DNA of 64,000 bases, taken from the NCBI RefSeq assembly GCF_029210385.1, contig NZ_JARGDQ010000008.1, positions 62,001-126,000 on the forward strand, given 5' to 3'. Of the stretch, positions 1 through 64,000 are shown one piece after another. Source of the DNA: Desulfurivibrio dismutans (GTDB lineage Bacteria > Desulfobacterota > Desulfobulbia > Desulfobulbales > Desulfurivibrionaceae). The notes below the pieces were generated by a model that saw nothing but the letters and a program-made list of their open reading frames with translations, was not told the DNA's origin and did not search any database. The translations under genes were made by a program, and so were the position numbers. The first letter of the stretch is position 1; the number at the start of each line of letters is the position of its first letter.

Positions 1-2
1 TT

Positions 3-902
3 CCGGTGATTGCCATGACCGCATACGGCACCCCGGAGATGGAAGATCGGTTGATGACCATGGGGGCCTTCCAGTACATTGAAAAACCCATCGACTTCAA
101 CCTGCTGCTCAAGAAGATTCTCGATGGGCTGGCGGCGGGCGCCAAAGGGCGGGTCACCGGCATCTCCCTGCCCTCTTTCCTGCAACTGCTGGAGATGGAC
201 CGTAAAACCTGCACCATCACGGTGAAATCCGGCCGACATTACGGCATGCTCTGTTTTGAAAACGGTGAGCTGCTCAATGCCTTTACCGAACCGCTGGAGG
301 GCCTGGAGGCGGCATTTGAAATCATCAACTGGGACCAGGGCGAAATTGAGATTTACAACTTTTGTCGGAACCGCAAACGGACCATCAATGAGCCCTTGGG
401 CTTCATTCTCCTGGAGGCCGCCCGCTTCAGCGACGAAAAAACGGAAAGGGAAGCGGTGGCCGCCGGCAAGAAACAACCAGAAGAGGACCTCGACCCACCT
501 CCCGCCAATCTCCCGTCGGCCCCCGACCTGCCGGAGCCATCCGGGCTGAGTTCCATCGGCGCTGAAATGGAGACCTTGCTCAACGCCACTCCGGGTATCA
601 ACCGGATGGTGCTGGTGACCAACGGTGGCTCCACCATTATTCGCAAAAACGTCGATAACCGTGAGTTCAGACCCTTTATCAGCTACGTGGTGATAACCGC
701 CGACAAACTGCGCAAAGCCATGGGTTACCAGGAACTTCCGCGTCACATCATTCTCTCGCAGGACCGAGGCGGCAAGCTGCTGATCATCCCCGGCCCCGAG
801 GTCACCCTGGGCCTGGAAGTGGACCCGGAGGTATCACCGGTAAAAATCTCGGCCGCCCTCGCTCCGGCCATCGCCGCCGCCAAAATCGGCCACACCGCCT
901 AA
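3..902 (+). CDS. Receiver-PATAN-roadblock signalling protein (5' end outside window)
   Basis: The reading frame is open through the left edge, so the true start lies outside. The first 40 or so residues are the end of a response-regulator receiver domain: MTAYG and the conserved lysine-proline of EKPIDF, followed by the last helix. A PATAN/DUF4388 domain follows at about residues 50-120 (VTGISLPSFLQLLEMD, GMLCFENGEL), then a proline-rich linker at about 155-180. The C-terminal 110 residues look like a roadblock/LC7 fold (ATPGINRMVLVTNGG). Receiver-PATAN proteins are known to join two-component signalling to motility or surface behaviour in deltaproteobacteria; that role is inferred here. The next gene, 16 bp downstream, is another roadblock-like protein, so the two probably form one operon and may pair. 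The aspartate phosphorylation site is outside the window. Confidence 0.75.
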   Translation, partial: PVIAMTAYGTPEMEDRLMTMGAFQYIEKPIDFNLLLKKILDGLAAGAKGRVTGISLPSFLQLLEMDRKTCTITVKSGRHYGMLCFENGELLNAFTEPLEGLEAAFEIINWDQGEIEIYNFCRNRKRTINEPLGFILLEAARFSDEKTEREAVAAGKKQPEEDLDPPPANLPSAPDLPEPSGLSSIGAEMETLLNATPGINRMVLVTNGGSTIIRKNVDNREFRPFISYVVITADKLRKAMGYQELPRHIILSQDRGGKLLIIPGPEVTLGLEVDPEVSPVKISAALAPAIAAAKIGHTA

Positions 903-918
903 CACAAGGAGAGCAGGC

Positions 919-1560
919 ATGGATGACTTACTGCAAGAAATCACAATGCTGCCGGGGGTTAAAGGAGCTTTCCTGGCCATGAGCGAACCTCAACTGGTGT
1001 TTTCCGATCTGCCCGACGGTTACCCGCCGGAGACCATGGCCCAGATCGAGGTCGCCATGGAGCGGATCTTTAAGATGAACGAGCCCTGCAAGCTCACCGT
1101 CAACTCCGTGGAGATGCTCTTTGACGATACCATGATGCTGGCCAAACAGGTCAGCGAAGGCTGCAACCTGGTAATCCTCGGTGAGCCGGACAGCAACTTC
1201 GCGCTGCTTAACATGACCAGCACCATGTTGCTGGGTGAGTTGCGCAGCCAGGCAGAAAGGATTCGCCGTGACCCGCCGGCGGCGGCCCCGGCCGCCACCG
1301 GCGATGGCGACAGCCGGGATTTTGAGGTGGTCAGGGAAAAAGACCCCCTGAAAAGTGCGCTGCCGGTGTTGGAGGAATCACTGGCCCGGGCCATCGGCCC
1401 CATTGCCGGCATGGTGACCAGGGAAACCGTTGAACAGTGGCTGCAGGAGGGATCCTGTCAAAAAGCGCGGTTCCCCGAACTGATCGATGCTTTTTGCCGG
1501 GAAATCGATGACCCGGCCATGGAAAAGGAGTTCCGGGCCAATGTCGCATCACTGCTGTAA
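919..1560 (+). CDS. Roadblock/LC7-like protein
   Basis: A 213-residue soluble protein with a good Shine-Dalgarno (AAGGAGAG) before the ATG. The first 120 residues (LQEITMLPGVKGAFLAMSE, then a long helix, CNLVILGEPDSNFALLN) have the length and alternation of a roadblock/LC7 domain. In bacteria this fold, as in MglB, scaffolds small GTPases or works next to receiver-PATAN proteins. An alanine/proline linker at about 118-130 leads to a helical tail of about 80 residues that I cannot assign. The gene follows the receiver-PATAN-roadblock gene closely, so co-expression is likely. No signal peptide or membrane segment is visible. The fold assignment rests on pattern, not on a search. Confidence 0.6.
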   Translation: MDDLLQEITMLPGVKGAFLAMSEPQLVFSDLPDGYPPETMAQIEVAMERIFKMNEPCKLTVNSVEMLFDDTMMLAKQVSEGCNLVILGEPDSNFALLNMTSTMLLGELRSQAERIRRDPPAAAPAATGDGDSRDFEVVREKDPLKSALPVLEESLARAIGPIAGMVTRETVEQWLQEGSCQKARFPELIDAFCREIDDPAMEKEFRANVASLL

Positions 1561-1669
1561 TCGACTTTTAGTGTAACCAAACAGAACCTTGGCCAAGGTC
1601 GCGCCCGGAAAACGGGCAGCCGGCGAACCGGGCAGGTAACTGCTTACCGTATCAGAAAAGGAGTAAAAG

Positions 1670-2545
1670 ATGGGCATTCGTATGAGATCCGTTTTGGTCA
1701 TGGGGGTTTTGGGTTTTCTGGCTATCGCCGTGATCGGTTTTGCCAGCTATCGTTTAAGTGTCAATAATGCCTTAAACGAAGCACAGATCAAGAGCGATAT
1801 CGTTTTGAACTACGCCATGGCCACCCGTTTGTACATGCAACGCGTCCAGCGTCCCCTGGCCCTGGCCCTGGTGGAGGAAGACCGTTTCTACCCCGAGCTG
1901 ATGTCCGGCTTCGTCTCCGCCCGGGGAACTTTTGAGATTTTCGAAGAACTCTATCCCGGCTACATCTTCAAACAGGCCACCCTGGATCCTCTCAACCCTT
2001 ACAACCTGGCGGATCGTGACGAAGTCCGAATCATTGAACACTTCCAGGACAACCCGGAACTTACCTCCACCCAGGGTCAGCTCGCCAAAAACGGCACCGA
2101 CCTCTATTACTTTGCCCAGCCGATTCGGGTGGACCGGGAAGGGTGTCTCTCCTGCCATGGTGACCCTGCCGACGCCCCGAAAGATCAGGTGGAGATTTAC
2201 GGCGACCAGAACGGCTACCACTGGAATATGAATGAAACCGTGGCCGCTTTTGTGGTTTACATTCCCACCGCCGAGGCCATTGCCGCCGCCAAAACGCTGT
2301 CCATTACCCTGGTGCTGATCGGGGCGACGGGAATTGCCATCATGCTGTTTATCATCGGCTGGTTTCTCAACCGGGATGTGGTCAACCCCATTGTTCGCCT
2401 GGCGGAACGGACGGAAAGCTTCAGCTTCGGCAAGAACCTGGATGAACCCATCGACCGCAACGCCGTCGGCGAAGTCGGCACCCTGGCCCAGGCCATTGAA
2501 AGATTGCGGATCAGTCTGAAGAAACTGTTGCAACGCAGCCGTTAG
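1670..2545 (+). CDS. Membrane c-haem sensor protein (DUF3365/Tll0287-like) with HAMP
   Basis: A 291-residue protein with an N-terminal transmembrane helix (about residues 8-26), an extracytoplasmic domain, a second helix (about 208-232) and a HAMP-like segment starting NRDVVNPIVRLAER. The periplasmic part holds one covalent haem c site, C159-L-S-C162-H163, in the context GCLSCHGDP. This is typical of the DUF3365/Tll0287-like sensor domain, usually attached to histidine kinases or chemoreceptors. No kinase or methyl-accepting domain follows; the protein stops after HAMP and one helix. It may be a stand-alone redox sensor that signals through a partner, or a truncated receptor. The start is supported by AAAAGGAG seven bases upstream. 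The next gene begins 10 bp after the stop. Confidence 0.75.
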   Translation: MGIRMRSVLVMGVLGFLAIAVIGFASYRLSVNNALNEAQIKSDIVLNYAMATRLYMQRVQRPLALALVEEDRFYPELMSGFVSARGTFEIFEELYPGYIFKQATLDPLNPYNLADRDEVRIIEHFQDNPELTSTQGQLAKNGTDLYYFAQPIRVDREGCLSCHGDPADAPKDQVEIYGDQNGYHWNMNETVAAFVVYIPTAEAIAAAKTLSITLVLIGATGIAIMLFIIGWFLNRDVVNPIVRLAERTESFSFGKNLDEPIDRNAVGEVGTLAQAIERLRISLKKLLQRSR

Positions 2546-2555
2546 GAGCAAGACC

Positions 2556-3425
2556 ATGAAGAGAAACTCACTGCTGCTGCCAGGCCTGGGGGCTATTTGC
2601 CTGCTGATGCTGAATCCGGGCCCGGCGGCCGGCGCTGCCGACTGTGAGGAGCTGAGAAAAAACATCCAGCAGGAACGCAACCTGATCAGAAAACAGCAGT
2701 TGCTGGATGAAGCCGTGGCGGCCTGCCCGCAGGACGCCCGGATTCATTACGAAAAAGGCTACGGAGAAGAACGCCTGCGCCGTTACGACCAGGCCCTGTC
2801 CTATTACCTGCGGGCGGTGGAACTGGACCCGGATTTTGCCCGGGCCTTTTTCGGGCTGGGCGATGTGTACGTGGTGCTGGGCAACCTGGGGCCGGCCATC
2901 CAGGCTTACGAGGCCGGCCTGGCCCTGGACCCCGACCACGTCCGGGCCCGCTCGTCGCTGGAGTTGGCCCAGATCAAGTACCGCTCGGAACGGGGCGAAC
3001 AGATCACCCCGGACGAGTTCGTCCGGGTAATGCAGGAAAGCCGCCAGCAGGGCACCACCGCCGGAGCCCTGGACGGCCCGCTGTTGCGGATGCAGATCCT
3101 CTTTCAGATCAACTCCGCCGAATTGACCGCCAGTGCCAAAGAGCAACTGGCCATGGTGGGGGCGGCCCTGACCGATCCCGCCCTGAGCGGGCAGCGGTTT
3201 GAGATCGCCGGCCATACCGACAGTACCGGCTCCCCGGAGGTCAACCTGCCGCTGTCCAAGGAACGCGCCGAGCAGGTCCGGCAATATCTGATGGAGGAAT
3301 ACGGAGTTTCCCCGGAGCGCTTGACCATCGCCTACTATGGCGACACCCGGCCGGCTGTTCCCAACGATACGGCGGCCAACCGGGCAATCAACCGCCGGGT
3401 TGAGTTCCGAAGACTCAGTGATTAG
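2556..3425 (+). CDS. TPR-OmpA periplasmic protein
   Basis: A 289-residue exported protein. Residues 1-26 are a signal peptide ending AAGA. Residues 50-150 contain about three TPR-like repeats (QDARIHYEKGYGEERLRRYD, FARAFFGLGDVYVVLGNLG). The C-terminal 110 residues are an OmpA-type peptidoglycan-binding domain, with FQINSAEL, the diagnostic GHTDSTGSPEVN, LSKERAEQVRQYL and NRRVEFR. It probably sits in the outer membrane or periplasm bound to peptidoglycan. It follows the haem-sensor gene by 10 bp, so the two may share a transcript. It converges with the histidine kinase gene only 3 bp beyond its stop. Confidence 0.85.
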   Translation: MKRNSLLLPGLGAICLLMLNPGPAAGAADCEELRKNIQQERNLIRKQQLLDEAVAACPQDARIHYEKGYGEERLRRYDQALSYYLRAVELDPDFARAFFGLGDVYVVLGNLGPAIQAYEAGLALDPDHVRARSSLELAQIKYRSERGEQITPDEFVRVMQESRQQGTTAGALDGPLLRMQILFQINSAELTASAKEQLAMVGAALTDPALSGQRFEIAGHTDSTGSPEVNLPLSKERAEQVRQYLMEEYGVSPERLTIAYYGDTRPAVPNDTAANRAINRRVEFRRLSD

Positions 3426-3428
3426 TGA

Positions 3429-4508
3429 TTAACAGGCGTTACCGGTCGCCGACTGGCACGGGTCAGGATGCCGGTCGGTTACCGGCAGGGTCAGGATAAA
3501 GGCCGAGCCCTGGTCTTTAACACTCTCCAACCGAATCCCGCAGCGCATCTGGGCCAGCATTTTTTTGACGATCACCAGCCCAAGCCCCGTGCCATGGGAC
3601 TTAGTGGTAAAGAAGGGTTTGAAGGCATCTTTGGCCAGTTCGTCGGACATGCCGCAACCGTTGTCGCCGATCACCAGTTGCACCGCATCGCGCCGTTTGC
3701 GGCTCAGCACCACCAGCCGCGGGTGGTCCACCCCGCCCATGGCGTCCAGGGCATTGGCAAAGAGATTCATGATCACGTGCTGCAGGGCCCTGGTGTCCAC
3801 CACCACCCGCTGCGCATCCGGCGCCAGTTCCAGCCGCACGTCAATGTTCCGGGCCCGCAGATCGCTGCCCATCAGCTGCAGCAGGTCTTCAAAAAACAAA
3901 ACCAGATCAACCTCGCTGGTTTTTGGCACCTCAAACATGCTGAAGTTTTTGAATGACTTCAGCAACACCTCCATCTTGCCGATCTCACCGGCAATCCGCT
4001 GCAGGTAGACATCGGTTTCTTCGTTGGAATACTTGTGGATGTTGTTCTGCAGGACCATCAAGGCCATCTTGATGGAGTTGAGCGGGTTACCGATTTCATG
4101 ACGAATCCCGGAAAAGAGGCAACCGATGTTGTTCATCATCTCGGTGGCCTCGTCAACCGCCGCCAGCCGGTGCTGATCGGTAATATCCTGCACAAAAACC
4201 GAGACATACCGGCCATGGTTGGGCAAACAGCTGACGGTGTAACCCAGCATCCGGTGCTCATAGCGGACAATGGCCTGCCGACTTTTTTTCCTCCCGGGCC
4301 GCTGCAGGTTTTCCAGCTCGGCGCCAAGCAGCCGACTCAACTCATGATAGCCCGGAATCCCCCCCAAAGACTCCAGCAAGCCCCGGGCATGCTGGTTGAC
4401 AAAAGAAACCGCCTCCTCCACGGTGTCGAGTACCAGCAGGCCGGTATCGATATCACCCAGGATATCACGAAATATGCAGGGGGAATCACAACTGGCAGTC
4501 ATAACCAC
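3429..4508 (-). CDS. Sensor histidine kinase, PAS plus HATPase, no membrane segment
   Basis: A 359-residue protein. The N-terminal 115 residues look like a PAS domain (DIDTGLLVLDTVEEAVSFVN, then YVSVFVQDITDQHR). The phospho-acceptor helix follows with His137 in RHEIGNPLNSIK. A GHKL ATPase domain follows with the N box (NLFANALDAMGG), the G1 motif (IGDNGCGM) and the G2 motif (GTGLGLVIVKKML). No transmembrane segment is seen, so it is a cytoplasmic sensor of unknown signal. It has no adjacent response regulator. The first ATG has little ribosome-binding support, and an ATG two codons later is equally possible. Its start lies just after the terminator of the lipoprotein gene, so it needs its own promoter. 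Confidence 0.85.
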   Translation of the reverse strand: MVMTASCDSPCIFRDILGDIDTGLLVLDTVEEAVSFVNQHARGLLESLGGIPGYHELSRLLGAELENLQRPGRKKSRQAIVRYEHRMLGYTVSCLPNHGRYVSVFVQDITDQHRLAAVDEATEMMNNIGCLFSGIRHEIGNPLNSIKMALMVLQNNIHKYSNEETDVYLQRIAGEIGKMEVLLKSFKNFSMFEVPKTSEVDLVLFFEDLLQLMGSDLRARNIDVRLELAPDAQRVVVDTRALQHVIMNLFANALDAMGGVDHPRLVVLSRKRRDAVQLVIGDNGCGMSDELAKDAFKPFFTTKSHGTGLGLVIVKKMLAQMRCGIRLESVKDQGSAFILTLPVTDRHPDPCQSATGNAC

Positions 4509-4510
4509 AC

Positions 4511-4561
4511 GGGAATAAAAGGAAGCGCCATACCGCCGGCCGTTGGGCCGGCGGTATGGCG
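4511..4561 (-). terminator. Intrinsic terminator of the lipoprotein gene
   Basis: A perfect 16-bp stem (arms 4526-4541 and 4546-4561) closes a GTTG loop. Read leftward, it is followed by a T-rich tract with TTTTATT. It lies 7 bp past the stop of the leftward lipoprotein gene, so it should end that transcript before the kinase gene. Confidence 0.85.
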
Positions 4562-4568
4562 GGACTGA

Positions 4569-5738
4569 TCAGTCTTTGGCGTTGTAGAAGAGATATTCAA
4601 GCACCCGCTCCTGGGGCAGGTATTCGGTGCCGGTGGTGCCGGCTACCGTATGATAGGAGCTGTAAACCACCACCCCGTCACCATGGATAAAACGCATGGT
4701 AAGCGGCTGGATCGGCTCATCCAAGGTGATAATACCCTCAAGGTCACCCTGCACCAAAGTGGTAACACTAGCACCCTCGGACGAATCAACCGGATTCAAT
4801 AAGTGCCAGCCACCAGCAAAACCGGTGAGGAAAATACCGTTGTCAGGAGCAAGACAGGCACCATCGGTACAGGTCACGCTGGCCAACCAATTGGCCAGCG
4901 GGGCGTAGACCACTTCCGATTCAGGCTGAGCGCCACTAGGACCTGAAGCGATTCTCTCCACATACTCCACAAAGGGCTGAATCACAAAAGGGCTGGCCAA
5001 ATCGGTGGCATACAGCCGGCCACCCTGCTCCACATAATTTCTTAAGATATCGTTATCAACGCCGGAAGCTGAAGCTCCACAATTTACGTAAACAATGTCA
5101 TATTCTTCGATTTTGAATACTCCTGGCTCCACCTCCGCAAAAAGCTCTGAGGCTGCGAAGGCGCCGTACAGATCAAAAGTTTCCGTACCTGTCACCAGTT
5201 GGCCAGAATCATTCACCTCACCCAATCCCAGCTTGGCCAGCACATTTTCAATATTGTCATATGCGCCTTGAATTACCGCAATATTGGCCGCCCCCTGTTC
5301 AACCGAGGACGAAAAGACTATATCGCTGGTGGTCCCTACCACCAGGGTCGTCTCGACGGACCAGGCATCCTTGGTGGCTTTAATGGTTACCTCGGCACCC
5401 TCGGCATAATCTTCGGGCAACGTCAACTCGTAGTTGCCTTGATCGTCGGTACAGGTCCAAGCCACCCAAGCTTCCGCCGGTTCGTCGCAGGTTGCTTCCG
5501 AACGCACCGCCAGGCTGCTGGTGGTGTTTGAGTCCGGAATATAAACCGTGGCATTGGGGATCGGGGTTGAACCGTTGGGGGCATACAGGGTGCCGCTGAC
5601 CACCTCTCCGGTTTCAATCGGATCATCATTACCATTGATTTCGTCATCATCCTTCTTCTTACTGCTGGATGAACTGCTGCTGCAACCGACAAAGGCCAGC
5701 AGCATGACACCGGCTACCAACATGGTCAATTTCTTCAT
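4569..5738 (-). CDS. Surface or periplasmic lipoprotein with Ig-like/carboxypeptidase-regulatory-like domain
   Basis: A 389-residue predicted lipoprotein. The signal peptide is followed by a lipobox with Cys19 (LLAFVGC), then a run of serines, lysines and acidic residues typical of a flexible tether. Residues 45-135 resemble a carboxypeptidase-regulatory or SpaA-like beta domain (VVSGTLYAPNG, NYELTLPEDYAEGAEVTIKA). The remainder resembles a ThuA/GATase-like alpha-beta domain (YDIVYVNCGASASG, LRNYVEQGGRLYATDLAS). The combination suggests an exported recognition or structural protein; I do not know its substrate. The ribosome-binding site is strong (AAGGAGGG) and the gene has its own terminator, so it appears to be a single transcription unit. 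Confidence 0.65.
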   Translation of the reverse strand: MKKLTMLVAGVMLLAFVGCSSSSSSSKKKDDDEINGNDDPIETGEVVSGTLYAPNGSTPIPNATVYIPDSNTTSSLAVRSEATCDEPAEAWVAWTCTDDQGNYELTLPEDYAEGAEVTIKATKDAWSVETTLVVGTTSDIVFSSSVEQGAANIAVIQGAYDNIENVLAKLGLGEVNDSGQLVTGTETFDLYGAFAASELFAEVEPGVFKIEEYDIVYVNCGASASGVDNDILRNYVEQGGRLYATDLASPFVIQPFVEYVERIASGPSGAQPESEVVYAPLANWLASVTCTDGACLAPDNGIFLTGFAGGWHLLNPVDSSEGASVTTLVQGDLEGIITLDEPIQPLTMRFIHGDGVVVYSSYHTVAGTTGTEYLPQERVLEYLFYNAKD

Positions 5739-6128
5739 TTTTTACCCTCCTTCCAGGTAAATTGTTTACCAACTCCCCACTGCGGGGACCCACCCGTTAT
5801 TTCCGGCCAGCCAGCAGTTTGGAGTTACAAAATGATGGCCACCTGCTTAAGCCTAGCTTTCTGGAATAACGATTGTCAAATGCAAAAAAGCAACTCGTAC
5901 AGCTACGCCATTTCCCTGCTATGTTAACATAACGATACGATAGCGTCATCACTCAAATGGGTGATTTTAACTGGTGCCGAAAATTGTCTGACCATGCAAC
6001 GAGAGCGCCGGCAACACTTTATGGCGTAAAATATTTTTTTATGGTTTGCTGTTGGTAAGGCGTCGGCAATCAGTTTACCATTTGCCTGACTGTCACCCTC
6101 CAGACAAGGATCTTAAGGAGCTTGGTCC
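5739..6128. promoter_or_regulatory. Divergent intergenic region with candidate promoter and palindrome
   Basis: This 390-bp gap separates the leftward lipoprotein gene from the rightward protease/barrel gene. On the minus strand TTGACA (5879-5874) with a weak TAGGCT 18 bp further on could drive the lipoprotein gene. A perfect 12-bp palindrome, TATGTTAACATA (5920-5931), and a small hairpin at 5948-5965 are possible operators. AAGGAG at 6115-6120 is the ribosome-binding site of the rightward gene. No gene is seen. Confidence 0.4.
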
Positions 6129-9101
6129 ATGCCGCACCGCCGACGCTTTTTGGCCCTATTCAGCACCTTTTTGCTCGCCGTTCTGGCGCTGCTGCTCTGT
6201 CCGCCGGCGGGGCAGGCCTTTGCGCCTTACCCCTCCCATTACCGCTGGTACACCCTGCACACCGAGCAATTCGCCATTCATTACCCCCGCCACCTGGCGA
6301 CACAGGCCGAGCACACGGCGCAAGTGGCCGAACAGGTACATGGCGAGTTAACCGCCCGTTTTGCTTGGACCCCCTGGGGCCGAACCCAGGTGGTGCTCAC
6401 CGACCACATGGATTTCTCCAACGCCCTGGCCACCTCCTTTCCATACAATACCGTGGTGCTGATGCTGCGGCCCGCCGCCCCCGGGGAAGAGCTGGCCAAT
6501 TACCGGGACTGGCTGCACCTGCTTTTTGCCCATGAATATGCCCATATCGTGCATCTTGACCAGGTCCGCGGCCCAAACCGGCTGGTGCGCGGCGTTTTTG
6601 GGCGCATCCTTTCCCCCTGGAGCTTTCCCAACTGGTTTTCCCCTAAATGGCAGGTGGAAGGGCTGGCCACCTATGAAGAGACCCGCCTTACCGGTTACGG
6701 CCGCACCGGGGGCAGCTATTTTGCGATGATCGTCCGCTCGGCGGCCCTGGCGGAACAGTTCCCAACCCTGGCCCAGATGCAGGGGTTTCATGCCAGTTGG
6801 CCGGGGGGCAAAAACCGTTATGTCTTCGGGGCCGAGTTCACCGACTACATTGCCGGCAAGCATGGCGAGGCCGGGCTCTACGAGCAGACCATGGATTATG
6901 CCGGACGCCTGCTGCCCTTCCGGCTCAACGCCTCCTTTGACCGGACCATCGGCGAGCGGCCCGGCTCCCTGTGGCGGGAGTGGAAACACACGGTGGAAAA
7001 ACAGGCCGCCACCCTGCAGCAGCAGGTGGCCCGACAAGGCGAAACCACGGGTGAAGAGCTGACCAGGCGCGGTTACCGGATCGGAGCACCACGTTTTTCC
7101 GGCGACGGCCGTTTCCTGGCCTATACCGAAAGCGGCGCCCGGGAGTATCCGTCGCTGCGGCTGCTGGACCTGGCCGACGGCCAGGACAGGGAACTGGCCA
7201 AAGCCCCCGGCGCCACCGGCCTGTCGTTTGCCCCCGATGACCGGCGGCTGGCCTTCTCCCGCTGGGAGCGGGTTCGTTCCTACCAGCTTTATTCCGATCT
7301 TTATCTCCACGACCTGCAAGCAAGGGAAACCCGGCGCCTGACCACCGGCGCCCGCCTGCGCGACCCCGATTTTCACCCCGAAGACAACCTGCTGATCGCC
7401 GTGCGCGAGGGCGAAGGCACCACCACCCTGGTGCTGGTGGACCCGGACCACGGTGATTTCAAGCCCCTGCGGAACGAGCCTGACCCCGTGATTTACGGCC
7501 GTCCCCGCTGGTCCCCCAACGGTCGCCGGCTGGCGGTGACCGCCTGGCGGGATGGTCAACCGGGGCTGGAACTGATTGACGCTCGCAACGGCGAGGTGAC
7601 AAGGTTGCTCAGCGCCGATCGCGCTACCCTGGCCTGGCCGGTTTGGAGCCGGTACGGGGAGTATCTCTATTTCACCTACGATCTCGACGGCATTCACAAT
7701 ATTTACCGCCTGCAGCCGGCCACCGGCCGGCTGGCGCGAGTGACCAACGTGGTGGGCGGCGCCTTTGAACCAGCCCGATGCCCGCACAGTGGCCGCCTGG
7801 TTTTCTCCGGCTATTCGGCCAGCGGTTATGATCTGGTACTGCTGGAAGAGTACACCGCCGAGGAGGTGGCGGCGGAGTTTGCCCCAGCCGACACCGCCTG
7901 GCGGCCCCCCGTCGTTGCCACCGTCATGGAACCGCCCGCCGATATTCAGCAGCAAGCGGAAGAGGACGAACCTGCCGTCATCCTCTCCCGCCACCGCTAC
8001 CGGGCCGGCGCCACCCTGCTGCCCCGGGCCTGGTTCCCAGCCTTTGCCGTCGATGAGGAAGGGAGCAACTACGGTTTGTCCGTGGAGTCTTTCGATCCGC
8101 TGCGGCGCCATTATCTCCATGGCACAGCCCTTTACGGATCGGCCAGCCACCGCTGGGCCTGGGCTGCCACCTACCGGAATCACTGGTTTTTTCCGATCAT
8201 CGAACTGCACGCCAGTGATTTTGCCGCCAAGCACGGTTATCTGTGGGCCCCGCCCGCCGATGAAGAGGGTTACCGGTCGCTGCCCAGCTACTGGGAACGG
8301 CGGCGCAATCTGCAGGCCTCTTTGCTGGTCCCCCTGCTGCGGCTGCGCTGGGGCCTGGTCGGCCGGCTCGGGGTGCGGGAACAGCGCCTGGAAGCCTTGA
8401 AGGGCTGGCCGGCGGGCGAAGAAGCTCCCGCCCAGGGCCGGCTCCGAGGCACGGTGGCCGGGATCAGCTTTGACAACCGGGAACAGCCGGGACTGGCGAT
8501 TTCGCCGGAAAGCGGCGTGCTGGCGTCACTCCAGTGGAACCATTTCAACGACTCTCTGGGCGGGGATTTCAATATCGACGAGTTTATCATGGAAACCCGA
8601 GCTTTCCTGCGGGTGCCTTTTTTGCGGCGGCATGTGCTGGCCTGGTGGCTCAAAGGCGGCCTGGCGGAAGGTGATCGCCTGCTGCAAAGGCGCTTTCAAC
8701 TGGGAGGCTTCATGCCGCCCGAGGCGCTGCTGGGCGAAAGCGGCGGCGGCTTTCCCCTGCGCGGCTACCCCCAGGCGGTGCAACGGGGGGATCGCATCCT
8801 GCGCTCCACCCTGGAATACCGTTTCCCGCTGATTTATCATGAAGCCGGCCCGGCGATCTTCCCCCTGTTTCTGGACCGCAGCCACCTGACCCTGTTCGGT
8901 GAAGCCGGGGCTGCCTGGGACGGCTCCTGGGAGAGTGACAACCGCATCAAATCCTCGGTGGGCACCGAGTACAAGCTGAATCTGGTGCTGGGCCACCTGA
9001 TTCACCTGGACCTGCGGCTGGGCCTGGCCCACCGGCTGGACTCCGCCCGCCCCCGGGAAGACCGGACCATGCTCTATCTGGCCCTGGGGCACCAGTTTTA
9101 A
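6129..9101 (+). CDS. Exported zinc-protease-like / TolB-propeller / outer-membrane barrel protein
   Basis: A 990-residue protein with a signal peptide (residues 1-30, ending GQAFA). Residues 35-300 resemble a gluzincin metallopeptidase, with the zinc motif H135-E-Y-A-H139 and a likely third ligand in WQVEGLATYEE (Glu177). Residues 310-590 contain repeated PD40/TolB propeller strands (GAPRFSGDGRFLAYTESG, LSFAPDDRRLAFSRWE, GRPRWSPNGRRLAVTAW). The last 300 residues look like a BamA/surface-antigen-type barrel (GTVAGISFDNREQPGLAISPE, RGYPQAVQRGD) and end in the aromatic residue F, as outer-membrane proteins do. The parts are known separately and in similar combinations; the substrate is unknown. 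It is preceded by AAGGAG nine bases before the ATG. Confidence 0.75.
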   Translation: MPHRRRFLALFSTFLLAVLALLLCPPAGQAFAPYPSHYRWYTLHTEQFAIHYPRHLATQAEHTAQVAEQVHGELTARFAWTPWGRTQVVLTDHMDFSNALATSFPYNTVVLMLRPAAPGEELANYRDWLHLLFAHEYAHIVHLDQVRGPNRLVRGVFGRILSPWSFPNWFSPKWQVEGLATYEETRLTGYGRTGGSYFAMIVRSAALAEQFPTLAQMQGFHASWPGGKNRYVFGAEFTDYIAGKHGEAGLYEQTMDYAGRLLPFRLNASFDRTIGERPGSLWREWKHTVEKQAATLQQQVARQGETTGEELTRRGYRIGAPRFSGDGRFLAYTESGAREYPSLRLLDLADGQDRELAKAPGATGLSFAPDDRRLAFSRWERVRSYQLYSDLYLHDLQARETRRLTTGARLRDPDFHPEDNLLIAVREGEGTTTLVLVDPDHGDFKPLRNEPDPVIYGRPRWSPNGRRLAVTAWRDGQPGLELIDARNGEVTRLLSADRATLAWPVWSRYGEYLYFTYDLDGIHNIYRLQPATGRLARVTNVVGGAFEPARCPHSGRLVFSGYSASGYDLVLLEEYTAEEVAAEFAPADTAWRPPVVATVMEPPADIQQQAEEDEPAVILSRHRYRAGATLLPRAWFPAFAVDEEGSNYGLSVESFDPLRRHYLHGTALYGSASHRWAWAATYRNHWFFPIIELHASDFAAKHGYLWAPPADEEGYRSLPSYWERRRNLQASLLVPLLRLRWGLVGRLGVREQRLEALKGWPAGEEAPAQGRLRGTVAGISFDNREQPGLAISPESGVLASLQWNHFNDSLGGDFNIDEFIMETRAFLRVPFLRRHVLAWWLKGGLAEGDRLLQRRFQLGGFMPPEALLGESGGGFPLRGYPQAVQRGDRILRSTLEYRFPLIYHEAGPAIFPLFLDRSHLTLFGEAGAAWDGSWESDNRIKSSVGTEYKLNLVLGHLIHLDLRLGLAHRLDSARPREDRTMLYLALGHQF

Positions 9102-9213
9102 AAACCGCCTGACAGAAGAACAGCTGGGTCAAATTCAGGCCATGACAGCCGGCCGACGGTCGGCTAAAATAGCCAGTGAGACGCCGAGAACTTACCACCA
9201 AAGGATTATGATT

Positions 9214-10605
9214 ATGCAGCGGCTGCGGACAGTAATAGGCGGCGGGCTGGCTGGGCTTTTGGTTCTGCTGTTTGTCACCGCCCCGCTTTGTGCCGCCACG
9301 GAACCAAACCCCGTGGAAATCCAGGAGCATCAGGTGGAAGAACCGATTTTCGGTGGGCGAGCCTACCTGCTGGAAGCCGGCCGGGGCAACTCCCCCACCA
9401 TGCTACTGGTGCACGGCCTGGGAGAACAGGCGGCACGCATCTGGGACGAACTGATCCCTGAACTGGCCGCTGAGTACCATGTACTAGCGGTGGACCTGCC
9501 CGGCTTTGGCCGTTCCGACAAACAAAACACCCTTTATTCGCCCAAAAATTATGCCGCCTACCTCGACTGGCTGACCGAAACCTTCAGCCCCGACCCCATG
9601 GTGGTGGTCGGCCACTCCATGGGCGGCACCGTGGCCCTGCGTTTTGCCGCCGACCACCCACAAAAAGTGCAGCGGCTGGTGCTGATTGATGTGGCCGGAG
9701 TGCTGCACCGCAAGGCTATCACCCAGGAACTGCTGGAGCCGGATCTCCAGCAGCGCCTGCCCAGCCTGCCTTCCGGCCCCGTGAGCCGGATCGACAACTG
9801 GCTGAGCGGCATCATCGCCGGCCTGCCGGATTTGCCCCTGGATATTGATCAGGCACTGACCAACGACACCCTGCGGGCCCGGCTGCTGGGCGGCGATCCC
9901 GCCAGGATCGCCGCTCTGGCAGTGGTCCAGGATAATTTCAACCGCGACCTGCGGGAACTGCAAATACCAGCCTTTATCATCTGGGGGGCCGAAGATTATG
10001 TGACCCCGTTGCGCACCGGGCTACTGCTGAAAACCCTGCTGCCCCGGGCCCAGTTGCAGATCATTCCCGAGGCCGGCCATGTCCCCATGCGGGATCAGCC
10101 GGAACTGTTTCGGGACGCCCTGCTGCAGGCCCTTACCGCTCCAGCTCCCGCCGCCATGACGACGCCCTCCAAGGGCACCGCCACCAAAACCGAGCGGCTC
10201 GGGGTCTGTCAGGACCAGCAGGGACTGATCTTCAGCGGCCGTTATGACCGGCTGACCATCAGCGACTGCCGAAACATCAGGCTGCGCGGGGTGGAGGCCG
10301 CCTCGCTGGTTATTGAGAACTCCCAGGTCACCATCGAACAGGGATGGCTGGAAAGCCCCGGGACCGCCATGCAGGTGACCAATTCGACGGTGACGGCCAC
10401 CGGCCTGCGGGTGAGGGGCGAAAACGCCCTGGTGGTATCAGCCAGCCGCCTGGACCTGGCCGGGGTCGAACTGATCGGCCAGGAAACCGCCATGCGGGCC
10501 GAGTCCCCCTCGGTGCTGCTCTTTTCTTTAAGCCTGGCCGAAAGCAGCCACGGCCGCCATTATCTCCACGGCGAACACCGGCTACAGCCCGGCGCCCCGT
10601 TGTAA
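9214..10605 (+). CDS. Exported alpha/beta-hydrolase with a repetitive C-terminal tail
   Basis: I place the start at 9214 because AAAGGA lies eight bases upstream and the protein then begins with a clean signal peptide (QRLRTVIGGGLAGLLVLLF, cleavage near LCAA). Residues 60-310 are an alpha/beta-hydrolase: oxyanion region LLVHGLG, nucleophile Ser135 in GHSMGG, acid in WGAEDYVTP and histidine in EAGHVPM. About 120 residues follow in short beta units (LTISDCRNIRLRGVEAASLV, NSTVTATGLRVRGENALVV), which suggests a right-handed beta-helix or similar solenoid. Such a tail is unusual on this fold and may anchor or present the enzyme. The substrate is unknown. It follows the barrel gene in the same direction after about 110 bp. 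Confidence 0.7.
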   Translation: MQRLRTVIGGGLAGLLVLLFVTAPLCAATEPNPVEIQEHQVEEPIFGGRAYLLEAGRGNSPTMLLVHGLGEQAARIWDELIPELAAEYHVLAVDLPGFGRSDKQNTLYSPKNYAAYLDWLTETFSPDPMVVVGHSMGGTVALRFAADHPQKVQRLVLIDVAGVLHRKAITQELLEPDLQQRLPSLPSGPVSRIDNWLSGIIAGLPDLPLDIDQALTNDTLRARLLGGDPARIAALAVVQDNFNRDLRELQIPAFIIWGAEDYVTPLRTGLLLKTLLPRAQLQIIPEAGHVPMRDQPELFRDALLQALTAPAPAAMTTPSKGTATKTERLGVCQDQQGLIFSGRYDRLTISDCRNIRLRGVEAASLVIENSQVTIEQGWLESPGTAMQVTNSTVTATGLRVRGENALVVSASRLDLAGVELIGQETAMRAESPSVLLFSLSLAESSHGRHYLHGEHRLQPGAPL

Positions 10606-10714
10606 AATCTGGTTGTCTGTCGGCGCCGCCAACTGTTTGATTGCTTTCCCGGCGGCAATTAATTAGGATGCGTGTTTGTTTGCAAACCAGCAGATAATAC
10701 TCATGAGGCACAAA

Positions 10715-11212
10715 ATGAAAGGTGGTTTTGCGTTACTGGCCGCGATGCTTTTGCTTGCCTGGAGCCTTGGCGGCTGTATCGCCGACGATGACGACAACGA
10801 CGACAACGACGACCCCGGCGATCCGGTGGCCTTTGTGTTATTGACCTCCGGCCAGACCAGCGGCATCGACAGCGAACGACTGACGGCGCTGAGCCAGCAG
10901 GCGGCTTACAACCGGTTGTGGCAGGACCATGAAACCGCCTTTGTCATCCCACCGGAGCAGCCGGCGGTTGATTTCAGCCAGCGGATGGTGGTAGCCGCCT
11001 TCCTCGGTCAACGCGACACCGACGGCTACCAGGTGGAAGTGGTGGAGGTTCGGGAACGGGAGCACAGCTTAATGGTCACTGTACGCTTTACCATTCCGGA
11101 CGACGATTGCCCGGGCACCGAAACCACCACCCAGCCTTACCGACTGGTCACCATCCCCCAAACGGATAAGGTGGTGGGCTTTACCACCGAAGTAAGGGAG
11201 AGTTGCCCTTAA
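10715..11212 (+). CDS. PrcB-like lipoprotein
   Basis: The start at 10715 is chosen because GAGG sits five bases upstream and the product begins directly with a lipoprotein signal (KGGFALLAAMLLLAW, lipobox LGGC). An aspartate/asparagine tether follows. The C-terminal half matches the pattern of the PrcB C-terminal domain: VVAAFLGQRDTDGYQVEVVE, then MVTVRFTIP, then QPYRLVTIP. In Treponema, PrcB is an accessory lipoprotein that stabilises the protease dentilisin. Here no PrcA/PrtP homologue is adjacent, so partnership with the upstream protease-like or hydrolase genes is only a possibility. Confidence 0.6.
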   Translation: MKGGFALLAAMLLLAWSLGGCIADDDDNDDNDDPGDPVAFVLLTSGQTSGIDSERLTALSQQAAYNRLWQDHETAFVIPPEQPAVDFSQRMVVAAFLGQRDTDGYQVEVVEVREREHSLMVTVRFTIPDDDCPGTETTTQPYRLVTIPQTDKVVGFTTEVRESCP

Positions 11213-11247
11213 TGATCCGGTTGCACTCCCCCTTCGTTTAGTCCGCC

Positions 11248-12213
11248 ATGAAAAAGAAGAAAAAAAAACCGCTGTGGAGAAAACGCTGGAAACGCTTTAA
11301 GCGTTGGCAGCAGCGTTCTCCCTGGACTCCGGCAAGCTGGTTCACCTGGGCCGGAATGGGGCTGCTCTGGCTGCTCATTCAAATGCCCACCTCCTGGCTA
11401 CAGCGGCTGGGCCGGGGGCTGGGGTTGGGGCTTTACGCCCTGATGCCGGGCCGCCGACACATCGCCCGCACCAACCTGCAACTGTGCTTTCCCGAACTTA
11501 GCGACCGGGAACGGGAACATCTGGTCCGGGAGAACTTCGCCTCCAGCGCCATGGCCATTTTTGAGGCCCTGTTGGGATGGTGGGGCAGCGATCAGCGTAT
11601 TGCCGCCCTCTACACGGTGGAAGGGGAAGAAAACCTGGCGGCGGCCCGGGCCGACGGCAACGGGGTAATTCTGCTGGGGGGCCACTACACCACCCTGGAG
11701 ATCAGCGGCCGTTTTTTCGGCCCCCACGTCAAAGGGATCTACCCCATCTACAAACCGGCCAAAAATCCGGTGGTTGAATTGCTGATGGTCAGGGCCCGCA
11801 AACGCTATTTCGACGACCTGCTGCCCAACAGCGACCTGCGCGGCGCGATCCGCCAACTGCGTCGGGGTAATGTCACCTGGTACGCCCCGGACCAGGATTT
11901 CGGCCGCCGGGATACGGTTTTTGCCCCCTTCATGGGGGTACCCGCCGCCTCCCTGGTGGCCACTGCCCGGCTGGCCAAGCTGGGCCGGGCCAAGGTGCTG
12001 CCTTTTTATTCACAACGGCTGGCCGACGGCCGCTACCTGGTGCGTATCGAGCCGGCCCTGGAAAACTTCCCCAGCGGCGAAGATGTTGCCGATGCCACTG
12101 CCATCAACCGGGTCATCGAGCAGCAGGTGCGCCGGGCGCCGGAACAGTATCTGTGGATCCACAAACGATTCAAGACCAGGCCGCCCGGTGAAACTGAGCT
12201 TTACCACCGCTGA
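11248..12213 (+). CDS. lpxL: LpxL/HtrB-family lipid A acyltransferase
   Basis: A 321-residue member of the late lipid A acyltransferase family, which transfers a secondary acyl chain from acyl-ACP to lipid A precursors at the inner membrane. It has a lysine/arginine-rich N-terminus, one membrane helix (about residues 33-52), the ARTNLQLCFPELS segment typical of the family, the catalytic H-X4-E-like region GGHYTTLEISGRFF, the segment YAPDQDFGRRDTVFAPFMG, and the C-terminal WIHKRFKTRPPGE. The assignment is strong at family level; whether it adds lauroyl, myristoyl or another chain cannot be read. It stands about 35 bp after the PrcB-like gene. Confidence 0.85.
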   Translation: MKKKKKKPLWRKRWKRFKRWQQRSPWTPASWFTWAGMGLLWLLIQMPTSWLQRLGRGLGLGLYALMPGRRHIARTNLQLCFPELSDREREHLVRENFASSAMAIFEALLGWWGSDQRIAALYTVEGEENLAAARADGNGVILLGGHYTTLEISGRFFGPHVKGIYPIYKPAKNPVVELLMVRARKRYFDDLLPNSDLRGAIRQLRRGNVTWYAPDQDFGRRDTVFAPFMGVPAASLVATARLAKLGRAKVLPFYSQRLADGRYLVRIEPALENFPSGEDVADATAINRVIEQQVRRAPEQYLWIHKRFKTRPPGETELYHR

Positions 12214-12314
12214 ACGAACACTTGACAACCCAAAACGCCTTGGGCATATTCCTGCTTCGTCTGCACAATCGAAAAAAAACTTCAAAATATATCTCCGAAA
12301 ACCAGAGGAAAAGC

Positions 12315-14117
12315 ATGAGCAAGATCAACCGGCAACTGCCGACACCCTCCCCCATTACTTACGGGGACTGCCTGAAAAGTTATACCTACGACCAGGACAA
12401 AGCCTGCACCCCGGAAGAGACCATCACCAAACTCAAAAAGAAACTGGCCGAGGTCAAACTCGACATCCTCAACGATGTCCGGCGGGTGGACACCGGACGG
12501 CTGGACATACCCGTTTACTTCAGCGTTTGCGGCCGCGAGGCCTTCGAGGTAATCCGCAACAAGAAGCAGCTGGGCAAGGGCTGCACCCCGGAACAGTCCC
12601 AGGCCAGCGCCTGCATGGAATTGATTGAGCGCTTCAGTTTTTTCGACTTCAACCAGAAGCCGGCCAACTTCCTGCGGGCCACCTACGCCGAACTCAAGGA
12701 TCAGGATCTACCGCTGCTGCCGCTGAAATATCTGCTGCAGTCGGTCCACGACGAAAACACCTCGGAAGATACTCTGGCCCGGCTGATTGCCGATATTCCC
12801 ATCCGCTGGACCTGGGCCACCCACCTCAACCGAGGCGAGATGGTGCTGATCCCCTATTCCTGGTTTTACGCCATTAATGAATTCAACGGTCCTTCCGCCG
12901 GCAACTCCTATGAAGAGGCGATCCTGCAGGGGCTCTGCGAAGTGGTGGAGCGCCACGTGTCGGCGGTGGTGACCAGGCAGCGGCTCAAGGCCCCCAAGAT
13001 CGATCCCGCCTCCATCACCGATCCGGTGGCCGTTGAACTGCTGCACAAGTTCACCCGCCACGGCATACGGGTCTTTTTGAACGATTTCACCCTGGATACC
13101 GGCATTCCCACCGTGGCCGCCATGGCCATGGACCCCTCCACCTTTCCCGACACCAGCGAAATCGTTTACACCGCCGGCACCACCCCGGAACCCAACAAGG
13201 CCCTGATCCGCGCCCTTACCGAAGTGGCCCAGATGTCCGGCGATTTCCACAGCCAGTCCAACTACGAGGCCAGCGGTCTGCCCAAACCCCTGTCGCTGGA
13301 GGAGGTTGATTACATCGTTAACCCCGGCCGCACGGTGCAAATAAACGAGCTGCCCGACCTCAGCGACAATAACATGAAGGCGGAAATCGACCGCTGCCTG
13401 GCGGCCTTGAGCAAGCTGGGGATGGAGGTCTTTCTGGTCAACACCATGCACCAGGAGCTGCAGATCCCGGCCGTTTACACCATCATCCCCGGGGCCGACT
13501 TCCGGGAACGCTCCAACAGCCGCAACGTCGGCCTGTTTGCCGCCAAACTGGCCCACGAGCAGATCAGCCCGGCGTCAGCCCAGATCGAGCAACTGGAAAA
13601 GATGGGCGGGATTCTACCCGAGGCCTATTTCATCGAATTTTTTCTCGGCAAGAAAAAGGCCGCCATGGGCCTGTTCCAGGAGGCCATGGATCATTTTCAG
13701 CGCTCACTCCAGCTTCACCCCGAGGAAGAGGACTTTCCCTACATTTACGCCTACATGGGGGAATGCCTGAAAGACATGGGCAGCTACCGGGAGGCCATCG
13801 AAGTGCTGCGCCGGGGCCTTGAGCATGACGAGGAACGGCAGGATATCCACAACATGCTGGGTTTCTGCCATTACAAGCAGGCCGATTACGAAAACGCGGT
13901 CACCCACTTTGCACGGGCCATCGACCTGGAGCCGGGCTCGGCCATCGATTTTGCCAACCTCGGCATCAACCTGCGCAAGCTGGGACGCCATGAGGAGGCG
14001 GCGCATAATTTAAAAATCGCCATCACCATGGACCCTTACCTTGAACTGGCCCGCACCCACCTGGATGAGATGTTACAGGAAAAGCAGCAGACCGCCGCCC
14101 GGGCATCCCTTGGTTAA
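12315..14117 (+). CDS. ycaO: YcaO-domain protein with C-terminal TPR repeats
   Basis: The start at 12315 follows AGAGGAAAA and matches the usual N-terminus; an in-frame upstream extension lacks a ribosome-binding site. Residues 30-420 are a YcaO ATP-dependent domain. The ATP/Mg-binding segments are visible as EQSQASACMELIERFSFF and GNSYEEAILQGLCEVVERHV. The last 160 residues carry about four TPR units (YIYAYMGECLKDMGSYREAI, HNMLGFCHYKQADYENAVTH, FANLGINLRKLGRHEEAAH). YcaO enzymes activate peptide-bond amide oxygens, giving azolines, thioamides or amidines; E. coli YcaO acts in RimO-linked ribosomal protein S12 methylthiolation. No precursor peptide gene, TfuA or dehydrogenase is nearby, so a classical RiPP role is not supported. 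The JAMM peptidase gene starts 12 bp downstream. Confidence 0.85.
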   Translation: MSKINRQLPTPSPITYGDCLKSYTYDQDKACTPEETITKLKKKLAEVKLDILNDVRRVDTGRLDIPVYFSVCGREAFEVIRNKKQLGKGCTPEQSQASACMELIERFSFFDFNQKPANFLRATYAELKDQDLPLLPLKYLLQSVHDENTSEDTLARLIADIPIRWTWATHLNRGEMVLIPYSWFYAINEFNGPSAGNSYEEAILQGLCEVVERHVSAVVTRQRLKAPKIDPASITDPVAVELLHKFTRHGIRVFLNDFTLDTGIPTVAAMAMDPSTFPDTSEIVYTAGTTPEPNKALIRALTEVAQMSGDFHSQSNYEASGLPKPLSLEEVDYIVNPGRTVQINELPDLSDNNMKAEIDRCLAALSKLGMEVFLVNTMHQELQIPAVYTIIPGADFRERSNSRNVGLFAAKLAHEQISPASAQIEQLEKMGGILPEAYFIEFFLGKKKAAMGLFQEAMDHFQRSLQLHPEEEDFPYIYAYMGECLKDMGSYREAIEVLRRGLEHDEERQDIHNMLGFCHYKQADYENAVTHFARAIDLEPGSAIDFANLGINLRKLGRHEEAAHNLKIAITMDPYLELARTHLDEMLQEKQQTAARASLG

Positions 14118-14129
14118 AGGACTATGGCC

Positions 14130-14537
14130 ATGTCTTTGCAGATCGAAGAAAGAATAGTCAACGCCCTGCTGGCCCACGGCCGCCGCGAAGAACCCAACGA
14201 GGCCTGCGGTTACCTGGCGGCCCGGGACGGGGTGATTTGCCGTCATTTTGAACTGACCAACATCGACGCCGCCCCGGACCATTACTCCATGGACCCAGCC
14301 GAACAGTTTGCCGCCATAAAGCAGATGCGGGAAGATGGCCTGCAACTGGTGGCGGCCTACCACAGTCATCCGGAAACCCCGGCCCGGCCCTCGCTGGAAG
14401 ACATCCGCCTGGCCAACGACCCCGACATGATCTATGTCATCGTCAGCCTGATGGCCGGCGTGGAACCGATCAAGGCCTTCAAAATCGAAGATAACGATTA
14501 TCGCGACCTCCCCCTGCATATCCTGAAAAAGCAGTAA
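14130..14537 (+). CDS. JAB1/MPN (JAMM, M67) metallopeptidase
   Basis: A 135-residue JAMM protease. I prefer the ATG at 14130 over the in-frame ATG at 14124, because AAAGGA (14116-14121) is eight bases from the former and only two from the latter. The zinc motif is complete: glutamate in EEPNEACGYLA, then HSH with the downstream serine and aspartate in YHSHPETPARPSLEDIRLA. Bacterial stand-alone JAMM enzymes remove C-terminal extensions from ubiquitin-like sulfur carriers such as CysO/ThiS relatives. It lies immediately after ycaO and is very probably co-transcribed with it, which suggests that the pair handles a sulfur-carrier or C-terminal peptide substrate. That is inference. Confidence 0.85.
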   Translation: MSLQIEERIVNALLAHGRREEPNEACGYLAARDGVICRHFELTNIDAAPDHYSMDPAEQFAAIKQMREDGLQLVAAYHSHPETPARPSLEDIRLANDPDMIYVIVSLMAGVEPIKAFKIEDNDYRDLPLHILKKQ

Positions 14538-14662
14538 CCGAACAGCCGTATAACTGATCACGGGGTGCCCCAGGGCAAGATCAAGGTCATTGGTTTTGTC
14601 CCGGGTTTTACGTCCCCCGTCCAACCCCAGGCGACTTTGACGTTGCCTTGGCAGGGTGCCGC
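14538..14662. repeat. Convergent gap with degenerate palindromic repeat material
   Basis: The gap between convergent genes contains GATCACGGGG (14556-14565), a string also found in the short repeat elements at 42826 and 57177. A loose inverted match follows (GGTGCCCCAGGGCAAGATC against TTGCCTTGGCAGGGTGCC). It may be a decayed member of the palindrome family described elsewhere in this window. No clear terminator is seen. Confidence 0.35.
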
Positions 14663-17600
14663 CTAAAACGGCGATCGCTTACACAGCAGCAGGTAGAGAG
14701 CCGGCACCACCAGCAGGGTCAGCATGGTGGAGGCGGCCAGGCCGGAAATCAAGGCCCAGGCCAGCGGCGGCCACAAAGATGAGGGGGAAAAGGCCAGAGG
14801 CAACATCCCGGCAATGGTGGTGGCAGTGGTCAAAATAATCGGCCGGGTCCGCCGGCCTACCGCTACCTGCAGGGCCGCCGCTGGCGACAGCCCGGCCGCC
14901 TGGCGCTGCTCGGCCACGGCCAGCAGGACAATGGCATTGTTGACCACCACCCCCACCAGGGCGATGGTGCCCAGCAAAGACATGAAACCGAATGGCTGAC
15001 CGCCCAGCAGCAGCCCCGGCACCACCCCGGCGGCGGCCAGGGGGACGGTAACCAGCACAATCCCAACCTTACGAAAAGAGTTGAACTGCAGCAGCAGGAT
15101 CGCCAGTAACAGCAGCAACCCCAGCGGGGCGGCGGCGACCATGGCGGCGTTGGCCTCGCCGGTACCCTCCAGGTCCCCGCCCAGCTCCCAATAAATACCC
15201 TCGGGCAGTTCCAACCGTTCCAGCCGGGGGCGCAACTCGGCCAGCACATGGCTGTAGGTGGTGCCGTCGGTCAGTTGGGCCAGCACCTTGGCCACCCGCC
15301 GCCGGTCCTGGCGCTCGATGGACGCCGGCCGCCACTGCAGCTCGCCAGTGGCCACCAGGCTGAGGGGCACCGGCGCCGGCTGGCCCGACCTTGCGGTCAG
15401 CAGCAGCACATTTTCCAGGTCCGCTGCTGGATAATGTTCGCCTGCCGGGGAACGGACCACAATCGGCACCGGCTCATCACCGCCCCGGAATTGACCGGCG
15501 GGAATCCCCCGGCTAAGCCCGTAAAGGGCCAGGGCCACATCCTCCCGCTGCAGGCCGTGCCGGGCGGCGGCGGCATCATCGATGGCAAAGACCATGGTGG
15601 GGGCGCCGGTGCTCAGCTCATGGCGCATATCCCGGGGGCCGGGGATCTGCTCAAGCTGGGCCATCACTTTGAGGGCGGCGCTTTCCAGGTCGGCCAGGGC
15701 AGGCTGGCCGTGAGCCCGGGGCCCGGCCGGCCCCTCGGCGACCCCATAACGACGTTTGATCTCCGGTGGCGGGACGCCGAACAGCCGGATTTCAATGGGG
15801 GCGATCACCGGCGGACCCTGTTCAAGCTTCCGCACCACCACCTCTATCCCCGGCAGTTGCCGGTGGGCCCATCCTCGGGTCCAGGCGACCAGTTGGTCGG
15901 CCGCCGCCGTGTCATCGGCGGTAACAGCCAGTTGGGCCAGATTGGGGCTGCGGGGAATCCTGGGCAGGTTGTAGTAAAAGGCCGGCGCACTGCGCCCGAC
16001 GAAAGTCGCCACCGCCGTAACCCCGGGTCGGGCCAGCAGTTCCTGCTCCAGTCGACCGGCGGCGGCCGAAGTGGCTTCCAGCCGGCTGCCTTCCGGCAGC
16101 TTGATCGACACCGTGAACTGATTGCGGTCGGACAGTGGGAAAAACTGGCGGGGCACCAGCGGGGTCAGTAAAAACATGAGCAGGATCAACAGCACCGCAA
16201 ACCCCAGCACCGGCCAGGGACGGCTCACCGCCAGCCGCCCCAGCCGGTCGGCCAGGCGCCGCCACCACCTCCCGCTGCTTACCGGGCGTCGGGAATGCAG
16301 GAAGTAGCGGCAAAAAAGCGGCGTAACCAAAATGGCAAAAAGATAGCTCAACCCCAGGGTGAGGATAATCACCAGGGGAATGCTCCGAGTGAAATCGGCG
16401 GTGGGCCCCCGGGCGATCAGCATCGGGGTGAAGGCCGCCAGGGTAGTGCCGGTGGCCGCCGCCAGGGGGGCCGCCACTTCCCGCACCGCATCCCGCATTG
16501 CCTTACCCGGAGCGTGGCCCTCGTCCAGCCGAGTCTGAATATTTTCCGTCACCACGATGGCATTATCCACCAGCATCCCCAAGGCGATGACCAGAGCGGC
16601 GATGGAAATCTGCTGCAGCACCCCGCCGCCCAGGGCATACATCCCCAGGGCCGCCAGGGTGACCATGGGCACCACCGCCGCCACCACCAGACCGGGCCGC
16701 CAGCCAAGGGCGGTGACCAGAACCGTGGCCACGATGATGATGCCCAGCAGCAATGAGGTTGAAAGCTGGCTTAAACGCAGGCGAACCCAGTCCGGCTGAA
16801 ATGCCATCTCCCGGATCTCCAGCGGGGCGAAATCAGCCGATCCTGCGGCCACCAGGCGACGAACCGCCTGGCCGAAGGCAATGATATTGCCGTCGCTGAC
16901 CGGCACCACCCCCAACCCCACCACCGGTCGGCCGTCCAAGCGCATCAGGGTTTCCGCCGGCCGGGCCGGACCATGGCGAACCTCGGCCAGTTCAGCCAGG
17001 GGCAAAGCCGCCCCCGACGGCAGCACCAGGGGGGTTTGTTTGATTTCCGCCAGAGACTGAAATTCGCTCAAAGGGCGTAAGATCAGCCGGCTGTCGGCCA
17101 CCGCCAGGTCGCCACCGCCCTGCACCCGGTTGCGGGCGGCCAGCAGGGCGGCCAGTTGACGGCTATCCAGCCCCAATCGTCGCACCGCTTCCTCATCCCA
17201 GCTAACGGTGATCTGCTCGCCGGGATCCCCCACCAGGTGTACCTTGCCCACCTCCGGCAGTTGCAGCAACCGCCGCTGCAACTGCCGGGCCGCCGCCCGC
17301 AGCACCAAAGGATCGTTATCGCCGCCCACCGCCAGCACCACCGAATCCTGCTCATTAAGATCACGATTCAGCTCGGGTCGAGCAACTCCTGCGGGCAAAC
17401 GGGGCCCGGCCCGCTCCAGGGCCAGGCGCACATCATCCCAGGCCCGCTCGATATCCCGGGTGCCGTCAGCCAACTCCAGGTTGAGCACCGCCAGTTCGGC
17501 CCGTGAAGTAGAATAAATCCGGCTGACCTGCTCCACCTCCTGCAGGTACTGCTCAAAAACGTCGGTAACCAACCGCTCCACGGTTTCGGCGTCGGCCCCG

Positions 17601-17761
17601 GGAAATTCCACCAGGATCTGGCCCCAGTAGTCACGCAGGGTGGGGTCTTCCTGCCGGGGCATCTGGCCGCCGGCCAACAGACCGATCAGGGCGACCAGCA
17701 CCACCGCCGCCAGGGTGACCCGGGGCCGGGAGTGCAGCTTATCCAGCACCCCGGAGTTCAC
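14663..17761 (-). CDS. RND efflux transporter permease subunit
   Basis: A 1032-residue inner-membrane pump of the AcrB/MexF-like family. It has the N-terminal membrane helix followed by RQEDPTLRDYWGQILVEFPG, two large periplasmic loops, and twelve expected membrane helices in two blocks (about 335-535 and 860-1025). The family signatures GMLVDNAIVVTENIQTRL and MSLLGTIALVGVVVNNAIVL are present. The fourth helix has VDN rather than VDD, so one of the two classical proton-relay aspartates is asparagine, as in many environmental RND pumps. It starts with GTG, whose GTGA overlaps the stop of the upstream adaptor gene, showing translational coupling. No outer-membrane TolC-like gene is adjacent. 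The substrate is unknown. Confidence 0.9.
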   Translation of the reverse strand: MNSGVLDKLHSRPRVTLAAVVLVALIGLLAGGQMPRQEDPTLRDYWGQILVEFPGADAETVERLVTDVFEQYLQEVEQVSRIYSTSRAELAVLNLELADGTRDIERAWDDVRLALERAGPRLPAGVARPELNRDLNEQDSVVLAVGGDNDPLVLRAAARQLQRRLLQLPEVGKVHLVGDPGEQITVSWDEEAVRRLGLDSRQLAALLAARNRVQGGGDLAVADSRLILRPLSEFQSLAEIKQTPLVLPSGAALPLAELAEVRHGPARPAETLMRLDGRPVVGLGVVPVSDGNIIAFGQAVRRLVAAGSADFAPLEIREMAFQPDWVRLRLSQLSTSLLLGIIIVATVLVTALGWRPGLVVAAVVPMVTLAALGMYALGGGVLQQISIAALVIALGMLVDNAIVVTENIQTRLDEGHAPGKAMRDAVREVAAPLAAATGTTLAAFTPMLIARGPTADFTRSIPLVIILTLGLSYLFAILVTPLFCRYFLHSRRPVSSGRWWRRLADRLGRLAVSRPWPVLGFAVLLILLMFLLTPLVPRQFFPLSDRNQFTVSIKLPEGSRLEATSAAAGRLEQELLARPGVTAVATFVGRSAPAFYYNLPRIPRSPNLAQLAVTADDTAAADQLVAWTRGWAHRQLPGIEVVVRKLEQGPPVIAPIEIRLFGVPPPEIKRRYGVAEGPAGPRAHGQPALADLESAALKVMAQLEQIPGPRDMRHELSTGAPTMVFAIDDAAAARHGLQREDVALALYGLSRGIPAGQFRGGDEPVPIVVRSPAGEHYPAADLENVLLLTARSGQPAPVPLSLVATGELQWRPASIERQDRRRVAKVLAQLTDGTTYSHVLAELRPRLERLELPEGIYWELGGDLEGTGEANAAMVAAAPLGLLLLLAILLLQFNSFRKVGIVLVTVPLAAAGVVPGLLLGGQPFGFMSLLGTIALVGVVVNNAIVLLAVAEQRQAAGLSPAAALQVAVGRRTRPIILTTATTIAGMLPLAFSPSSLWPPLAWALISGLAASTMLTLLVVPALYLLLCKRSPF

Positions 17762-18939
17762 GGCACCGGTTCCTCCGCCATCGCCTCCACCTCCTCCACC
17801 GCTTCCACCAGGGCGCCGGCGGCCAAGGTGCTGAAGCCGGAAACCAGCACCCGGTCACCAGGCTGCAGAGGACCAAAAACCGCCACCCGCTCGCCGGTCA
17901 AAGCCCCCAGTTCAATGCCGACTCTTTCCACCCGGCCGTCTTGCCCCAGCCGCATCAGGGCCGGCCGGTCGCCGCCGGGGTTGATCACCGCCGCCGGCGG
18001 CACCAGCCAGGCCCCTTGCTGCGTCGCCTGCCACCGCACCTCGGCCAACTGCCCCGGCCGCAAACCCGGAACGGCGGGGAATTCCACCAGGACCGGAAAC
18101 AGGGACGGCGCCAGCGGTGAAGCATCGGCCACCGAGCGAACCGTCCCGGCCAGCCTCTGCTCAGAGCGGGGCAGAAAAACCTCCAATTCCGTGGACGGCG
18201 GCAGCCAGTCCAGCATGGCTTCCGGCACTTCAAGCAACAACTCAAAGGTACCGGTTGTCCGATCCGGGGCAAAATCGTCGGTTTTTTCGCTGCCGGTGGT
18301 GGCGTTGACGCTCAGCACCGGCCGGCCCGTCGCCAGATATTCCCCCGGTTCGGCCAGCACTGCGGTGACCGTACCGGCAAAGGGAGCCCGCAGCACGGTT
18401 GCGGCCAGTTGGCGCTTGGCCTCCCGCAACTCTTCGGCGGCGGACTGGCGGGCGGCCGCCAGAGCTGCGGCGGCGGACTCAGCCAGCTCGGCCTCATCCT
18501 GGCTGGCCGCGCCGGAGGCCGCCAGGCTGACCAGGCGTCGATGCTCGTTGTCGGCCCGCCGCCAGCGGATTTCCAGTTCCTCCAGCCGGGCCCGGGCCCC
18601 CGCCACGACGTTTTCCCAGGGCTCCGGGTCGATGGTTGCCAGCACCTGGTCGACGGCAAAAACATCTCCGGTTTTAACCGGCCGAGTCAGCAGCCGGCCG
18701 CCGCCCTCAAAAGACAATTCCGTCCGCCGGCCGGCCCGGACCAGGCCGGAAAGGCGCAACTCCCGGATACTGCTGCCCGCCTCCACCTTCGCCACCCGCA
18801 CCGGCTGCCGGCTCTGCTCGGCGACCGGCACTACCGGTGGAGTTGTCGGTGGCCCCGGCTTATAGATCAGCACCAGCAGCAGCACAAGAGCCAACAGTAG
18901 TCCGCCAAGCAAGCGACCGTATGCATGGTTAATTTTCAT
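17758..18939 (-). CDS. RND efflux periplasmic adaptor (membrane fusion protein)
   Basis: A 393-residue HlyD/AcrA-type adaptor. I place the start at 18939 because AAAGG lies 9 bases upstream (18953-18949); a closer in-frame ATG at 18948 directly abuts it. The N-terminus is a membrane anchor (LLGGLLLALVLLLVLIYKPG). The body shows the lipoyl/barrel-sandwich halves (LSGLVRAGRRTELSFEGGGR and VLRAPFAGTVTAVLAEPGEY) flanking a coiled-coil hairpin of about 90 residues rich in alanine and glutamate, followed by beta-barrel and membrane-proximal domains. It works with the permease encoded directly downstream, with which it overlaps by four bases. It lies divergent from the BamE-like gene. Confidence 0.88.
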   Translation of the reverse strand: MKINHAYGRLLGGLLLALVLLLVLIYKPGPPTTPPVVPVAEQSRQPVRVAKVEAGSSIRELRLSGLVRAGRRTELSFEGGGRLLTRPVKTGDVFAVDQVLATIDPEPWENVVAGARARLEELEIRWRRADNEHRRLVSLAASGAASQDEAELAESAAAALAAARQSAAEELREAKRQLAATVLRAPFAGTVTAVLAEPGEYLATGRPVLSVNATTGSEKTDDFAPDRTTGTFELLLEVPEAMLDWLPPSTELEVFLPRSEQRLAGTVRSVADASPLAPSLFPVLVEFPAVPGLRPGQLAEVRWQATQQGAWLVPPAAVINPGGDRPALMRLGQDGRVERVGIELGALTGERVAVFGPLQPGDRVLVSGFSTLAAGALVEAVEEVEAMAEEPVP

Positions 18940-19064
18940 TATCGCCATCCTTTGCTGCGAAAATCGCAAGTTGCTTATCTCTTTGCAATAGAGCATGCCG
19001 TAAACGATTGCAAGCAGCTTTTGCCCGCTCACCCACAATCCGTTTACCGGTCAGGCTTGGGTGG

Positions 19065-19094
19065 TTGACAAGTAGGCACCAAAACAGCTATAAG
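19065..19094 (+). promoter_or_regulatory. Sigma70-type promoter for the BamE-like gene
   Basis: TTGACA at 19065-19070 and TATAAG at 19089-19094 are 18 bp apart, about 40 bp before the ATG at 19136, which has AAGGAGG as its ribosome-binding site. Confidence 0.65.
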
Positions 19095-19135
19095 CGACTA
19101 ATAACAACCAGCAAATAAAATACAAGGAGGACGCT

Positions 19136-19741
19136 ATGAGCAAAATCCCGGCAACCCGTATAACACTGTTTGCAACCACGGCAAAAACCCGCTTCAACCA
19201 GTCACGGCAGTTGCTTCTGGCCGGCGCCATGATGTTGCTGACCATGCTGTTGCTCACCCCCGCGGCCGCCGCCGATGACGATGTTTATTACACCCAGGTA
19301 GGCATGTGGGCTGACCAGGGGGTCAGGGTGATGGCCACCAATTATAAACGGGGGACCTTCATTCCCGTCAATACCGAAGTAAGGATCAATCGGGTGACCA
19401 GGAGGGCCATTGAGTTCACCGTACCCTCGTTGAACGACCAGCGCATTCAACTGGTCAATGTGCCCAACCACACCCAGGTGAATTACCAGGAACTGCAGGA
19501 CCGCACCTTTAGCCGCCAGCCGGTGGACCTGGCCCGCTTCAACCCCGACATGCTGGATTATATTCAAAGGGGCGACGTCGAGCCGGGCATGACCCGTGAG
19601 GAAGTTATCGCCACCCGCGGCTATCCGCCGGGCCATGAAACCCCCAGCCTGGATATGGATCAGTGGCGCTACTGGGAGCACCGCTTCGGCACCAAAATGG
19701 TGCGTTTTGAAGACGGCAAGGTAGCGGAAATCATCAGATAA
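19136..19741 (+). CDS. Exported protein with BamE/SmpA-like C-terminal domain
   Basis: A 201-residue protein. Hydrophobic residues 20-45 after a basic stretch form a signal peptide with a long n-region, ending near AAAADD. The middle is beta-rich (VYYTQVGMWADQGVRVMATN). The last 70 residues carry the pattern of a BamE/SmpA domain: a short lead, VEPGMTREEVIATRGYPP, and the paired tryptophans of DQWRYWEHRFG followed by FEDGKVAEIIR. Such domains help envelope assembly or bind small ligands in the periplasm. No lipobox is present, so it is probably soluble. It has its own promoter and good SD. The precise function is unknown. Confidence 0.6.
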   Translation: MSKIPATRITLFATTAKTRFNQSRQLLLAGAMMLLTMLLLTPAAAADDDVYYTQVGMWADQGVRVMATNYKRGTFIPVNTEVRINRVTRRAIEFTVPSLNDQRIQLVNVPNHTQVNYQELQDRTFSRQPVDLARFNPDMLDYIQRGDVEPGMTREEVIATRGYPPGHETPSLDMDQWRYWEHRFGTKMVRFEDGKVAEIIR

Positions 19742-19824
19742 ACCCTCGGGGGTCCCGTACGCTGGACAAACAAAAAGTAATTCATTTAAGTTTAATTTAG
19801 GCCACATACTCAGATGAGTCACCG

Positions 19825-20296
19825 ATGCATTTTCTCAACAGCTTTAAACTGGGCACCCGCATCGGCAAAAGTGGCCGACGAGGTAAGAAACTTGGCCACG
19901 CGGGCGGCGGAGGCGGCCAAGAATACCGCCACCCTGATCGAGGGCACGGTTCACAAGGTGCATGAAGGTTCGGAGTTGGTCAGCCGCACCAACCAGGCCT
20001 TTGGCAAAGTAGCGGACAGCACCACCAAGGCCCCAAGTCTGGTGGGTGAAATCGCCGCCGCCTCCAAGGAGCAGTCCCACGGTATCAACCAGCTCAACCA
20101 AGCGGTAAACGACGTGAACAGCGTGGCGCCGCAGCCGGCGAACAAGCCGGCTGCGGCAGCAAAGTCTGGCGGAACCAAGGGGCGGCGGTCGGGCGCAATC
20201 GGCCGGTGACCAGGAGAGCAAAAAGCGCAGCGCCAAGGACGTGATCCCTTTCGGACGTGACCCCTCTTCGATGATGATGATTTCCAGGATTTTTAA
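19825..20296 (+). pseudogene. Methyl-accepting chemotaxis protein remnant (internal deletion plus frameshifts)
   Basis: Three segments in two or more frames make up the two ends of one receptor gene. The first (from ATG 19825) reads MHFLNSFKLGTRIG, a typical receptor N-terminus. At about 19868 the sequence jumps, in another frame, to [18 protein letters not shown] and IAAASKEQSHGINQLNQ, the conserved signalling tip and C-terminal helix, ending at a stop at 20207-20209. Beyond it, SAKDVIPF appears in a third frame at 20229, and the terminal tail DDDDFQDF with TAA appears at 20270-20296. The membrane, sensory and HAMP parts, some 350-450 residues in a normal receptor, are missing. The surviving tip resembles the intact chemoreceptor at 59.1-60.9 kb. 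It cannot encode a working receptor. Confidence 0.85.
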
Positions 20297-20370
20297 GCTG
20301 GCCTGCGCCGCTGTTTGTTGCGCCGCCGATATTTCTTAATCCCGCTCCGCTCCGGCCATCACCCAAAACA

Positions 20371-20403
20371 CGCTACTTTCTGCGCCGAAGTAGCGTTTTT
20401 TTT
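20371..20403 (+). terminator. Intrinsic terminator after the chemoreceptor remnant
   Basis: An 8-bp perfect stem (CGCTACTT at 20371-20378 with AAGTAGCG at 20388-20395) is followed by eight T residues. It survives from the decayed receptor gene and insulates the ars promoter just downstream. Confidence 0.9.
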
Positions 20404-20424
20404 ATCAACACGCCCAGAAAATTA

Positions 20425-20453
20425 TTGACAATATCCGCTTATGCGGATATACG
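20425..20453 (+). promoter_or_regulatory. ars promoter with ArsR operator between -35 and -10
   Basis: TTGACA (20425-20430) and TATACG (20448-20453) are 17 bp apart. The spacer is occupied by a perfect palindrome, ATATCCGC and GCGGATAT around a 4-bp centre (20431-20450). The placement is what autorepression by ArsR would need: bound repressor would block polymerase, and arsenite release would open it. Assignment of ArsR to this palindrome is inferred from position. Confidence 0.75.
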
Positions 20454-20462
20454 GTAAAGACC

Positions 20463-20813
20463 ATGAAAGAGATCGCCGACGGCCTGAAGGCCCTGTCCGA
20501 GGAAGTTCGCTTGCGTCTGCTGTTGCTGCTGCACAGTCAGGGGGAGTTGTGCGTCTGTGACCTGATCGGGGCCCTTAACCTGCCCCAGTCCACCATCTCC
20601 CGGCACCTGTCCTACCTGAAGAACAGCGGCTGGGTGGAGGGCAGCCGGCGGGGGGTGTGGATGCATTACCGGCTGACGCCGCAGCTGAGCCCCCTGATGC
20701 GCGAGATCCTTGATGCCCTGGCCCGGGAAGCGGCCAATCGGCCTGAAACCAAGCGGGATGCCGGCAACCTGGCGCTTTACCGCCAAAACAAGCAAAGCGA
20801 CGAGGCATGCTGA
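20463..20813 (+). CDS. arsR: ArsR-family arsenite-responsive repressor
   Basis: A 116-residue winged-helix repressor. The metal-binding signature ELCVCDL (Cys33 and Cys35) lies at the start of the DNA-binding helix, followed by LPQSTISRHLSYLKNSGWVEG, the helix-turn-helix. This two-cysteine motif is that of arsenic/antimony sensors; a third ligand may come from the C-terminal cysteine (DEAC). It begins 10 bp after a promoter whose spacer holds a perfect palindrome. The stop codon overlaps the arsC start, so repressor and reductase are coupled. Confidence 0.92.
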   Translation: MKEIADGLKALSEEVRLRLLLLLHSQGELCVCDLIGALNLPQSTISRHLSYLKNSGWVEGSRRGVWMHYRLTPQLSPLMREILDALAREAANRPETKRDAGNLALYRQNKQSDEAC

Positions 20814-21241
20814 TGACCACCACCATTTTATTTCTCTGCACCGGCAACTCCTGCCGCAGCCAAATGGCCGAGGGCTGGGGCCGTCACCTGCTGGGCGAGG
20901 AGTTTGAGGTCTTTTCCGCCGGGATTGCCAAACACGGCATGAACCCGCTGGCCGTCAAGGTGATGGCCGAGGCCGGGGTGGAGATCGGCGACCAGTACTC
21001 CAAAACCCTGGAAGAGTTGCCCCGGGAAAGTTTCGATTACGTCATCACCCTTTGCGGCCATGCCAACGAGACCTGCCCCTACTTTCCCGGCAAGGTCATC
21101 CACCAGGGCTTTGACGACCCGCCCAAACTGGCCGCCGATGCCGCCAGCGAGGACGAGGCCCTGGCCCATTACCGCCGGGTGCGGGATGAAATCCGCGATT
21201 ATGTAAAAACTTTGCCGGATGAGCTGGCAAAGCTGTTGTAA
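20813..21241 (+). CDS. arsC: Arsenate reductase, thioredoxin-coupled low-molecular-weight phosphatase type
   Basis: A 142-residue enzyme reducing arsenate to arsenite in the cytoplasm. The N-terminal P-loop is LFLCTGNSCRSQMAEG (CX5R), and the redox cysteine pair is in TLCGHANETCP, spaced as in the Staphylococcus pI258-type enzymes that use thioredoxin. I choose the ATG at 20813, which overlaps the arsR stop (TGATG) and has GAGG seven bases upstream; an ATG two codons earlier is too close to the ribosome-binding site. It is the second gene of the ars operon. Confidence 0.92.
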   Translation: MTTTILFLCTGNSCRSQMAEGWGRHLLGEEFEVFSAGIAKHGMNPLAVKVMAEAGVEIGDQYSKTLEELPRESFDYVITLCGHANETCPYFPGKVIHQGFDDPPKLAADAASEDEALAHYRRVRDEIRDYVKTLPDELAKLL

Positions 21242-21323
21242 ACAATCACCAACCGCCGATCCTTCTAGCCGCCAGGCTCACGGGACCGGCAGTGAGAGTA
21301 AAACAACTTGCGAGGTACGCGTC

Positions 21324-21725
21324 ATGCCTAAAAAAATGGAAGTTTTCGATCCGGCCATGTGCTGTTCCACCGGCATCTGTGGCCCCTCGGTGGACCCGGC
21401 CCTGGTCCGTTTTGCCGGTGATCTGGACTGGCTGCAGAAGAAAGGGGTGGAGGTAAGACGCTACAACCTCTCCCAGGAACCGGCGGCCTTTGCCGAAAAC
21501 CAACTGGTGCGGGACAAACTGGCCACCGACTCCACCACCTGCCTGCCCCTGATCCTGGTGGACGGGGTGGAGAAAAGTACCGCCACCTACCCCACCCGCC
21601 GGCAACTGGCGGCCATGGCCGAAGTCGATTACGACCCGACCACCGACGCGCCCCCAGCCGGCCAGGATAGCGCCACCCCCCTCTCTTCCCTGCCTATAGC
21701 GGGCGGAGGTGATAAATGCTGCTGA
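21324..21725 (+). CDS. arsD: ArsD arsenite metallochaperone
   Basis: A 133-residue chaperone that hands arsenite to ArsA. The start at 21324 has GAGG nine bases upstream and gives the canonical N-terminus KKMEVFDPAMCCSTGICGPS, which contains the essential Cys pair and third Cys (CC-X4-C). The family core follows (RRYNLSQEPAAFAEN, TCLPLILVDG). A proline-rich linker leads to a C-terminal vicinal pair (GGGDKCC), comparable with the extra cysteine pairs of plasmid R773 ArsD. The end overlaps the arsA start by 10 bp, fitting a stoichiometric ArsD-ArsA partnership. Confidence 0.9.
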   Translation: MPKKMEVFDPAMCCSTGICGPSVDPALVRFAGDLDWLQKKGVEVRRYNLSQEPAAFAENQLVRDKLATDSTTCLPLILVDGVEKSTATYPTRRQLAAMAEVDYDPTTDAPPAGQDSATPLSSLPIAGGGDKCC

Positions 21726-23500
21726 TTGACCAGGCCCCCCGTTATCTCTTTTTCACCGGCAAGGGCGGGGTGGGCAAGACCACCATGTCCTGCATAGTCG
21801 CCATTGCCCTGGCTCGGCAAGGCAAGAAGGTGTTGCTGATCAGCACCGACCCGGCCTCCAACCTGGACGAGGTGCTGGAGACCCCACTTTCCGGCAGCCC
21901 CGCTCCGATCAAGGGCAACCCCGGCCTGCTGGCCATGAATATCGACCCGGAGGAGGCGGCGGCGGCCTACCGGGAAAGGATGGTGGGCCCCTACCGGGGG
22001 GTACTGCCCGACGAGGCGGTGCAAAACATCGAAGAGCAACTATCCGGCGCCTGCACGGTGGAAATCGCCGCCTTCAACGAATTTTCCCAGGTTATCGGGC
22101 ACCCGGAAACGGTGGCCGAGTACGACCATATCGTGCTGGACACCGCCCCCACCGGTCACACCCTGCGACTGCTGAGCCTGCCGGCGGCCTGGAACGATTT
22201 CGTGCTGGAAAACAAGGGTGGTTCCTCCTGCCTGGGGCCCTTGGCCGGGCTCAAGGAGCAGCGGCTGATCTACGAAGGGGCGGTGGCCTCGCTCACCGAC
22301 CCCGAGCTGACGCTGCTGGTGCTGGTCAGCCGACCGGAGGCGTTTACCCTGGCAGAGGCGGAACGGGCCGCCGCCGAACTCTACGGCCTGGGGATGAAAA
22401 ACCAGCACCTGGTGATCAACGGCCGCTTCCAGGCCACCTCCGACGACCCGGTGGCCCAAGCCTTGCAAAACAAGGGCGACCGGGCCTTGGCCAAGTTGCC
22501 CCCCACCCTGGCCCGGCTGCCCCGATGCGTGATGGATTTCCGCCCCCAGGGCCTGGTGGGCCTGGCCGCCATCGAAAAGGCCCTGGAAGCGGCCCCGGAC
22601 AGGACGGACAGCGGCGAGATCGAAAAACTGGCCGCCGGCCTGCAACGTACCCGGCCCCGGCTTACCCCCTGGCCCCAAATGCTGGAAGAACTGGCGGCCC
22701 CCGGCAAGGGCCTGATCATGACCATGGGCAAGGGTGGCGTGGGCAAGACCGCCACCGCCGCCGCCATCGCCGTGGAACTGGCCCGCCGGGGGCATAAGGT
22801 CTGCCTCTCCACCACCGACCCGGCGGCCCACGTGGACCAGATGCTGCCCGATCCGCCGGCCAACCTGACCATCAGCCGCATCGACCCCAAGGCGGAAACC
22901 CGTACCTACACCGCCCAAGTACTGGCCGCCAAGGAACATGAGCTGTCGGCCGAGGACCTGGAGTTGCTGAAGGAGGAACTGCGCTCACCCTGCATTGAGG
23001 AGATCGCCGTCTTCCAGGCCTTCGCCCGCGAGGTGGCGGGCGCCCAAGAGCAGTTCCTGGTGCTGGATACCGCCCCCACCGGCCATACCCTGCTGCTGCT
23101 GGACGCCACCGAGTCTTATCATCGGGAGGTGGCCAAAAACGCCGCCGGGGTCAGCGAGGCGGTGCAGCAGCTGCTTCCGCGCCTGCGCGACCCCAAGTAC
23201 ACGAGGGTGCTGCTGGTCACCCTGCCCGAAGCCACCCCGGTACACGAGGCCGCCAGCCTGCAGGAAGATCTGCGCCGGGCGGCAATCGAACCTTACGGCT
23301 GGGCGATCAACCAGTGCTTCGCCCTCTCCGGCACCCAAGATCCGCTGCTGGCCGCCCGCGGGGTCAAGGAACTGGGTTTTATCGAGGAAGTGCTGCAACT
23401 AAGCCCCGGCCCGGTGGCGGCCTCGCCCTGGCTGGCAACGGAGATCAAAGGCAGCGCGGAGCTGGGCAAGCTACTGGCGGCCGACCCGGAAGCCGATTAG
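21716..23500 (+). CDS. arsA: ArsA arsenite-stimulated ATPase, two-domain
   Basis: A 594-residue double ATPase. Each half has its own P-loop (GKGGVGKTTMSC near residue 15 and GKGGVGKTATAA near 338) and its own signal-transduction segment (VLDTAPTGHTL in both halves). Full-length bacterial ArsA energises arsenite extrusion, classically with ArsB; here the only exporter nearby is Acr3. The metal-site cysteines expected in the two halves are visible (SGACTVEIAAF and RSPCIEEIAVF). It overlaps arsD and ends about 110 bp before a palindromic repeat. Confidence 0.93.
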   Translation: MLLIDQAPRYLFFTGKGGVGKTTMSCIVAIALARQGKKVLLISTDPASNLDEVLETPLSGSPAPIKGNPGLLAMNIDPEEAAAAYRERMVGPYRGVLPDEAVQNIEEQLSGACTVEIAAFNEFSQVIGHPETVAEYDHIVLDTAPTGHTLRLLSLPAAWNDFVLENKGGSSCLGPLAGLKEQRLIYEGAVASLTDPELTLLVLVSRPEAFTLAEAERAAAELYGLGMKNQHLVINGRFQATSDDPVAQALQNKGDRALAKLPPTLARLPRCVMDFRPQGLVGLAAIEKALEAAPDRTDSGEIEKLAAGLQRTRPRLTPWPQMLEELAAPGKGLIMTMGKGGVGKTATAAAIAVELARRGHKVCLSTTDPAAHVDQMLPDPPANLTISRIDPKAETRTYTAQVLAAKEHELSAEDLELLKEELRSPCIEEIAVFQAFAREVAGAQEQFLVLDTAPTGHTLLLLDATESYHREVAKNAAGVSEAVQQLLPRLRDPKYTRVLLVTLPEATPVHEAASLQEDLRRAAIEPYGWAINQCFALSGTQDPLLAARGVKELGFIEEVLQLSPGPVAASPWLATEIKGSAELGKLLAADPEAD

Positions 23501-23610
23501 TACTTGCGCTTGAGGGGTGAACCGGCGCTGCCGGGGCACCTTTTGCCACTGCTTGTTTTCCCGTTACCGACCAGTCCGCGTGGCGCGGTTATGGCCAGGT
23601 AACCAAAACC

Positions 23611-23719
23611 GTAACTGTCCAGCAGCACCCCATCTTGGGGCGATCGGCCCGGCTTGCGTACCCAACAGTACGCGGCGCCGGTCCGCTTGCCCCAAGCTGG
23701 GGCACTGCTGAACAGTTAC
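23611..23719 (+). repeat. Palindromic repeat element A1, 109 bp
   Basis: The outer arms GTAACTGTCCAGCAG (23611-23625) and CTGCTGAACAGTTAC (23705-23719) pair at 14 of 15 positions. Inside lie a CCCC/GGGG hairpin with loop ATCTT, a central stem around GCGTAC and GTACGC, and a third CCCC/GGGG hairpin. Three other elements of the same length and plan occur at 30584, 34881 and 48777 with compensating base changes. It sits between arsA and acr3. Near-repeats of GTAACCAAAACC flank it on both sides (about 23598 and 23739). Confidence 0.8.
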
Positions 23720-23784
23720 CCTCGGCATGAGCTGGATAGTTACCCAAAACCTTAAGCCAACCGACCGTACAAAAGGAAACACCA

Positions 23785-24930
23785 ATGTCACAATGTCCCG
23801 CCGATACCAAGCCCAGCATGGGCGGCAGGCTGTCCCTGCTGGACCGCTACCTGACCATCTGGATCTTCAGCGCCATGGCCCTGGGAGTGGCCGTCGGTTC
23901 GCTTTTCCCCCGGGGCGTGGCGGCCTTCAACGAAAGCCTGACGGTGGGGGAGCACACCAACCTGCTGATCGCCATCGGCTTGATCCTGATGATGTACCCG
24001 CCCCTGGCCAAGGTCAAGTACCACCTGATGCCCAAGGTGTTTGCCGACTTGCGGGTGGTGGGACTGTCGCTGTTTCTCAACTGGTTGGCCGGCCCCCTGC
24101 TGATGTTCGTGCTGGCGGTGGGCTTTTTCGGCTATATCGCACCGACCTTTATCGGCCCCGATCCCCGCTGGGGCGATTACATGGTGGGGCTGATCCTGGT
24201 GGGGATCGCCCGCTGTATTGCCATGGTCCTGGTCTGGAACCAGCTGGCCCGGGGCAGCAGCGAGTACGCCGCCGGCCTGGTGGCCATAAACAGTATTTTC
24301 CAGATCATCACCTTCAGCTTCTACGCCTGGCTCTTCATCACCGTGCTGCCGCCGCTGTTCGGCCTGCAAGGGGTGGTGGTGGAGGTGAGCATCGGCGATA
24401 TCTTTGTCAGCGTCATGATCTACCTGGGCATTCCCTTCACCGCCGGGGTGCTGAGCCGGGTGCTGCTGGCGAGGGCCAAGGGGGAGGAGTGGTACGACCA
24501 GGTCTTCATTCCCCGGATTTCCCCCATCACCCTGGTGGCCCTGCTCTTTACCATCGTGGTGATGTTCAGCACCCAGGGTGAGCAGATCCTGATGCGCCCC
24601 TTTGACGTGCTTTGGATCGCCATCCCCCTTAGCGCCTACTTCGCCTTGATGTTCCTGTTCAGCTTTTACATGGCCCGCCGCCTGGGAGCCGACTACGCCC
24701 GTAGCGCCTCGCTCTCCTTCACCGCCTCGGGCAACAACTTCGAGTTGGCCATCGCCGTGGCCATCGCCGTGTTCGGGATTGCCTCCCCCGTCGCCTTCGC
24801 CACTGTCATCGGCCCGCTGGTGGAAGTACCGGTACTCATCGGCCTGGTCCATGTCAGCCTCTACTTCCTGCGCCGCTTCTACGGGGGTGAGGTAACGGCC
24901 CCACCGGTAACCGAATCAGCTAAGTCATAA
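23785..24930 (+). CDS. acr3: ACR3-family arsenite efflux permease
   Basis: A 381-residue transporter with about ten membrane helices (first helix [16 protein letters not shown]). Family landmarks are [15 protein letters not shown], the segment [31 protein letters not shown] with its conserved cysteine and N-Q motif, and [21 protein letters not shown], the hallmark substrate-site helix. It exports arsenite across the inner membrane. It is probably the last working gene of the ars operon, but it is separated from arsA by 284 bp containing repeat A1, so it may have an altered level or its own transcript. AAAGGAAA precedes the ATG. Confidence 0.93.
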
Positions 24931-24932
24931 GC

Positions 24933-25120
24933 ATGAACAGAACAATGTTAAGCAAAATCAGGTCGGCCCTGGGCAGCGTTTCCTTCAAGCTGCTGCAGGC
25001 CACCGGCCTCCCGGTGTTTCTCTCCCGCATCAACGTGGAGGGCAAAAGCGATACCGGCGGTGTTTCCGTGCGTCCCCAGGCATTTGAAAAAATTCTTTTC
25101 GCCACCGATTTTTCCAATTC
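24933..25120 (+). pseudogene. Universal stress protein-like gene fragment (N-terminal part only)
   Basis: The frame opens two bases after acr3 and reads an N-terminal leader followed by FEKILFATDFSNSTSA, the characteristic first strand and loop of a UspA-type domain. It then runs straight into the reverse complement of another gene. Roughly 120 residues of the normal UspA domain, including the ATP-binding GX2GX9G loop, are absent. The boundary near 25115-25125 is estimated from where each protein stops resembling its family. This is a rearrangement remnant. Confidence 0.6.
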
Positions 25121-25219
25121 CACCTCTGCACTCACCTCGGTCGCCGCCAGGGCCTCCTTGACCACTCTTTCCGTTTCATTGCATTTAGCGCAGCCGGGGC
25201 CGCAAGCCTTGATTTCCAT
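25115..25219 (-). pseudogene. Small CxxC thiol-redox protein fragment (N-terminal part only)
   Basis: On the minus strand an ATG at 25219 with GGGAGAG upstream starts EIKACGPGCAKCNETERVVK, the N-terminus of the 75-80-residue CxxC redox-active thiol proteins common next to arsenic permease genes. After about 33 residues (VSAEVE) the frame enters the antisense of the UspA-like fragment. The family core with the cis-proline (STPAVVI type) is missing. The intact ribosome-binding site suggests a recently broken gene. Confidence 0.6.
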
Positions 25220-25530
25220 GCTTACTCTCCCATCAATTTAATGTTTGTCGTTGCCCGGTTCTCAGATCAACCACGCCGTGATCGCTTGCTCTTGGTTGAA
25301 ACCTGCGATCAGTTAACGCCACCTTGCTGCAAGGCGTCGCCTGGCGGGCCGGAACCTGTTCAATGTCCGGATGCTTTTTTTCTTTTCCATGCGTTTTCAG
25401 TTCTCGTTATGTTTTCGGGGTTGCCAAATCGATATATGGCGATATGCGTGTTACGCAAAACGGGCTTTGTCAACTGCTAATCATTTTTTACCGTATTATA
25501 GCGCCAACATTTTTAATCAAGGAGCGAGGA

Positions 25531-25915
25531 ATGAACAAAGCACCAGCCGTCTTGCTGCCGGCCTTGCTGCTGGCTCTGTTACTGCTAACGGCCTGCCGGC
25601 TTGGGGAGACACCCCAGGTACCGCGGTTCCCGGCCAGGTAACCATGGTGGACCTGGGAACCAATGAGTGCATTCCCTGCAAGTTGATGGCACCGATCCTG
25701 GTGGAACGGGAAGAAGAGTACCGGGGCCGGGCCGCCATCATCTTCATCGATGTCTGGGACCCCCCCGCCGCCGCCCGTCCTTTCGGCATCAGCACCATCC
25801 CCACCCAGATTTTTTTATGACCAGCAGGGCCGGTAGGTTTATCGCCACGTGGGCCACTGCCTGCCCATAGCTATCGCCGGCGGATCAACAGCCCGCATCA
25901 AGCGTCTGATCGAAG
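25531..25915 (+). pseudogene. Exported thioredoxin-fold gene, inactivated by two frameshifts and a nonsense codon
   Basis: ATG 25531 with GGAGCGAGGA opens a signal-peptide-like stretch (VLLPALLLALLLLTAC) but stops after 36 codons. From about 25620 another frame reads VTMVDLGTNECIPCKLMAP, a thioredoxin active site (CIPC), then IIFIDVWDPPAAARPFGIST. This stops at a run of seven T residues near 25812. A further shift restores YDQQGR, followed by an in-frame TAG and VYRHVG, the usual end of this domain. Three independent lesions make it a pseudogene. The positions are estimates from the family pattern. Confidence 0.75.
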
Positions 25916-26040
25916 CCCGTTCCATGCAACAAGGCAGCATCTGGCTGCCTCGCCTGGCCGGCATAATTATGCTGTTCCTGGGGGGGGTATTTTATTTTGC
26001 AACCATTCTGGTAAAAACCGGGAAAAGTAAATTCTCCTGA
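25916..26040 (+). pseudogene. C-terminal membrane-helix remnant, possibly CcdA-like
   Basis: Following the dead thioredoxin-like gene, the frame reads a short linker and one hydrophobic helix, WLPRLAGIIMLFLGGVFYF, before stopping at 26040. The pattern and position, just after a thioredoxin gene, recall the last helix of a CcdA/DsbD-type electron-transfer membrane protein whose remainder has been deleted. The assignment is weak. Confidence 0.3.
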
Positions 26041-26060
26041 ACTGACAGCACAGAGTTTAC

Positions 26061-26088
26061 TTGACAATTATTATCCATCGCCGATAAT
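26061..26088 (+). promoter_or_regulatory. Sigma70-type promoter for the DUF151-PDZ gene
   Basis: TTGACA (26061-26066) and GATAAT (26083-26088) are 16 bp apart, 50 bp before the ATG at 26139, which is preceded by GGAGGAA. Confidence 0.6.
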
Positions 26089-26138
26089 CCATGGTGGCTT
26101 AAAAAACAGTTCAATAAAGGCAGCCAGGCGGAGGAATC

Positions 26139-27020
26139 ATGCTTTTTCTTAAACCTTTACAACATCAATCCGTGGGAATCGGCGTGTTTTTGGCGGTCCT
26201 GCTGCTGTTCTCTACCATCCCGATACAGGCCCAGATGGAACGGGAACTGGCGGTTGCTCCGGACGAGATGGTGGAAGTGGAAATCGCCACCATCGCCATC
26301 GCCGGCAACGGCTCGCCGGTGGTCCTGCTACGCGAACCCCACGCCAACAAGGTAGTGCCGATTTTCATCGGTCCGGAACAGGCCATGGCCATCAGCCATG
26401 CCCTGCGCGGCACCAAGATGCCCCGGCCCATGACCCATGACTTGCTGATTGACGTCATTGGCGCCATGGAGGGCGAATTGCGGCGGATCTACGTGGATGA
26501 ACTGCGCAATCGGACTTTTTACGGAATGCTGGAACTGGCTGTACCTGGCCGCGATGAGCCCCTGCGGATCGACAGTCGGCCCAGCGATGCCCTGGCCCTG
26601 GCCGTCAGGTCCGGCGCTGGCATTTTTATCGCCCCCAAGGTTCTGGCGGCCGCCCAGGCCATCGAGTACCAGGGGCTGGAGGACGAGGTGGTTACCGCGG
26701 TAGGAATTACGGTTAACCGGGTCACCGAGGACCTGCGAACCGCCCTGGCTCTGCCGAAACAAGATGGCGTGCTGGTCAGCAATGTTACCGGCCCGGCCCG
26801 GGAAGCCGGCTTGCGGCCCGGTGCCCTGATCACCCGAGTCAATGACGGCCCCCCCACCACCCCCATGGAGTTCCTGGACCTGGTACGCACCACGCCGGAA
26901 GGGGAAAAGGTGGCCATCACCTACTGGCACCAGGGCGAAGAGCACCACCTGCAGGTTTCCACCAAAGTTCCGGAACCGGAGCGCTTCCACGATTGGACGA
27001 GCCCCGGTATCGAACTGTAG
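26139..27020 (+). CDS. Exported bifunctional-nuclease-domain (DUF151) protein with PDZ domain
   Basis: A 293-residue protein. Residues 1-32 form a signal peptide or anchor (IGVFLAVLLLFSTIPIQAQ). Residues 45-185 are a DUF151/BFN domain: VEIATIAIAGNGSPVVLLRE, VVPIFIGPEQAMAI, RPMTHDLLIDVIGAMEGELR, and RIDSRPSDALALAVRSG, the family signature. Residues 195-285 are a PDZ domain (GVLVSNVTGPAREAGLRPGA, then ITYWHQGEEHHLQV). DUF151 proteins are usually cytoplasmic, some with nuclease activity; an exported version tied to PDZ is known in a few deltaproteobacteria but is of unknown role. It has its own promoter and lies 26 bp upstream of the candidate mini-selenoprotein. Confidence 0.8.
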   Translation: MLFLKPLQHQSVGIGVFLAVLLLFSTIPIQAQMERELAVAPDEMVEVEIATIAIAGNGSPVVLLREPHANKVVPIFIGPEQAMAISHALRGTKMPRPMTHDLLIDVIGAMEGELRRIYVDELRNRTFYGMLELAVPGRDEPLRIDSRPSDALALAVRSGAGIFIAPKVLAAAQAIEYQGLEDEVVTAVGITVNRVTEDLRTALALPKQDGVLVSNVTGPAREAGLRPGALITRVNDGPPTTPMEFLDLVRTTPEGEKVAITYWHQGEEHHLQVSTKVPEPERFHDWTSPGIEL

Positions 27021-27046
27021 CAAACAACCAGTCAGGTTATTTACCC

Positions 27047-27208
27047 GTGAAAACCATCATCTTTGTCGTTATCTCCATCCTGGCGGCGGCGGCCGTCTTC
27101 GGGCTGATCCATAAAAAATCCGAAGATGGTTGTATCCCCTGACTGCTCACCTACGGCCCCCTGGGCGCAGGGGCCCTGACCTATTACCTGCTCAGCCGGC
27201 TGTTTTAG
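27047..27208 (+). CDS. Candidate 53-residue membrane selenoprotein (CxxU, UGA at codon 32)
   Basis: From GTG 27047 the frame reads a hydrophobic helix (TIIFVVISILAAAAVFGLI), a short loop KKSEDGCIP, an in-frame TGA (27140-27142), then LLTYGPLGAGALTYYLLSRL and a TAG stop. If UGA is read as selenocysteine, the loop has a C29-I-P-U32 redox motif between two membrane helices. A hairpin of plausible SECIS geometry follows the UGA. The window contains a clear SelW-like selenoprotein, so the organism probably reads UGA as Sec. The next gene is a LysR regulator of a type I associate with selenium metabolism. Against it: the ribosome-binding site is weak (CAGG), GTG starts it, and decayed genes lie 1 kb upstream, so a nonsense mutation (for example TGG to TGA) is possible. 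Confidence 0.5.
27140..27175 (+). promoter_or_regulatory. Candidate bacterial SECIS hairpin
   Basis: A 6-bp GC stem (GGCCCC at 27155-27160 with GGGGCC at 27170-27175) encloses a 9-base loop, CTGGGCGCA, whose first G lies 20 bases after the UGA. The SelW-like gene at 48 kb has its loop 21 bases after its UGA. SelB recognises such a loop in known bacterial SECIS elements. Confidence 0.45.
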
Positions 27209-27259
27209 TTTTGCCGTTATTTGGTGAGGCCATCACATTTGACGAGGTTATAAAATTTT

Positions 27260-28162
27260 ATGGACCTGCATCGACTGGAAGTTTTCTGCCGGGTGGTGGA
27301 ACTGAAGAGCTTCACCAAAGCGGCCGAAGCGGCCTTTCTTTCCCAGCCCACGGTGAGCGAGCACCTGCGCAGCCTGGAAGAAACCCTGGGGGTCAGGCTG
27401 GTGGACCGGCTGGGCCGGGAGGTTCTGCCCACCCCGGCCGGCAAACTGCTTTATGACCATGCCCGGCGCCTCCTGCGCCTGCACGATGAAGCGGTGGCAG
27501 CCATTGAAAACTACAGCGGCCGCCAATCCGGCCATCTCTGGATGGCGGCCAGCACCATCCCCGGCACCTACCTGCTGCCGAAGATGATTGGACAATTCAA
27601 AAAAGAGTACCCCGAGGTGCTGGTTACCATCAAGATCGCCAACTCCCGGCAAGCCGCCGAACTGGTGATCCGGGGAGACTGCGAGTTCGGCGTGGTTGGG
27701 GCCCGCTGGCGCGAAGCGGTCTTGGAGTGGGAACCGCTGCTGGCCGACGAATTGACCCTGGTGGTACGCCACGACCATCCCTGGTCCCGACGGGGCGAGA
27801 TCGAACCGGCGGAACTGGCCGAGGTGCCCTTTATTGATCGCGAACGGGAATCGGGCACCCGCAAGGTGATGCACGAAATTCTCCACCGGCACGGCACAGA
27901 AGCGAACAAGCTGCGAATTATCGCCGAGATGGGCAGCACCGAGGCGGTGCTGCAGAGTGTCAAGGCCGGCATCGGAGTGGCCATCATCTCCCGCCAGGCC
28001 ATCCGTGACGACCTGGCCTGCGGCGCCGTGGCCGAAGTAACCATTAAAGGAATAAACTTTCGCCGCCCCTTCTACCTGGTGCAACGCAAAAAACGACATC
28101 CCTCCCCCATCGGCACTCTTTTCCTTGATTTTCTCAAAGACACAGCCAACCGCAATTCATAG
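27260..28162 (+). CDS. LysR-family transcriptional regulator, selenium-metabolism-associated type
   Basis: A 300-residue LysR protein: winged helix at residues 1-60 (DLHRLEVFCRVVELKSFTKA, LSQPTVSEHLRSLEETLGVR), linker helix, then a periplasmic-binding-type effector domain (GHLWMAASTIPGTYLLPKM). From memory, this N-terminal pattern and the STIPG segment are those of the LysR group annotated as associated with selenium metabolism in Sec-using anaerobes; I could not check this. Its position between a candidate CxxU protein and a rhodanese/VTT-ferredoxin operon would suit control of sulfur or selenium handling. GAGG lies upstream of the ATG at a long spacing. Confidence 0.75.
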   Translation: MDLHRLEVFCRVVELKSFTKAAEAAFLSQPTVSEHLRSLEETLGVRLVDRLGREVLPTPAGKLLYDHARRLLRLHDEAVAAIENYSGRQSGHLWMAASTIPGTYLLPKMIGQFKKEYPEVLVTIKIANSRQAAELVIRGDCEFGVVGARWREAVLEWEPLLADELTLVVRHDHPWSRRGEIEPAELAEVPFIDRERESGTRKVMHEILHRHGTEANKLRIIAEMGSTEAVLQSVKAGIGVAIISRQAIRDDLACGAVAEVTIKGINFRRPFYLVQRKKRHPSPIGTLFLDFLKDTANRNS

Positions 28163-28204
28163 TATTTGCCGATATCAGCACAACTTAATCATCAATATTA
28201 ACAA

Positions 28205-28234
28205 TTGGACTTGACCGCCTTGGATCGCTAGAAT
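28205..28234 (+). promoter_or_regulatory. Candidate promoter of the rhodanese operon
   Basis: TTGGAC (28205-28210) and TAGAAT (28229-28234) are 18 bp apart in an AT-richer gap, about 80 bp before the rhodanese ATG. Confidence 0.4.
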
Positions 28235-28314
28235 CCCGCCAAACAGAACACCCACTCTATGAAGTTTGTGCGGAAGTGGGCGGCGGAATGAAACTTCAAC
28301 AAGGAGGTTTAGCG

Positions 28315-28752
28315 ATGTTCAAGTACGCGGCAATGGTTGGGGTGTTGATGCTGGTGATGGCGGCCGGACCCGTCCAGGCTTTTTTTTCCTTTTTCAGCGG
28401 GGGGTATCAGTATATCAGCGCTGAAGAGCTGAACAAGCGCCTGCTGGCCGGTGATGAAATGGTACTGCTGGATATCTGCCCGGCCGACGAGTTTGCCGAA
28501 GGCCACATCCCCGGTTCCATTGAAACCAACGCCTACCCCACCCAGAACGAGGCTGAGCGGGCCAGGTTGAACAAAGGTCTGACGGCCCTGCAGGCCGGCA
28601 GTGAAGATATCATCATCATCTGCCCCGGCGGCGGTGGGGGCGCCCGGCGGACTGTCGACTATTACGAGTCCCGGGGGATCGACAAAAAACGGATGCTCAT
28701 CCTGGAAGACGGTCTGCGCAAGTGGCCCTATGAAAAGGTACCCAGGTCCTGA
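28315..28752 (+). CDS. Exported rhodanese-like protein
   Basis: The start at 28315 follows a near-perfect AAGGAGG and gives a 145-residue protein with a signal peptide (YAAMVGVLMLVMAAGPVQA). The rhodanese fold is recognisable from ISAEELNKRLLAGDEMVLLD, the DEFAEGHIPGSI motif and IIIICPGGGGGARRTVDYYE. The active-site cysteine is in the glycine-rich loop CPGGGGGAR instead of the usual CRSGxR, so sulfur-transfer chemistry may be altered. It is exported, unlike housekeeping rhodaneses. The stop is 4 bp before the VTT-ferredoxin gene, so the two are one operon. Confidence 0.8.
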   Translation: MFKYAAMVGVLMLVMAAGPVQAFFSFFSGGYQYISAEELNKRLLAGDEMVLLDICPADEFAEGHIPGSIETNAYPTQNEAERARLNKGLTALQAGSEDIIIICPGGGGGARRTVDYYESRGIDKKRMLILEDGLRKWPYEKVPRS

Positions 28753-28756
28753 TTTA

Positions 28757-30580
28757 ATGGCTGCTTTTAACCGCAGAAAAAGCGCCCTGGTTCTGGCAAT
28801 CGTTTTGCTGGCCGGGGCTTTTTTCTGGTTTGACCTCCACCACTACCTGACCCTGGAACAGATTCGGGGTTTCCAGGAGCAAGCCCGCCATTTTTACCAG
28901 CAGCGGCCGCTGACAGCCATTGTCTCTTTTGCCGGCACCTATCTGCTGGTGGTGGCCCTCAACCTGCCGGGCGGCGCTCTGCTGGGGCTGCTGGCCGGGG
29001 CGGTGTTCGGGGTGTTGGTTGGCACCGTGGTGGTTTCCTTTGCCAGCACCATTGCCGCCACCGTGGCCTGCGCCCTCTCCCGCTATCTCTTCCGGGATCT
29101 AATCAAAGGTCGCTTTCCCGGCGCTCTTACCACCGTAGACCGAGGCATTGCCAAGGAAGGCGCCTTTTATCTTTTTTCCCTGCGGCTTATTCCGGTGGTC
29201 CCCTTCTTTATCATCAACATGGTAATGGGCCTTACCGCCATGCCCCTGCGTACCTTTTACTGGGTGTCGCAATTGGGCATGCTGCCGGGCACTTTCGTGT
29301 TTGTCAATGCCGGCAGTGAACTGGGACGGCTGGCCTCCACCGGCGAAATCTTTTCGCCCCGCCTGTTGCTGGCCTTTGCCCTGCTGGGCCTCCTGCCGCT
29401 GGTTGCCAACCGCTTGCTTTCCTGGTACCGCAAAAGTGGAAAACAACCGGCAAGCTCTACAAATCAGGCAAAAAAAGGCGCCCCAGGGCTCGCCCACGCC
29501 GACTATCCCAAAGCATTGGCCCAAGCAGCCGCCGAACTGGCCGACCAATGCACCATGTGCGGGGCCTGTGCCGCCCGTTGCGCCTTGCTGCAAGAATCCG
29601 GTTTGCCCGGCGAAATCGCTGCCAGCGGGCGCCACAGCGGCAACTTCAAGGTTGACCCCTTTGCCTGCAGTCTCTGCCACCTCTGCACAGCGATCTGCCC
29701 TGAAAAACTAACGCCCGGTGATTTTTTTCTCAACCTCCGACGGCAAAAAGCCGCCCAGAAAGATTTCGATCTTCGCCCCTACCGCCCCATTCTCTCCTAT
29801 GAACGGCTGGGAGCTTCCCGGCTGTTTGCCGCGGAATCCCTGCCAACGGGCTGCACCACCGCCTTTTTCCCCGGCTGTACGTTGCCCGGCACCCGACCGG
29901 CCGCCACCCGGCACCTTGTTGACCGCCTACGGGAACTGAAGCCTTCGCTGGGTCTGGTGCTCAACTGCTGCCACAAGCCCTCCCACGACCTGGGTCGGCA
30001 GCAATATTTCGCCGCGAGATTCGGGGCACTGCAACAGCGCCTGCTGGCCCAAGGGGTTCGTGAAATCCTGGTGGCCTGCCCCAATTGCTACAAGGTTTTC
30101 CTGCAGTACGGCGGCAAGTTGAAAGTCAAAAGCGTTTGGGAGTTGCTGGCCGCGACCAATGAGGGCAAAGCCACCGTCACAGGAAAAGTCACTGTCCACG
30201 ACCCCTGCCCGTTACGCCAACGGCCTGAACTACAGCATGCGGTGCGCCAATTGGCGACCAGCCAGGGCCTGAAGATAGAGGAAATGAAATCAACCGGCAA
30301 GCGCACCTTGTGCTGCGGGGAAGGCGGCGCGGTAGGCCTGAAGCGCCCCGATCTGGCCGCCCGCTGGGGCGCTTTGCGCAAAAAACAGGCGCAGGAACTG
30401 CCGGTCTTAACCTACTGCGCCGGTTGCGCCGGTTTCCTTAACCGGGCGGGCCTGAACACCATCCATTTGGCCGACCTGCTGGCCGAGCCACACAAAGCGT
30501 TGACCGGTAACACAAAGGCAGCCGCGCCCCCCCGGACCTACCTCAATCGGCTGCTCTTCAAGTTCAGGCTGCCCCAATAG
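28757..30580 (+). CDS. VTT (TVP38/TMEM64) membrane protein fused to ferredoxin and CCG (HdrB-like) domains
   Basis: A 607-residue fusion; the start at 28757 is the first ATG after the rhodanese stop. Residues 10-235 are a TVP38/TMEM64-type membrane domain (GTYLLVVALNLPGGALLG, LRLIPVVPFFIINMVMGL, MLPGTFVFVNAGSELG). After a linker, residues 270-335 carry two Cys clusters for 4Fe-4S centres (CTMCGACAARC and CSLCHLCTAICP). The remainder has two cysteine-rich CCG-type segments (FFPGCTLPG with NCCHKPSH, and HDPCPLRQ with LCCGEGG), as in heterodisulfide reductase HdrB and glycolate oxidase GlcF. A membrane VTT domain joined directly to an electron-transfer/thiol-disulfide module suggests redox coupling across the membrane of sulfur or selenium compounds; the rhodanese partner supports this. 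It is inference. Confidence 0.85.
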   Translation: MAAFNRRKSALVLAIVLLAGAFFWFDLHHYLTLEQIRGFQEQARHFYQQRPLTAIVSFAGTYLLVVALNLPGGALLGLLAGAVFGVLVGTVVVSFASTIAATVACALSRYLFRDLIKGRFPGALTTVDRGIAKEGAFYLFSLRLIPVVPFFIINMVMGLTAMPLRTFYWVSQLGMLPGTFVFVNAGSELGRLASTGEIFSPRLLLAFALLGLLPLVANRLLSWYRKSGKQPASSTNQAKKGAPGLAHADYPKALAQAAAELADQCTMCGACAARCALLQESGLPGEIAASGRHSGNFKVDPFACSLCHLCTAICPEKLTPGDFFLNLRRQKAAQKDFDLRPYRPILSYERLGASRLFAAESLPTGCTTAFFPGCTLPGTRPAATRHLVDRLRELKPSLGLVLNCCHKPSHDLGRQQYFAARFGALQQRLLAQGVREILVACPNCYKVFLQYGGKLKVKSVWELLAATNEGKATVTGKVTVHDPCPLRQRPELQHAVRQLATSQGLKIEEMKSTGKRTLCCGEGGAVGLKRPDLAARWGALRKKQAQELPVLTYCAGCAGFLNRAGLNTIHLADLLAEPHKALTGNTKAAAPPRTYLNRLLFKFRLPQ

Positions 30581-30583
30581 GCA

Positions 30584-30685
30584 GTAAACGTTCAGCAGCA
30601 CCCCATCTTCGGGCGATCAGCCAAGCTTGCGTACACGGGGGCGCTTTGCTGCTTGCCCGAATCTGGGGCACTGCTGAACGTTTAC
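30584..30685 (+). repeat. Palindromic repeat element A2, 102 bp
   Basis: The outer arms GTAAACGTTCAGCAG (30584-30598) and CTGCTGAACGTTTAC (30671-30685) pair at all 15 positions. The interior follows element A1: the ACCCCATCTT segment, a central stem around CAGCCAAGC and GCTTTGCTG, and GAATCTGGGGCA on the right. It starts 3 bp after the stop of the VTT-ferredoxin gene and, on the other strand, its end contains the TAA stop of the 37-codon frame. Confidence 0.85.
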
Positions 30686-30795
30686 AGGCCGGTAATACCC
30701 AGGGTTAGGGTCGAAACCGCCAGGATGTTGTTTTTCTTGGTGCTGTTAGCCTGGATACCGGCCTGAGAGCTGTCGGCAGAATTTGGTGTTGTCAT
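30682..30795 (-). CDS. Possible 37-residue peptide of unknown function
   Basis: On the minus strand AAAAGGAG is followed eight bases later by ATG 30795. The frame encodes 37 residues, polar at first (TTPNSADSSQAGIQ) and hydrophobic at the end (NILAVSTLTLGITGL). The stop TAA lies within the outer arm of repeat A2. The upstream 100 bp is strongly AT-rich and could hold a promoter. The strong ribosome-binding site argues for translation; the short length and the repeat at the 3' end argue for caution. It could be the truncated start of a longer gene cut by the repeat. Confidence 0.4.
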   Translation of the reverse strand: MTTPNSADSSQAGIQANSTKKNNILAVSTLTLGITGL

Positions 30796-30986
30796 CTCAA
30801 AGTCTCCTTTTTTTAAAGGCTTGACCCTTTGCCACCAAAAATCCTTGACAATATTTTTTGGCAACTCGATATTTTGAGTATATATTTTTTGTTAATCAAG
30901 GATCAACCCGAACTTTTCAGATCACCGTATAATGTCAAAATCGCGTCGCGTTTGGAAAGATCCCTGTTGAGCAGAGGAGAAGCAAT
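30796..30986. promoter_or_regulatory. AT-rich divergent promoter region
   Basis: This gap is much richer in A and T than its surroundings. On the plus strand TTGACA (30845-30850) with GATATT (30868-30873), 17 bp apart, could serve the MEMO-family gene. On the minus strand TTGATT near 30899 with A/T tracts could serve the small frame. Confidence 0.4.
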
Positions 30987-31799
30987 ATGATCAGAACTCC
31001 GGCAGTGGCGCACCAGTTTTACCCCGGTGACGCCGAAGTCTTGCGCGAACTGTTGACCCGGCTGGTTCCCCAGACAACAACCACAACGCAAAGCCGCCCG
31101 GCCAGGGCCGTGATCATGCCCCATGCCGGGTATGTCTATTCCGGCAAGGTGGCCGGGGAGACGGTGGCCCGGGTGACGATACCCGAAGATGTCGTTGTCA
31201 TGGGCCCCAATCACCACGGGCTGGGGGCCCCGGCGGCGCTGATGACGACTGGAAGCTGGGAGATGCCGCTGGGGGAGGTGAAAATCAATGCCGAACTGGC
31301 GGCGCTTATCCGGCGCCATGGCCCGGAGATCAGCGATGACGAGCGGGCCCATCTGAGGGAACACTCCCTGGAGGTACTGCTGCCCTTCCTCCAGTTTCGT
31401 CAGCCCGGGCTGCGCATGGTGCCGCTTTGCCTGGCCCGGCTTTCTTTGGCCGATTGCCGACTGATCGGCCGGGCCCTGGCCGCCGCCCTTGACGATTACC
31501 AGCAACCGGTGCTGCTGGCGGCCAGTACCGATATGAGCCATTACGAAACCCGGGCCGCCGCCACCGCCAAGGATCACCTGGCCATCGAACGGGTCCTGGC
31601 CCTGGACCCGGAAGGCTTATATCAAACCGTGGCTGAACGGCAGATCAGCATGTGCGGGGTGATCCCCACCGTCATCACCCTGTTCGCCGCTCTGGCGACG
31701 GGGGCCACCGAGGCTGAATTGGTACGTTACAGTGATTCCGGCGAGGCCAGCGGTGACACCAGCCAGGTGGTGGGTTACGCCGGCTTTGTTATCCGCTGA
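30987..31799 (+). CDS. amrB: MEMO1-family protein (AmmeMemoRadiSam system protein B)
   Basis: A 270-residue MEMO/LigB-like dioxygenase-fold protein. The characteristic N-terminus PAVAHQFYPGDAEVLRELL is followed by VIMPHAGYVYSGKVAG, VVMGPNHHGLG, the core EHSLEVLLPFLQF, and SMCGVIPTVITLFAALA near the end. Histidines in PHAGY, GPNHHG and DMSHYE are the usual metal-site residues. In many anaerobes this protein is encoded with an AMMECR1 protein and a radical SAM enzyme; neither is adjacent here. The substrate of the system is unknown. GAGGAGAAG lies upstream of the ATG. Confidence 0.85.
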   Translation: MIRTPAVAHQFYPGDAEVLRELLTRLVPQTTTTTQSRPARAVIMPHAGYVYSGKVAGETVARVTIPEDVVVMGPNHHGLGAPAALMTTGSWEMPLGEVKINAELAALIRRHGPEISDDERAHLREHSLEVLLPFLQFRQPGLRMVPLCLARLSLADCRLIGRALAAALDDYQQPVLLAASTDMSHYETRAAATAKDHLAIERVLALDPEGLYQTVAERQISMCGVIPTVITLFAALATGATEAELVRYSDSGEASGDTSQVVGYAGFVIR

Positions 31800-31862
31800 G
31801 CGGTGAGCGGCTGCCTACGATTATTGGCGGCAGAGTAAGCCGCCCCCTCGGCTGCTGCCGCT

Positions 31863-33950
31863 TCATGGCACCACCCGTCGTACCGTCTGAGCAAAGGCAA
31901 TGACCGGCGCCACCACCCCGTTGGCGGTAAAAATAAGTCTTTTTTGCATGGCCGAATCCTTGAGTCTGGCCACCAGATCAGGGCCGATCTGGTCGGCCAA
32001 ACCAACGGTGAGAACCGGGTAGGCGATCAGCAGCAACACACTCACCACCACTTCCGCCACCACCAAACGGCCGGCAAAGATCCGCAGGCTGTCCAACAGC
32101 AGCCGCAAGCGGTTCATCCGTTTAATCAGGGCCGGCCAACTTTCCAGTTCCCGGCGCGCCGCCTGCAACTTGGTTCGTCCTTGGTGCAGACTGCTGCTGG
32201 CCGTTCCTCTGGCCTCCACCAGCAGGTTACGGACCCCCTGCATTTGCCTCTCCGCCCGCCGCCAGAAAGACTTGTAGGCGTACTCCTGCCAGTACTGCTG
32301 GAATTTGTCCCACTCCAGCACCGCTTCATCAATCTCGTCGTTCAGCTCATCCAGCTTGCTTTCCTGTAACCGCGGGGCCGCCCGGCGCAGGGAGTTGGCC
32401 TTTTCGACCACATCCAGCAGGTCATAATAGGAGCCCTTTTCCACTTGCTGCTGCAAAGACGTCAGGGTTTCCAGGTTGCGATCAAACTCCTCGTCCTTGC
32501 CGTCCACCCATTTCTTGAGCTTTTCGTATTCCACCACCGCCCCGGCCAAGGCCTCGTCAGCCCGGCTCCGGGTGGTGCGCAAGTGGCTGTTGAGGACATC
32601 TTCCAGTAAGCCCTCAACGGGCAGCAGCACCGGGTCCATCAGGACATTCATGAAATAAAGGCGGCTGGATTCAATAAGCCCGCTGATCACTCCTAATACC
32701 TGGGCCCCGTGCCCGCCCCGCACCGCCGTATGAATGCGCCGATGGATAATTTCGTAACAGTCGGCATAGAGATTGGCCATACCTTGTAGGGCCTGTTCCG
32801 CCTTCCAGGAATTGCCGGCCAGATCGTGGTAACGGGCCAGCAACAGGGCGCTGTGGATTTTCTCCTTTTCTACTTCAGCCACACTGGCGGCAATCTCCAA
32901 AAAATGGCCCATCTCCTCGAATCGTCCCTGCTCCAGGGCAACAAAGGCCAAACCGACGTTGGCGCCGTACTGCTTGCCGCCTAAGGCCTGATTTTCCGCC
33001 AGCAGAATATCCCGGGCCCGATCATACTGACCAACCCGCAGGCAATCCAGGCCGATTTCCAGGTTACGGCTGTCCTGCTTGGTGCGAACCTTGAGATTCA
33101 GCCCGCTCCATAAGGAATGCACCGAAAAAACCACCCGCTGCAGATAACGGGGCTGATAAACAATCAGCAGGTCAAAAAAAGCGACATAGGCCTGGAGCGC
33201 CGGATTTTTTCTAAGCTGAGCCTGGTCCACCCCGGGCCCCAGCAAGGCTTCCATCTGCTTGCGGTTACTGAAGGCGGCCTGGAAGTTGCGAAGCAGTTCA
33301 TCAAGGGGCTGATAACCAACGTCATGCAGCGCCATGCCGGCCATGCTGAGCTGCTTGGCGGGGCACAGGGACGACGGATGGGTCCGCAGGCCGCAATAAA
33401 AGCAGGGCCGTCCGGTGCCGGCTTCGGCCAGCACTGCCCGGTATGGGAAGAGCCGTCTGCGGCGCAAGGCCGCCGGCTGGGAAAAAATCAGCTTGGCAAA
33501 ACGTCCCTGGCTCTGCAGTTCATGCTGCGGCACATCCGCCCGCCCCGTCAGTATTTTTTCCCATTGTCCGGCCAGGGCGGGCGAAAGGTAGACAGCATGA
33601 TGCTCAAGCTCTTCCCAGACCGTGGCGCCGGGATAACGAAACGACGGCGGACTTTCGTTTTTACTTTCCAGGTGCAGCACGAACTGCAGGGGCAACTTGG
33701 CCGACCTGGCGGTGGCCGGGAATTTTTTCCGAAGCTTGTCCAGTTGCTCAAACAAAGTGGCCAGGGCAGTCAAGGGGTGATCGAAGTTGAACAGCATCAA
33801 CTCCGAAAGTGAGTCCCGGGCCTCCAGCCCGCCGGTGGCCAAACCGCGGCGCAACTCAGCCAGCAGCCCTTCCCACTGGTCACCCAGCAGGGTGGCACCG
33901 TCAAAGGAAACAGGATGCACGGAGAGTAAAACCGGATACCCCTTAACCAT
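31863..33950 (-). CDS. Large protein with CCHC zinc knuckle and C-terminal membrane helix, unknown function
   Basis: The start at 33950 lies 4 bp after the ubiA stop and begins VKGYPVLLSVHPVSFDGATL; an in-frame extension upstream would lie inside ubiA. The 695-residue product is mostly helical. At about residues 182-195 it has a canonical zinc knuckle C-F-Y-C-G-L-R-T-H-P-S-S-L-C (CX2CX4HX4C). TPR-like helices follow at about 290-420 (CLRVGQYDRARDILLAEN, GLAFVALEQGRFEEMGHF). A long coiled-coil-like region (about 460-620) and a membrane helix near the C-terminus (VVAEVVVSVLLLIAYPVLTV) complete it. I do not recognise the family. Coupling to ubiA suggests co-expression with the menaquinone genes but does not prove a shared function. 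Confidence 0.7.
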   Translation of the reverse strand: MVKGYPVLLSVHPVSFDGATLLGDQWEGLLAELRRGLATGGLEARDSLSELMLFNFDHPLTALATLFEQLDKLRKKFPATARSAKLPLQFVLHLESKNESPPSFRYPGATVWEELEHHAVYLSPALAGQWEKILTGRADVPQHELQSQGRFAKLIFSQPAALRRRRLFPYRAVLAEAGTGRPCFYCGLRTHPSSLCPAKQLSMAGMALHDVGYQPLDELLRNFQAAFSNRKQMEALLGPGVDQAQLRKNPALQAYVAFFDLLIVYQPRYLQRVVFSVHSLWSGLNLKVRTKQDSRNLEIGLDCLRVGQYDRARDILLAENQALGGKQYGANVGLAFVALEQGRFEEMGHFLEIAASVAEVEKEKIHSALLLARYHDLAGNSWKAEQALQGMANLYADCYEIIHRRIHTAVRGGHGAQVLGVISGLIESSRLYFMNVLMDPVLLPVEGLLEDVLNSHLRTTRSRADEALAGAVVEYEKLKKWVDGKDEEFDRNLETLTSLQQQVEKGSYYDLLDVVEKANSLRRAAPRLQESKLDELNDEIDEAVLEWDKFQQYWQEYAYKSFWRRAERQMQGVRNLLVEARGTASSSLHQGRTKLQAARRELESWPALIKRMNRLRLLLDSLRIFAGRLVVAEVVVSVLLLIAYPVLTVGLADQIGPDLVARLKDSAMQKRLIFTANGVVAPVIAFAQTVRRVVP

Positions 33951-33954
33951 TGCG

Positions 33955-34821
33955 CTAACCACCAACGACGAGGGCCAGCCAGGTGGCTGCAAACATTACC
34001 AGACTGATCAGACCGTTGGCCGTAAAGAAGGAGAGTTTGATTTGCGACAGATCACCCGGACTCACCGCCCGGTGCTGATAAATCAATGCCCCGGCGGCCA
34101 CCGCCAGCCCCAGGCCGTAAATGATATGCAGACTCATCATAAGGCCGATAATCACGAAACAGGCAAAGGCCAGCAGGTGGGCCAGCCCCGCCAGGCGAAA
34201 AGCCCGGCGGGAGCCAAAGCAGGCCGGCAGCGAGTAAAGCCCGGCATCCCGGTCAAACTTGGCATCCAGACAGGCATACACGGTATCAAAACCGGCCACC
34301 CACAAAGCCACCCCCAGGGAAAGCAGCCAAGGGTACCCCTCCAGACTCCCGGCCACCGCCACCCAGCCGCCCAGCGGCGACAGCGCCAGGGCCAACCCTA
34401 GAACCACATGACAGAACCAGGTGAAGCGTTTAGTCAGAGAATAGGTGAAGGCCAGCCCCAGGGCCAGGGGAGAGATCAGCAGGGCCAGGGGGTTAAGCAT
34501 GTAGCAAGCGAAAAAGAACAGGAGCGCAGCCAGCATTACCAGCAGCCAGGCCTCCCAGAGTTTCACTGCTCCGGCGGGGATGGCCCGTTCGGCGGTGCGG
34601 GGATTGGCGGCATCGAAACGATGGTCGACAATACGATTAAAGCCCATGGCTGCGGTACGGGCCGCCACCATGGCCAGAATCAGCCATAACAGGATCGGCA
34701 GCTCCGGCCAACCGCGCCCCGCCAGCAGGGCCCCCATCAGGGCAAACGGCAGCGCAAACACACTGTGCTCAAACTTGATCATCTCCAGCATGACCTTGAT
34801 TTTGTTCCAGGATGCCTGCAT
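33955..34821 (-). CDS. mqnP: UbiA-family prenyltransferase of the futalosine menaquinone pathway
   Basis: A 288-residue integral membrane protein with eight or nine helices. It attaches the polyprenyl tail to the aromatic precursor of menaquinone. The first aspartate-rich motif is N-R-I-V-D-H-R-F-D (AAMGFNRIVDHRFDAANPRT), and the second is DTVYACLDAKFDRDAGLYS. It starts KIKVMLEMIKFEHSVFALPF, typical of MqnP/UbiA proteins in this pathway. It lies downstream of ubiX in the leftward cluster, separated by about 160 bp that includes repeat A3. Confidence 0.87.
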   Translation of the reverse strand: MQASWNKIKVMLEMIKFEHSVFALPFALMGALLAGRGWPELPILLWLILAMVAARTAAMGFNRIVDHRFDAANPRTAERAIPAGAVKLWEAWLLVMLAALLFFFACYMLNPLALLISPLALGLAFTYSLTKRFTWFCHVVLGLALALSPLGGWVAVAGSLEGYPWLLSLGVALWVAGFDTVYACLDAKFDRDAGLYSLPACFGSRRAFRLAGLAHLLAFACFVIIGLMMSLHIIYGLGLAVAAGALIYQHRAVSPGDLSQIKLSFFTANGLISLVMFAATWLALVVGG

Positions 34822-34838
34822 ATTTTCTACCCTTGCCA

Positions 34839-34862
34839 GTAAACGTTCACCAGGGCCAATAA
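34839..34862 (-). repeat. Partial end of an A-type repeat
   Basis: GTAAACGTTCACCAGGGCC, starting at 34839, copies the outer arm of the neighbouring full element (GTAAACGTTCAGC) with changes, 42 bp before that element begins. It looks like a truncated or decayed copy. Confidence 0.45.
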
Positions 34863-34880
34863 CTGCTGAGATAACGGACC

Positions 34881-34983
34881 GTAAACGTTCAGCCGTGCCG
34901 CAAATTCCGGCAGGCAGCCAGGCGCGGCGTACCCCCGTAAGCCTGGCTGAGCGACAGAAGATACGGCGCGGCTGAACGTTTAC
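34881..34983 (-). repeat. Palindromic repeat element A3, 103 bp
   Basis: The outer arms GTAAACGTTCAGCCG (34881-34895) and CGGCTGAACGTTTAC (34969-34983) pair at all 15 positions. The central stem CAGCCAGGC with GCCTGGCTG pairs at 9 of 9. On the minus strand the element aligns along its whole length with A1 (ATCTT loop, GGCTT, GTACGC, GCGCC in the same places). The arm contains the TAA stop of ubiX (34982-34980). Confidence 0.85.
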
Positions 34984-35558
34984 CCTTGCCAGCGAGGAAG
35001 ATCGGGCACGACAAGCCCCAACTGTTCCGCCACCCGGCCGGCAAAAGCCCGGGCCAACTCGGACAGGCTCTGCGGGCCATGGTAAAAACCCGGCATGGCC
35101 GGGCAGATGATCCCGCCGGCCTCATGCACCTTGAGCATATTGTGCAGGTGAGTCCGGTTCAGGGGCGTTTCCCGCACCGCCAGCACCAGGGGCCGCCGCT
35201 CCTTGAGGGTGACATCGGCGGCCCGGTGGATCAGGTTATGGCTCAAGCCGCCGGCCACCGCCGCCAAAGTGCCCATGCTGCAGGGCAATATCACCATGCC
35301 GGCAAACACCGCACTACCGCTGGCAAAGGGAGCGGTAAAATCCTTGATATCATAGCGACGGGTGACCAACTGGGCAAGCTGGTCGGCCGACCGGCCGGTT
35401 TCCAGGGTCACTACCTGTTCCCCGGCCTCGGAGATCACCAAGTGAACCTCCACCTCCATATCGGCCAGCAGTCGCAGAAACTCCAAGGCATAAAGGGAAC
35501 CGCTGGCTCCGGTAACGGCCAGAATTATTTTTTTATTATTTTTGCTTTTTGGCATCAT
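34980..35558 (-). CDS. ubiX: UbiX-family flavin prenyltransferase
   Basis: A 192-residue enzyme that prenylates FMN to make the cofactor for UbiD-type decarboxylases. Motifs: VTGASGSLYALEFLRLL at the start, FASGSAVFAGMVILPCSMGTLAAVAGGLSHNLIHRAADVTLKER split across the FMN site, and LVLAVRETPLNRTHLHNML. In the futalosine pathway it serves the UbiD-like decarboxylase acting after MqnC/MqnD; no UbiD gene is in the window. The start overlaps the ubiE stop by four bases (ATGATG). The stop is contributed by repeat A3. Confidence 0.93.
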   Translation of the reverse strand: MMPKSKNNKKIILAVTGASGSLYALEFLRLLADMEVEVHLVISEAGEQVVTLETGRSADQLAQLVTRRYDIKDFTAPFASGSAVFAGMVILPCSMGTLAAVAGGLSHNLIHRAADVTLKERRPLVLAVRETPLNRTHLHNMLKVHEAGGIICPAMPGFYHGPQSLSELARAFAGRVAEQLGLVVPDLPRWQG

Positions 35559-36319
35559 TTAACCCCGATATAGACCGTAACAATACCGAAGGTCAAGGGA
35601 CGATAACCCACTCTGGCAAAACCCGCCGCCCGCATCATGCCGACCAGCTCATCGGGCTCATAAAAAGCAGCAATGGAGGCGGCCAGGTACTGATAGGCGT
35701 CCTGGTCACCGGAAACCAGCCCAGCCACCCGGGGCAGAATGCGATTGAGATAAAAATTGTAAAAAGGTTTGACCAGCCGGTTGCGGGGGCGGGAAAACTC
35801 GAGAATCAACAGTTTACCGCCGGGTTTGAGCACCCGCTGCATTTCCCGCAGCCCTTGCTCGGTGCGGGCCAGGTTGCGCACCCCGAAGGCCACCGTCACC
35901 CCCCATACCCCGGCATCCTGCAGGGGAATCTGCTCACCGTCGCCACAGACCGGCAAAATGCGCGACAGCCGCCGGTCCCGGCGCCAATCATTCCGGCCAA
36001 CCTTGAGCATATCCTCGCAAAAGTCCACCGCCACCACGGTCCGCTCTGGCGCCTGCCGGGCCAGTTCCAAAGACAGGGGCAGGGTGCCGGCACACAAATC
36101 CAGCACCGAGCCAGCCGGGAATTCCCGCAGTTCCCGGGCTACCACCCAGCGCCAGTAACGGTCAATCTGAAAGCTGAGCACCGAGTTGAGCAAATCATAA
36201 CGCCGACTGATGGCGGCGAATTTGCTCCTTACAAATTTCTTTTTGTCGTCGGGATGCTGCTGGTTGCCAGCACCTCCGGGGGGCCGACCGGGCTTGCACC
36301 CTGGCTCGTGATTATCCAT
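35555..36319 (-). CDS. ubiE: UbiE/MenG-family quinone C-methyltransferase
   Basis: A 254-residue SAM-dependent methyltransferase catalysing the last ring methylation of menaquinone. It has the family opening FVRSKFAAISRRYDLLNSVL, the SAM motif VLDLCAGTLPLSLELA, the acidic post-motif VVAVDFCEDMLKVG, and VLKPGGKLLILEFSRP with the FYNFYLNRILP signature. The first 25 residues are a basic, proline-rich extension that may indicate a slightly later start. It sits between mqnA and ubiX in the same direction and overlaps ubiX by four bases. Confidence 0.92.
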   Translation of the reverse strand: MDNHEPGCKPGRPPGGAGNQQHPDDKKKFVRSKFAAISRRYDLLNSVLSFQIDRYWRWVVARELREFPAGSVLDLCAGTLPLSLELARQAPERTVVAVDFCEDMLKVGRNDWRRDRRLSRILPVCGDGEQIPLQDAGVWGVTVAFGVRNLARTEQGLREMQRVLKPGGKLLILEFSRPRNRLVKPFYNFYLNRILPRVAGLVSGDQDAYQYLAASIAAFYEPDELVGMMRAAGFARVGYRPLTFGIVTVYIGVK

Positions 36320-36362
36320 TACCGTCCAATTGGTTTCGTTTAGTGCCGGGCCGTGGCTTTAA

Positions 36363-36438
36363 GCGTGTAACCATCCTGCTCACACCTGGAGCAACTGGGT
36401 GCTGCTGGACAGTTTTACGCATGTAAGTGATCGCTTAC
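36363..36438. repeat. Short A-type repeat plus 16-bp arm-only palindrome
   Basis: At 36363-36420 an imperfect hairpin has a right arm (GGTGCTGCTGGACAGT on the plus strand) that is close to the outer arm of element A1, but the 50-bp interior is missing. At 36423-36438, GTAAGTGATCGCTTAC is a near-perfect palindrome made only of the two ends seen at 42820-42868. Both lie between ubiE and mqnA. Confidence 0.55.
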
Positions 36439-37284
36439 CTACGCATGAATAATTTTCAAGGGCAGGGCCGCCGGCGGCACCTCACACCGTTCGATCAACA
36501 GTTGAAAAAAACGCTCCAGCCCAGCCTGCTGCGCCGGATTGAAGTCATACTGCATGCCCGCCAGATAGCGCCGACACTCATCTTCCGCCATGGGAATCCG
36601 CGGCGCCACCTGCCGGCAGATCGCCGACAGATCGTTCAGCCCTTCCCGCAGGCAACGTTTCAGTTCACGATGAATGGCCTGCACCGTGGCCGGCTGGGCC
36701 CGGTAGAATTCCTCCCGCACCGCCCACAGGGCAAAGACAAAAGGTAAGCCGGTTTGACCATACCAGATGTCGGCCAGGTCGTAACGGTAGGGATAAGTGC
36801 CGGCGGCAGCCAGAAACAGAGCCTCATCGCCGATGGAAAGCACCGCCTCCCCCGCTCCCTCCTCTTCATCCACCATATCCGCCACTTCATAGCGTGGTTC
36901 AAGGCGGTAAAGATCCTCCAGGATAATTTTCACCAGACTCACCGAGGTCTGGGAGCGTGAACTGAGCAACACCAGAGCGTTATTCAATTCGGTCAGCGGC
37001 CGACGGGCAAAGAGAAAAACGCTGCCCACCGCGCCGGTGGCGGAAATTGATAGATCGGCCAGAATCCGATATTTTTCAGGATGCAGAGCATATTCATGGG
37101 AGGAGACCATGGCCAGGTCCAACTCCCCCCGGTACAGCAGGTGGTTAAGGACCGTCGGCGGCGCTTCCCGCAGCAGCCAGGCGGGTTCGTTGACCGTCCG
37201 CCGCCAGGTTTCGTAAACCGGCGCAGTATTGAGAAAGCTCACCATTCCCACCCGGGCCGTATTTTTCCGAGACTGCTTAGCCAT
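36439..37284 (-). CDS. mqnA: MqnA chorismate dehydratase
   Basis: A 281-residue enzyme that dehydrates chorismate to 3-enolpyruvyl-benzoate, the entry step of the futalosine pathway. It has the periplasmic-binding-protein fold used by MqnA/MqnD: RVGMVSFLNTAPVYETW, the substrate-site LDLAMVSSHEYALHPEKYRI, SVFLFARRPL, SRSQTSVSLVKIIL and GQTGLPFVFALWAVREEF. The downstream neighbours are menaquinone genes and the upstream neighbour is the deaminase (gap 5 bp), consistent with one transcript. Confidence 0.92.
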   Translation of the reverse strand: MAKQSRKNTARVGMVSFLNTAPVYETWRRTVNEPAWLLREAPPTVLNHLLYRGELDLAMVSSHEYALHPEKYRILADLSISATGAVGSVFLFARRPLTELNNALVLLSSRSQTSVSLVKIILEDLYRLEPRYEVADMVDEEEGAGEAVLSIGDEALFLAAAGTYPYRYDLADIWYGQTGLPFVFALWAVREEFYRAQPATVQAIHRELKRCLREGLNDLSAICRQVAPRIPMAEDECRRYLAGMQYDFNPAQQAGLERFFQLLIERCEVPPAALPLKIIHA

Positions 37285-37289
37285 AAGGC

Positions 37290-38510
37290 CTATTCAATCC
37301 ATTCCAGGCGGATCTCCTCACCCGCTGTGGTCAAATATTCCAGCACGGTCTCAGGCTGACCGGACGCCGTCGGGCACTCCACCGCCAGCAGGGCCGAGGA
37401 CACCCCAGGGGCAATCACCCCGGTTTCACCTTCCCGCCCCAGCAAGCGGGCGCCGGCCAGGGTGGCCATGGCCAGAACCGTGGCCGGTTCCACTCCAGGA
37501 TGATCCTCCCGCAGAACTTTCATTTCATGCCACAGGGAAAAACCGTGATTGCTGGCCTGGCTGTCGGTGCCCAGAGCCGGCAGGATGTCGGCCGCCAGAT
37601 AGTCCGGCAGCGGAGCACGCCCCACCCCCAGGTAACGATTGGATCCCGGGCACAAACAGACTCCGGAGCGGCGGGCGGCCAGCAGCGAGATATCTTCCCG
37701 ACTTACCCGCACCCCATGGACACAAATGGTTTGCTCATCCAGCAGCCCCAAACGGTCCAGCCAGGCTACGGCACTGCGATTGGGCGGCCGAAAAGCGGTG
37801 AGATCAAGCCCCCGCTCCACCAGAAAATCACGCAACGGTCCGCCGCCGTGGGCTAGAAACTCCTCCTCGGCGGCCGACTCGGCCACATGAACGGGAAACC
37901 GGCAGGAATCACCGCCGGCCCGCTTCTTCAGGGCGCGAAAAAGTTCCGGGCCGGTGGAGTAAAGGGCATGCCCGGTACAGCATAACTCGGCTGGCTGCCC
38001 GGCCAGCCGGGCCAGGGCAGCGTCCTGGGCAGCTCCGGAAAAACCCAGCAGCTCAAGATAAAAAAAGACCTCGGCCTTGAACAGGCGGCCGATTTCGGCA
38101 CTGGCTGGATCGTTGCCGATATCCAGCACCGTCCGACACCCCCCGGTAAAAAGTCGGGCCAGGGCCAACAGGGCCGCGTCGGGATCGGCCGGACGCTCCT
38201 GGCGGGCCGCCAGCAGGCGCCGAATCCAGCCGGTGATATCGCCCGGTTCCGGCTGCCACTCCCGGCTCAGAAAGGCCAGGCCGGAGAGTTCGAGATGGCA
38301 GTGGGCGTTGACCAGGGCCGGGATCAGCACATGTCCTTCATAATCCACCTCGGCCGCCAAAGGGAGCACCTCGGCCTGCCGGCGCAACTCGGCGTAGGGC
38401 CCCACCGCCCGCACCCGGCCATTTTCCGTCAGGACCGCGCCGTTTGACAGGGGCGGTGAGGCCACCGGCAAAACCAGCGGGGCTCGGTACAAACGCATGC
38501 TTTCGGCCAT
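37290..38510 (-). CDS. Amidohydrolase, probable aminodeoxyfutalosine deaminase
   Basis: I place the start at 38510, preceded by TGAGGAAG; the frame extends upstream but without support. The 406-residue protein is a metal-dependent amidohydrolase: metal ligands in PALVNAHCHLELSG, a histidine in PVHVAESAAEEEFL, CVHGVRVSREDISLL, and the catalytic aspartate in ALGTDSQASNHGFSLWHE. This is the SsnA/MtaD/MqnX-like branch. Its place between mqnC and mqnA indicates that it deaminates 6-amino-6-deoxyfutalosine made by MqnE. The gene order supports the function better than sequence alone. Confidence 0.8.
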   Translation of the reverse strand: MAESMRLYRAPLVLPVASPPLSNGAVLTENGRVRAVGPYAELRRQAEVLPLAAEVDYEGHVLIPALVNAHCHLELSGLAFLSREWQPEPGDITGWIRRLLAARQERPADPDAALLALARLFTGGCRTVLDIGNDPASAEIGRLFKAEVFFYLELLGFSGAAQDAALARLAGQPAELCCTGHALYSTGPELFRALKKRAGGDSCRFPVHVAESAAEEEFLAHGGGPLRDFLVERGLDLTAFRPPNRSAVAWLDRLGLLDEQTICVHGVRVSREDISLLAARRSGVCLCPGSNRYLGVGRAPLPDYLAADILPALGTDSQASNHGFSLWHEMKVLREDHPGVEPATVLAMATLAGARLLGREGETGVIAPGVSSALLAVECPTASGQPETVLEYLTTAGEEIRLEWIE

Positions 38511-38559
38511 GGCTTCCTCATGCTGGTCGGCACCGCCAGTTACTGCGGCACCGAAGATA

Positions 38560-39702
38560 TTATTCGCAAAGGGTGTAGTCCATCCGCCGGCGACGGGCGG
38601 TAAAGCCGGCGCCTTCCACCAGGCGGCGGATTTCCTCTTCGGAAAGACGAAAACTAACCCCGGCGGCAGCAACCACATTTTCCTCGATCATGGTGCTGCC
38701 AAAATCGTTGGCCCCAAACGACAAAGAAACCTGGGCGATCTTCGGCCCCTGGGTAACCCAGGAGGCCTGGATATTGGCAACATTATCAAGAAAAATCCGA
38801 CTGAGGGCCAGCATCTTGAGATACTCAAAGGCGGTGGTTTTGTTAATTCCGGCCAGAGCGGTATGATCCGGCTGAAAAGGCCAAGGAATAAAAGCGGTAA
38901 AACCGCCGGTACGATCCTGCAGGTCACGAATTCGCTGCAGGTGCTCCATCCTTTCAGGCATGGTTTCGATATGGCCGAACATCATGGTGGCGGTGGTCCG
39001 CATCCCCAACTCGTGGGCCTCTCCCATGACGGCTATCCATTCATCGGCATTGCATTTGCGCGGGGCGATCTCCCGGCGCACCCGATTGGAGAGGATCTCG
39101 GCCCCACCTCCGGGCATGGAATCCAAACCGGCGATCTGCAGGCGGGCCAGCACCTCCCGGGTGGAAATCCCCGCCAGAGTGGCAAAGTGGTGAATCTCGG
39201 GGGGGGAAAAACCGTGCACATGGATCCCGTAACCCTTGATAAAGCGCAGCATCTCTTCGTAAAATTCCAGCGACTGGTCCGGGTGCAAGCCTCCCTGAAG
39301 CAGGATCTGGTTGCCGCCCAGTTCCTTGGTCTCTTCAATCTTGCGGCCAAGCTCGGCCCGGCTCAACAACCGGCCGGCGGGGTCTTCGGGAGCCTTGAAA
39401 AAAGCGCAGAACTTGCAGGCGGAGATACAGATATCGGTATAGTTGATGTTGCGGTCGATGATATAGGTAACCATCGGCTCCGGGTGCAAACGACGGCGCA
39501 CCACATCGGCCAGCAGCCCCAGCTGCAGCAGGTCGGTTGCCGCCACCAGATCCAGGGCCTCGGCTGCGGTAACGCGTTCACCGGCCAGAATCTTTTGGGG
39601 CAGACGGTCGCGTAAGACCGCATCTTGCACCCTCCCGTACCCTTTTACGGCAGATTGGCCCTCGTAATCACTTCCTTTTTGCTTGGTCTCTTGCATGGTC
39701 AT
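38560..39702 (-). CDS. mqnC: MqnC cyclic dehypoxanthinylfutalosine synthase (radical SAM)
   Basis: A 380-residue radical SAM enzyme that closes the ring of dehypoxanthine futalosine. The 4Fe-4S motif is C-I-S-A-C-K-F-C (CX3CX2C) within YIIDRNINYTDICISACKFC. The family signatures LLQGGLHPDQSLEFYEEM, GLDSMPGGGAEIL and TTATMMFGHIETMPERMEHL follow. MqnE in the same cluster is a paralogue with the same layout; the hydrophobic PWPFQPDHTAL stretch favours MqnC here. There are 118 bp between it and mqnE. Start uncertain between two nearby ATGs. Confidence 0.9.
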   Translation of the reverse strand: MTMQETKQKGSDYEGQSAVKGYGRVQDAVLRDRLPQKILAGERVTAAEALDLVAATDLLQLGLLADVVRRRLHPEPMVTYIIDRNINYTDICISACKFCAFFKAPEDPAGRLLSRAELGRKIEETKELGGNQILLQGGLHPDQSLEFYEEMLRFIKGYGIHVHGFSPPEIHHFATLAGISTREVLARLQIAGLDSMPGGGAEILSNRVRREIAPRKCNADEWIAVMGEAHELGMRTTATMMFGHIETMPERMEHLQRIRDLQDRTGGFTAFIPWPFQPDHTALAGINKTTAFEYLKMLALSRIFLDNVANIQASWVTQGPKIAQVSLSFGANDFGSTMIEENVVAAAGVSFRLSEEEIRRLVEGAGFTARRRRMDYTLCE

Positions 39703-39820
39703 TTTTTATCGGCATCGCCAGTGCCGCGCCGCAGACTGGGCGCACACTGTATCTCTTTGTTTTTACGTTATCGCCCGCCCCTTCCAGCGGGGCTTTTGGC
39801 GAGGATATCCCTGTTATCAG

Positions 39821-40933
39821 CTACGAACGAGGGGTGAGTTTTTCATAGAGGGTGTCCCGCTCCACCGGCACCCGGCCGGCTTCCTTGATCAACCGGATCA
39901 GTTCGCTGTCGGCCATGGCCTGCTCCGCTTCACCGCCGGCCATTTTGGTGATCAATTCTTCCTTGATGGTGCCGTCCAGGTCATCGGCCCCGAAAGACAA
40001 TGCCACCTGGGCCAGCTTGGGGCCGATCATCACCCAGTAGGCTTTGATATGATCAAAGTTATCCAGCAGCAGCCGGGCCACCGCGATGTTGCGCAGATCC
40101 TCCACCCCGGAGGTACGGGCCAGCCCCGGGTTGGTAATGGAAAGCTCGGTATTGCGGGGATGATAAGCCAAGGGGATAAAGGTGAGAAAACCGCCGGTTT
40201 CGTCCTGGGTCTGCCGCAACATCAGCAGGTGCTCCACCCGCTCTTCCAGGGTTTCGATATGCCCGTAAAGCATGGTGGCGTTGCTGCGCAATCCCAGCCC
40301 GTGGGCGGTGCGGGCCACCTCCAGCCAGCCCTCGCCGGAGAGTTTTTTCTCACAGGTAAGCCGGCGAATCCGGGGGCTGAACACTTCGGCCCCGCCACCG
40401 GGAATGGAGTCAAGCCCGGCGGTCTGCAGTTCCCGTAGACACTCTTGCACGCTTTGGCCAGAAAGTTCAGCCAGATGGGCGATCTCCACCCCGGTAAATG
40501 CCTGAATATGAACCCCGGGCCGCTCCTCTTTAATAGCTCGCAGCATCTCCAGGTAGTAAGAATAGGGCAGATCGGGGTGAATGCCGCCCACCACGTGGAT
40601 CTCGCTGATGGGCTCGTCCAGCCGGGCGCGAATCTTCTCACGGATCTCGGCAATGCTCATCTCATAGGCCTGATCGGAATCGCGATCCTTGCCAAAAGCG
40701 CAGAATTTGCAGAGGTTGGTGCAGATATTGGAATAATTAAGGTGCTGGTTATAAATAAAAAAAGCCTTGTCGCCGTTTTTCCGCTCCCGGACGATATTGG
40801 CCAGATACCCCAGCAGCAACAGGTCGGGACAGCGATACAGGGTTAAGCCATCTTCCCGGCTGAGTCGCTCACCGCCTTCCACTTTGGCAGCGATCTCGGC
40901 CAGGCCGGCCTTTTTAAACAGTTCTTCCATCAT
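39821..40933 (-). CDS. mqnE: MqnE aminodeoxyfutalosine synthase (radical SAM)
   Basis: A 370-residue radical SAM enzyme that joins 3-enolpyruvyl-benzoate to the adenosyl group of SAM, giving aminodeoxyfutalosine. It has C-T-N-L-C-K-F-C (CX3CX2C) after FIYNQHLNYSNI, then EIHVVGGIHPDLPYSYYLEM, GLDSIPGGGAEVF and ATMLYGHIETLEERVEHLLM. The end TFIPLAYHPRNTEL is diagnostic for MqnE rather than MqnC. It is the first gene of the leftward menaquinone cluster. Confidence 0.92.
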   Translation of the reverse strand: MMEELFKKAGLAEIAAKVEGGERLSREDGLTLYRCPDLLLLGYLANIVRERKNGDKAFFIYNQHLNYSNICTNLCKFCAFGKDRDSDQAYEMSIAEIREKIRARLDEPISEIHVVGGIHPDLPYSYYLEMLRAIKEERPGVHIQAFTGVEIAHLAELSGQSVQECLRELQTAGLDSIPGGGAEVFSPRIRRLTCEKKLSGEGWLEVARTAHGLGLRSNATMLYGHIETLEERVEHLLMLRQTQDETGGFLTFIPLAYHPRNTELSITNPGLARTSGVEDLRNIAVARLLLDNFDHIKAYWVMIGPKLAQVALSFGADDLDGTIKEELITKMAGGEAEQAMADSELIRLIKEAGRVPVERDTLYEKLTPRS

Positions 40934-41488
40934 AAGTCTACCGCATCCATATCTTTATATCAGCCGACACCACCAATCTGTGGTGAGCCATGATTACTGC
41001 CGCTGATCACCTGCAAACAAGGAGATGCAGGAAATCCGCCGGGCACAGATGATTTATTGACCGGGGCGCCCTAGAGGTATCTCGAAACCGGGAAAATTGC
41101 AACAAATTACCGGCTGTGCCCCTTTGTCGGCAAACAACAAGCGAGTACCACCCAGGTATTTTTTTTCAAAGCCACCAAAGCCGTGATAACAAACAGTTAG
41201 CCAGTGCAAAAGCGGACAAAATTTGCATTATCCAGCAAAACCGGTTATGCTAGCCTTAAATTTTGCTCCAAATCAACCAGTCACGCACCTGGCAATGGGC
41301 CGACAGGCCATCCATTCGGCACTGTTGCGCCGGCTTGCTTAAGCCTGTCCCGGTTAGTGCATGCCATTGCCTACGACCGGCTCTAAAAAAGAGCCTGGCA
41401 GCACTTTCTTATCTGTCTCACTCGTTGCAATGTCCGTTACCGCGCTTCGCCGCGGGTCGTCAGGTGCCTGAATCAGGAGGATACCACC
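40934..41488. promoter_or_regulatory. Divergent intergenic region upstream of mqnE and ablA
   Basis: These 555 bp hold no gene that I can support. A candidate rightward promoter is TTGCAT (41222-41227) with TATGCT (41246-41251), 18 bp apart. It leaves an untranslated leader of about 230 bases before ablA, with a small hairpin GGCTCT/AGAGCC at 41379-41395. The leader could carry osmotic control of ablA, but no known riboswitch was recognised. AGGAGG at 41475-41480 is the ablA ribosome-binding site. Confidence 0.4.
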
Positions 41489-42823
41489 ATGTACGCACCA
41501 CCAAAGACCGACTCCGATCGCGCCACCGAACAAGATTTCCGTTCCGGTATGACTTCCACCCCGGAACAGTGGGAGGACTGGCGCTGGCATCTGCGCCATA
41601 CCATCAAAAAAATCGATACCGTGGAACGGCTGCTGGGCACCACCTTTGCCCCGGAAAAGCGCCAAGAGCTGGCCGAAACCATCGCCCGCTTTCCCATGGC
41701 CATCACCCCACACTACTTCTCCCTCATCGACCGGGAGAACTACGAGGAGGATCCGGTGTTCCGTCAGTCGGTCCCCAGTTTAAGCGAACTCAAGATCGGC
41801 GCCAGTGAACACAGCGACCCCCTGGCCGAGGACCAGGACAGCCCGGCCCCGGGGATTACCCATCGCTACCCCGACCGGGTGCTGTTCCATGTTTCCAACC
41901 TGTGCGCCATGTACTGCCGCCACTGTACCCGCAAACGAAAAGTAGGCGACGTGGATTCAGTACCGGACAAAAAAAATCTTAAAGCCGGCCTGGAATACAT
42001 TCGGCAAACACCGGCCATTCGCGATGTGCTGCTCTCCGGCGGCGACCCTTTTCTGTTGAGCGACGAACTGATCGACTGGCTGCTTGCCGAACTGCGGGCC
42101 ATTGAGCATGTGGAGGTGATCCGCATCGGCACCCGTACCCCGGTGGTACTGCCCCAGCGGATTACCCCCGAGTTGGTGGCGATTCTCAAAAAACACCACC
42201 CTTTGTGGATCAACACCCACTTCAACCACCCCCGGGAAATCACCGCCCGCTCCCGCAAGGCCTTGGCCATGCTGGCCGATGCCGGCATCCCCTTGGGCAA
42301 CCAGTCGGTACTGCTGGCCGGGGTCAACGACTGCCCGCGGGTGATCAAGCGGCTGGTGCACAAGCTGGTGGCCAACCGGGTGCGGCCCTATTATCTCTAC
42401 CAGTGCGACCTTTCCGAGGGGCTGGCCAATTTCCGGACCCCGGTGGGCAAAGGGATCGAGATTATCGAAAGCCTGATCGGACATACCAGCGGTTTTGCCG
42501 TACCCACCTACGTTATCGACGCCCCCGGTGGCGGCGGTAAAATTCCGGTGATGCCCAATTACCTGATCTCCTGGTCCACCAACAAGGTAGTCCTGCGTAA
42601 TTTTGAAGGCGTGATCACCACTTACAAGGAGCCGGATTCCTATCAACCCATCTTCTGTGACCGCAACTGCGAAGACTGCCACCTGGATCTGCCACTGGAA
42701 AATACCGAAGACCAGGAAAACACCATCGGCATTTCCGGGCTGCTGGCCGACTACGAAGAGGCCATTACCCTGGTGCCGGAAAACACCGAACGAATGGAAC
42801 GCCGGGATGACGATGAACAGTAA
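41489..42823 (+). CDS. ablA: Lysine 2,3-aminomutase
   Basis: A 444-residue radical SAM, PLP-dependent enzyme converting L-lysine to beta-lysine. The cluster motif is C-A-M-Y-C-R-H-C (CX3CX2C) in [20 protein letters not shown]. The family segments [20 protein letters not shown] and [19 protein letters not shown] follow, and the PLP lysine is probably in [14 protein letters not shown]. The C-terminal Cys cluster ([13 protein letters not shown]) is zinc-binding in this family. With ablB downstream, the product goes to N-epsilon-acetyl-beta-lysine, a compatible solute. The stop TAA is inside the arm of a short palindromic repeat. Confidence 0.93.
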
Positions 42824-42868
42824 GCGATCACGGGGCACCACATCTTGCGGCACCCCGCGACCGCTTAC
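42820..42868 (+). repeat. Short palindromic repeat A6, 49 bp
   Basis: The ends GTAAGCGATC (42820-42829) and GACCGCTTAC (42859-42868) pair at 9 of 10 positions, and an inner CGGGG/CCCCG stem follows. The interior GCACCACATCTTGCGGC matches the left hairpin of the long A elements (GCACCCCATCTTGGGGC). Its first 20 bases recur exactly at 57171-57190. The TAA of the left end is the stop codon of ablA. Confidence 0.75.
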
Positions 42869-42893
42869 GGGACAACCCCTGTGACTGATTACG

Positions 42894-43781
42894 ATGAATA
42901 ATCCCACTCTTGCTACCGACCAGCCGGAGGCGATGGCAGCCGACCAAACCGTGACCCTGGGCCGTTCCCTGGTGCAGCACGGGCGGGCCAGCGACCGGGT
43001 TTATCTGATGGCCGTTGCCGATGAAGATATGCCCGGCCTGCTGGGTGAACTGGATCAACTGGCAAGGCAAAACCGCTACGGCAAAATATTTGCCAAAGTG
43101 CCGGCCCGCTGGCGGCGGCAATGTGTCGCCGACGGCTACCAGGTGGAGGCTGAAGTGCAGGGCTTTTACGGAGGCGAGGAAAGCGGCCTCTTCATGGGAA
43201 AATACCTTAACGAGGAACGTCGTGCCGCCACCGATATTCGCAAGATCCAGGAGGTTCTGGAGCTTTGCCGCCGAGCCCAGAAAAACTCTGTAATTCGGGA
43301 TAATACCGGAGCGGATGACGACTACCAGACCAGGCGGTGCACGCCGACGGATGCCACGGCCATGGCCGCCCTGTTCCGCCGGGTCTTTCCCTCCTATCCA
43401 TTCCCCGTCCACGAACCTGATTTCCTGCGGCAGACCATGGCCGAAAACGTGGTTTACACCGGGGCCTGGCAAGGGCAAGAGCTGGCCGCTCTGGCCTCGG
43501 CGGAATACTCCCCGCGCGAAGCCCACGCCGAGATGACCGATTTTGCCACCACCCCGGAACACCGCCGCCGCCAGTTGGCCGGCCGCTTGCTGATTACTTT
43601 GGAAAAAGAGATGACCTCCCGGGGCATCAAGACGGCCTATACCATTGCCCGGGCGATCTCGGCGGGCATGAACCTTACCTTCGCCAAAGCCGGCTACCGT
43701 TTTGCAGGAACCCTGACCAACAACACCCAGATCTGCGGCCGGATTGAAAGTATGAACATCTGGTACCGGTCGCTGTCGTAA
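42894..43781 (+). CDS. ablB: Beta-lysine N-acetyltransferase
   Basis: A 295-residue GNAT-family enzyme that acetylates the epsilon-amino group of beta-lysine. The N-terminal half has the family pattern seen in archaeal and deltaproteobacterial AblB (NRYGKIFAKVPARWRRQCVA, GFYGGEESGLFMGKYL). The GNAT core is at about residues 145-280, with MTDFATTPEHRRRQLAGRLL as the acetyl-CoA loop and ISAGMNLTFAKAGYRFAGTL near the end. Its partner ablA lies 70 bp upstream. The pair is a marker of salt adaptation. Confidence 0.9.
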   Translation: MNNPTLATDQPEAMAADQTVTLGRSLVQHGRASDRVYLMAVADEDMPGLLGELDQLARQNRYGKIFAKVPARWRRQCVADGYQVEAEVQGFYGGEESGLFMGKYLNEERRAATDIRKIQEVLELCRRAQKNSVIRDNTGADDDYQTRRCTPTDATAMAALFRRVFPSYPFPVHEPDFLRQTMAENVVYTGAWQGQELAALASAEYSPREAHAEMTDFATTPEHRRRQLAGRLLITLEKEMTSRGIKTAYTIARAISAGMNLTFAKAGYRFAGTLTNNTQICGRIESMNIWYRSLS

Positions 43782-43810
43782 AGCATAACGGTACAACTAC
43801 GGCCCGACCC

Positions 43811-43857
43811 GCCAAACAAAAAGGCGCCTTGAAGATCTAGCATCTTCAAAGCGCCTT
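43811..43857 (-). terminator. Terminator between ablB and the CheZ-like gene
   Basis: Arms AAGGCGC-C-TTGAAGAT (43821-43836) and ATCTTCAA-A-GCGCCTT (43842-43857) pair with a single mismatch around loop CTAGC. Leftward the stem is followed by TTTTTGTTTG, so it best serves the minus-strand CheZ-like gene; the stem may also stop ablB transcripts. Confidence 0.75.
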
Positions 43858-43927
43858 CCGGGACCGGGTCGGCCACGGGCCGCCGGTCTACAGTTTGCCC
43901 TACAGTTTGCCGATCACCATCACCGGC

Positions 43928-45556
43928 TTAAAAACCAAATTCCTCCAACATTTTGTTCACCGTATCCTGATCCAGGGGACCCTCCACTTCATGATCGCCG
44001 GTCATGGTCTTGAGATAACGATCCACATCTTCCTGGGCCAGGCGCTTGCTTTCCTCCGGGGTGATGTCGACGTTGTGCTCTTTGATTTTGAGCTGCGATC
44101 CCAGTGAAACCACGATGGCCAGCAACTGCACCTGGAAATCGGAAAGCAGTTTGATAATTTTCAGAATCTGCTGCCCGGAAAGATCCTGAAAACTCAAGGC
44201 TTCGGTGATTTTGGTCACATCGTCGTAAATACTGCTGGCCACGCTGAAAGCGTTCTCAATTTTGTGAAAAACATCAAGCTGGTCCTCTTTGCTCATGCCG
44301 GCACCGGCCGTACCGGCGCTGAGCGCGGCCAGCTCCTCCCGCAAATCACCGACCATGGCCGCGGCTTCCGCCAGCACCTCCCGAACCGGCGCCACTTCCG
44401 GGCCGGCAGAAACCGCTTCTGCAGATGCCAACACCGGCGGCTCTTGCTCGGCGGCGGAAACCGCCGGCTCGGCTAAACCGCCTTCCCCACCGACCTCCTC
44501 GATTTCCGGCATTTCCAAAGGCAAGGCGCTGTCGAGGAAAATCTCGCCCTGGTTGGCCTCCATCTTGACAAACAGGTTCTGGATCTTCTTTTCCGAACAG
44601 GCCGTGGCCAGGGAGTTCAGCACATCGGTGAGGGGAACGGTGTAAAAGTTATCATCGTCCGGTGCCAGTTCAGCAACCCGATCGCTGATGGCATCGACAA
44701 AGGCGTTATAATCAAAAAGCTCCGCCGCCTTTTCCCGGGCTGCGGAGATATGCCCTTTAACCTGTTCGTTGGTGCACAACTCGTAGATGGTCTGAAAAAC
44801 GGTATCCAGGTCAAAGAGGAAGCGGCGGCGCCCCGCTGCGACGGCCGGGGGGGGACCTTCCGGTTCATTGGCGGGTTCTTCGTTCGCCGCTTCAGCGGCT
44901 GCCGCTGGTGGCTGCTCAGCCTCGCCTCCTTCCATGGCCGCCAGCAGCTCTTCCGCCCGGCCCAGCTTGTCGGCCAGCAGATTCAGTTTTTCCCCCAGGA
45001 CTCCGACGGCATCCTCGACACCGCCGCCACTGTTCTCATGGGCCAACTGCTGCTGCAAGAACGCCTTATGGTCTTTCAATTGAGCCAGCAGATCGCGCAC
45101 ATCATCGGTCTGATGCTGCACCTTTTCCACATGATCCATGATCTGCATGGTCGCCTGCTCGGTCATGGAGACGATATCACGCAGCTGGTTTTTGGCGTCT
45201 TCAATTTTTTCGCCGGCTTCGTCCAGATCGGCCCGCTCAATCTTGCGATCCTCCGCCGGCAGATCTTTCAGGGTGGAACTGAGGCTTTTGGCCAGATTAC
45301 CGATTTCATTATAGACATCATTGGAGATCTGCTTGTAGTAATCATCGCCGGGGCCGGTGTACTCCGGCGGTGGCGGCGGCGGACAGGAGGGAGCGGCGGG
45401 AGCAGCATCGGGTGCGGCCGGGACGGCGGCCGAGCCACCGGCGGGACCGCTGTCCGGGCCAGACAGGACGGTGATATTGTAGATCAGGTTGTCAGTAGAA
45501 ATCCTGAAAAAGCCGGTGCTTACCTCAAGATTTATTTCCGCTCTGCTCGCCGCCAT
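43928..45556 (-). CDS. Large CheZ-like chemotaxis phosphatase with inserted domain
   Basis: A 542-residue protein. The C-terminal 130 residues are CheZ-like: FQDLSGQQILKIIKLL contains the D-X3-Q pair (D and Q of DLSGQ) used by CheZ to dephosphorylate CheY-P, and the end QDTVNKMLEEFGF resembles the CheY-binding tail of E. coli CheZ. The region at about residues 60-170 is a long helix pair like the CheZ four-helix bundle. Between them lies an extra domain of about 110 residues (DLDTVFQTIYELCTNEQVKG) and an alanine-rich linker. E. coli CheZ has 214 residues, so this is more than twice the size. GGAGG precedes the ATG. No che cluster is adjacent. Confidence 0.7.
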   Translation of the reverse strand: MAASRAEINLEVSTGFFRISTDNLIYNITVLSGPDSGPAGGSAAVPAAPDAAPAAPSCPPPPPPEYTGPGDDYYKQISNDVYNEIGNLAKSLSSTLKDLPAEDRKIERADLDEAGEKIEDAKNQLRDIVSMTEQATMQIMDHVEKVQHQTDDVRDLLAQLKDHKAFLQQQLAHENSGGGVEDAVGVLGEKLNLLADKLGRAEELLAAMEGGEAEQPPAAAAEAANEEPANEPEGPPPAVAAGRRRFLFDLDTVFQTIYELCTNEQVKGHISAAREKAAELFDYNAFVDAISDRVAELAPDDDNFYTVPLTDVLNSLATACSEKKIQNLFVKMEANQGEIFLDSALPLEMPEIEEVGGEGGLAEPAVSAAEQEPPVLASAEAVSAGPEVAPVREVLAEAAAMVGDLREELAALSAGTAGAGMSKEDQLDVFHKIENAFSVASSIYDDVTKITEALSFQDLSGQQILKIIKLLSDFQVQLLAIVVSLGSQLKIKEHNVDITPEESKRLAQEDVDRYLKTMTGDHEVEGPLDQDTVNKMLEEFGF

Positions 45557-45725
45557 TTCTGCCTCCCGCCCGGTTTACGGTACTCATCCGGACCACCACG
45601 TGGATACCGGCAGCCCTTACCAATCAGACCGCCTCTTTTTATATAGCCAGCCAACCCGCTCTCCATACGGGCTTCTCCTCTTCCATCGGTAAAGACCCGG
45701 AAAAACTCAACACTTTTTTTAAACA

Positions 45726-46289
45726 CTATTTCAGCGCCGGCAGCAGTTCTTTAAAAACCGGGGTGCCGGCCTTGTGCAGCCAGTCGTAAATGATCATCTC
45801 GCTGTTGGCCACCACCGCCCCGATCTCCCGCAACCGGGACAGCCCGGTTTCATAATTTTTAACCGCCCGGGAGGCCACCGCATCCGCCGGCACCCAGACC
45901 CGATAGTCATTGCGCAGGGCGCCCAGCACCGTCTGGTAAATGCAGATATGGGTCTCCACCCCGCAGACAATCAGGGTGTCCACCGAGGTGCCCAGAGACT
46001 TTACCCGCTCTTTGATGGCCTGATTGTTGAAACAGCCAAACTCGAGTTTATCAAGCGGCGTGATCCCCTCCAGTTCGCTCTTGACTTCGGGGACAAAATC
46101 ACCGATCCGTTGGACGTACTGGGTGGTGGCCAGAACAGGTATATCCAAGGCTCGAGCGGCTTTGATCATCAGGGCGGCATTGCGGGCCACCTCATCCCGG
46201 GCGGGAATCACCTTCATCAGATTTTCCTGGATATCAACCACCAGCAGGGCGCAATTTCGGGGCTGCAGATGATAAAGTTCAGCGGTCAT
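45726..46289 (-). CDS. Isochorismatase-family cysteine hydrolase
   Basis: A 187-residue cytoplasmic hydrolase. The start at 46289, with AGGAGG upstream, overlaps the end of the ygiQ-type gene by 11 bp. The catalytic triad is visible as Asp in LLVVDIQENLMK, Lys in LDKLEFGCFNN, and Cys in TLIVCGVETHICIYQT. This set is that of the YcaC/nicotinamidase-like isochorismatase superfamily. The substrate cannot be read. Translational coupling with the radical SAM gene suggests they are made together. Confidence 0.85.
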   Translation of the reverse strand: MTAELYHLQPRNCALLVVDIQENLMKVIPARDEVARNAALMIKAARALDIPVLATTQYVQRIGDFVPEVKSELEGITPLDKLEFGCFNNQAIKERVKSLGTSVDTLIVCGVETHICIYQTVLGALRNDYRVWVPADAVASRAVKNYETGLSRLREIGAVVANSEMIIYDWLHKAGTPVFKELLPALK

Positions 46290-48186
46290 TTTTTCCTCCT
46301 TTTCTGGTCTTGTTGGCCGTTGCCGGACCGGCCGGCGACTTGCGGCGCCGGGGTCGGCCGGTTTTTGCCGCGGTTGCAGAAGACTTTGCCGTCCGCTCCA
46401 ACACCAGCCGCTGGCGCCGGCGCTCCTGGTCGCCCCGGGCCACATACAGCGGGCGACCGCTGTCCGGGTCCCGGCCGCTGACATAAACCGCGGTGGCCAG
46501 GGTTCCCGGGGTGGGGGTAAAATCCTGGAACTGGCGAGGGATGAGGCCCAGCTTTTGCAGCTTGCGGGCCATGTTCTCCATGTGCGCCAGGGTACAGCCG
46601 GGGTGAGCGGAAATCAGATAAGGATTGAGGGACGGCGGCTTTTTGCCGGGCCGGCCGCCAAGTTCCGCCGCCAAACGGCTGAACACCTGCACAAACTGCT
46701 CCAGCACCTGACCATCGGGCTTGTGCATCAGCCGCAGCACCTCGGCTTCGGTATGTTCCGGGGCGATTTTCAGGGTACCAGGGGTGTGCCGTTCGAGCAA
46801 GCGCCGCAGCAGCCGGGGGGTTTTCAGCAGCAGTTCCATCCGCAGACCGGAAGAGACCAGGAGGTGGCGAACCCCGGGCACGGCGGCCGCCGCCTGCAGC
46901 AGGGCCAGCAGACCATCTTCGTCGACCCCAAGATGCCGGCAAACCGCCGGGTAAAGACAGTCGCGCCGGGAACAGCCGCCTTCAGGCAGGGAACAGGCGC
47001 AACCAAAAAGGTTGGCGGTGGGGCCGCCCAGGTCGGTGATGGTGCCGCGAAATTCCCGGTCCCGGGCGATCAGCGCCACCTCGGCGACTATTGACTCCTG
47101 GCTGCGGCTGACAATGACCCCGCCCTGGTGACGGGTGATGGCGCAAAAAGCGCAGTTGCCGCAACAGCCCCGCACAATGGTGACGGAATCACGCACCATG
47201 GCAAAGGCCGGAACCTCACCGGCCAGGGGATGGGGCTGACGGGTGTAGGGCAGCGCATAAAGCCGGTCCAGTTCCGCCGGGTGCAGAGGCTCCGCCGGTG
47301 GATGCTGGAGCAGCCACTGGGCTTGCTGTCGCTGGAGCAGGATGGTGGCCTGACGGGCCCGGGCCTGGCGGTCGATCTCTTTTTCCGCGGCCAGAAAGCG
47401 GGACGAATCGGCCATAATCTGCTCATAACCGGGCAGCACGGTATAATCGGCACGGACAGCCGCTTCCCCGGCCGCGGTCGGATGAACGGCCTGTCGCTGG
47501 TCAGTGCCACGCTCGGCCAGCTGTCCGGGGGGCAAGCGCTCACAGGTTCCGGGAATCCCCTGCAGATCCCGGCCGGCTTCCAAACGCCGGGCCACCTCCA
47601 GCACGGCCCTTTCCCCCATACCGTACACCAGCAGATCGGCTTTGGCATCGGTGAGCACCGACGCCCGCAGTTTGCGCTGCTGGTAGTCATAATGCACAAA
47701 ACGGCGCAGCGAAGCCTCGAGCCCGCCGAGGATAATGGGCACCTCGCGGCAGGCGCGGCGGGCCTGCTGGGCATAGACAATGGTGGCCCGATCCGGCCGG
47801 CGGCGAAAGCGGCGCTCGGCCTGCCGACCGAAGTAAGGATTGCCGCCGGGAGAGTAATCATCCCGGTCCCGCACCTTGACGTTGCCGGTATAATTGGCCA
47901 CAATGGAGTCAAGATTGCCGGCGGAAATACCGAAGAACAGGCGGGGCCGACCAAAGCGAAGAAAATCGTCGGGCCGGTCGTAGCGGGGCTGGGACAGGAT
48001 CGCCACCCGGTAACCATGGGCCTCCAGCCAGCGGCCGATCAGCGCCAGGCCGAAGGAGGGATGGTCGATATAGGCATCCCCGGAGACCAGGACCACATCC
48101 ACCGTCTCCCACCCCCGCTGCCGCATTTCCGCCACCGTGGCCGGCAGCCAAAGAGTTGCCGGCGCGGTTATGGCTGATGTTGACAC
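46279..48186 (-). CDS. ygiQ: YgiQ-family radical SAM protein
   Basis: I place the start at GTG 48186, because the upstream in-frame region is occupied by palindromic repeat B1 and because the E. coli homologue begins only about 35 residues before this point. The 635-residue product has the N-terminal cobalamin-binding-like part (VDVVLVSGDAYIDHPSFGLA, RPRLFFGISAGNLDSIVANY), a radical SAM core with the cluster motif in GCCGNCAFCAITRHQGG (CX3CX2C), and the C-terminal YgiQ-specific part (KIAPEHTEAEVLRLMHKP, FQDFTPTPGTLATAVYVSG). The function is unknown. It overlaps the downstream hydrolase gene. Confidence 0.8.
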   Translation of the reverse strand: MSTSAITAPATLWLPATVAEMRQRGWETVDVVLVSGDAYIDHPSFGLALIGRWLEAHGYRVAILSQPRYDRPDDFLRFGRPRLFFGISAGNLDSIVANYTGNVKVRDRDDYSPGGNPYFGRQAERRFRRRPDRATIVYAQQARRACREVPIILGGLEASLRRFVHYDYQQRKLRASVLTDAKADLLVYGMGERAVLEVARRLEAGRDLQGIPGTCERLPPGQLAERGTDQRQAVHPTAAGEAAVRADYTVLPGYEQIMADSSRFLAAEKEIDRQARARQATILLQRQQAQWLLQHPPAEPLHPAELDRLYALPYTRQPHPLAGEVPAFAMVRDSVTIVRGCCGNCAFCAITRHQGGVIVSRSQESIVAEVALIARDREFRGTITDLGGPTANLFGCACSLPEGGCSRRDCLYPAVCRHLGVDEDGLLALLQAAAAVPGVRHLLVSSGLRMELLLKTPRLLRRLLERHTPGTLKIAPEHTEAEVLRLMHKPDGQVLEQFVQVFSRLAAELGGRPGKKPPSLNPYLISAHPGCTLAHMENMARKLQKLGLIPRQFQDFTPTPGTLATAVYVSGRDPDSGRPLYVARGDQERRRQRLVLERTAKSSATAAKTGRPRRRKSPAGPATANKTRKGGKNDR

Positions 48187-48210
48187 TTTCCTGATCCCCC
48201 GGCTACTAGT

Positions 48211-48282
48211 GGTCGGCGTCGCAAAATGCCGCGCGGCCGCGCGGGCTGGCCCTGCAGCCCGATGTTTTTTGCGTTGCCGGCC
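48211..48282 (-). repeat. Palindromic repeat B1, 72 bp
   Basis: The ends GGTCGGCGTCGCAAAA and TTTTTTGCGTTGCCGGCC form an imperfect hairpin with a CGCGCGGCCGCGCG-type GC core. On the minus strand it aligns almost fully with the element at 51994-52071 (shared GGCAACGCAAAAA, GCTGCAG, GCGACGC and GAC at the end). Confidence 0.55.
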
Positions 48283-48367
48283 AACATTTTTGGCGGGTTT
48301 TGGCAAGATTGTCAAGGTTATGGTTATGGTTATTGCGTGAAAATAAACAACGAAAAAGGAGAAACCC

Positions 48368-48586
48368 ATGAAAATCGAGATCACCTACTGCTCAAAGTGA
48401 AACTATCTGCCCCGTGCCTCCGGTCTGGAGGCCGAAATCAAAAAGAACTTCCCCCTGGCCACGGTGGAGCTGATCGCCGGCAGCAACGGCATCTACGACA
48501 TCAAGGTCGACGGCCGCCAAATCTTCTCCAAGCACCAGAGCGGCCGTTTCCCGGACAACCGGGAGATCATCGAACTCCTAAAATAA
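48368..48586 (+). CDS. SelW-like (Rdx family) selenoprotein, UGA at codon 11
   Basis: From ATG 48368 (AAAGGAG upstream) the frame reads KIEITYCSK, an in-frame TGA (48398-48400), then NYLPRASGLEAEIKKNFPLA, ending VDGRQIFSKHQSGRFPDNRE and TAA at 48586. With UGA as selenocysteine the 72-residue product has the C8-S-K-U11 redox motif followed by NYLPRA, the hallmark of bacterial SelW-like Rdx proteins; GxxF-K-style IFSKHQSGRFP is also typical. Directly after the UGA lies a perfect SECIS-like hairpin. A gene finder that treats TGA as stop would miss this gene. It probably acts as a thiol/selenol redox protein in the cytoplasm. Confidence 0.9.
48398..48432 (+). promoter_or_regulatory. bSECIS element of the SelW-like gene
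   Basis: After the UGA, GCCTCC (48416-48421) and GGAGGC (48427-48432) form a perfect 6-bp stem with loop GGTCT, the same loop sequence as the E. coli fdhF SECIS. The loop starts 21 bases after the UGA, within the known range for SelB-dependent recoding. Confidence 0.9.
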
Positions 48587-48887
48587 CCACCACCAACCTT
48601 TGAAGAGCGAACCGGCGGCAACAAAACATCATCCCGCAACAAATAGCCGCCCAAACCCAGCCGCCGGCGCTGCAGGGCCACGGCCACGTCATTCGGTTAT
48701 GGCACCAAAGTGGGGACCGCATAACTTTAACGTGCCCCTGGTCCATAAAAATCGCCCAAGCACAGCTGGCGGCGCTGGCGGTTCGGCAGTGCCGCAGGTT
48801 GTGGCAAGCGGCCCGGCACCGCGTACCCCGGGTACGCAAGCCGGGCCGATCGCCGCAAAATGCGGTGCTGCCGGACCGCCGCCGTCG
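48587..48887. repeat. Intergenic region with palindromic repeat A5 (48777-48880)
   Basis: No gene is seen in these 301 bp. At 48777-48880 the outer arms GGCGGTTCGGCAG and CTGCCGGACCGCC pair at 12 of 13 positions plus one G-T wobble. Read on the minus strand, the interior aligns with A1: GCACCGCATTTTGCGGCGATC in place of GCACCCCATCTTGGGGCGATC shows compensating changes in the small hairpin, and CGGCCCGGC with GCCGGGCCG forms the central stem. It starts 7 bp downstream of the yggS stop. The left part (48694-48713) holds a further GGTTATG/CATAAC hairpin. Confidence 0.8.
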
Positions 48888-49628
48888 TCAGCGGGGACCG
48901 AAGATGGCCGTCCCCACCCGCACCAGGTTGGCCCCCTCCTCCACCGCCACTTCAAAATCGGCGGACATGCCCATGGAGAGCACCGGCGGCCCATGTGTTC
49001 CCAGTAAATCCTGTCCGGCAAACTCCTCGGACAGCTGCCGCAGGCGGGCAAAATGCGGCCTGGACTCCTCGGGGTCCTCCGCCATGGGCGGCATGGTCAT
49101 CAAGCCCAGAACCCGCAGGGCGGGCAGTTCGGCCAGGGCCCGCAACAGTTCCGCCGCCTGCTCGGGTGCCACCCCGGCCTTCTGCGCCTCGCCGCCGACA
49201 TTGACCTGGACCAGCACCGGCAACACCCGGCCCGCCGTCGCGGCATGACGGTTGAGGGCCTTGGCCAGCTTAAAGCGGTCCACCGTCTCCACCATGGCAA
49301 AATCGGTGGCAGCCGCCTTGGTCTTGTTGCTCTGCAGATGACCTATAAAGTGCCAGCAGACTCCGTCACCTGCTCCCGTCTCCATCCCATCACCTGCTGC
49401 CCCACAGGCCAGCAGGTCATTTACCCGGCTGATTTTCGCCTGGGCCTCCTGCAGATAATTTTCACCAAACAGCCGCTGCCCGGCGGCCACCGCCTGCACA
49501 ATACGCTCCGCTTCCACCCGTTTGCTCACCGCAACCAGACGCACCGTGGCCGGGTCCCGCCCGGCCTTACGGGCGGCGACCGCGATCCGGTCCTTGACTG
49601 CCGCCAGATTGGCCGCGATATCGGTCAT
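48888..49628 (-). CDS. yggS: YggS-family PLP homeostasis protein
   Basis: A 246-residue PLP-binding TIM-barrel protein that regulates pyridoxal phosphate supply. The PLP lysine is in RLVAVSKRVEAERI. The signatures GENYLQEAQAK, WHFIGHLQSNKTK, VLVQVNVGGEAQKAGV, LSMGMSADFEVAVEEGANLV and RVGTAIFGPR are all present. An insertion of about 15 residues rich in glycine (GAAGDGMETGAGDG) before WHFIGH is not usual. It is downstream of tatD on the minus strand with 76 bp between. Confidence 0.93.
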   Translation of the reverse strand: MTDIAANLAAVKDRIAVAARKAGRDPATVRLVAVSKRVEAERIVQAVAAGQRLFGENYLQEAQAKISRVNDLLACGAAGDGMETGAGDGVCWHFIGHLQSNKTKAAATDFAMVETVDRFKLAKALNRHAATAGRVLPVLVQVNVGGEAQKAGVAPEQAAELLRALAELPALRVLGLMTMPPMAEDPEESRPHFARLRQLSEEFAGQDLLGTHGPPVLSMGMSADFEVAVEEGANLVRVGTAIFGPR

Positions 49629-49649
49629 TGACTTTACTCCTCACAAATT

Positions 49650-49708
49650 GTCGGCGCCGCGAAAAAACGCGCCGCCGACTGGACGTGCTGCTGGTTGGTT
49701 ACGTTTAC
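49650..49708 (-). repeat. Composite hairpin and A-type arm between tatD and yggS
   Basis: GTCGGCGCCGCG (49650-49661) and CGCGCCGCCGAC (49668-49679) pair at 11 of 12 positions around an A-rich loop; GTCGGCG-CGC recalls the end of repeat B1. Next to it, on the minus strand, GTAAACGT and CAGCAGCAC recall the end of A elements, and this GTAA supplies the tatD stop. It may also act as a terminator for tatD. Confidence 0.4.
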
Positions 49709-50526
49709 CGCAGATTAAACAGGCGGCGGGCATTGGCCGTGGTCTGTCGGGCCACCGCCGCCGGTGCACAACCTTTGAGTTCGGCGACCTTGGCGGCGAT
49801 ATGGGCTAGATAGGCCGGCTCGTTGCGCTTGCCCCGCAGGGGCACCGGGGCCAGAAAAGGGGCGTCGGTTTCCAGCAGCAGGCGCTCTAAAGGCACCATC
49901 CGCACCGCCTCCCACAGGGTGGCCGCCGACTTGAAGGTCACCACCCCGGGGATGGAAACATAAAAACCCATAGCCAGAACCTCTTCGGCCAGGGCGGCAT
50001 CACCGGAGAAGCAGTGCATCACCCCACCGGCCGGCAGCTCGCCGGCTTCACGCAAAATAGCCAAGGTATCGGCATGGGCCTCCCGGTCATGAATGACCAA
50101 CGGCAGCTCAAGCTGCCGGGCGATTGCCACCTGGTGGGCAAAATGCTCACGCTGCAGGGGAGCCGGAGAATACTCCTTGACATAATCAAGACCGATCTCA
50201 CCATAGGCCACCACCCGGGGATGCCGGCCCAACTCCTGCAGGGCCTGATAATCATCGGGGCCGATTTCGTTTACATGATGGGGATGCACCCCTACAGTGG
50301 CAAAAACGCCGGGCCATTGTTCGGCCAGTTCCACCCCTTTCCGGGAAGAGGCCAGATCGATCCCGACAGTGATCATCTGACGCACTCCGGCCTGTGCCGC
50401 CCGCTTGACAACCTGCTCCAGGTCGGCCTGGTAGTCGGGAAAGTCCAGGTGACAGTGGGTATCGATCAACTCTGCCGCCGCCAATTCCTCCGCCACCATA
50501 CTTTTTGTTTTTGTTGCTGTTGCCAC
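49705..50526 (-). CDS. tatD: TatD-family metal-dependent nuclease
   Basis: A 273-residue TIM-barrel hydrolase. Metal ligands are in LIDTHCHLDFPDY, AYGEIGLDYVKEYSP, LVIHDREAHADTL, GGVMHCFSGDAALAEE and LLETDAPFLAPVPLRGKRNEP. The full TatD/YcfH signature is intact. E. coli TatD proteins are 3'-5' exonucleases linked to DNA repair and quality control. The first 18 residues are a variable lead, so the start could be the internal ATG at codon 10. Confidence 0.92.
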   Translation of the reverse strand: MATATKTKSMVAEELAAAELIDTHCHLDFPDYQADLEQVVKRAAQAGVRQMITVGIDLASSRKGVELAEQWPGVFATVGVHPHHVNEIGPDDYQALQELGRHPRVVAYGEIGLDYVKEYSPAPLQREHFAHQVAIARQLELPLVIHDREAHADTLAILREAGELPAGGVMHCFSGDAALAEEVLAMGFYVSIPGVVTFKSAATLWEAVRMVPLERLLLETDAPFLAPVPLRGKRNEPAYLAHIAAKVAELKGCAPAAVARQTTANARRLFNLR

Positions 50527-50854
50527 TGTTCACTCCTTCCTCTGCCGTCAAGTTGACTCCCAAACATAACAATCCGGCCCCTTCTACCAAATTAACCTCG
50601 CCACTGCAATGTTTCGCACCGTTATCCCTGCCGTTTACGCAGGCTCCCGTAAAAGTCGTACCTGGACGGGGACCGCGAAGCCCGCTGCCAAAACCATTGA
50701 CCTTAACGGAACCCTTCCACCTACGGCCTTTTCATTGACAGCGGCAAGAGCGCAGACTATCATTTACTGAGTTATCGTCGAGGTACCGTCCGGATTCTGA
50801 CCATCGCTCGGGCCGGTGCCGGCTCATTCAATTTCAACTGCCGCCCGACAAGCC
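50527..50854. promoter_or_regulatory. Divergent gap with promoter for the nitroreductase gene
   Basis: TTGACA (50735-50740) and TATCAT (50758-50763) are 17 bp apart and point to the nitroreductase gene about 90 bp away. The remainder of the 328-bp gap contains nothing else that I recognise. Confidence 0.6.
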
Positions 50855-51364
50855 ATGCAGAATCCAGTTCTCGAAGCCATCTACCGTCGCCGCAGCGTTC
50901 GCGAATTCACTCCGGAACAAGTTTCCACTGAAGTGTTGCAGGAAATCATCCGAGCCGGCATCTGGGCCCCTTCGGGACTGAATAATCAGCCTTGGCGTTT
51001 TGTGCTGGTTGGCGACGAGCAAACCCGCGAACAACTGGCGGCACTAACCAAGTACCAGAAAATCGTGCTGGCCGCCCCGGCCCTGATCGCCGTTTTTCTC
51101 GACCAAAATGCCATGTACGACCAGGTCAAGGACCACCAGGCCGCTGGCGCGTGCATCCAAAACATGCTGCTGGCCGCCGAAGCCTTGGGACTGGGGGCGG
51201 TCTGGCTGGGGCAGATTCTGCACCACAAGGATCAGGTTCGACAGGTGCTGAAACTTGACGATCATCTCGACCTGATGGCGGTTATCGCCCTGGGCCGGCC
51301 GGTGATCAAGGAACGCCATTCCCAGCGTAAACCCCTTGAGGATTTTATTCTCAAATCAATTTAA
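50855..51364 (+). CDS. Nitroreductase-family FMN oxidoreductase
   Basis: A 169-residue enzyme. The typical start NPVLEAIYRRRSVREFTPEQ carries the FMN-phosphate arginines. GIWAPSGLNNQPWRFVLVGD is the flavin/substrate loop, QAAGACIQNMLLAAEALGLG the core helix, and VIALGRPV the end. It is in the small-subfamily range. An in-frame GTG at 50816 would add 13 residues, but the internal ATG gives the better match. It probably reduces quinones, nitro compounds or flavins using NAD(P)H. The lipoprotein gene follows 26 bp after it. Confidence 0.87.
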   Translation: MQNPVLEAIYRRRSVREFTPEQVSTEVLQEIIRAGIWAPSGLNNQPWRFVLVGDEQTREQLAALTKYQKIVLAAPALIAVFLDQNAMYDQVKDHQAAGACIQNMLLAAEALGLGAVWLGQILHHKDQVRQVLKLDDHLDLMAVIALGRPVIKERHSQRKPLEDFILKSI

Positions 51365-51390
51365 TTCGCTCAACACCAGGAGGATCCCCA

Positions 51391-51939
51391 ATGTTTATGC
51401 AGGCCAACCGCTTACCCAAGAGCTATCTTGCCGTACTGGTTTTTTTCTTCCTGCTGCTGCCTTTGCTGGCCGGCTGCACCCATCATGAAAATACCGGCCC
51501 CGAGGCCCGGGAAAACACCCAAACCACCGAGGAAAGACGGCCGGAGCCCTACACCCCCTCCGGCTTTCACGACCTGCTGATTCCCGCCGAACTCACTTGG
51601 TTGCGCGAAAAAAGCATGGTGGTCAACACCGATTCCTACGCTGGCGGAGTACTCCACTTCAGCGGTCGGGTGGACGTCAACTCGCTGACCGACTTTTTCA
51701 CCACCACCATGCGGCGTAACAACTGGCAACTGGTGGGCTCGGTTAAATACCAGGATGTGATGATGGCCTTTACCAAGCCGCACAAAACCTGTACCATTAT
51801 CATCAGCGACCGGGGCCTGGGCCGGGCCAACGAGGTTCAGGTCTATATCACCGACGATCTGAGCAAAAGCCGGCAGCGGGATTCCGTTGCCCCGTCGCCC
51901 GTCGCCCCAGCTACCCCGGCGGCGCCCTTTTCTTTCTAA
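51391..51939 (+). CDS. Lipoprotein of a conserved deltaproteobacterial type, unknown function
   Basis: A 182-residue lipoprotein with signal LAVLVFFFLLLPLLAGC and a lipobox Cys29. A polar tether follows. The folded part (about 55-155) reads IPAELTWLREKSMVVNTDSY, GVLHFSGRVDVNSLTDFFTT and YQDVMMAFTKPHKTCTIIIS. I recall similar proteins in sulfate reducers, annotated as DUF-containing lipoproteins, with one or two repeats of this GVLxFSGRV...L..FF pattern. AGGAGG precedes the ATG. Alanine/proline repeats end the protein. The role is unknown. Confidence 0.6.
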   Translation: MFMQANRLPKSYLAVLVFFFLLLPLLAGCTHHENTGPEARENTQTTEERRPEPYTPSGFHDLLIPAELTWLREKSMVVNTDSYAGGVLHFSGRVDVNSLTDFFTTTMRRNNWQLVGSVKYQDVMMAFTKPHKTCTIIISDRGLGRANEVQVYITDDLSKSRQRDSVAPSPVAPATPAAPFSF

Positions 51940-51993
51940 ACCACCAGACGCCGTCACAGCAGGGTAGTTTTGACAACCTCACCAAAAGCCACC

Positions 51994-52071
51994 CAGCGTG
52001 TTGCTCGGCAACGCAAAAACAGCTTGCTGCAGTGCGCGCCCAGTCGGCGGCACGGCAAGAGCGACGCTGAC
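51994..52071 (+). repeat. Palindromic repeat B2, 78 bp
   Basis: The ends CAGCGTGTTGCTC and GAGCGACGCTG form an imperfect stem. The sequence GGCAACGCAAAAA, then GCTGCAG, then GCGACGC and GAC aligns with repeat B1 on the opposite strand. It lies in the gap before coaBC, which supports the later TTG start of that gene. Confidence 0.55.
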
Positions 52072-52099
52072 AATTTTTACTTTTCCATACGGAGGCAGC

Positions 52100-53308
52100 T
52101 TGTCTTTTCTGCTCAACGATAAACGCATCCTCCTTGGGATCAGCGGCGGTATTGCGGCCTACAAGGCGGCGGACTGGGTCCGGCAACTGCGGCGGGAAGG
52201 GGCCGAAGTAACGGTGATGATGACCGACGCCGCCCAAAGCTTCGTCACTCCACTGACCTTTGCCGCCCTGTCCGGCAAACGGGTGCATACCACCATGCTG
52301 GCGGCGGAAGACGGCGAATACCTGCCCCACATCAATCTGGGCCGGGATCACGACCTTGTTTTGCTGGCGCCGGCAACCGCCAACACCATCGCCCGGCTGG
52401 CCCGAGGCCAGGCCGATGAACTGGTCAGCACCGTGGTGCTGGCCGCCCGGGCTAAAATTCTGCTGTGCCCGGCAATGAACAGCGAAATGTACCGGCATCC
52501 CGCCACCCAGTACAACCTGGGCCGGCTGAAGGAATACGGTTACACCATCATTGAACCGGACTGCGGCGAACTGGCCTGCGGCGACCAGGGTCCCGGCCGG
52601 CTGGCCGAATGGGAAACGGTGCGCCAGGCCGTTATCGCCGCCCTGACCCCCCAGGATCTGCTAGGGCGCAATATTCTGGTCACCGCCGGCCCCACCTGGG
52701 AGCCCCTGGACCCGGTGCGCCTGCTCACCAACCGCTCCAGCGGCAAAATGGGCTACGCCCTGGCCGCTGCCGCCCGGCGGCGCGGGGCCAGCGTGACCCT
52801 GGTCAGCGGCCCGGGCTCCATCACCCCCCCGGCCGGGGTGGAGCTGATCCCGGTGGTCACCGCCACCGAAATGCACCAGGCGGTCTGCCAGCGGGTCGAT
52901 AATACGGATATCATGATCATGGCGGCGGCGGTTTCCGATTATCGGCCAGCGCATTATGAACCCCACAAAATCAAAAAAGGCGCCACCGATGCCGCGCTGC
53001 CGCTGGTCTCCAACCCGGACATTTTAAGGGAGTTGGGCGAGCGCAAAAAAAGCGCGGCCTGCTTCCCGCTGCTGGTGGGTTTTGCAGCCGAAAGCGAAAA
53101 TCACCGGGACGAGGGACAGCGCAAGCTGACCAGCAAAAACCTCGACCTGATCGCCATCAATGACATCAGCGCCGAAGACGCCGGTTTTGCCGTTGATAAC
53201 AACCGGGTTACCCTGCTGGACCGTAACGGCGCCGTCGAGGAACTGCCGTTATTGAGCAAAGAAGAAGTGGCCCACCGGATCCTCAACACCATCCTCCGGC
53301 TCATCTGA
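52100..53308 (+). CDS. coaBC: CoaBC phosphopantothenoylcysteine synthetase/decarboxylase
   Basis: A 402-residue bifunctional enzyme of coenzyme A synthesis. The start is TTG 52100 with GGAGG five bases upstream; the family N-terminus LLNDKRILLGISGGIAAYKA begins there. The CoaC half has HINLGRDHDLVLLAPATANT and the PAMNSEMY motif (PAMN). The CoaB half starts at about residue 188 with NILVTAGPTWEPLDPVRLLT, then NRSSGKMGYALAAAARRRGA and the catalytic VSDYRPAHYEPHKIKK. The length matches E. coli Dfp (406). Confidence 0.95.
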   Translation: MSFLLNDKRILLGISGGIAAYKAADWVRQLRREGAEVTVMMTDAAQSFVTPLTFAALSGKRVHTTMLAAEDGEYLPHINLGRDHDLVLLAPATANTIARLARGQADELVSTVVLAARAKILLCPAMNSEMYRHPATQYNLGRLKEYGYTIIEPDCGELACGDQGPGRLAEWETVRQAVIAALTPQDLLGRNILVTAGPTWEPLDPVRLLTNRSSGKMGYALAAAARRRGASVTLVSGPGSITPPAGVELIPVVTATEMHQAVCQRVDNTDIMIMAAAVSDYRPAHYEPHKIKKGATDAALPLVSNPDILRELGERKKSAACFPLLVGFAAESENHRDEGQRKLTSKNLDLIAINDISAEDAGFAVDNNRVTLLDRNGAVEELPLLSKEEVAHRILNTILRLI

Positions 53309-53323
53309 AACAAGGAGAAAGAA

Positions 53324-53524
53324 ATGGCCAGCATCAAGATCAAAGGCATGACCTGCGCCCATTGTGTGGCCTCGGTCACCAAGGCCCTGAGCAGCATCAA
53401 CGGAATCGAGGACGTGCATGTCAGCCTGAGCGGCAACCAGGCCGACTTCACCTTAACCAAAGAGGTGCCACTGGAGACCATCAAGGCCGCCATCGAAAAA
53501 ATCGGCTTCGAGGTGGAGGGGTAA
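53324..53524 (+). CDS. copZ: Heavy-metal-associated domain protein, copper-chaperone type
   Basis: A 66-residue ferredoxin-like HMA protein with the metal site GMTCAHC (CxxC) near residue 9, followed by the standard betalphabeta pattern (VTKALSSINGIEDVHVSLSG, ETIKAAIEKIGFEVEG). It binds Cu(I) or a similar ion and passes it to an ATPase; none is adjacent. It lies 15 bp after coaBC, with AAGGAGAAAG before the ATG. The stop sits in GGTAAACGG, which resembles the ends of A repeats, possibly by chance. Confidence 0.87.
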   Translation: MASIKIKGMTCAHCVASVTKALSSINGIEDVHVSLSGNQADFTLTKEVPLETIKAAIEKIGFEVEG

Positions 53525-53537
53525 ACGGCACCCACCG

Positions 53538-55127
53538 TTATTCTGTGATCACCCTGGCCAGAATGCGCTGATTGCAGTGGTTGTCCTTCCCTGCCACCAA
53601 ACTGGTGATGCTACAGGCATCGAGAGTTTCAGCCACCGACATGGTACCTTCGGCGGAATTGCGCCGGGCGGTGAAGGGAAAGCTATCCGGCCCGCGCTGG
53701 CACTTGCTGTTGATGTTGATCCGGCAAACCTGGTTGAGCAACAACCGGGCCATGGTACTGATCTTCTCCTCTTCCCGGCCGAAAATACTGACCTGCTGCC
53801 CGAACTCCGACTCCGCCACATAACGCCGGGCTTCTTCCAGCGCGTCAAAACTCACCACCGGGATCAGCGGCCCGAACTGCTCTTCATGAAAAAGACGCAT
53901 ATCCGGCCCCACCGGGTAGAGCACCGCCGGCGTCATCAGGGTTTGCCGGGTCTCGCCGCCGCCTGGGTTGATAATCCTGGCCCCCTTGGCCAGGGCATCG
54001 GCCAGTAGTTCGCCAAGGTAGGCCACCCGGGCCGGTTCCGGCAGAGGAGTAATCCTGACCCCCGACAACCAGGGCATCCCCATGGGCTGCCGTTGCACCT
54101 CCCGACTTAGCTTCTCCAGAAACGGCGCCGCAACCGACCTGTGCACCAGGAGGATTTTCAGGGCCGTACAGCGCTGGCCGTTGAAGGCCAAGGCACCAAG
54201 CACACATTCCGCCGCCGCCTGTTCCAGATCAGCGTCGTCGAGGATAATGGCGGCGTTTTTGGCCTCCAGCCCCAGCAGGCAGCGCAACCGGCCTGGGTCC
54301 GGATGCCAGCTGCGCAGCAGCTCCGCCCCCCGGCGGGAGCCGATAAAGGCCAGTAGATCAATCCGCCCCGATCTCAGCACCGGCGCCAGTACCGTCTCGC
54401 CTTCGCCATACAGGGTATTGACCACCCCGGGCGGAAAGCAGTCCCGCAGCAACGGCAACATGACCCGGTGCAGCAGTACCCCCAGGCGCGGCGGTTTGAA
54501 AATCGCCGTATTGCCCATGAGCAACGCCGGAATCAAGGTGGTGTACGTCTCGTAGAAGGGATTATTGTAAGGTCCCAGGCAAAGCGCCACCCCGAGGGGC
54601 GCCCGCAACCGGCGGGCGACCACTCCCTGCTCCCGCAACAAATCCCCCTCCCGCTGACTGCGCCGGCGCAACTCGGCAACGGTCTCAGCCAGGTACTCCA
54701 TGGTCCGGGTAAACTCCATGGCGGACTCCTCCCGGCTTTTACCGATTTCCCACATCAGCAGCCGCACCACTTCTTCCCGGCATTGCTCCATCGCGGCCAG
54801 CAGTTTTTCCACCCGCTCAAGGCGCCGGACCGCCGGCATGGCAGGCCATTCACCCCTGCCCCGGTTATAGGCGGCACCAGCCGCCGCCAGCACCTCTTCC
54901 GCCTCCCGACTCCCCAGCAGCGGGTAGCTTCCCAACCGCGGCGGAGCCAGCGAACCGTCGGCGGCAGCCAGATACACCGAGGAAAAAACGTCCTGCACCG
55001 GACCGTCCCAGGTGCGCAACTCACCATTGCACAGATAATGGTGCTGCTCAACACCGGGGCCGGGACGGTACGGATTGGGGATCGCGGCCGAAGAGGCAAA
55101 AAATCCGGCCAAAGCGTTTGCATTCAT
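53538..55127 (-). CDS. gapN: Non-phosphorylating glyceraldehyde-3-phosphate dehydrogenase (GapN-like aldehyde dehydrogenase)
   Basis: A 529-residue aldehyde dehydrogenase. The start at 55127 has GAGG upstream. ALDH landmarks are CLGPYNNPFYETYTTLIPAL, the glutamate in GLEAKNAAIIL, and the catalytic cysteine in FNGQRCTALKILLVH. The C-terminal NINSKCQRGPDSFPFTARRN with SAEGTMSVAETLD is typical of GapN, which oxidises glyceraldehyde-3-phosphate to 3-phosphoglycerate with NADP. It is longer than the usual 475-500 residues because of the N-terminal 45. It is divergent from the sigma54 activator gene, 195 bp away. The substrate call is by motif. Confidence 0.8.
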   Translation of the reverse strand: MNANALAGFFASSAAIPNPYRPGPGVEQHHYLCNGELRTWDGPVQDVFSSVYLAAADGSLAPPRLGSYPLLGSREAEEVLAAAGAAYNRGRGEWPAMPAVRRLERVEKLLAAMEQCREEVVRLLMWEIGKSREESAMEFTRTMEYLAETVAELRRRSQREGDLLREQGVVARRLRAPLGVALCLGPYNNPFYETYTTLIPALLMGNTAIFKPPRLGVLLHRVMLPLLRDCFPPGVVNTLYGEGETVLAPVLRSGRIDLLAFIGSRRGAELLRSWHPDPGRLRCLLGLEAKNAAIILDDADLEQAAAECVLGALAFNGQRCTALKILLVHRSVAAPFLEKLSREVQRQPMGMPWLSGVRITPLPEPARVAYLGELLADALAKGARIINPGGGETRQTLMTPAVLYPVGPDMRLFHEEQFGPLIPVVSFDALEEARRYVAESEFGQQVSIFGREEEKISTMARLLLNQVCRININSKCQRGPDSFPFTARRNSAEGTMSVAETLDACSITSLVAGKDNHCNQRILARVITE

Positions 55128-55322
55128 GCTGAAAATCCTCACAATAGCTCAAGCGGCCCGAACAGGTGGGGCCCGGCCACCGGCAACCGGCAGCCCAAAA
55201 AATGTTTCATGATACTGCGGCCGGAGCGGTTTGACAACGCGATTTCCACGGACCTTCTTGACTTTGAGGCCACCCTGACGTAAGTTATGGTAACTAATCC
55301 GGCTTATCAACGAGGGAAAGTC

Positions 55323-56834
55323 ATGTTTCAACTGCTGGAGTGTTCTCCCCTGCCGCAGTTTGCCGTGGGGCTGGACAATAAAATCACCTACTGGAACAAG
55401 GCCTGTGAAGCTCTTACCGGCTTCAAGGCGGCCGAAATGATCGGCACTGACCGGCACTGGGAGCCCTTCTATTCTCACAAACGGCCCATTGTTGCCGACC
55501 TGGTGCTCAACAACGACCTCAACAGCTTTTTCCAACTCTATCAAGACAAAAACCCCGGCCAGTCGCGGATCATTCCCAACGCCTGGGAGGCCTTCGACTG
55601 GTTCCGGATGTGCGGCCAGCCTCTGCACCTGCACTTCATGGCCGCCCCGGTCTTCAACGAACAGGGCAAGCTGGTGGGGGCGGTGGAAACTCTGCATGAT
55701 CTTTCCGGGCGGATGCTGGCCATGCTGGCCCCCTCGGAAAACACCCCCCCGGGCCTTGCCGGCCAGACCGGGCGCACCAGCTTCCTGCGCCACAATATCC
55801 GCTTCGGCCTGCTGGTGGGCAACAGCCCGGCCATGCAGCGGGTTTATGATCTCCTGGCCAAGGCGGCTGGTTCCAATGCCAACGTGATCATTTACGGGGA
55901 ATCGGGCACCGGCAAAGAGGTAGTGGCCCGCACCATTCATGACTTAAGCCACCTCGCCAAAAGAAATTTCGTGGCGGTCAACTGTGGCGCCATCCCCGAG
56001 ACTTTAGCGGAAAGTGAATTTTTCGGCTACCGCAAAGGGGCCTTCACCGGCGCCAACACCGACCGCGAAGGCTACCTGGACCAGGCCGACGGCGGCACCC
56101 TGTTCCTGGACGAAATCGGGGAAATCAGCCTGGCCATGCAGGTCAAACTGCTGCGAGTGCTGGAAGGCAGTGGTTTCTGTCCGGTGGGCAGCCGGGAAAC
56201 CCGCAAGCCCGATGTGCGAATTGTCGGGGCTACCAGTCGCGACATGGAACAGCTGGTCCGGGACGGCAGAATTCGCCGGGACTTCTTTTACCGCATTCAC
56301 GTGATTCCGGTACAACTCCCCCCTCTGCGGGACCGCAAAGAGGACCTGCGTGCCCTGACCGACCATTTTATCAGCAAATTCAACCAGGATAACCGGGAAA
56401 TCACCATTTCCGAAGAAATTTACCAGCGGCTGGAACAATATCCCTGGCCCGGTAATGTCCGGGAACTGCAGAATGTGATCCAACGCTACCTGACCCTGGG
56501 AGAACTGGTTTTCACCCCCGCCGGCCCGGGCGCCCCAGGAGCCCCGGTGGTTGCTGAGCATCCTGGAACAGATAAGACATTGGCCACGCCGGCCCTCAAT
56601 ACTCCGGGAGTTATCGCGTCTTTGCCTTCTGCCCCTGAAGTCGCCTGCGTCCACACCGACTCCGCCGCCCTGCTTCGCAGCCATGGCGGCCTGGAGGGAA
56701 TGATCTCCACCATCGAGCGGGAACTGATCCGACAGGCCCTGGAAAGCAACCAGTGGCACCGGGAAAATACCGCGATGATGCTGGATATTTCACGCAAAAC
56801 CCTGTTCCGCAAAATGCGTCATTTCAATCTTTAG
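55323..56834 (+). CDS. Sigma54-dependent enhancer-binding activator (PAS-AAA-Fis)
   Basis: A 503-residue bacterial enhancer-binding protein. GAGGGAAAG precedes ATG 55323, which directly starts the PAS domain (LPQFAVGLDNKITYWNKACE); an upstream in-frame ATG lacks such a site. The AAA+ core is at about residues 165-395: GESGTGKEVVARTIHD (Walker A), the sigma54-contact loop GAFTGAN, GGTLFLDEIGEI (Walker B), and RRDFFYRIHVIPVQLPPLRD. The C-terminus has a Fis-type helix-turn-helix (HRENTAMMLDISRKTLFRKM). There is no receiver domain, so the PAS domain senses the signal. A sigma54 promoter and small-RNA-like unit lie 204 bp downstream and are the obvious candidate target. Confidence 0.92.
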   Translation: MFQLLECSPLPQFAVGLDNKITYWNKACEALTGFKAAEMIGTDRHWEPFYSHKRPIVADLVLNNDLNSFFQLYQDKNPGQSRIIPNAWEAFDWFRMCGQPLHLHFMAAPVFNEQGKLVGAVETLHDLSGRMLAMLAPSENTPPGLAGQTGRTSFLRHNIRFGLLVGNSPAMQRVYDLLAKAAGSNANVIIYGESGTGKEVVARTIHDLSHLAKRNFVAVNCGAIPETLAESEFFGYRKGAFTGANTDREGYLDQADGGTLFLDEIGEISLAMQVKLLRVLEGSGFCPVGSRETRKPDVRIVGATSRDMEQLVRDGRIRRDFFYRIHVIPVQLPPLRDRKEDLRALTDHFISKFNQDNREITISEEIYQRLEQYPWPGNVRELQNVIQRYLTLGELVFTPAGPGAPGAPVVAEHPGTDKTLATPALNTPGVIASLPSAPEVACVHTDSAALLRSHGGLEGMISTIERELIRQALESNQWHRENTAMMLDISRKTLFRKMRHFNL

Positions 56835-56857
56835 CGCCACTATCCCTGTCGCGCCCC

Positions 56858-56883
56858 AAAATGGGTCGAGTCTGACCCATTTT
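56858..56883 (+). terminator. Perfect inverted repeat after the activator gene
   Basis: AAAATGGGTC (56858-56867) and GACCCATTTT (56874-56883) form a 10-bp stem with loop GAGTCT, 23 bp past the stop and followed by CGTTTTA. It is best read as a terminator. It could instead be an operator for the activator, being a dyad about 160 bp before the sigma54 promoter. Confidence 0.6.
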
Positions 56884-56934
56884 CGTTTTACCCCCAATAA
56901 TCAACAAAATACAGAACATTAACAGGAAACCGAT

Positions 56935-57054
56935 GTGACACTTATGTCTCACCGTGATTTTCCTGCTCCGGCCCTCAACCACTCAACAGAAGAATATTTT
57001 CAATGATATTATATTGTTACACAAAAAGAAAGATTATTGGCACACAGCTTGCTA
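56935..57054 (+). promoter_or_regulatory. Sigma54 promoter with upstream dyad
   Basis: TGGCAC (57038-57043), five bases, then TTGCTA (57049-57054) is a consensus sigma54 promoter, with GG at -25/-24 and GC at -13/-12 for a start at 57064. About 90 bp upstream, GTGACACTTATGTCTCAC (56935-56952) is a dyad matching at 7 of 9 half positions, at the usual distance for an enhancer-binding protein. The AT-rich sequence between them would suit DNA bending. Confidence 0.8.
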
Positions 57055-57063
57055 ATACTAAAT

Positions 57064-57170
57064 GACAAAACCAAGCCCCCTCCGTCAGCAGGTCTTCGAG
57101 CCGGAACCAACCTGCTGATACCCCTGTAATGCCCCAGGTGTTCCCCAACACTTGGGGCATTACTTTTTTT
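57064..57170 (+). ncRNA. Candidate sigma54-dependent small RNA, about 107 nt
   Basis: The unit starts 12 bases after the -12 box. It contains no reading frame with a ribosome-binding site. A single-stranded C-rich stretch CCCCCTCC (57076-57083) could pair with GGAGG-type ribosome-binding sites. A first hairpin follows (TCAGCAGGT 57085-57093 with ACCTGCTGA 57110-57118), then a strong terminator (arms 57126-57142 and 57147-57163, 17 bp with one G-T pair) and seven T residues. This plan, sigma54 promoter plus short structured RNA plus terminator beside an activator gene, is like that of Vibrio Qrr or Pseudomonas CrcZ RNAs, without sequence identity that I can recognise. Confidence 0.7.
57126..57170 (+). 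terminator. Strong intrinsic terminator of the small-RNA unit
   Basis: GTAATGCCCCAGGTGTT pairs with AACACTTGGGGCATTAC across a CCCC loop, followed by seven T residues. No protein-coding gene lies between it and the sigma54 promoter, so the transcript it ends is non-coding. Confidence 0.92.
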
Positions 57171-57202
57171 GTAAGCGATCACGGGGCACCGTGATTACTC
57201 AC
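57171..57202 (+). repeat. Truncated short palindromic repeat
   Basis: The first 20 bases, GTAAGCGATCACGGGGCACC, are identical to the start of the element at 42820. Here ATCACGG pairs with CCGTGAT after a GGCA loop, and TACTCAC follows instead of the normal interior. It directly abuts the T-run of the small-RNA terminator. Confidence 0.6.
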
Positions 57203-57318
57203 ACTTTGTCACCAGCCAACCAGCCACCAGCCACCAGTTGGTACCAAAACCCGTTGCATTGCCGCCCCCTCTTGGCTATTCTCAGCGATACTAAAAATCC
57301 TTCCCGAGGTTATCAGCT
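57203..57318. other. Gap before the FmdE-like gene
   Basis: The 116 bp contain no recognised element apart from CGAGG before ATG 57319. Together with the activator terminator, the sigma54 unit and the short repeat, it makes up the 484 bp without protein genes between 56835 and 57318. Confidence 0.5.
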
Positions 57319-57909
57319 ATGGAAAGTTTTGAACAGTTGCTGGAAAAATCCACCACCGTACATGGCCACATCTGCGCCGGTCAAGTTATCGGCGTGCGCC
57401 TGGCGATGATCGGCCTGCGGGAAATTGCTATCGAAGACCCCAGGGAGAGTCAGCGCAAGGATTTTTACGTGGTGGTGGAAATCGACCGCTGCGCCACCGA
57501 TGCCATCCAAAGCGTCACCGGTTGCACACTGGGCAAACGTTCCTTGAAATGGCTCGACTACGGCATCATGGCCGCCACCTTCGTCAACCTCAAAACCGGA
57601 AAAGCGGCCCGCATCACCGCCCGCGAGGAAGCACGGGAACTGGCCCGGAAATACTGCCCGGAAATTGAGGACAAATATCAGCAGCAACTGCAGGCCTACC
57701 GGGTCATGCCAGAAGAGGAGCTGTTTAAAATCCAGCCGGTGCAGGTGGAAGTACCCCAGGAAGACCTGCCGGGCAAACCCCTGCGCCGGGTGCAATGCCA
57801 GAGCTGTAATGACTGGGTCCAGGACTGCCGGGAAGTTGAGCAAAACGGCAAGACTCTCTGCCGCCCCTGCGCCACCGGCCGCTACTACCAGTTAGTCGAG
57901 TCAGCCTGA
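57319..57909 (+). CDS. FmdE-family protein with C-terminal zinc ribbon
   Basis: A 196-residue protein. The N-terminal 125 residues match the FmdE domain: TTVHGHICAGQVIGVRLAMI (conserved His and Cys), the segment DFYVVVEIDRCATDAIQSVT and GCTLGKRSLKWLDYGIMAAT. The C-terminal 60 residues contain two CxxC pairs (VQCQSCNDWVQDC and TLCRPCATG), a DksA/TraR-like zinc finger. FmdE proteins accompany molybdenum or tungsten enzymes but are not their catalytic part. The next gene is a molybdopterin-binding protein, supporting a role in molybdenum enzyme maturation or metal supply. Confidence 0.85.
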   Translation: MESFEQLLEKSTTVHGHICAGQVIGVRLAMIGLREIAIEDPRESQRKDFYVVVEIDRCATDAIQSVTGCTLGKRSLKWLDYGIMAATFVNLKTGKAARITAREEARELARKYCPEIEDKYQQQLQAYRVMPEEELFKIQPVQVEVPQEDLPGKPLRRVQCQSCNDWVQDCREVEQNGKTLCRPCATGRYYQLVESA

Positions 57910-58061
57910 CAGCCTTGCAGACAACCGCCTGAGATATTGGCCGACGAGTCAAAAAACAATAATTAAATTCCCAATCCGCGGCGCAGCCATAACGACGCCG
58001 ACAAGTTTCATTGCCTCAGACTTTCCCCGGTCCTGTTGGCAAGATAACAAGGAGAACCTCC

Positions 58062-59102
58062 ATGGCAAAAACTGTCCCGGTGGCAGAGGCGGTCGGCATG
58101 GTCCTGCCCCACGACATAACCGAGATCCGCAAAGGAGAGTTCAAGGGCCGGGCCTTTCGCAAGGGGCACATCGTCCGGCCCGAAGACGTCGAACACCTCA
58201 AGCGGCTGGGCAAAGAACATATCTATATCCTGGAACTGGGGCCTGCTGATATTCATGAAGATGAAGCGGCCCGGCTGCTGGCAGCCGCTCTTGCCGGGGC
58301 GGGAATCGAGGTCGGCGGTGAACCGGTGGAGGGCAAAATCAATCTCTGCGCGGCCCACGACGGCCTGCTGCAGGTGGATCAGGAAGCCTTATATCGCTTC
58401 AACCTGCTGGGGGAGGTGATGTGCGCCACCCGGCACGGCAAAACCCCGGTGAAAAAAGGACAGCAGGTGGCCGCCACCCGCCTGATTCCTTTGGTGGGCA
58501 ACCGCCAGATAGTCGAAGAAGCGGTGGCCCTGGCCGGCAATCAAGGCCGGGGAACAGTGCGGGTCGAGGCTTTGCGAACCGCCCGCGCCGGCCTGGTGAT
58601 CACCGGCAACGAGGTTTTCCACGGCCGCATCAAGGATGCCTTTGAACCCATTCTGCGGGAAAAACTGGCGACCCTGGACTCGGCGGTGATCATGGTCCGC
58701 AAGGCCCCGGATGATACCGCCAAGATCGCCACCGCCATCGATGAATGTCTGGCGGCGGGGGCCGATCTCATTGTTACCAGCGGCGGGATGTCGGTGGACC
58801 CCGATGATGTCACCCGGGAGGGAATTGCCCGGGCCGGCGCCCAAGAGATCACCTACGGCACCCCGGTGCTGCCCGGAGCCATGTTTCTGGTGGGCTACCT
58901 GCCTTACCAGGGGCAGGAGATCCCGGTGCTGGGGCTGCCCGCCTGCGGCATGTTCCATCGCACCACGGTGTTCGACCTGATCCTGCCCCGGATTTTAGCC
59001 GGCGAGAAAATCGACCGTCAAACCCTGGCCCGCATGGGCCACGGCGGCCTCTGCCTGAACTGCAAGCACTGCCAATACCCGGTTTGCCCCTTCGGCAAGT
59101 AG
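58062..59102 (+). CDS. MoeA/MogA-like molybdopterin-binding protein with C-terminal Cys cluster
   Basis: A 346-residue protein; the start at 58062 has AAGGAGAA upstream. It opens VPVAEAVGMVLPHDITEIRK, as in MoeA-related proteins. The MoCF-biosynthesis domain is at about residues 175-320: RAGLVITGNEVFHGRIKDAF, LIVTSGGMSVDPDDVTREGI, and TYGTPVLPGAMFLVGYL. The last 25 residues add a C-L-N-C-K-H-C-Q-Y-P-V-C cluster that could bind a metal or iron-sulfur centre. This is the FmdE-linked branch of molybdopterin-binding proteins; the upstream gene is FmdE-like. The true reaction is unknown. It converges with the chemoreceptor gene. Confidence 0.85.
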   Translation: MAKTVPVAEAVGMVLPHDITEIRKGEFKGRAFRKGHIVRPEDVEHLKRLGKEHIYILELGPADIHEDEAARLLAAALAGAGIEVGGEPVEGKINLCAAHDGLLQVDQEALYRFNLLGEVMCATRHGKTPVKKGQQVAATRLIPLVGNRQIVEEAVALAGNQGRGTVRVEALRTARAGLVITGNEVFHGRIKDAFEPILREKLATLDSAVIMVRKAPDDTAKIATAIDECLAAGADLIVTSGGMSVDPDDVTREGIARAGAQEITYGTPVLPGAMFLVGYLPYQGQEIPVLGLPACGMFHRTTVFDLILPRILAGEKIDRQTLARMGHGGLCLNCKHCQYPVCPFGK

Positions 59103-59138
59103 CCAAAGGGGCAACGCACCGCGGGCTGACACGCAGAT

Positions 59139-60941
59139 TTAATCCCGCCCCTTGACCAGGGCGGTGAGTACGCCCACCATCTCTTTCATCTGTTCGGCCT
59201 GACCGTTCAACTCCTCGGCGGCACTGGCGGCCTCTTCGGCGGCGGCGGCGTTCTGCTGAGTCACCGAATCCATCTCCGAGACGCCGTTGTTGATCTGCTC
59301 CACCCCGGATGACTGCTCCCGGGAAGCGGCGGCGATCTCGCCCATCAGCGAGGATATCTTGACGATACTTTCCGAAACCTGGTTAAAAGAGGTATCGGTG
59401 GCACCCACCAACTGGCTTCCGGCCTGGATCTTGCCCACCGTACCTTCGATCAGGCTGGCGGTGTTGCGGGCGGCCTCGGAAGCCCGCATGGCCAGATTCC
59501 TAACCTCATCGGCCACCACCGCGAAACCAGCGCCGGCCTCACCAGCCCGGGCCGCCTCCACCGCCGCGTTCAGGGCCAGCAGATTGGTCTGGAAGGCAAT
59601 TTCATCGATGGTTTTAATGATCTTAGAAGTCTCTTCGCTGGCTCGCGAGATTTCGGCCATGGAATCGGTCAGCTGGTGCATGGACTGATTGGCGCTTTCC
59701 ACCACCTGGCGGGCCTCACTGACCAGGATATCGGCCTGGCCGACATTGTCGGCATTCTGCTTGGTCATGGAGGAGATCTCTTCCAGGGAGGCCGAGGTTT
59801 CCTCAATGGCGGCGGCCTGGTTGTTGGCCCCGTCGGCCAGTGAGTGACTGGCCGACGAAACCTCTTCCGAGGCCGCCGACACCTGGCTGGCGCCGTTTTG
59901 TAACTGATCGGAAACGTCTTCCAGGGTACCGATCAACAGCAAGGAAAAAAAGCGGGCCAGGAAAAGCAACAGCAGCAGCAGCACCGTCGCCGCCACCACC
60001 CCGCCAATCAGGGTGTTGCGGGCCTGGGCGATGCGTTCGCCGGCCATTTCCTCAATTCCCTCGGCCAGCCTGGTTTCAACTTCTTTCATCAGGTCGATTT
60101 TGGCGGTTATGGTGTCAAACCAGCGAGTGGCATCAATACCAAACCCCCCGGCCTGCCAGCGATCAAGAGCCGTTTTTTCCATTGCCGCCACCTGCTCCAC
60201 CGCCGTTGCCCGCATTTTTTCACGATAAAAGCGCCGGCTTTGCTCATCGGCAAAAGCTTGGAAATTGTTCAAAAAAACCTGGCGGGCGGAAAGCAATTCG
60301 GCATAGCGCTGAAACATTCCCTCGGCAAACCGATCCTGGGCAAAGACGTTGCTCAACACCGCCCGGGTGATCCCCATCCGCTCCTTGGCCTCAACAAAGT
60401 TGTAATAAGCGGTCAGGACCCGCATGATCTCCTGATCCGGACTGGCGCCGGCGATCAGCGGAATGGCGCCGAGAAAACCTTCGATGGCGGCGGAATAAAA
60501 AGCGATGGCTTCCGGCCCGGGGATCGCCAAAGAGTCGGCCCGGCGGCGTATTTCATCCAGCCGCTCCAGGTTGGCCATGCCCTGGCGTAAGCGGTTATTG
60601 ATTTCCTGGTCATTTCGCACAATGGCAGAATCGGCCATAAATTGGCGCAAAGCCTGGATATCCCGGTCGGTGGCCGCCCGCTGCCCGGACAAACGGGTGC
60701 CGAACTGCCGCCCCTGGCTGCCGATAAAGCCGGCGGTCATGCCGCGTTCCAACTGGGCCTGGTGGGCAATTTCGGTGGCCATGGTCGCCACCACCGCCAA
60801 CTCCTGCAGTTCCTTGGCCTGATTATACAACCGATAGCGCTCCAGGCCGTTGTACAGCAGAACCCCCACTAAAAAAGTCACCGGCACAAACACCAGCAAC
60901 TGCATCATGGTGATAATTCTGAGCTTCTTGAAAAAATTCAT
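59139..60941 (-). CDS. Methyl-accepting chemotaxis protein with NIT sensor domain
   Basis: A 600-residue chemoreceptor. The start at 60941 (GGAGACGAG upstream) gives a first membrane helix ([20 protein letters not shown]). The periplasmic part carries a NIT (nitrate/nitrite-sensing type) pattern, [19 protein letters not shown]. The second helix is at about 310-335 ([20 protein letters not shown]). The signalling domain is complete: [20 protein letters not shown], the tip [20 protein letters not shown] with [19 protein letters not shown], and the C-terminal helix. It ends in ALVKGRD without the NWETF-type CheR pentapeptide. The ligand is unknown. Confidence 0.92.
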
Positions 60942-61365
60942 GACTCGTCTCCAGTTGTGAAGATATCGTGACAACCGGCCAAATTTGTTGAGCGGCAACG
61001 GAAAAAACAATGAGCTTACAGCACGTACCCGACCGGCGGCCCAGTTCTGACCTGGCCGGCCGTTATATTATTCAGGGTCGCAGCATAAACTGACACCATG
61101 TATCGGACGGAACTTTACCACAGGAGCCCGATGAATCGCCCGCCAACAACGAATTGAGCATCATACCGGAAAACAGTTATAGCATTTACAAAACGAAAGT
61201 AAAGAGCTTAATTGATAATTTTTATCTTTTAATTGGACCCGGAATCATAAAGTGTTGATTCCCGCCACCGGGCTTTTTTGTTATACAGAAGCAAGTCATT
61301 TTGGCCGACCAGCCCTGTGCCGGCGGCGGCCGCCGACCAATTCGTTCCCAGGAAGGAAAATCAGG
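60942..61365. other. Divergent intergenic region with hairpin and T-run upstream of the methyltransferase
   Basis: The 424 bp have no gene that I can support. Near the right end CCCGG (61238-61242) pairs with CCGGG (61268-61272), with an inner AATCA/TGATT stem, and CTTTTTTG follows. This is a terminator-shaped element in front of the methyltransferase, with no plus-strand gene before it. It could be an attenuator in the leader. The 60 bp to its left are A/T-rich and may contain the promoter. Confidence 0.4.
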
Positions 61366-61992
61366 ATGCCACACCACTTACAATCGACCCTCGCCAACCT
61401 TGACCATTGCCAAAAACACGAAGAAGATTTCAGCCGCTGCGAGGTGTTCATCAACGTCAGCAACCGCTTTCTGGGGCTGCTGGCCTGGGAGGCCAGTCGC
61501 GACAGCGACAACGATACCAGCCGGGAATACCCTTTTGTGGCCATGGACAGCCGTCAGGTTTTCCGCCAGCTGGCTCTAGCCCGTCGGCAACTGGACCTGG
61601 AGCAGGAGGAGCCGGCCAGCCCTGCTCCTTCATTTCTGGATGTCGGCTGCGGTATCGGCAATGTGATGCTGCTGGCCGAGCAGATGGGATTCGAGGTTTA
61701 TGGACTGGAGAAGGATCGCAAACCGTGTGCCGTGGCCAGGAAATTGTTTGGCCCGGAACGAGTAAGCGACAGCGACATCTGGGAATACCGGGAGTATCAC
61801 CGCTTTCAGGTGATTTACTATTTCCGCCCTTTTGCCGATCGGCAACTGCAGCAGCGGTTTGAGAAGATGATCGAAGACAAACTGCAGCCCGGCGGGATCC
61901 TGATTGCCAACCACAAAAACAGTGATATTATCGACACCGATTCCCGCTTTTCCCGCCTGCACCCGGAATTGCCGGCATGGTGCAAGAGATAA
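61366..61992 (+). CDS. SAM-dependent methyltransferase, class I
   Basis: A 208-residue protein; ATG 61366 follows GGAAGGAAAA. Residues 85-195 hold a Rossmann methyltransferase core: SFLDVGCGIGNVMLLAEQMG (motif I), FEVYGLEKDRKPCAVARKLF with the acidic residue of motif II, VIYYFRPFADRQLQQRFEKM, and LQPGGILIANHKNSDIIDTD. The N-terminal 80 residues are helical, without a recognised domain. The substrate is unknown, and the neighbours do not tell. It converges with the molybdoenzyme gene. Confidence 0.8.
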   Translation: MPHHLQSTLANLDHCQKHEEDFSRCEVFINVSNRFLGLLAWEASRDSDNDTSREYPFVAMDSRQVFRQLALARRQLDLEQEEPASPAPSFLDVGCGIGNVMLLAEQMGFEVYGLEKDRKPCAVARKLFGPERVSDSDIWEYREYHRFQVIYYFRPFADRQLQQRFEKMIEDKLQPGGILIANHKNSDIIDTDSRFSRLHPELPAWCKR

Positions 61993-62035
61993 CCTTATCA
62001 GCAGCACCGCAGGTTGCCCCTGGTGGACGACTAGC

Positions 62036-64000
62036 TCAAGACCGCTCTTTCCTGATACGGACAAAATTGTTGCGTAACGCCCGCACTCCGGTAATCGGAT
62101 TGGCAGTGGCGCGGCTCATCAGTGAGCCGTCGGCCACTCCCTGATGAAAGGCCCGGCTCAGCAGATGGGAACGGTGGCCGAAGCCATGCACCAGGTAAAC
62201 GCAGTCCGGCCGGATGTCGCGACTCACGTAAAGTCGCACGGTACGCAGGGCGGTCAGGCCATCCTGGTTTTCCAGCAGCACCCGGTCACCGCTACCCATC
62301 CCCAGGCCGGCGGCCACCTCTTCGTTGAGCCACAGTTCGTTTTCCCCCTGCTCGCTCATCAGGCGGCGGTTGTTCTGGGTGCTGCTTAAGGTATGCAGCT
62401 GGGAACGGCCGTAAAGCAACCGAAAATAACCGGCCGGGGGCTCCGGCGGTGGCCGGAACTGCGGCAACGGCGCCTGGGCGGCTTCGGCCAGATCACGGGA
62501 AACCAGTTCAATTTTGCCGCTCAGGGTGGGAAACCTGAACTCAGCCAACTGCGGCTCCGCTGCCGCGGGCAGGGAGACAAAGGCCCGCCCGCGGCGCAGA
62601 TCATCAAGACGCAACCGCCAAGTCGTCAGGTCATGCTCCAGGCGGGAACTCACCTCCGGGTACCGCAAACCCCGGCCACGCCCCAGGCGAATGCTGAGCT
62701 GGCGGACGATCCAATAAGGATCACGAGCTTCAAAGGCCGGCGGTAAAACGGGAAAGCGGGCGGTCAGCAATGGCGGCTCGACCTCACGGCGCAGCTCCAC
62801 CCGGTCGCTGCGCTCCAGAAAGGTGGCCTCGGGCAGAATGATGTCGGCCATCAGGCAGGGCTCACTGGGCACCACATCACAAGCAAAAATGAATTCCGCC
62901 CGCCGCCAGGCCAGAGAGGTGCGGTAGGGATTGGGGTAACCGTGAAAAGGGTTTTGCCCCCAGCAGCCAAGCACCTTGATCCGGTCGGCCTCCAGATCTT
63001 TAAAAATCTCTTCGGCCCGTTCACGGCTGTCCGGTTGCAATGCCCTGGCCAGCCGCTGGCGGCTCCGGGCATAAGGTGTGGCTTCAGCCCCAGGTTCGTT
63101 AACTCCGGGCAACGGCATTCCTCCCGGCCGGCCCGGCGCCCCCAGCAGGGCGGCAAGAATGGCCTGGGCCCGCAAACGGTCGACATCATCGCCATACCAG
63201 TTGCTGTGCCGGCCCGGGTGAATGATCACCGCCGGCGCACTGGCGGCCAGCCGCCGGGCGCTCTGCTCAATGGCCTTGGGGCTTAAGCCGGTCAGCTCGG
63301 CAACCCGCTCAAGGGGATAAGCTGCGGCATGTTCCCGCAACTCATCCAGGCCTAAGGCATGGGCCGCGATATAGTCCCGATCGAAAAGATCACGCTGCAG
63401 CAGGTAGTTGATCCAACCCAGCAGCAGCGCGGTATCACTGCCCGGTTTGAGCATCAGATGCTCATCGGACTGGGCGGCAATGACACTGCGTCGGGGGTCG
63501 GCCACGATCAAGTGGGCGCCCTGTTCCTGGGAATCCATGAAGCGGCGGAATTCCGGCAACATCAGGTTCTCCCCGAAATGGGATCCCAGCAGCACCAGAC
63601 AACGGGTGCGCTCATAGTCCACCCGGGCCGGCGCCCCCGGGTCAAAGCCGAAGGTGGCCAGGTAGGCGGCCTCCCGGTTGCAACGGCAGTGTTCGTAGTG
63701 CGAATCGTTGACCCGGGAGGCACCCAACTCGGTAAAGAGTTCTTTGATATAGGCCGCCGAGGGGCCGGCGGCAAAGAGGGCCAGAGCATCCGGGCCATGG
63801 CGGCGCAGGGTCTGTTCCAGGCGCAGAGAGATGACGTCAATGGCCTCGGCCCAGCTGATTCGCTGCCACTGCCCGCTACCCCGGGGCCCCACCCTTTTCA
63901 TGGGATATTTCAGCCGGTCGGGGTCATAAAGCAAATCCGGGGCCGCCATGCCCCGGGCACAGATCAGGGAGCCATTGAGGTGGTTGTCACCGGTACCGGC
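62036..64000 (-). CDS. Molybdopterin oxidoreductase, polysulfide/thiosulfate-reductase-like catalytic subunit (5' part outside window)
   Basis: The frame is open through the right edge, so the N-terminus lies outside. The visible 654 residues start in GDNHLNGSLICARGMAAPDL, the last part of the 4Fe-4S site with its cysteine. Then comes the bis-MGD core: YDPDRLKYPMKRVGPRGSGQ, RISWAEAIDVI, CLVLLGSHFGENLMLPEFRR, LIVADPRRS, VIIHPGRHSNWYGDDVDRLR, and the C-terminal dinucleotide-binding domain GYFRLLYGRSQLHTLSSTQN. The active-site region shows CRCNREAAY, with cysteines rather than an in-frame UGA. The overall pattern is of the PhsA/PsrA group, but arsenate, tetrathionate or other reductases are not excluded without the remainder of the gene. 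Confidence 0.8.
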   Translation of the reverse strand, partial: AGTGDNHLNGSLICARGMAAPDLLYDPDRLKYPMKRVGPRGSGQWQRISWAEAIDVISLRLEQTLRRHGPDALALFAAGPSAAYIKELFTELGASRVNDSHYEHCRCNREAAYLATFGFDPGAPARVDYERTRCLVLLGSHFGENLMLPEFRRFMDSQEQGAHLIVADPRRSVIAAQSDEHLMLKPGSDTALLLGWINYLLQRDLFDRDYIAAHALGLDELREHAAAYPLERVAELTGLSPKAIEQSARRLAASAPAVIIHPGRHSNWYGDDVDRLRAQAILAALLGAPGRPGGMPLPGVNEPGAEATPYARSRQRLARALQPDSRERAEEIFKDLEADRIKVLGCWGQNPFHGYPNPYRTSLAWRRAEFIFACDVVPSEPCLMADIILPEATFLERSDRVELRREVEPPLLTARFPVLPPAFEARDPYWIVRQLSIRLGRGRGLRYPEVSSRLEHDLTTWRLRLDDLRRGRAFVSLPAAAEPQLAEFRFPTLSGKIELVSRDLAEAAQAPLPQFRPPPEPPAGYFRLLYGRSQLHTLSSTQNNRRLMSEQGENELWLNEEVAAGLGMGSGDRVLLENQDGLTALRTVRLYVSRDIRPDCVYLVHGFGHRSHLLSRAFHQGVADGSLMSRATANPITGVRALRNNFVRIRKERS

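Follow-up and report, generated by a model that had tools for sequence, protein, structure and literature searches.

The 64,000-nt window analysed here, from the genome of the soda-lake bacterium Desulfurivibrio dismutans, holds a short gene that probably encodes a small RNA dependent on sigma54, acting in trans on acetate genes by base pairing and run by the activator encoded beside it; this reading is drawn from sequence comparison. In the mechanism we propose, the activator, on binding palindromes that lie about 104 and 176 bp ahead of it, would fire a sigma54 promoter at 57038. An RNA of ~107 nt would then be made and would end at its own terminator. Two of its segments, AAGCCCCCUCC and AGCCGGAACCA, would pair with the leader of the acetyl-CoA synthetase gene acs, and the same segments would probably also pair with the leader of a DUF4212/sodium-solute symporter operon, so that pairing would tune acetate activation and uptake.

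Throughout, the first genus refers to the window's own genome (G000) and two congeners (G001, G002), and the second genus, which belongs to the same family, to G009 and G011.

The predicted RNA gene and its conservation

The features of the locus are as follows, with coordinates given in the window.

55323-56834, plus strand: gene for a PAS-AAA-Fis sigma54 activator (enhancer-binding protein), in an open frame from 55287; Pfam PAS, Sigma54_activat and HTH_8
56862-56879, no strand assigned: distal activator-type palindrome, TGGGTCG-AGTC-TGACCCA, 1 of 14 bases off TGGGTCA-N4-TGACCCA
56934-56951, no strand assigned: proximal palindrome, weak in the first genus, 4 of 14 bases off
57038-57053, plus strand: -24/-12 sigma54-type promoter box, exact consensus, kept in five genomes
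57064-57170, plus strand: small RNA gene, ~107 nt, from the predicted +1 to the last T of the T-run
57073-57083, plus strand: segment A, AAGCCCCCTCC (in the RNA AAGCCCCCUCC), unpaired
57084-57119, plus strand: hairpin 1, the loop of which is segment B
57099-57106, plus strand: segment B, the hairpin-1 loop AGCCGGAA (in the RNA AGCCGGAACCA); the loop sequence is also given as GCCGGAACC
57126-57170, plus strand: hairpin 2 and T-run, forming an intrinsic terminator (stem-loop 57126-57163 with 17 pairs and a loop of 4; seven T at 57164-57170)
57319-57909, plus strand: FmdE-family gene, the downstream neighbour (Pfam FmdE)

The promoter box consists of TGGCAC (57038-57043), five bases and TTGCTA (57049-57054), with the predicted +1 at 57064. 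The first-pass annotation had positioned this box correctly, and it is the sole exact match to the consensus (TGGCAC-N5-TTGCT) within the window. By itself the box proves little, because the window contains three matches to TGGCACRNNNNTTGCW with at most one mismatch where 1.85 are expected; the reality of the RNA is decided by conservation, both among the congeners and in the second genus, and not by the box alone. The preceding gene had been read as a PAS-AAA-Fis activator, and Pfam confirms PAS, AAA (Sigma54_activat) and Fis-type HTH_8 domains and finds no receiver domain; GAFTGA is present in the translation. On the other side of the RNA gene, the FmdE-family gene is followed by a gene for a MoeA-like molybdopterin-binding protein (57319-59102 for the two), and a chemoreceptor gene with a NIT (nitrate/nitrite sensing) domain is encoded on the minus strand at 59139-60938. 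Reduction of nitrate to ammonium is reported for the genus (PMC5516251).

The two hairpins, the terminator stem of 17 pairs and the seven T residues that had been described can all be read directly from the sequence. The RNA has a predicted folding energy of -47.3 kcal/mol (z -6.98), and since none of 200 shuffled sequences was equally stable we count the fold as beyond chance; its four homologues have z-scores of -6.15 to -7.86. From its 5' end the fold presents an unpaired part with AAGCCCCCTCC, then the two hairpins in turn and finally the T-run. An ATG frame of 18 codons begins at 57062, two bases ahead of the predicted +1, and was rejected as coding because it is not found in any of the four relatives with the RNA, which agrees with the earlier view that no translatable frame is present. 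A search of window positions 50000-64000 against Rfam 15 returned no family at its gathering score. The sole Rfam match on the RNA itself was to NsiR1, at 18.5 bits where 39 are needed (E 9.8), and the Qrr, CrcZ and GlmZ families gave no match on it up to E 10. The T-run together with the next 22 bp (57164-57192) matches seven other places in G000 over 22-28 bp, and by its sequence this stretch may be a short repeat (GTAAGCGATCACGGGGCACC-like) that is scattered over the genome and adjoins the RNA gene here.

G000 contains the RNA once. In a search with 156 bp of DNA across 58 genomes, its own included, the matches in G002 (93% identical) and G001 (87% identical) both span the region from the -24 box to the T-run, and the other matches listed are short. 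The flanks of the RNA gene drift in a wider alignment of the congeners. The gene order activator, RNA, FmdE, MoeA-like is kept in G002, and also in G001 up to the end of a short contig. In the second genus the activator is 67-68% identical over about 400 residues, and its gene is followed by the box, by AAGCCCCCTCC, by a hairpin 1 with a different stem but the same loop AGCCGGAA, and by a second hairpin starting TGTAATGCC, with FmdE as the next gene downstream. The expectation that box, hairpins and T-run would all be conserved downstream of activator orthologues was thus borne out in the two congeners, and in the second genus it held for the box and the hairpins and failed for the T-run, which is absent in both G009 and G011. 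Segment A is identical in all five RNA-bearing genomes. The second-genus RNAs also have an extra 5' hairpin (L043:1302-1328 and L047:1308-1333) that the first genus lacks, the stem of which differs in sequence between G009 and G011 and stays paired.

In the alignment of hairpin 1, 28 of 28 cells are paired, with two pairs left unjudged in the rows of the second genus, where a gap of two columns interrupts the helix, and 4 of the 10 pairs are changed on both sides. The pairing score was reached by 8 of 500 shuffles in a test underlain by only three distinct sequences. A covariance model built from the first genus alone, a type of search that the first-pass annotation had suggested, recovers the RNAs of the second genus from 112 kb of searched sequence, with E about 1e-4. 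Model R1, run on 249 genomes of the order, gave strong matches in the three first-genus genomes only and missed both second-genus RNAs, the filters being stricter above 40 genomes. Five other genomes had one weak R1 match each (E 4e-4 to 0.043), and these were judged to be chance, as they come without CCCCCTCC or AGCCGGAA and without an adjoining sigma54 box. When 257 genomes of the order were searched with a pattern, exactly five matched, namely the five with the adjoining activator. The fold and the conservation from box to T-run support the proposal of a separate RNA gene, which would be transcribed from the predicted +1.

Complementarity to the acs and symporter leaders

Leaders were ranked by their duplex energy with the two exposed RNA segments in a 464-kb sample of G000, which consisted of the window and 20 stretches of 20 kb (one picked for DUF4212); intergenic status was not used as a filter, and acs was not preselected. 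The acs leader ranked first, both among 385 leaders taken as 110 nt together with 15 nt of the gene and among 439 taken as 150 nt, and the product of the top-ranked gene is an acetyl-CoA synthetase (TIGR02188 above cut-off). The loop is predicted to pair with this leader over 10 perfect bases, GCCGGAACCA with TGGTTCCGGC, compared with 11 in two unrelated leaders, and segment A is predicted to pair with GGCGGAGGG and CUUGG. The Shine-Dalgarno-like GGCGGAGGG lies upstream of the proper acs ribosome-binding site and is invariant in the five RNA-bearing genomes, in a leader alignment with 60% mean identity. Segments of the RNA that are conserved and unpaired complement a leader element that is itself conserved, in a gene not linked to that of the RNA. 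Duplex energies of the whole RNA were uninformative, since that calculation pairs everything.

The occurrence of these sites follows that of the RNA. We sought acs in 16 genomes at E<=1e-180 and found it in 14, the exceptions being G006 and G008. GGAGGG and TTCCGGC are both present in the 150-nt acs leader in 5/5 genomes with the RNA, and neither is present in the acs leaders of 9/9 genomes without it, among which G007 has the shorter TTCCGG. Matched with the loop of its own genus, the acs leader shows runs of 10, 10, 10, 9 and 9 bases, compared with 7, 7, 7, 8 and 8 for the loop of the other genus, and the own-genus runs were reached by 11, 4, 3, 27 and 26 of 5000 shuffles. The total duplex energy was reached by 0 of 300 shuffles in each first-genus genome and by 2 of 300 in G009, and was not significant in G011 (49/300). 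As RNA-less genomes gave 8/300 (G040, second-genus segments) and 13/300 (G027, first-genus segments), energy alone fails to separate the second genus.

The DUF4212 leader of G000 contains GGTTCCGG, which is complementary to the RNA's loop, together with a hairpin that carries GGGGG in its own loop. The two elements are found again in the DUF4212 leaders of G001 and G002, and both are absent in G003, a further genome of that genus that is 77% complete and in which the RNA was not found. The loop run in this leader is 8, 9 and 8 in the three genomes (3/3) with RNA and gene, and only 4-5 in seven genomes without the RNA, of which none carries a loop-matching site. The symporter leader ranks 16th of 439 in the duplex-energy ranking, and DUF4212 had no match in the second genus (G009, G011). 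Because the sites are ordered A then B in acs and B then A in DUF4212, one simple double pairing suits only DUF4212.

Bipartite patterns were rejected as a unique signature of targets, since they also match elsewhere: GGAGGG-N2..24-TTCCGGC has 9 matches, and GGTTCCGG-N15..44-GGGGG has 15 matches at 12 places in G000. Among the matches listed, the site in acs is the only one to recur across the five genomes in matched sequence as well as in place. The first-pass annotation had envisaged that a CCUCC stretch would act on ribosome-binding sites. The complement of this C-rich segment (GGAGGGGGCTT, one mismatch) has 45 matches in G000 against 63 for a reversed control, and with no genome-wide excess we rejected a general anti-Shine-Dalgarno role; what survives of the idea is the match to the conserved GGCGGAGGG in the acs leader. 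That annotation had not singled out the hairpin loop AGCCGGAA, which looks at least as important as the C-rich segment.

The activator, alternative readings and the direction of regulation

Upstream of the RNA promoter, the palindrome form TGGGTCA-N4-TGACCCA is found in two copies in the five genomes. The distal copy lies 172-177 bp ahead of the box and is 0-1 of 14 bases off, and in the window it also resembles the terminator stem of the activator gene; the proximal copy lies 103-105 bp ahead of the box and is 4 of 14 bases off in the three first-genus genomes and 0-1 off in the second genus. With at most two mismatches allowed, sites number 2-5 per genome, no more than a reversed control gives (2-12), so there is no excess of the motif as such. 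Of 17 sites in the five genomes, the 7 at the RNA locus have a sigma54-type box nearby, the pairing of box and palindrome in G001 being judged from the alignment as the site is near a contig end, and the 10 away from the locus have none within about 420 bp. Two further palindromes on contig C28 of G000 have no sigma54 box nearby. The fixed distances and the kept synteny suggest that the RNA is probably controlled by the neighbouring activator, as had been proposed, and we infer from the sequences that this protein would bind at the palindromes.

Orthologues of the activator at E<=1e-120 are found in 12 of 116 relatives, own genome included. Seven lie outside the family. In three of them (G049, G040 and G027) the next gene downstream is DUF4212, which encodes the small subunit of a sodium/solute symporter, and in two of these three a clean sigma54 box precedes it. 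The gene row in G040 and G027 is activator, sigma54 box, DUF4212, symporter and acs, and the G040 proteins match TIGR03647, TIGR03648 and TIGR02188 above cut-off. In G049 the same activator-type palindrome is located between the activator orthologue and DUF4212. This palindrome lies inside an inverted repeat of about 46 bp (L096:2982-3027). The remaining four orthologues outside the family have other downstream genes. In G044 and G053 (L099, L102) the activator is followed by a membrane sensor that is Cache-domain-like by sequence reading. As DUF4212, symporter and acs follow it directly in another family, the activator is tied to acetate-type substrates, and it is probably a regulator whose ligand would be acetate or a related short-chain acid.

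The upstream neighbours of DUF4212 are of similar length in G002 (L257:689-6533) and G049 (L256:297-5489), with 162-163 and 644-646 residues. The activator gene lies between DUF4212 and these neighbours in G049 and does not do so in G002, which fits the activator having moved away. Somewhat short of probable is the further reading that the locus records regulatory rewiring, in which the activator, separated from the symporter and acs genes, would hold them in trans via an RNA at its own promoter, with the RNA and its target sites co-evolving between the two genera.

The RNA could be real and sigma54-dependent and yet serve other targets, its acs and symporter matches being coincidence or an inherited leader element with another role. 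The restriction of the leader ranking to a 464-kb sample and the many places matched by the G+C-rich segments speak for this, but we consider it unlikely, given that the acs site alone recurs in five genomes among the matches listed, that the loop fits acs best within its own genus, that the sites are absent in RNA-less genomes, and that the activator is linked to these very genes in another family.

The position of FmdE, on the same strand and starting about 150 bp past the T-run, and the second-genus hairpin that is kept while the T-run is missing, would both suit a 5' leader, transcribed from the sigma54 promoter, that governs the FmdE and MoeA-like genes through a conditional terminator and yields no free RNA. 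Such an arrangement is quite improbable. The minimum-energy and centroid folds of the first genus are both terminated, and the prediction for the window's RNA gives this single fold and no alternative anti-terminator; the conserved segments match acs, and the FmdE leader ranks 376th of 439. FmdE matches (E<=1e-15) occur in 95 of 116 genomes, against the RNA in 5 of 257, so that FmdE and the MoeA-like gene form a widespread unit independent of the RNA, and the FmdE gene probably stands outside the RNA system. That the acs leader is a sponge titrating an RNA with real targets elsewhere is very improbable: sequence sets no direction, and the exposure calculations given below disagree between genera and targets, but the symporter leader is matched by these RNA segments too, and acs and symporter are the natural regulated genes in view of their cis arrangement elsewhere.

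For the preferred reading, an RNA pairing in trans with acetate genes, we regard activation and repression as about equally probable. Blocking the loop site of the second-genus acs leader, as pairing in vivo might do, raises the predicted exposure of the ribosome-binding site in 16/16 set-ups, from 0.28-0.52 to 0.54-0.70. For acs of the first genus, predicted exposure changes little in either direction when the loop site is blocked and mostly falls when the segment A site is blocked; for DUF4212 it falls in most set-ups once the loop site is blocked. Unmasking of the ribosome-binding site as the single mechanism for both genera and both targets is not supported by these calculations. A positive role is suggested by the activator orthologue, which stands before the same genes and appears to act on them positively in cis, and by the predicted masking of the acs ribosome-binding site by the loop site in the second genus; the drop in exposure (for the symporter, and for first-genus acs with segment A) and the known RNAs that repress acs bring the balance back to even. 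In G000 and G001, an in-frame GTG precedes the acs ATG and has a Shine-Dalgarno-like GGAGGG about 10 nt ahead of it, an arrangement not kept in G002, and hiding a decoy start at that GTG would be another possible mechanism. D. dismutans is reported not to use acetate with the acceptors tested (PMC12142623), which creates a tension for an acetate circuit. In this species acs may serve carbon scavenging.

Relation to known systems

Small RNAs under sigma54 control are few. Qrr in Vibrio, CrcZ/CrcY in Pseudomonas and Azotobacter, and GlmY/GlmZ in enterics are sigma54-linked regulatory RNAs, and the RNA described here shares that link, but these families have no Rfam match to it. GlmZ is described as a base-pairing activator in PMC7073468. 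In Desulfovibrio vulgaris, the sigma54 regulators DVU0679 (Dv_sRNA2) and DVU0653 have as their listed target a non-coding RNA just downstream, and the function of Dv_sRNA2 is stated as unknown (PMC4641369, PMC3333781). Compared by description, the arrangement is alike, a sigma54 activator with an RNA right downstream of its own gene. Unlike DVU0679 and DVU0653, which are two-component response regulators, the activator here has a PAS domain and no receiver domain.

Small RNAs that act on acs are also on record. RoxS of Bacillus subtilis and IsrR of Staphylococcus aureus have acsA among their targets and both lower it, and for RoxS a predicted pairing with the Shine-Dalgarno region of acsA and a shortened half-life of its mRNA are given (PMC8216469, PMC10433868, PMC11257911). 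By description they resemble the present RNA in that acetyl-CoA synthetase is a target, here a predicted one, and they differ from it in belonging to Firmicutes, in their control and in having global targets. In gamma-proteobacteria, according to PMC5436829, acsA is controlled by CrbS/R, which is alike as dedicated regulation of acs and differs as two-component transcriptional control. Among the open-licence papers listed on Desulfurivibrio small RNAs and on small RNAs with acetyl-CoA synthetase and sigma54, no report of this RNA was found in the titles, abstracts and passages covered. There are precedents both for an RNA next to a sigma54 activator and for the action of RNAs on acs, and it is their combination that appears to be new.

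Whereas the D. vulgaris RNAs beside activators came without known targets, the RNA described here combines a structure that is conserved with a likely activator, for which there are sites, and with named, predicted metabolic targets, in a genus that offers cultured species and public RNA-seq. If the proposed circuit is true, a transcription factor would have kept its regulon after the break-up of gene order by exchanging promoter contact for an RNA, and the locus would provide an entry into the control of acetate genes in haloalkaliphilic sulfur bacteria.
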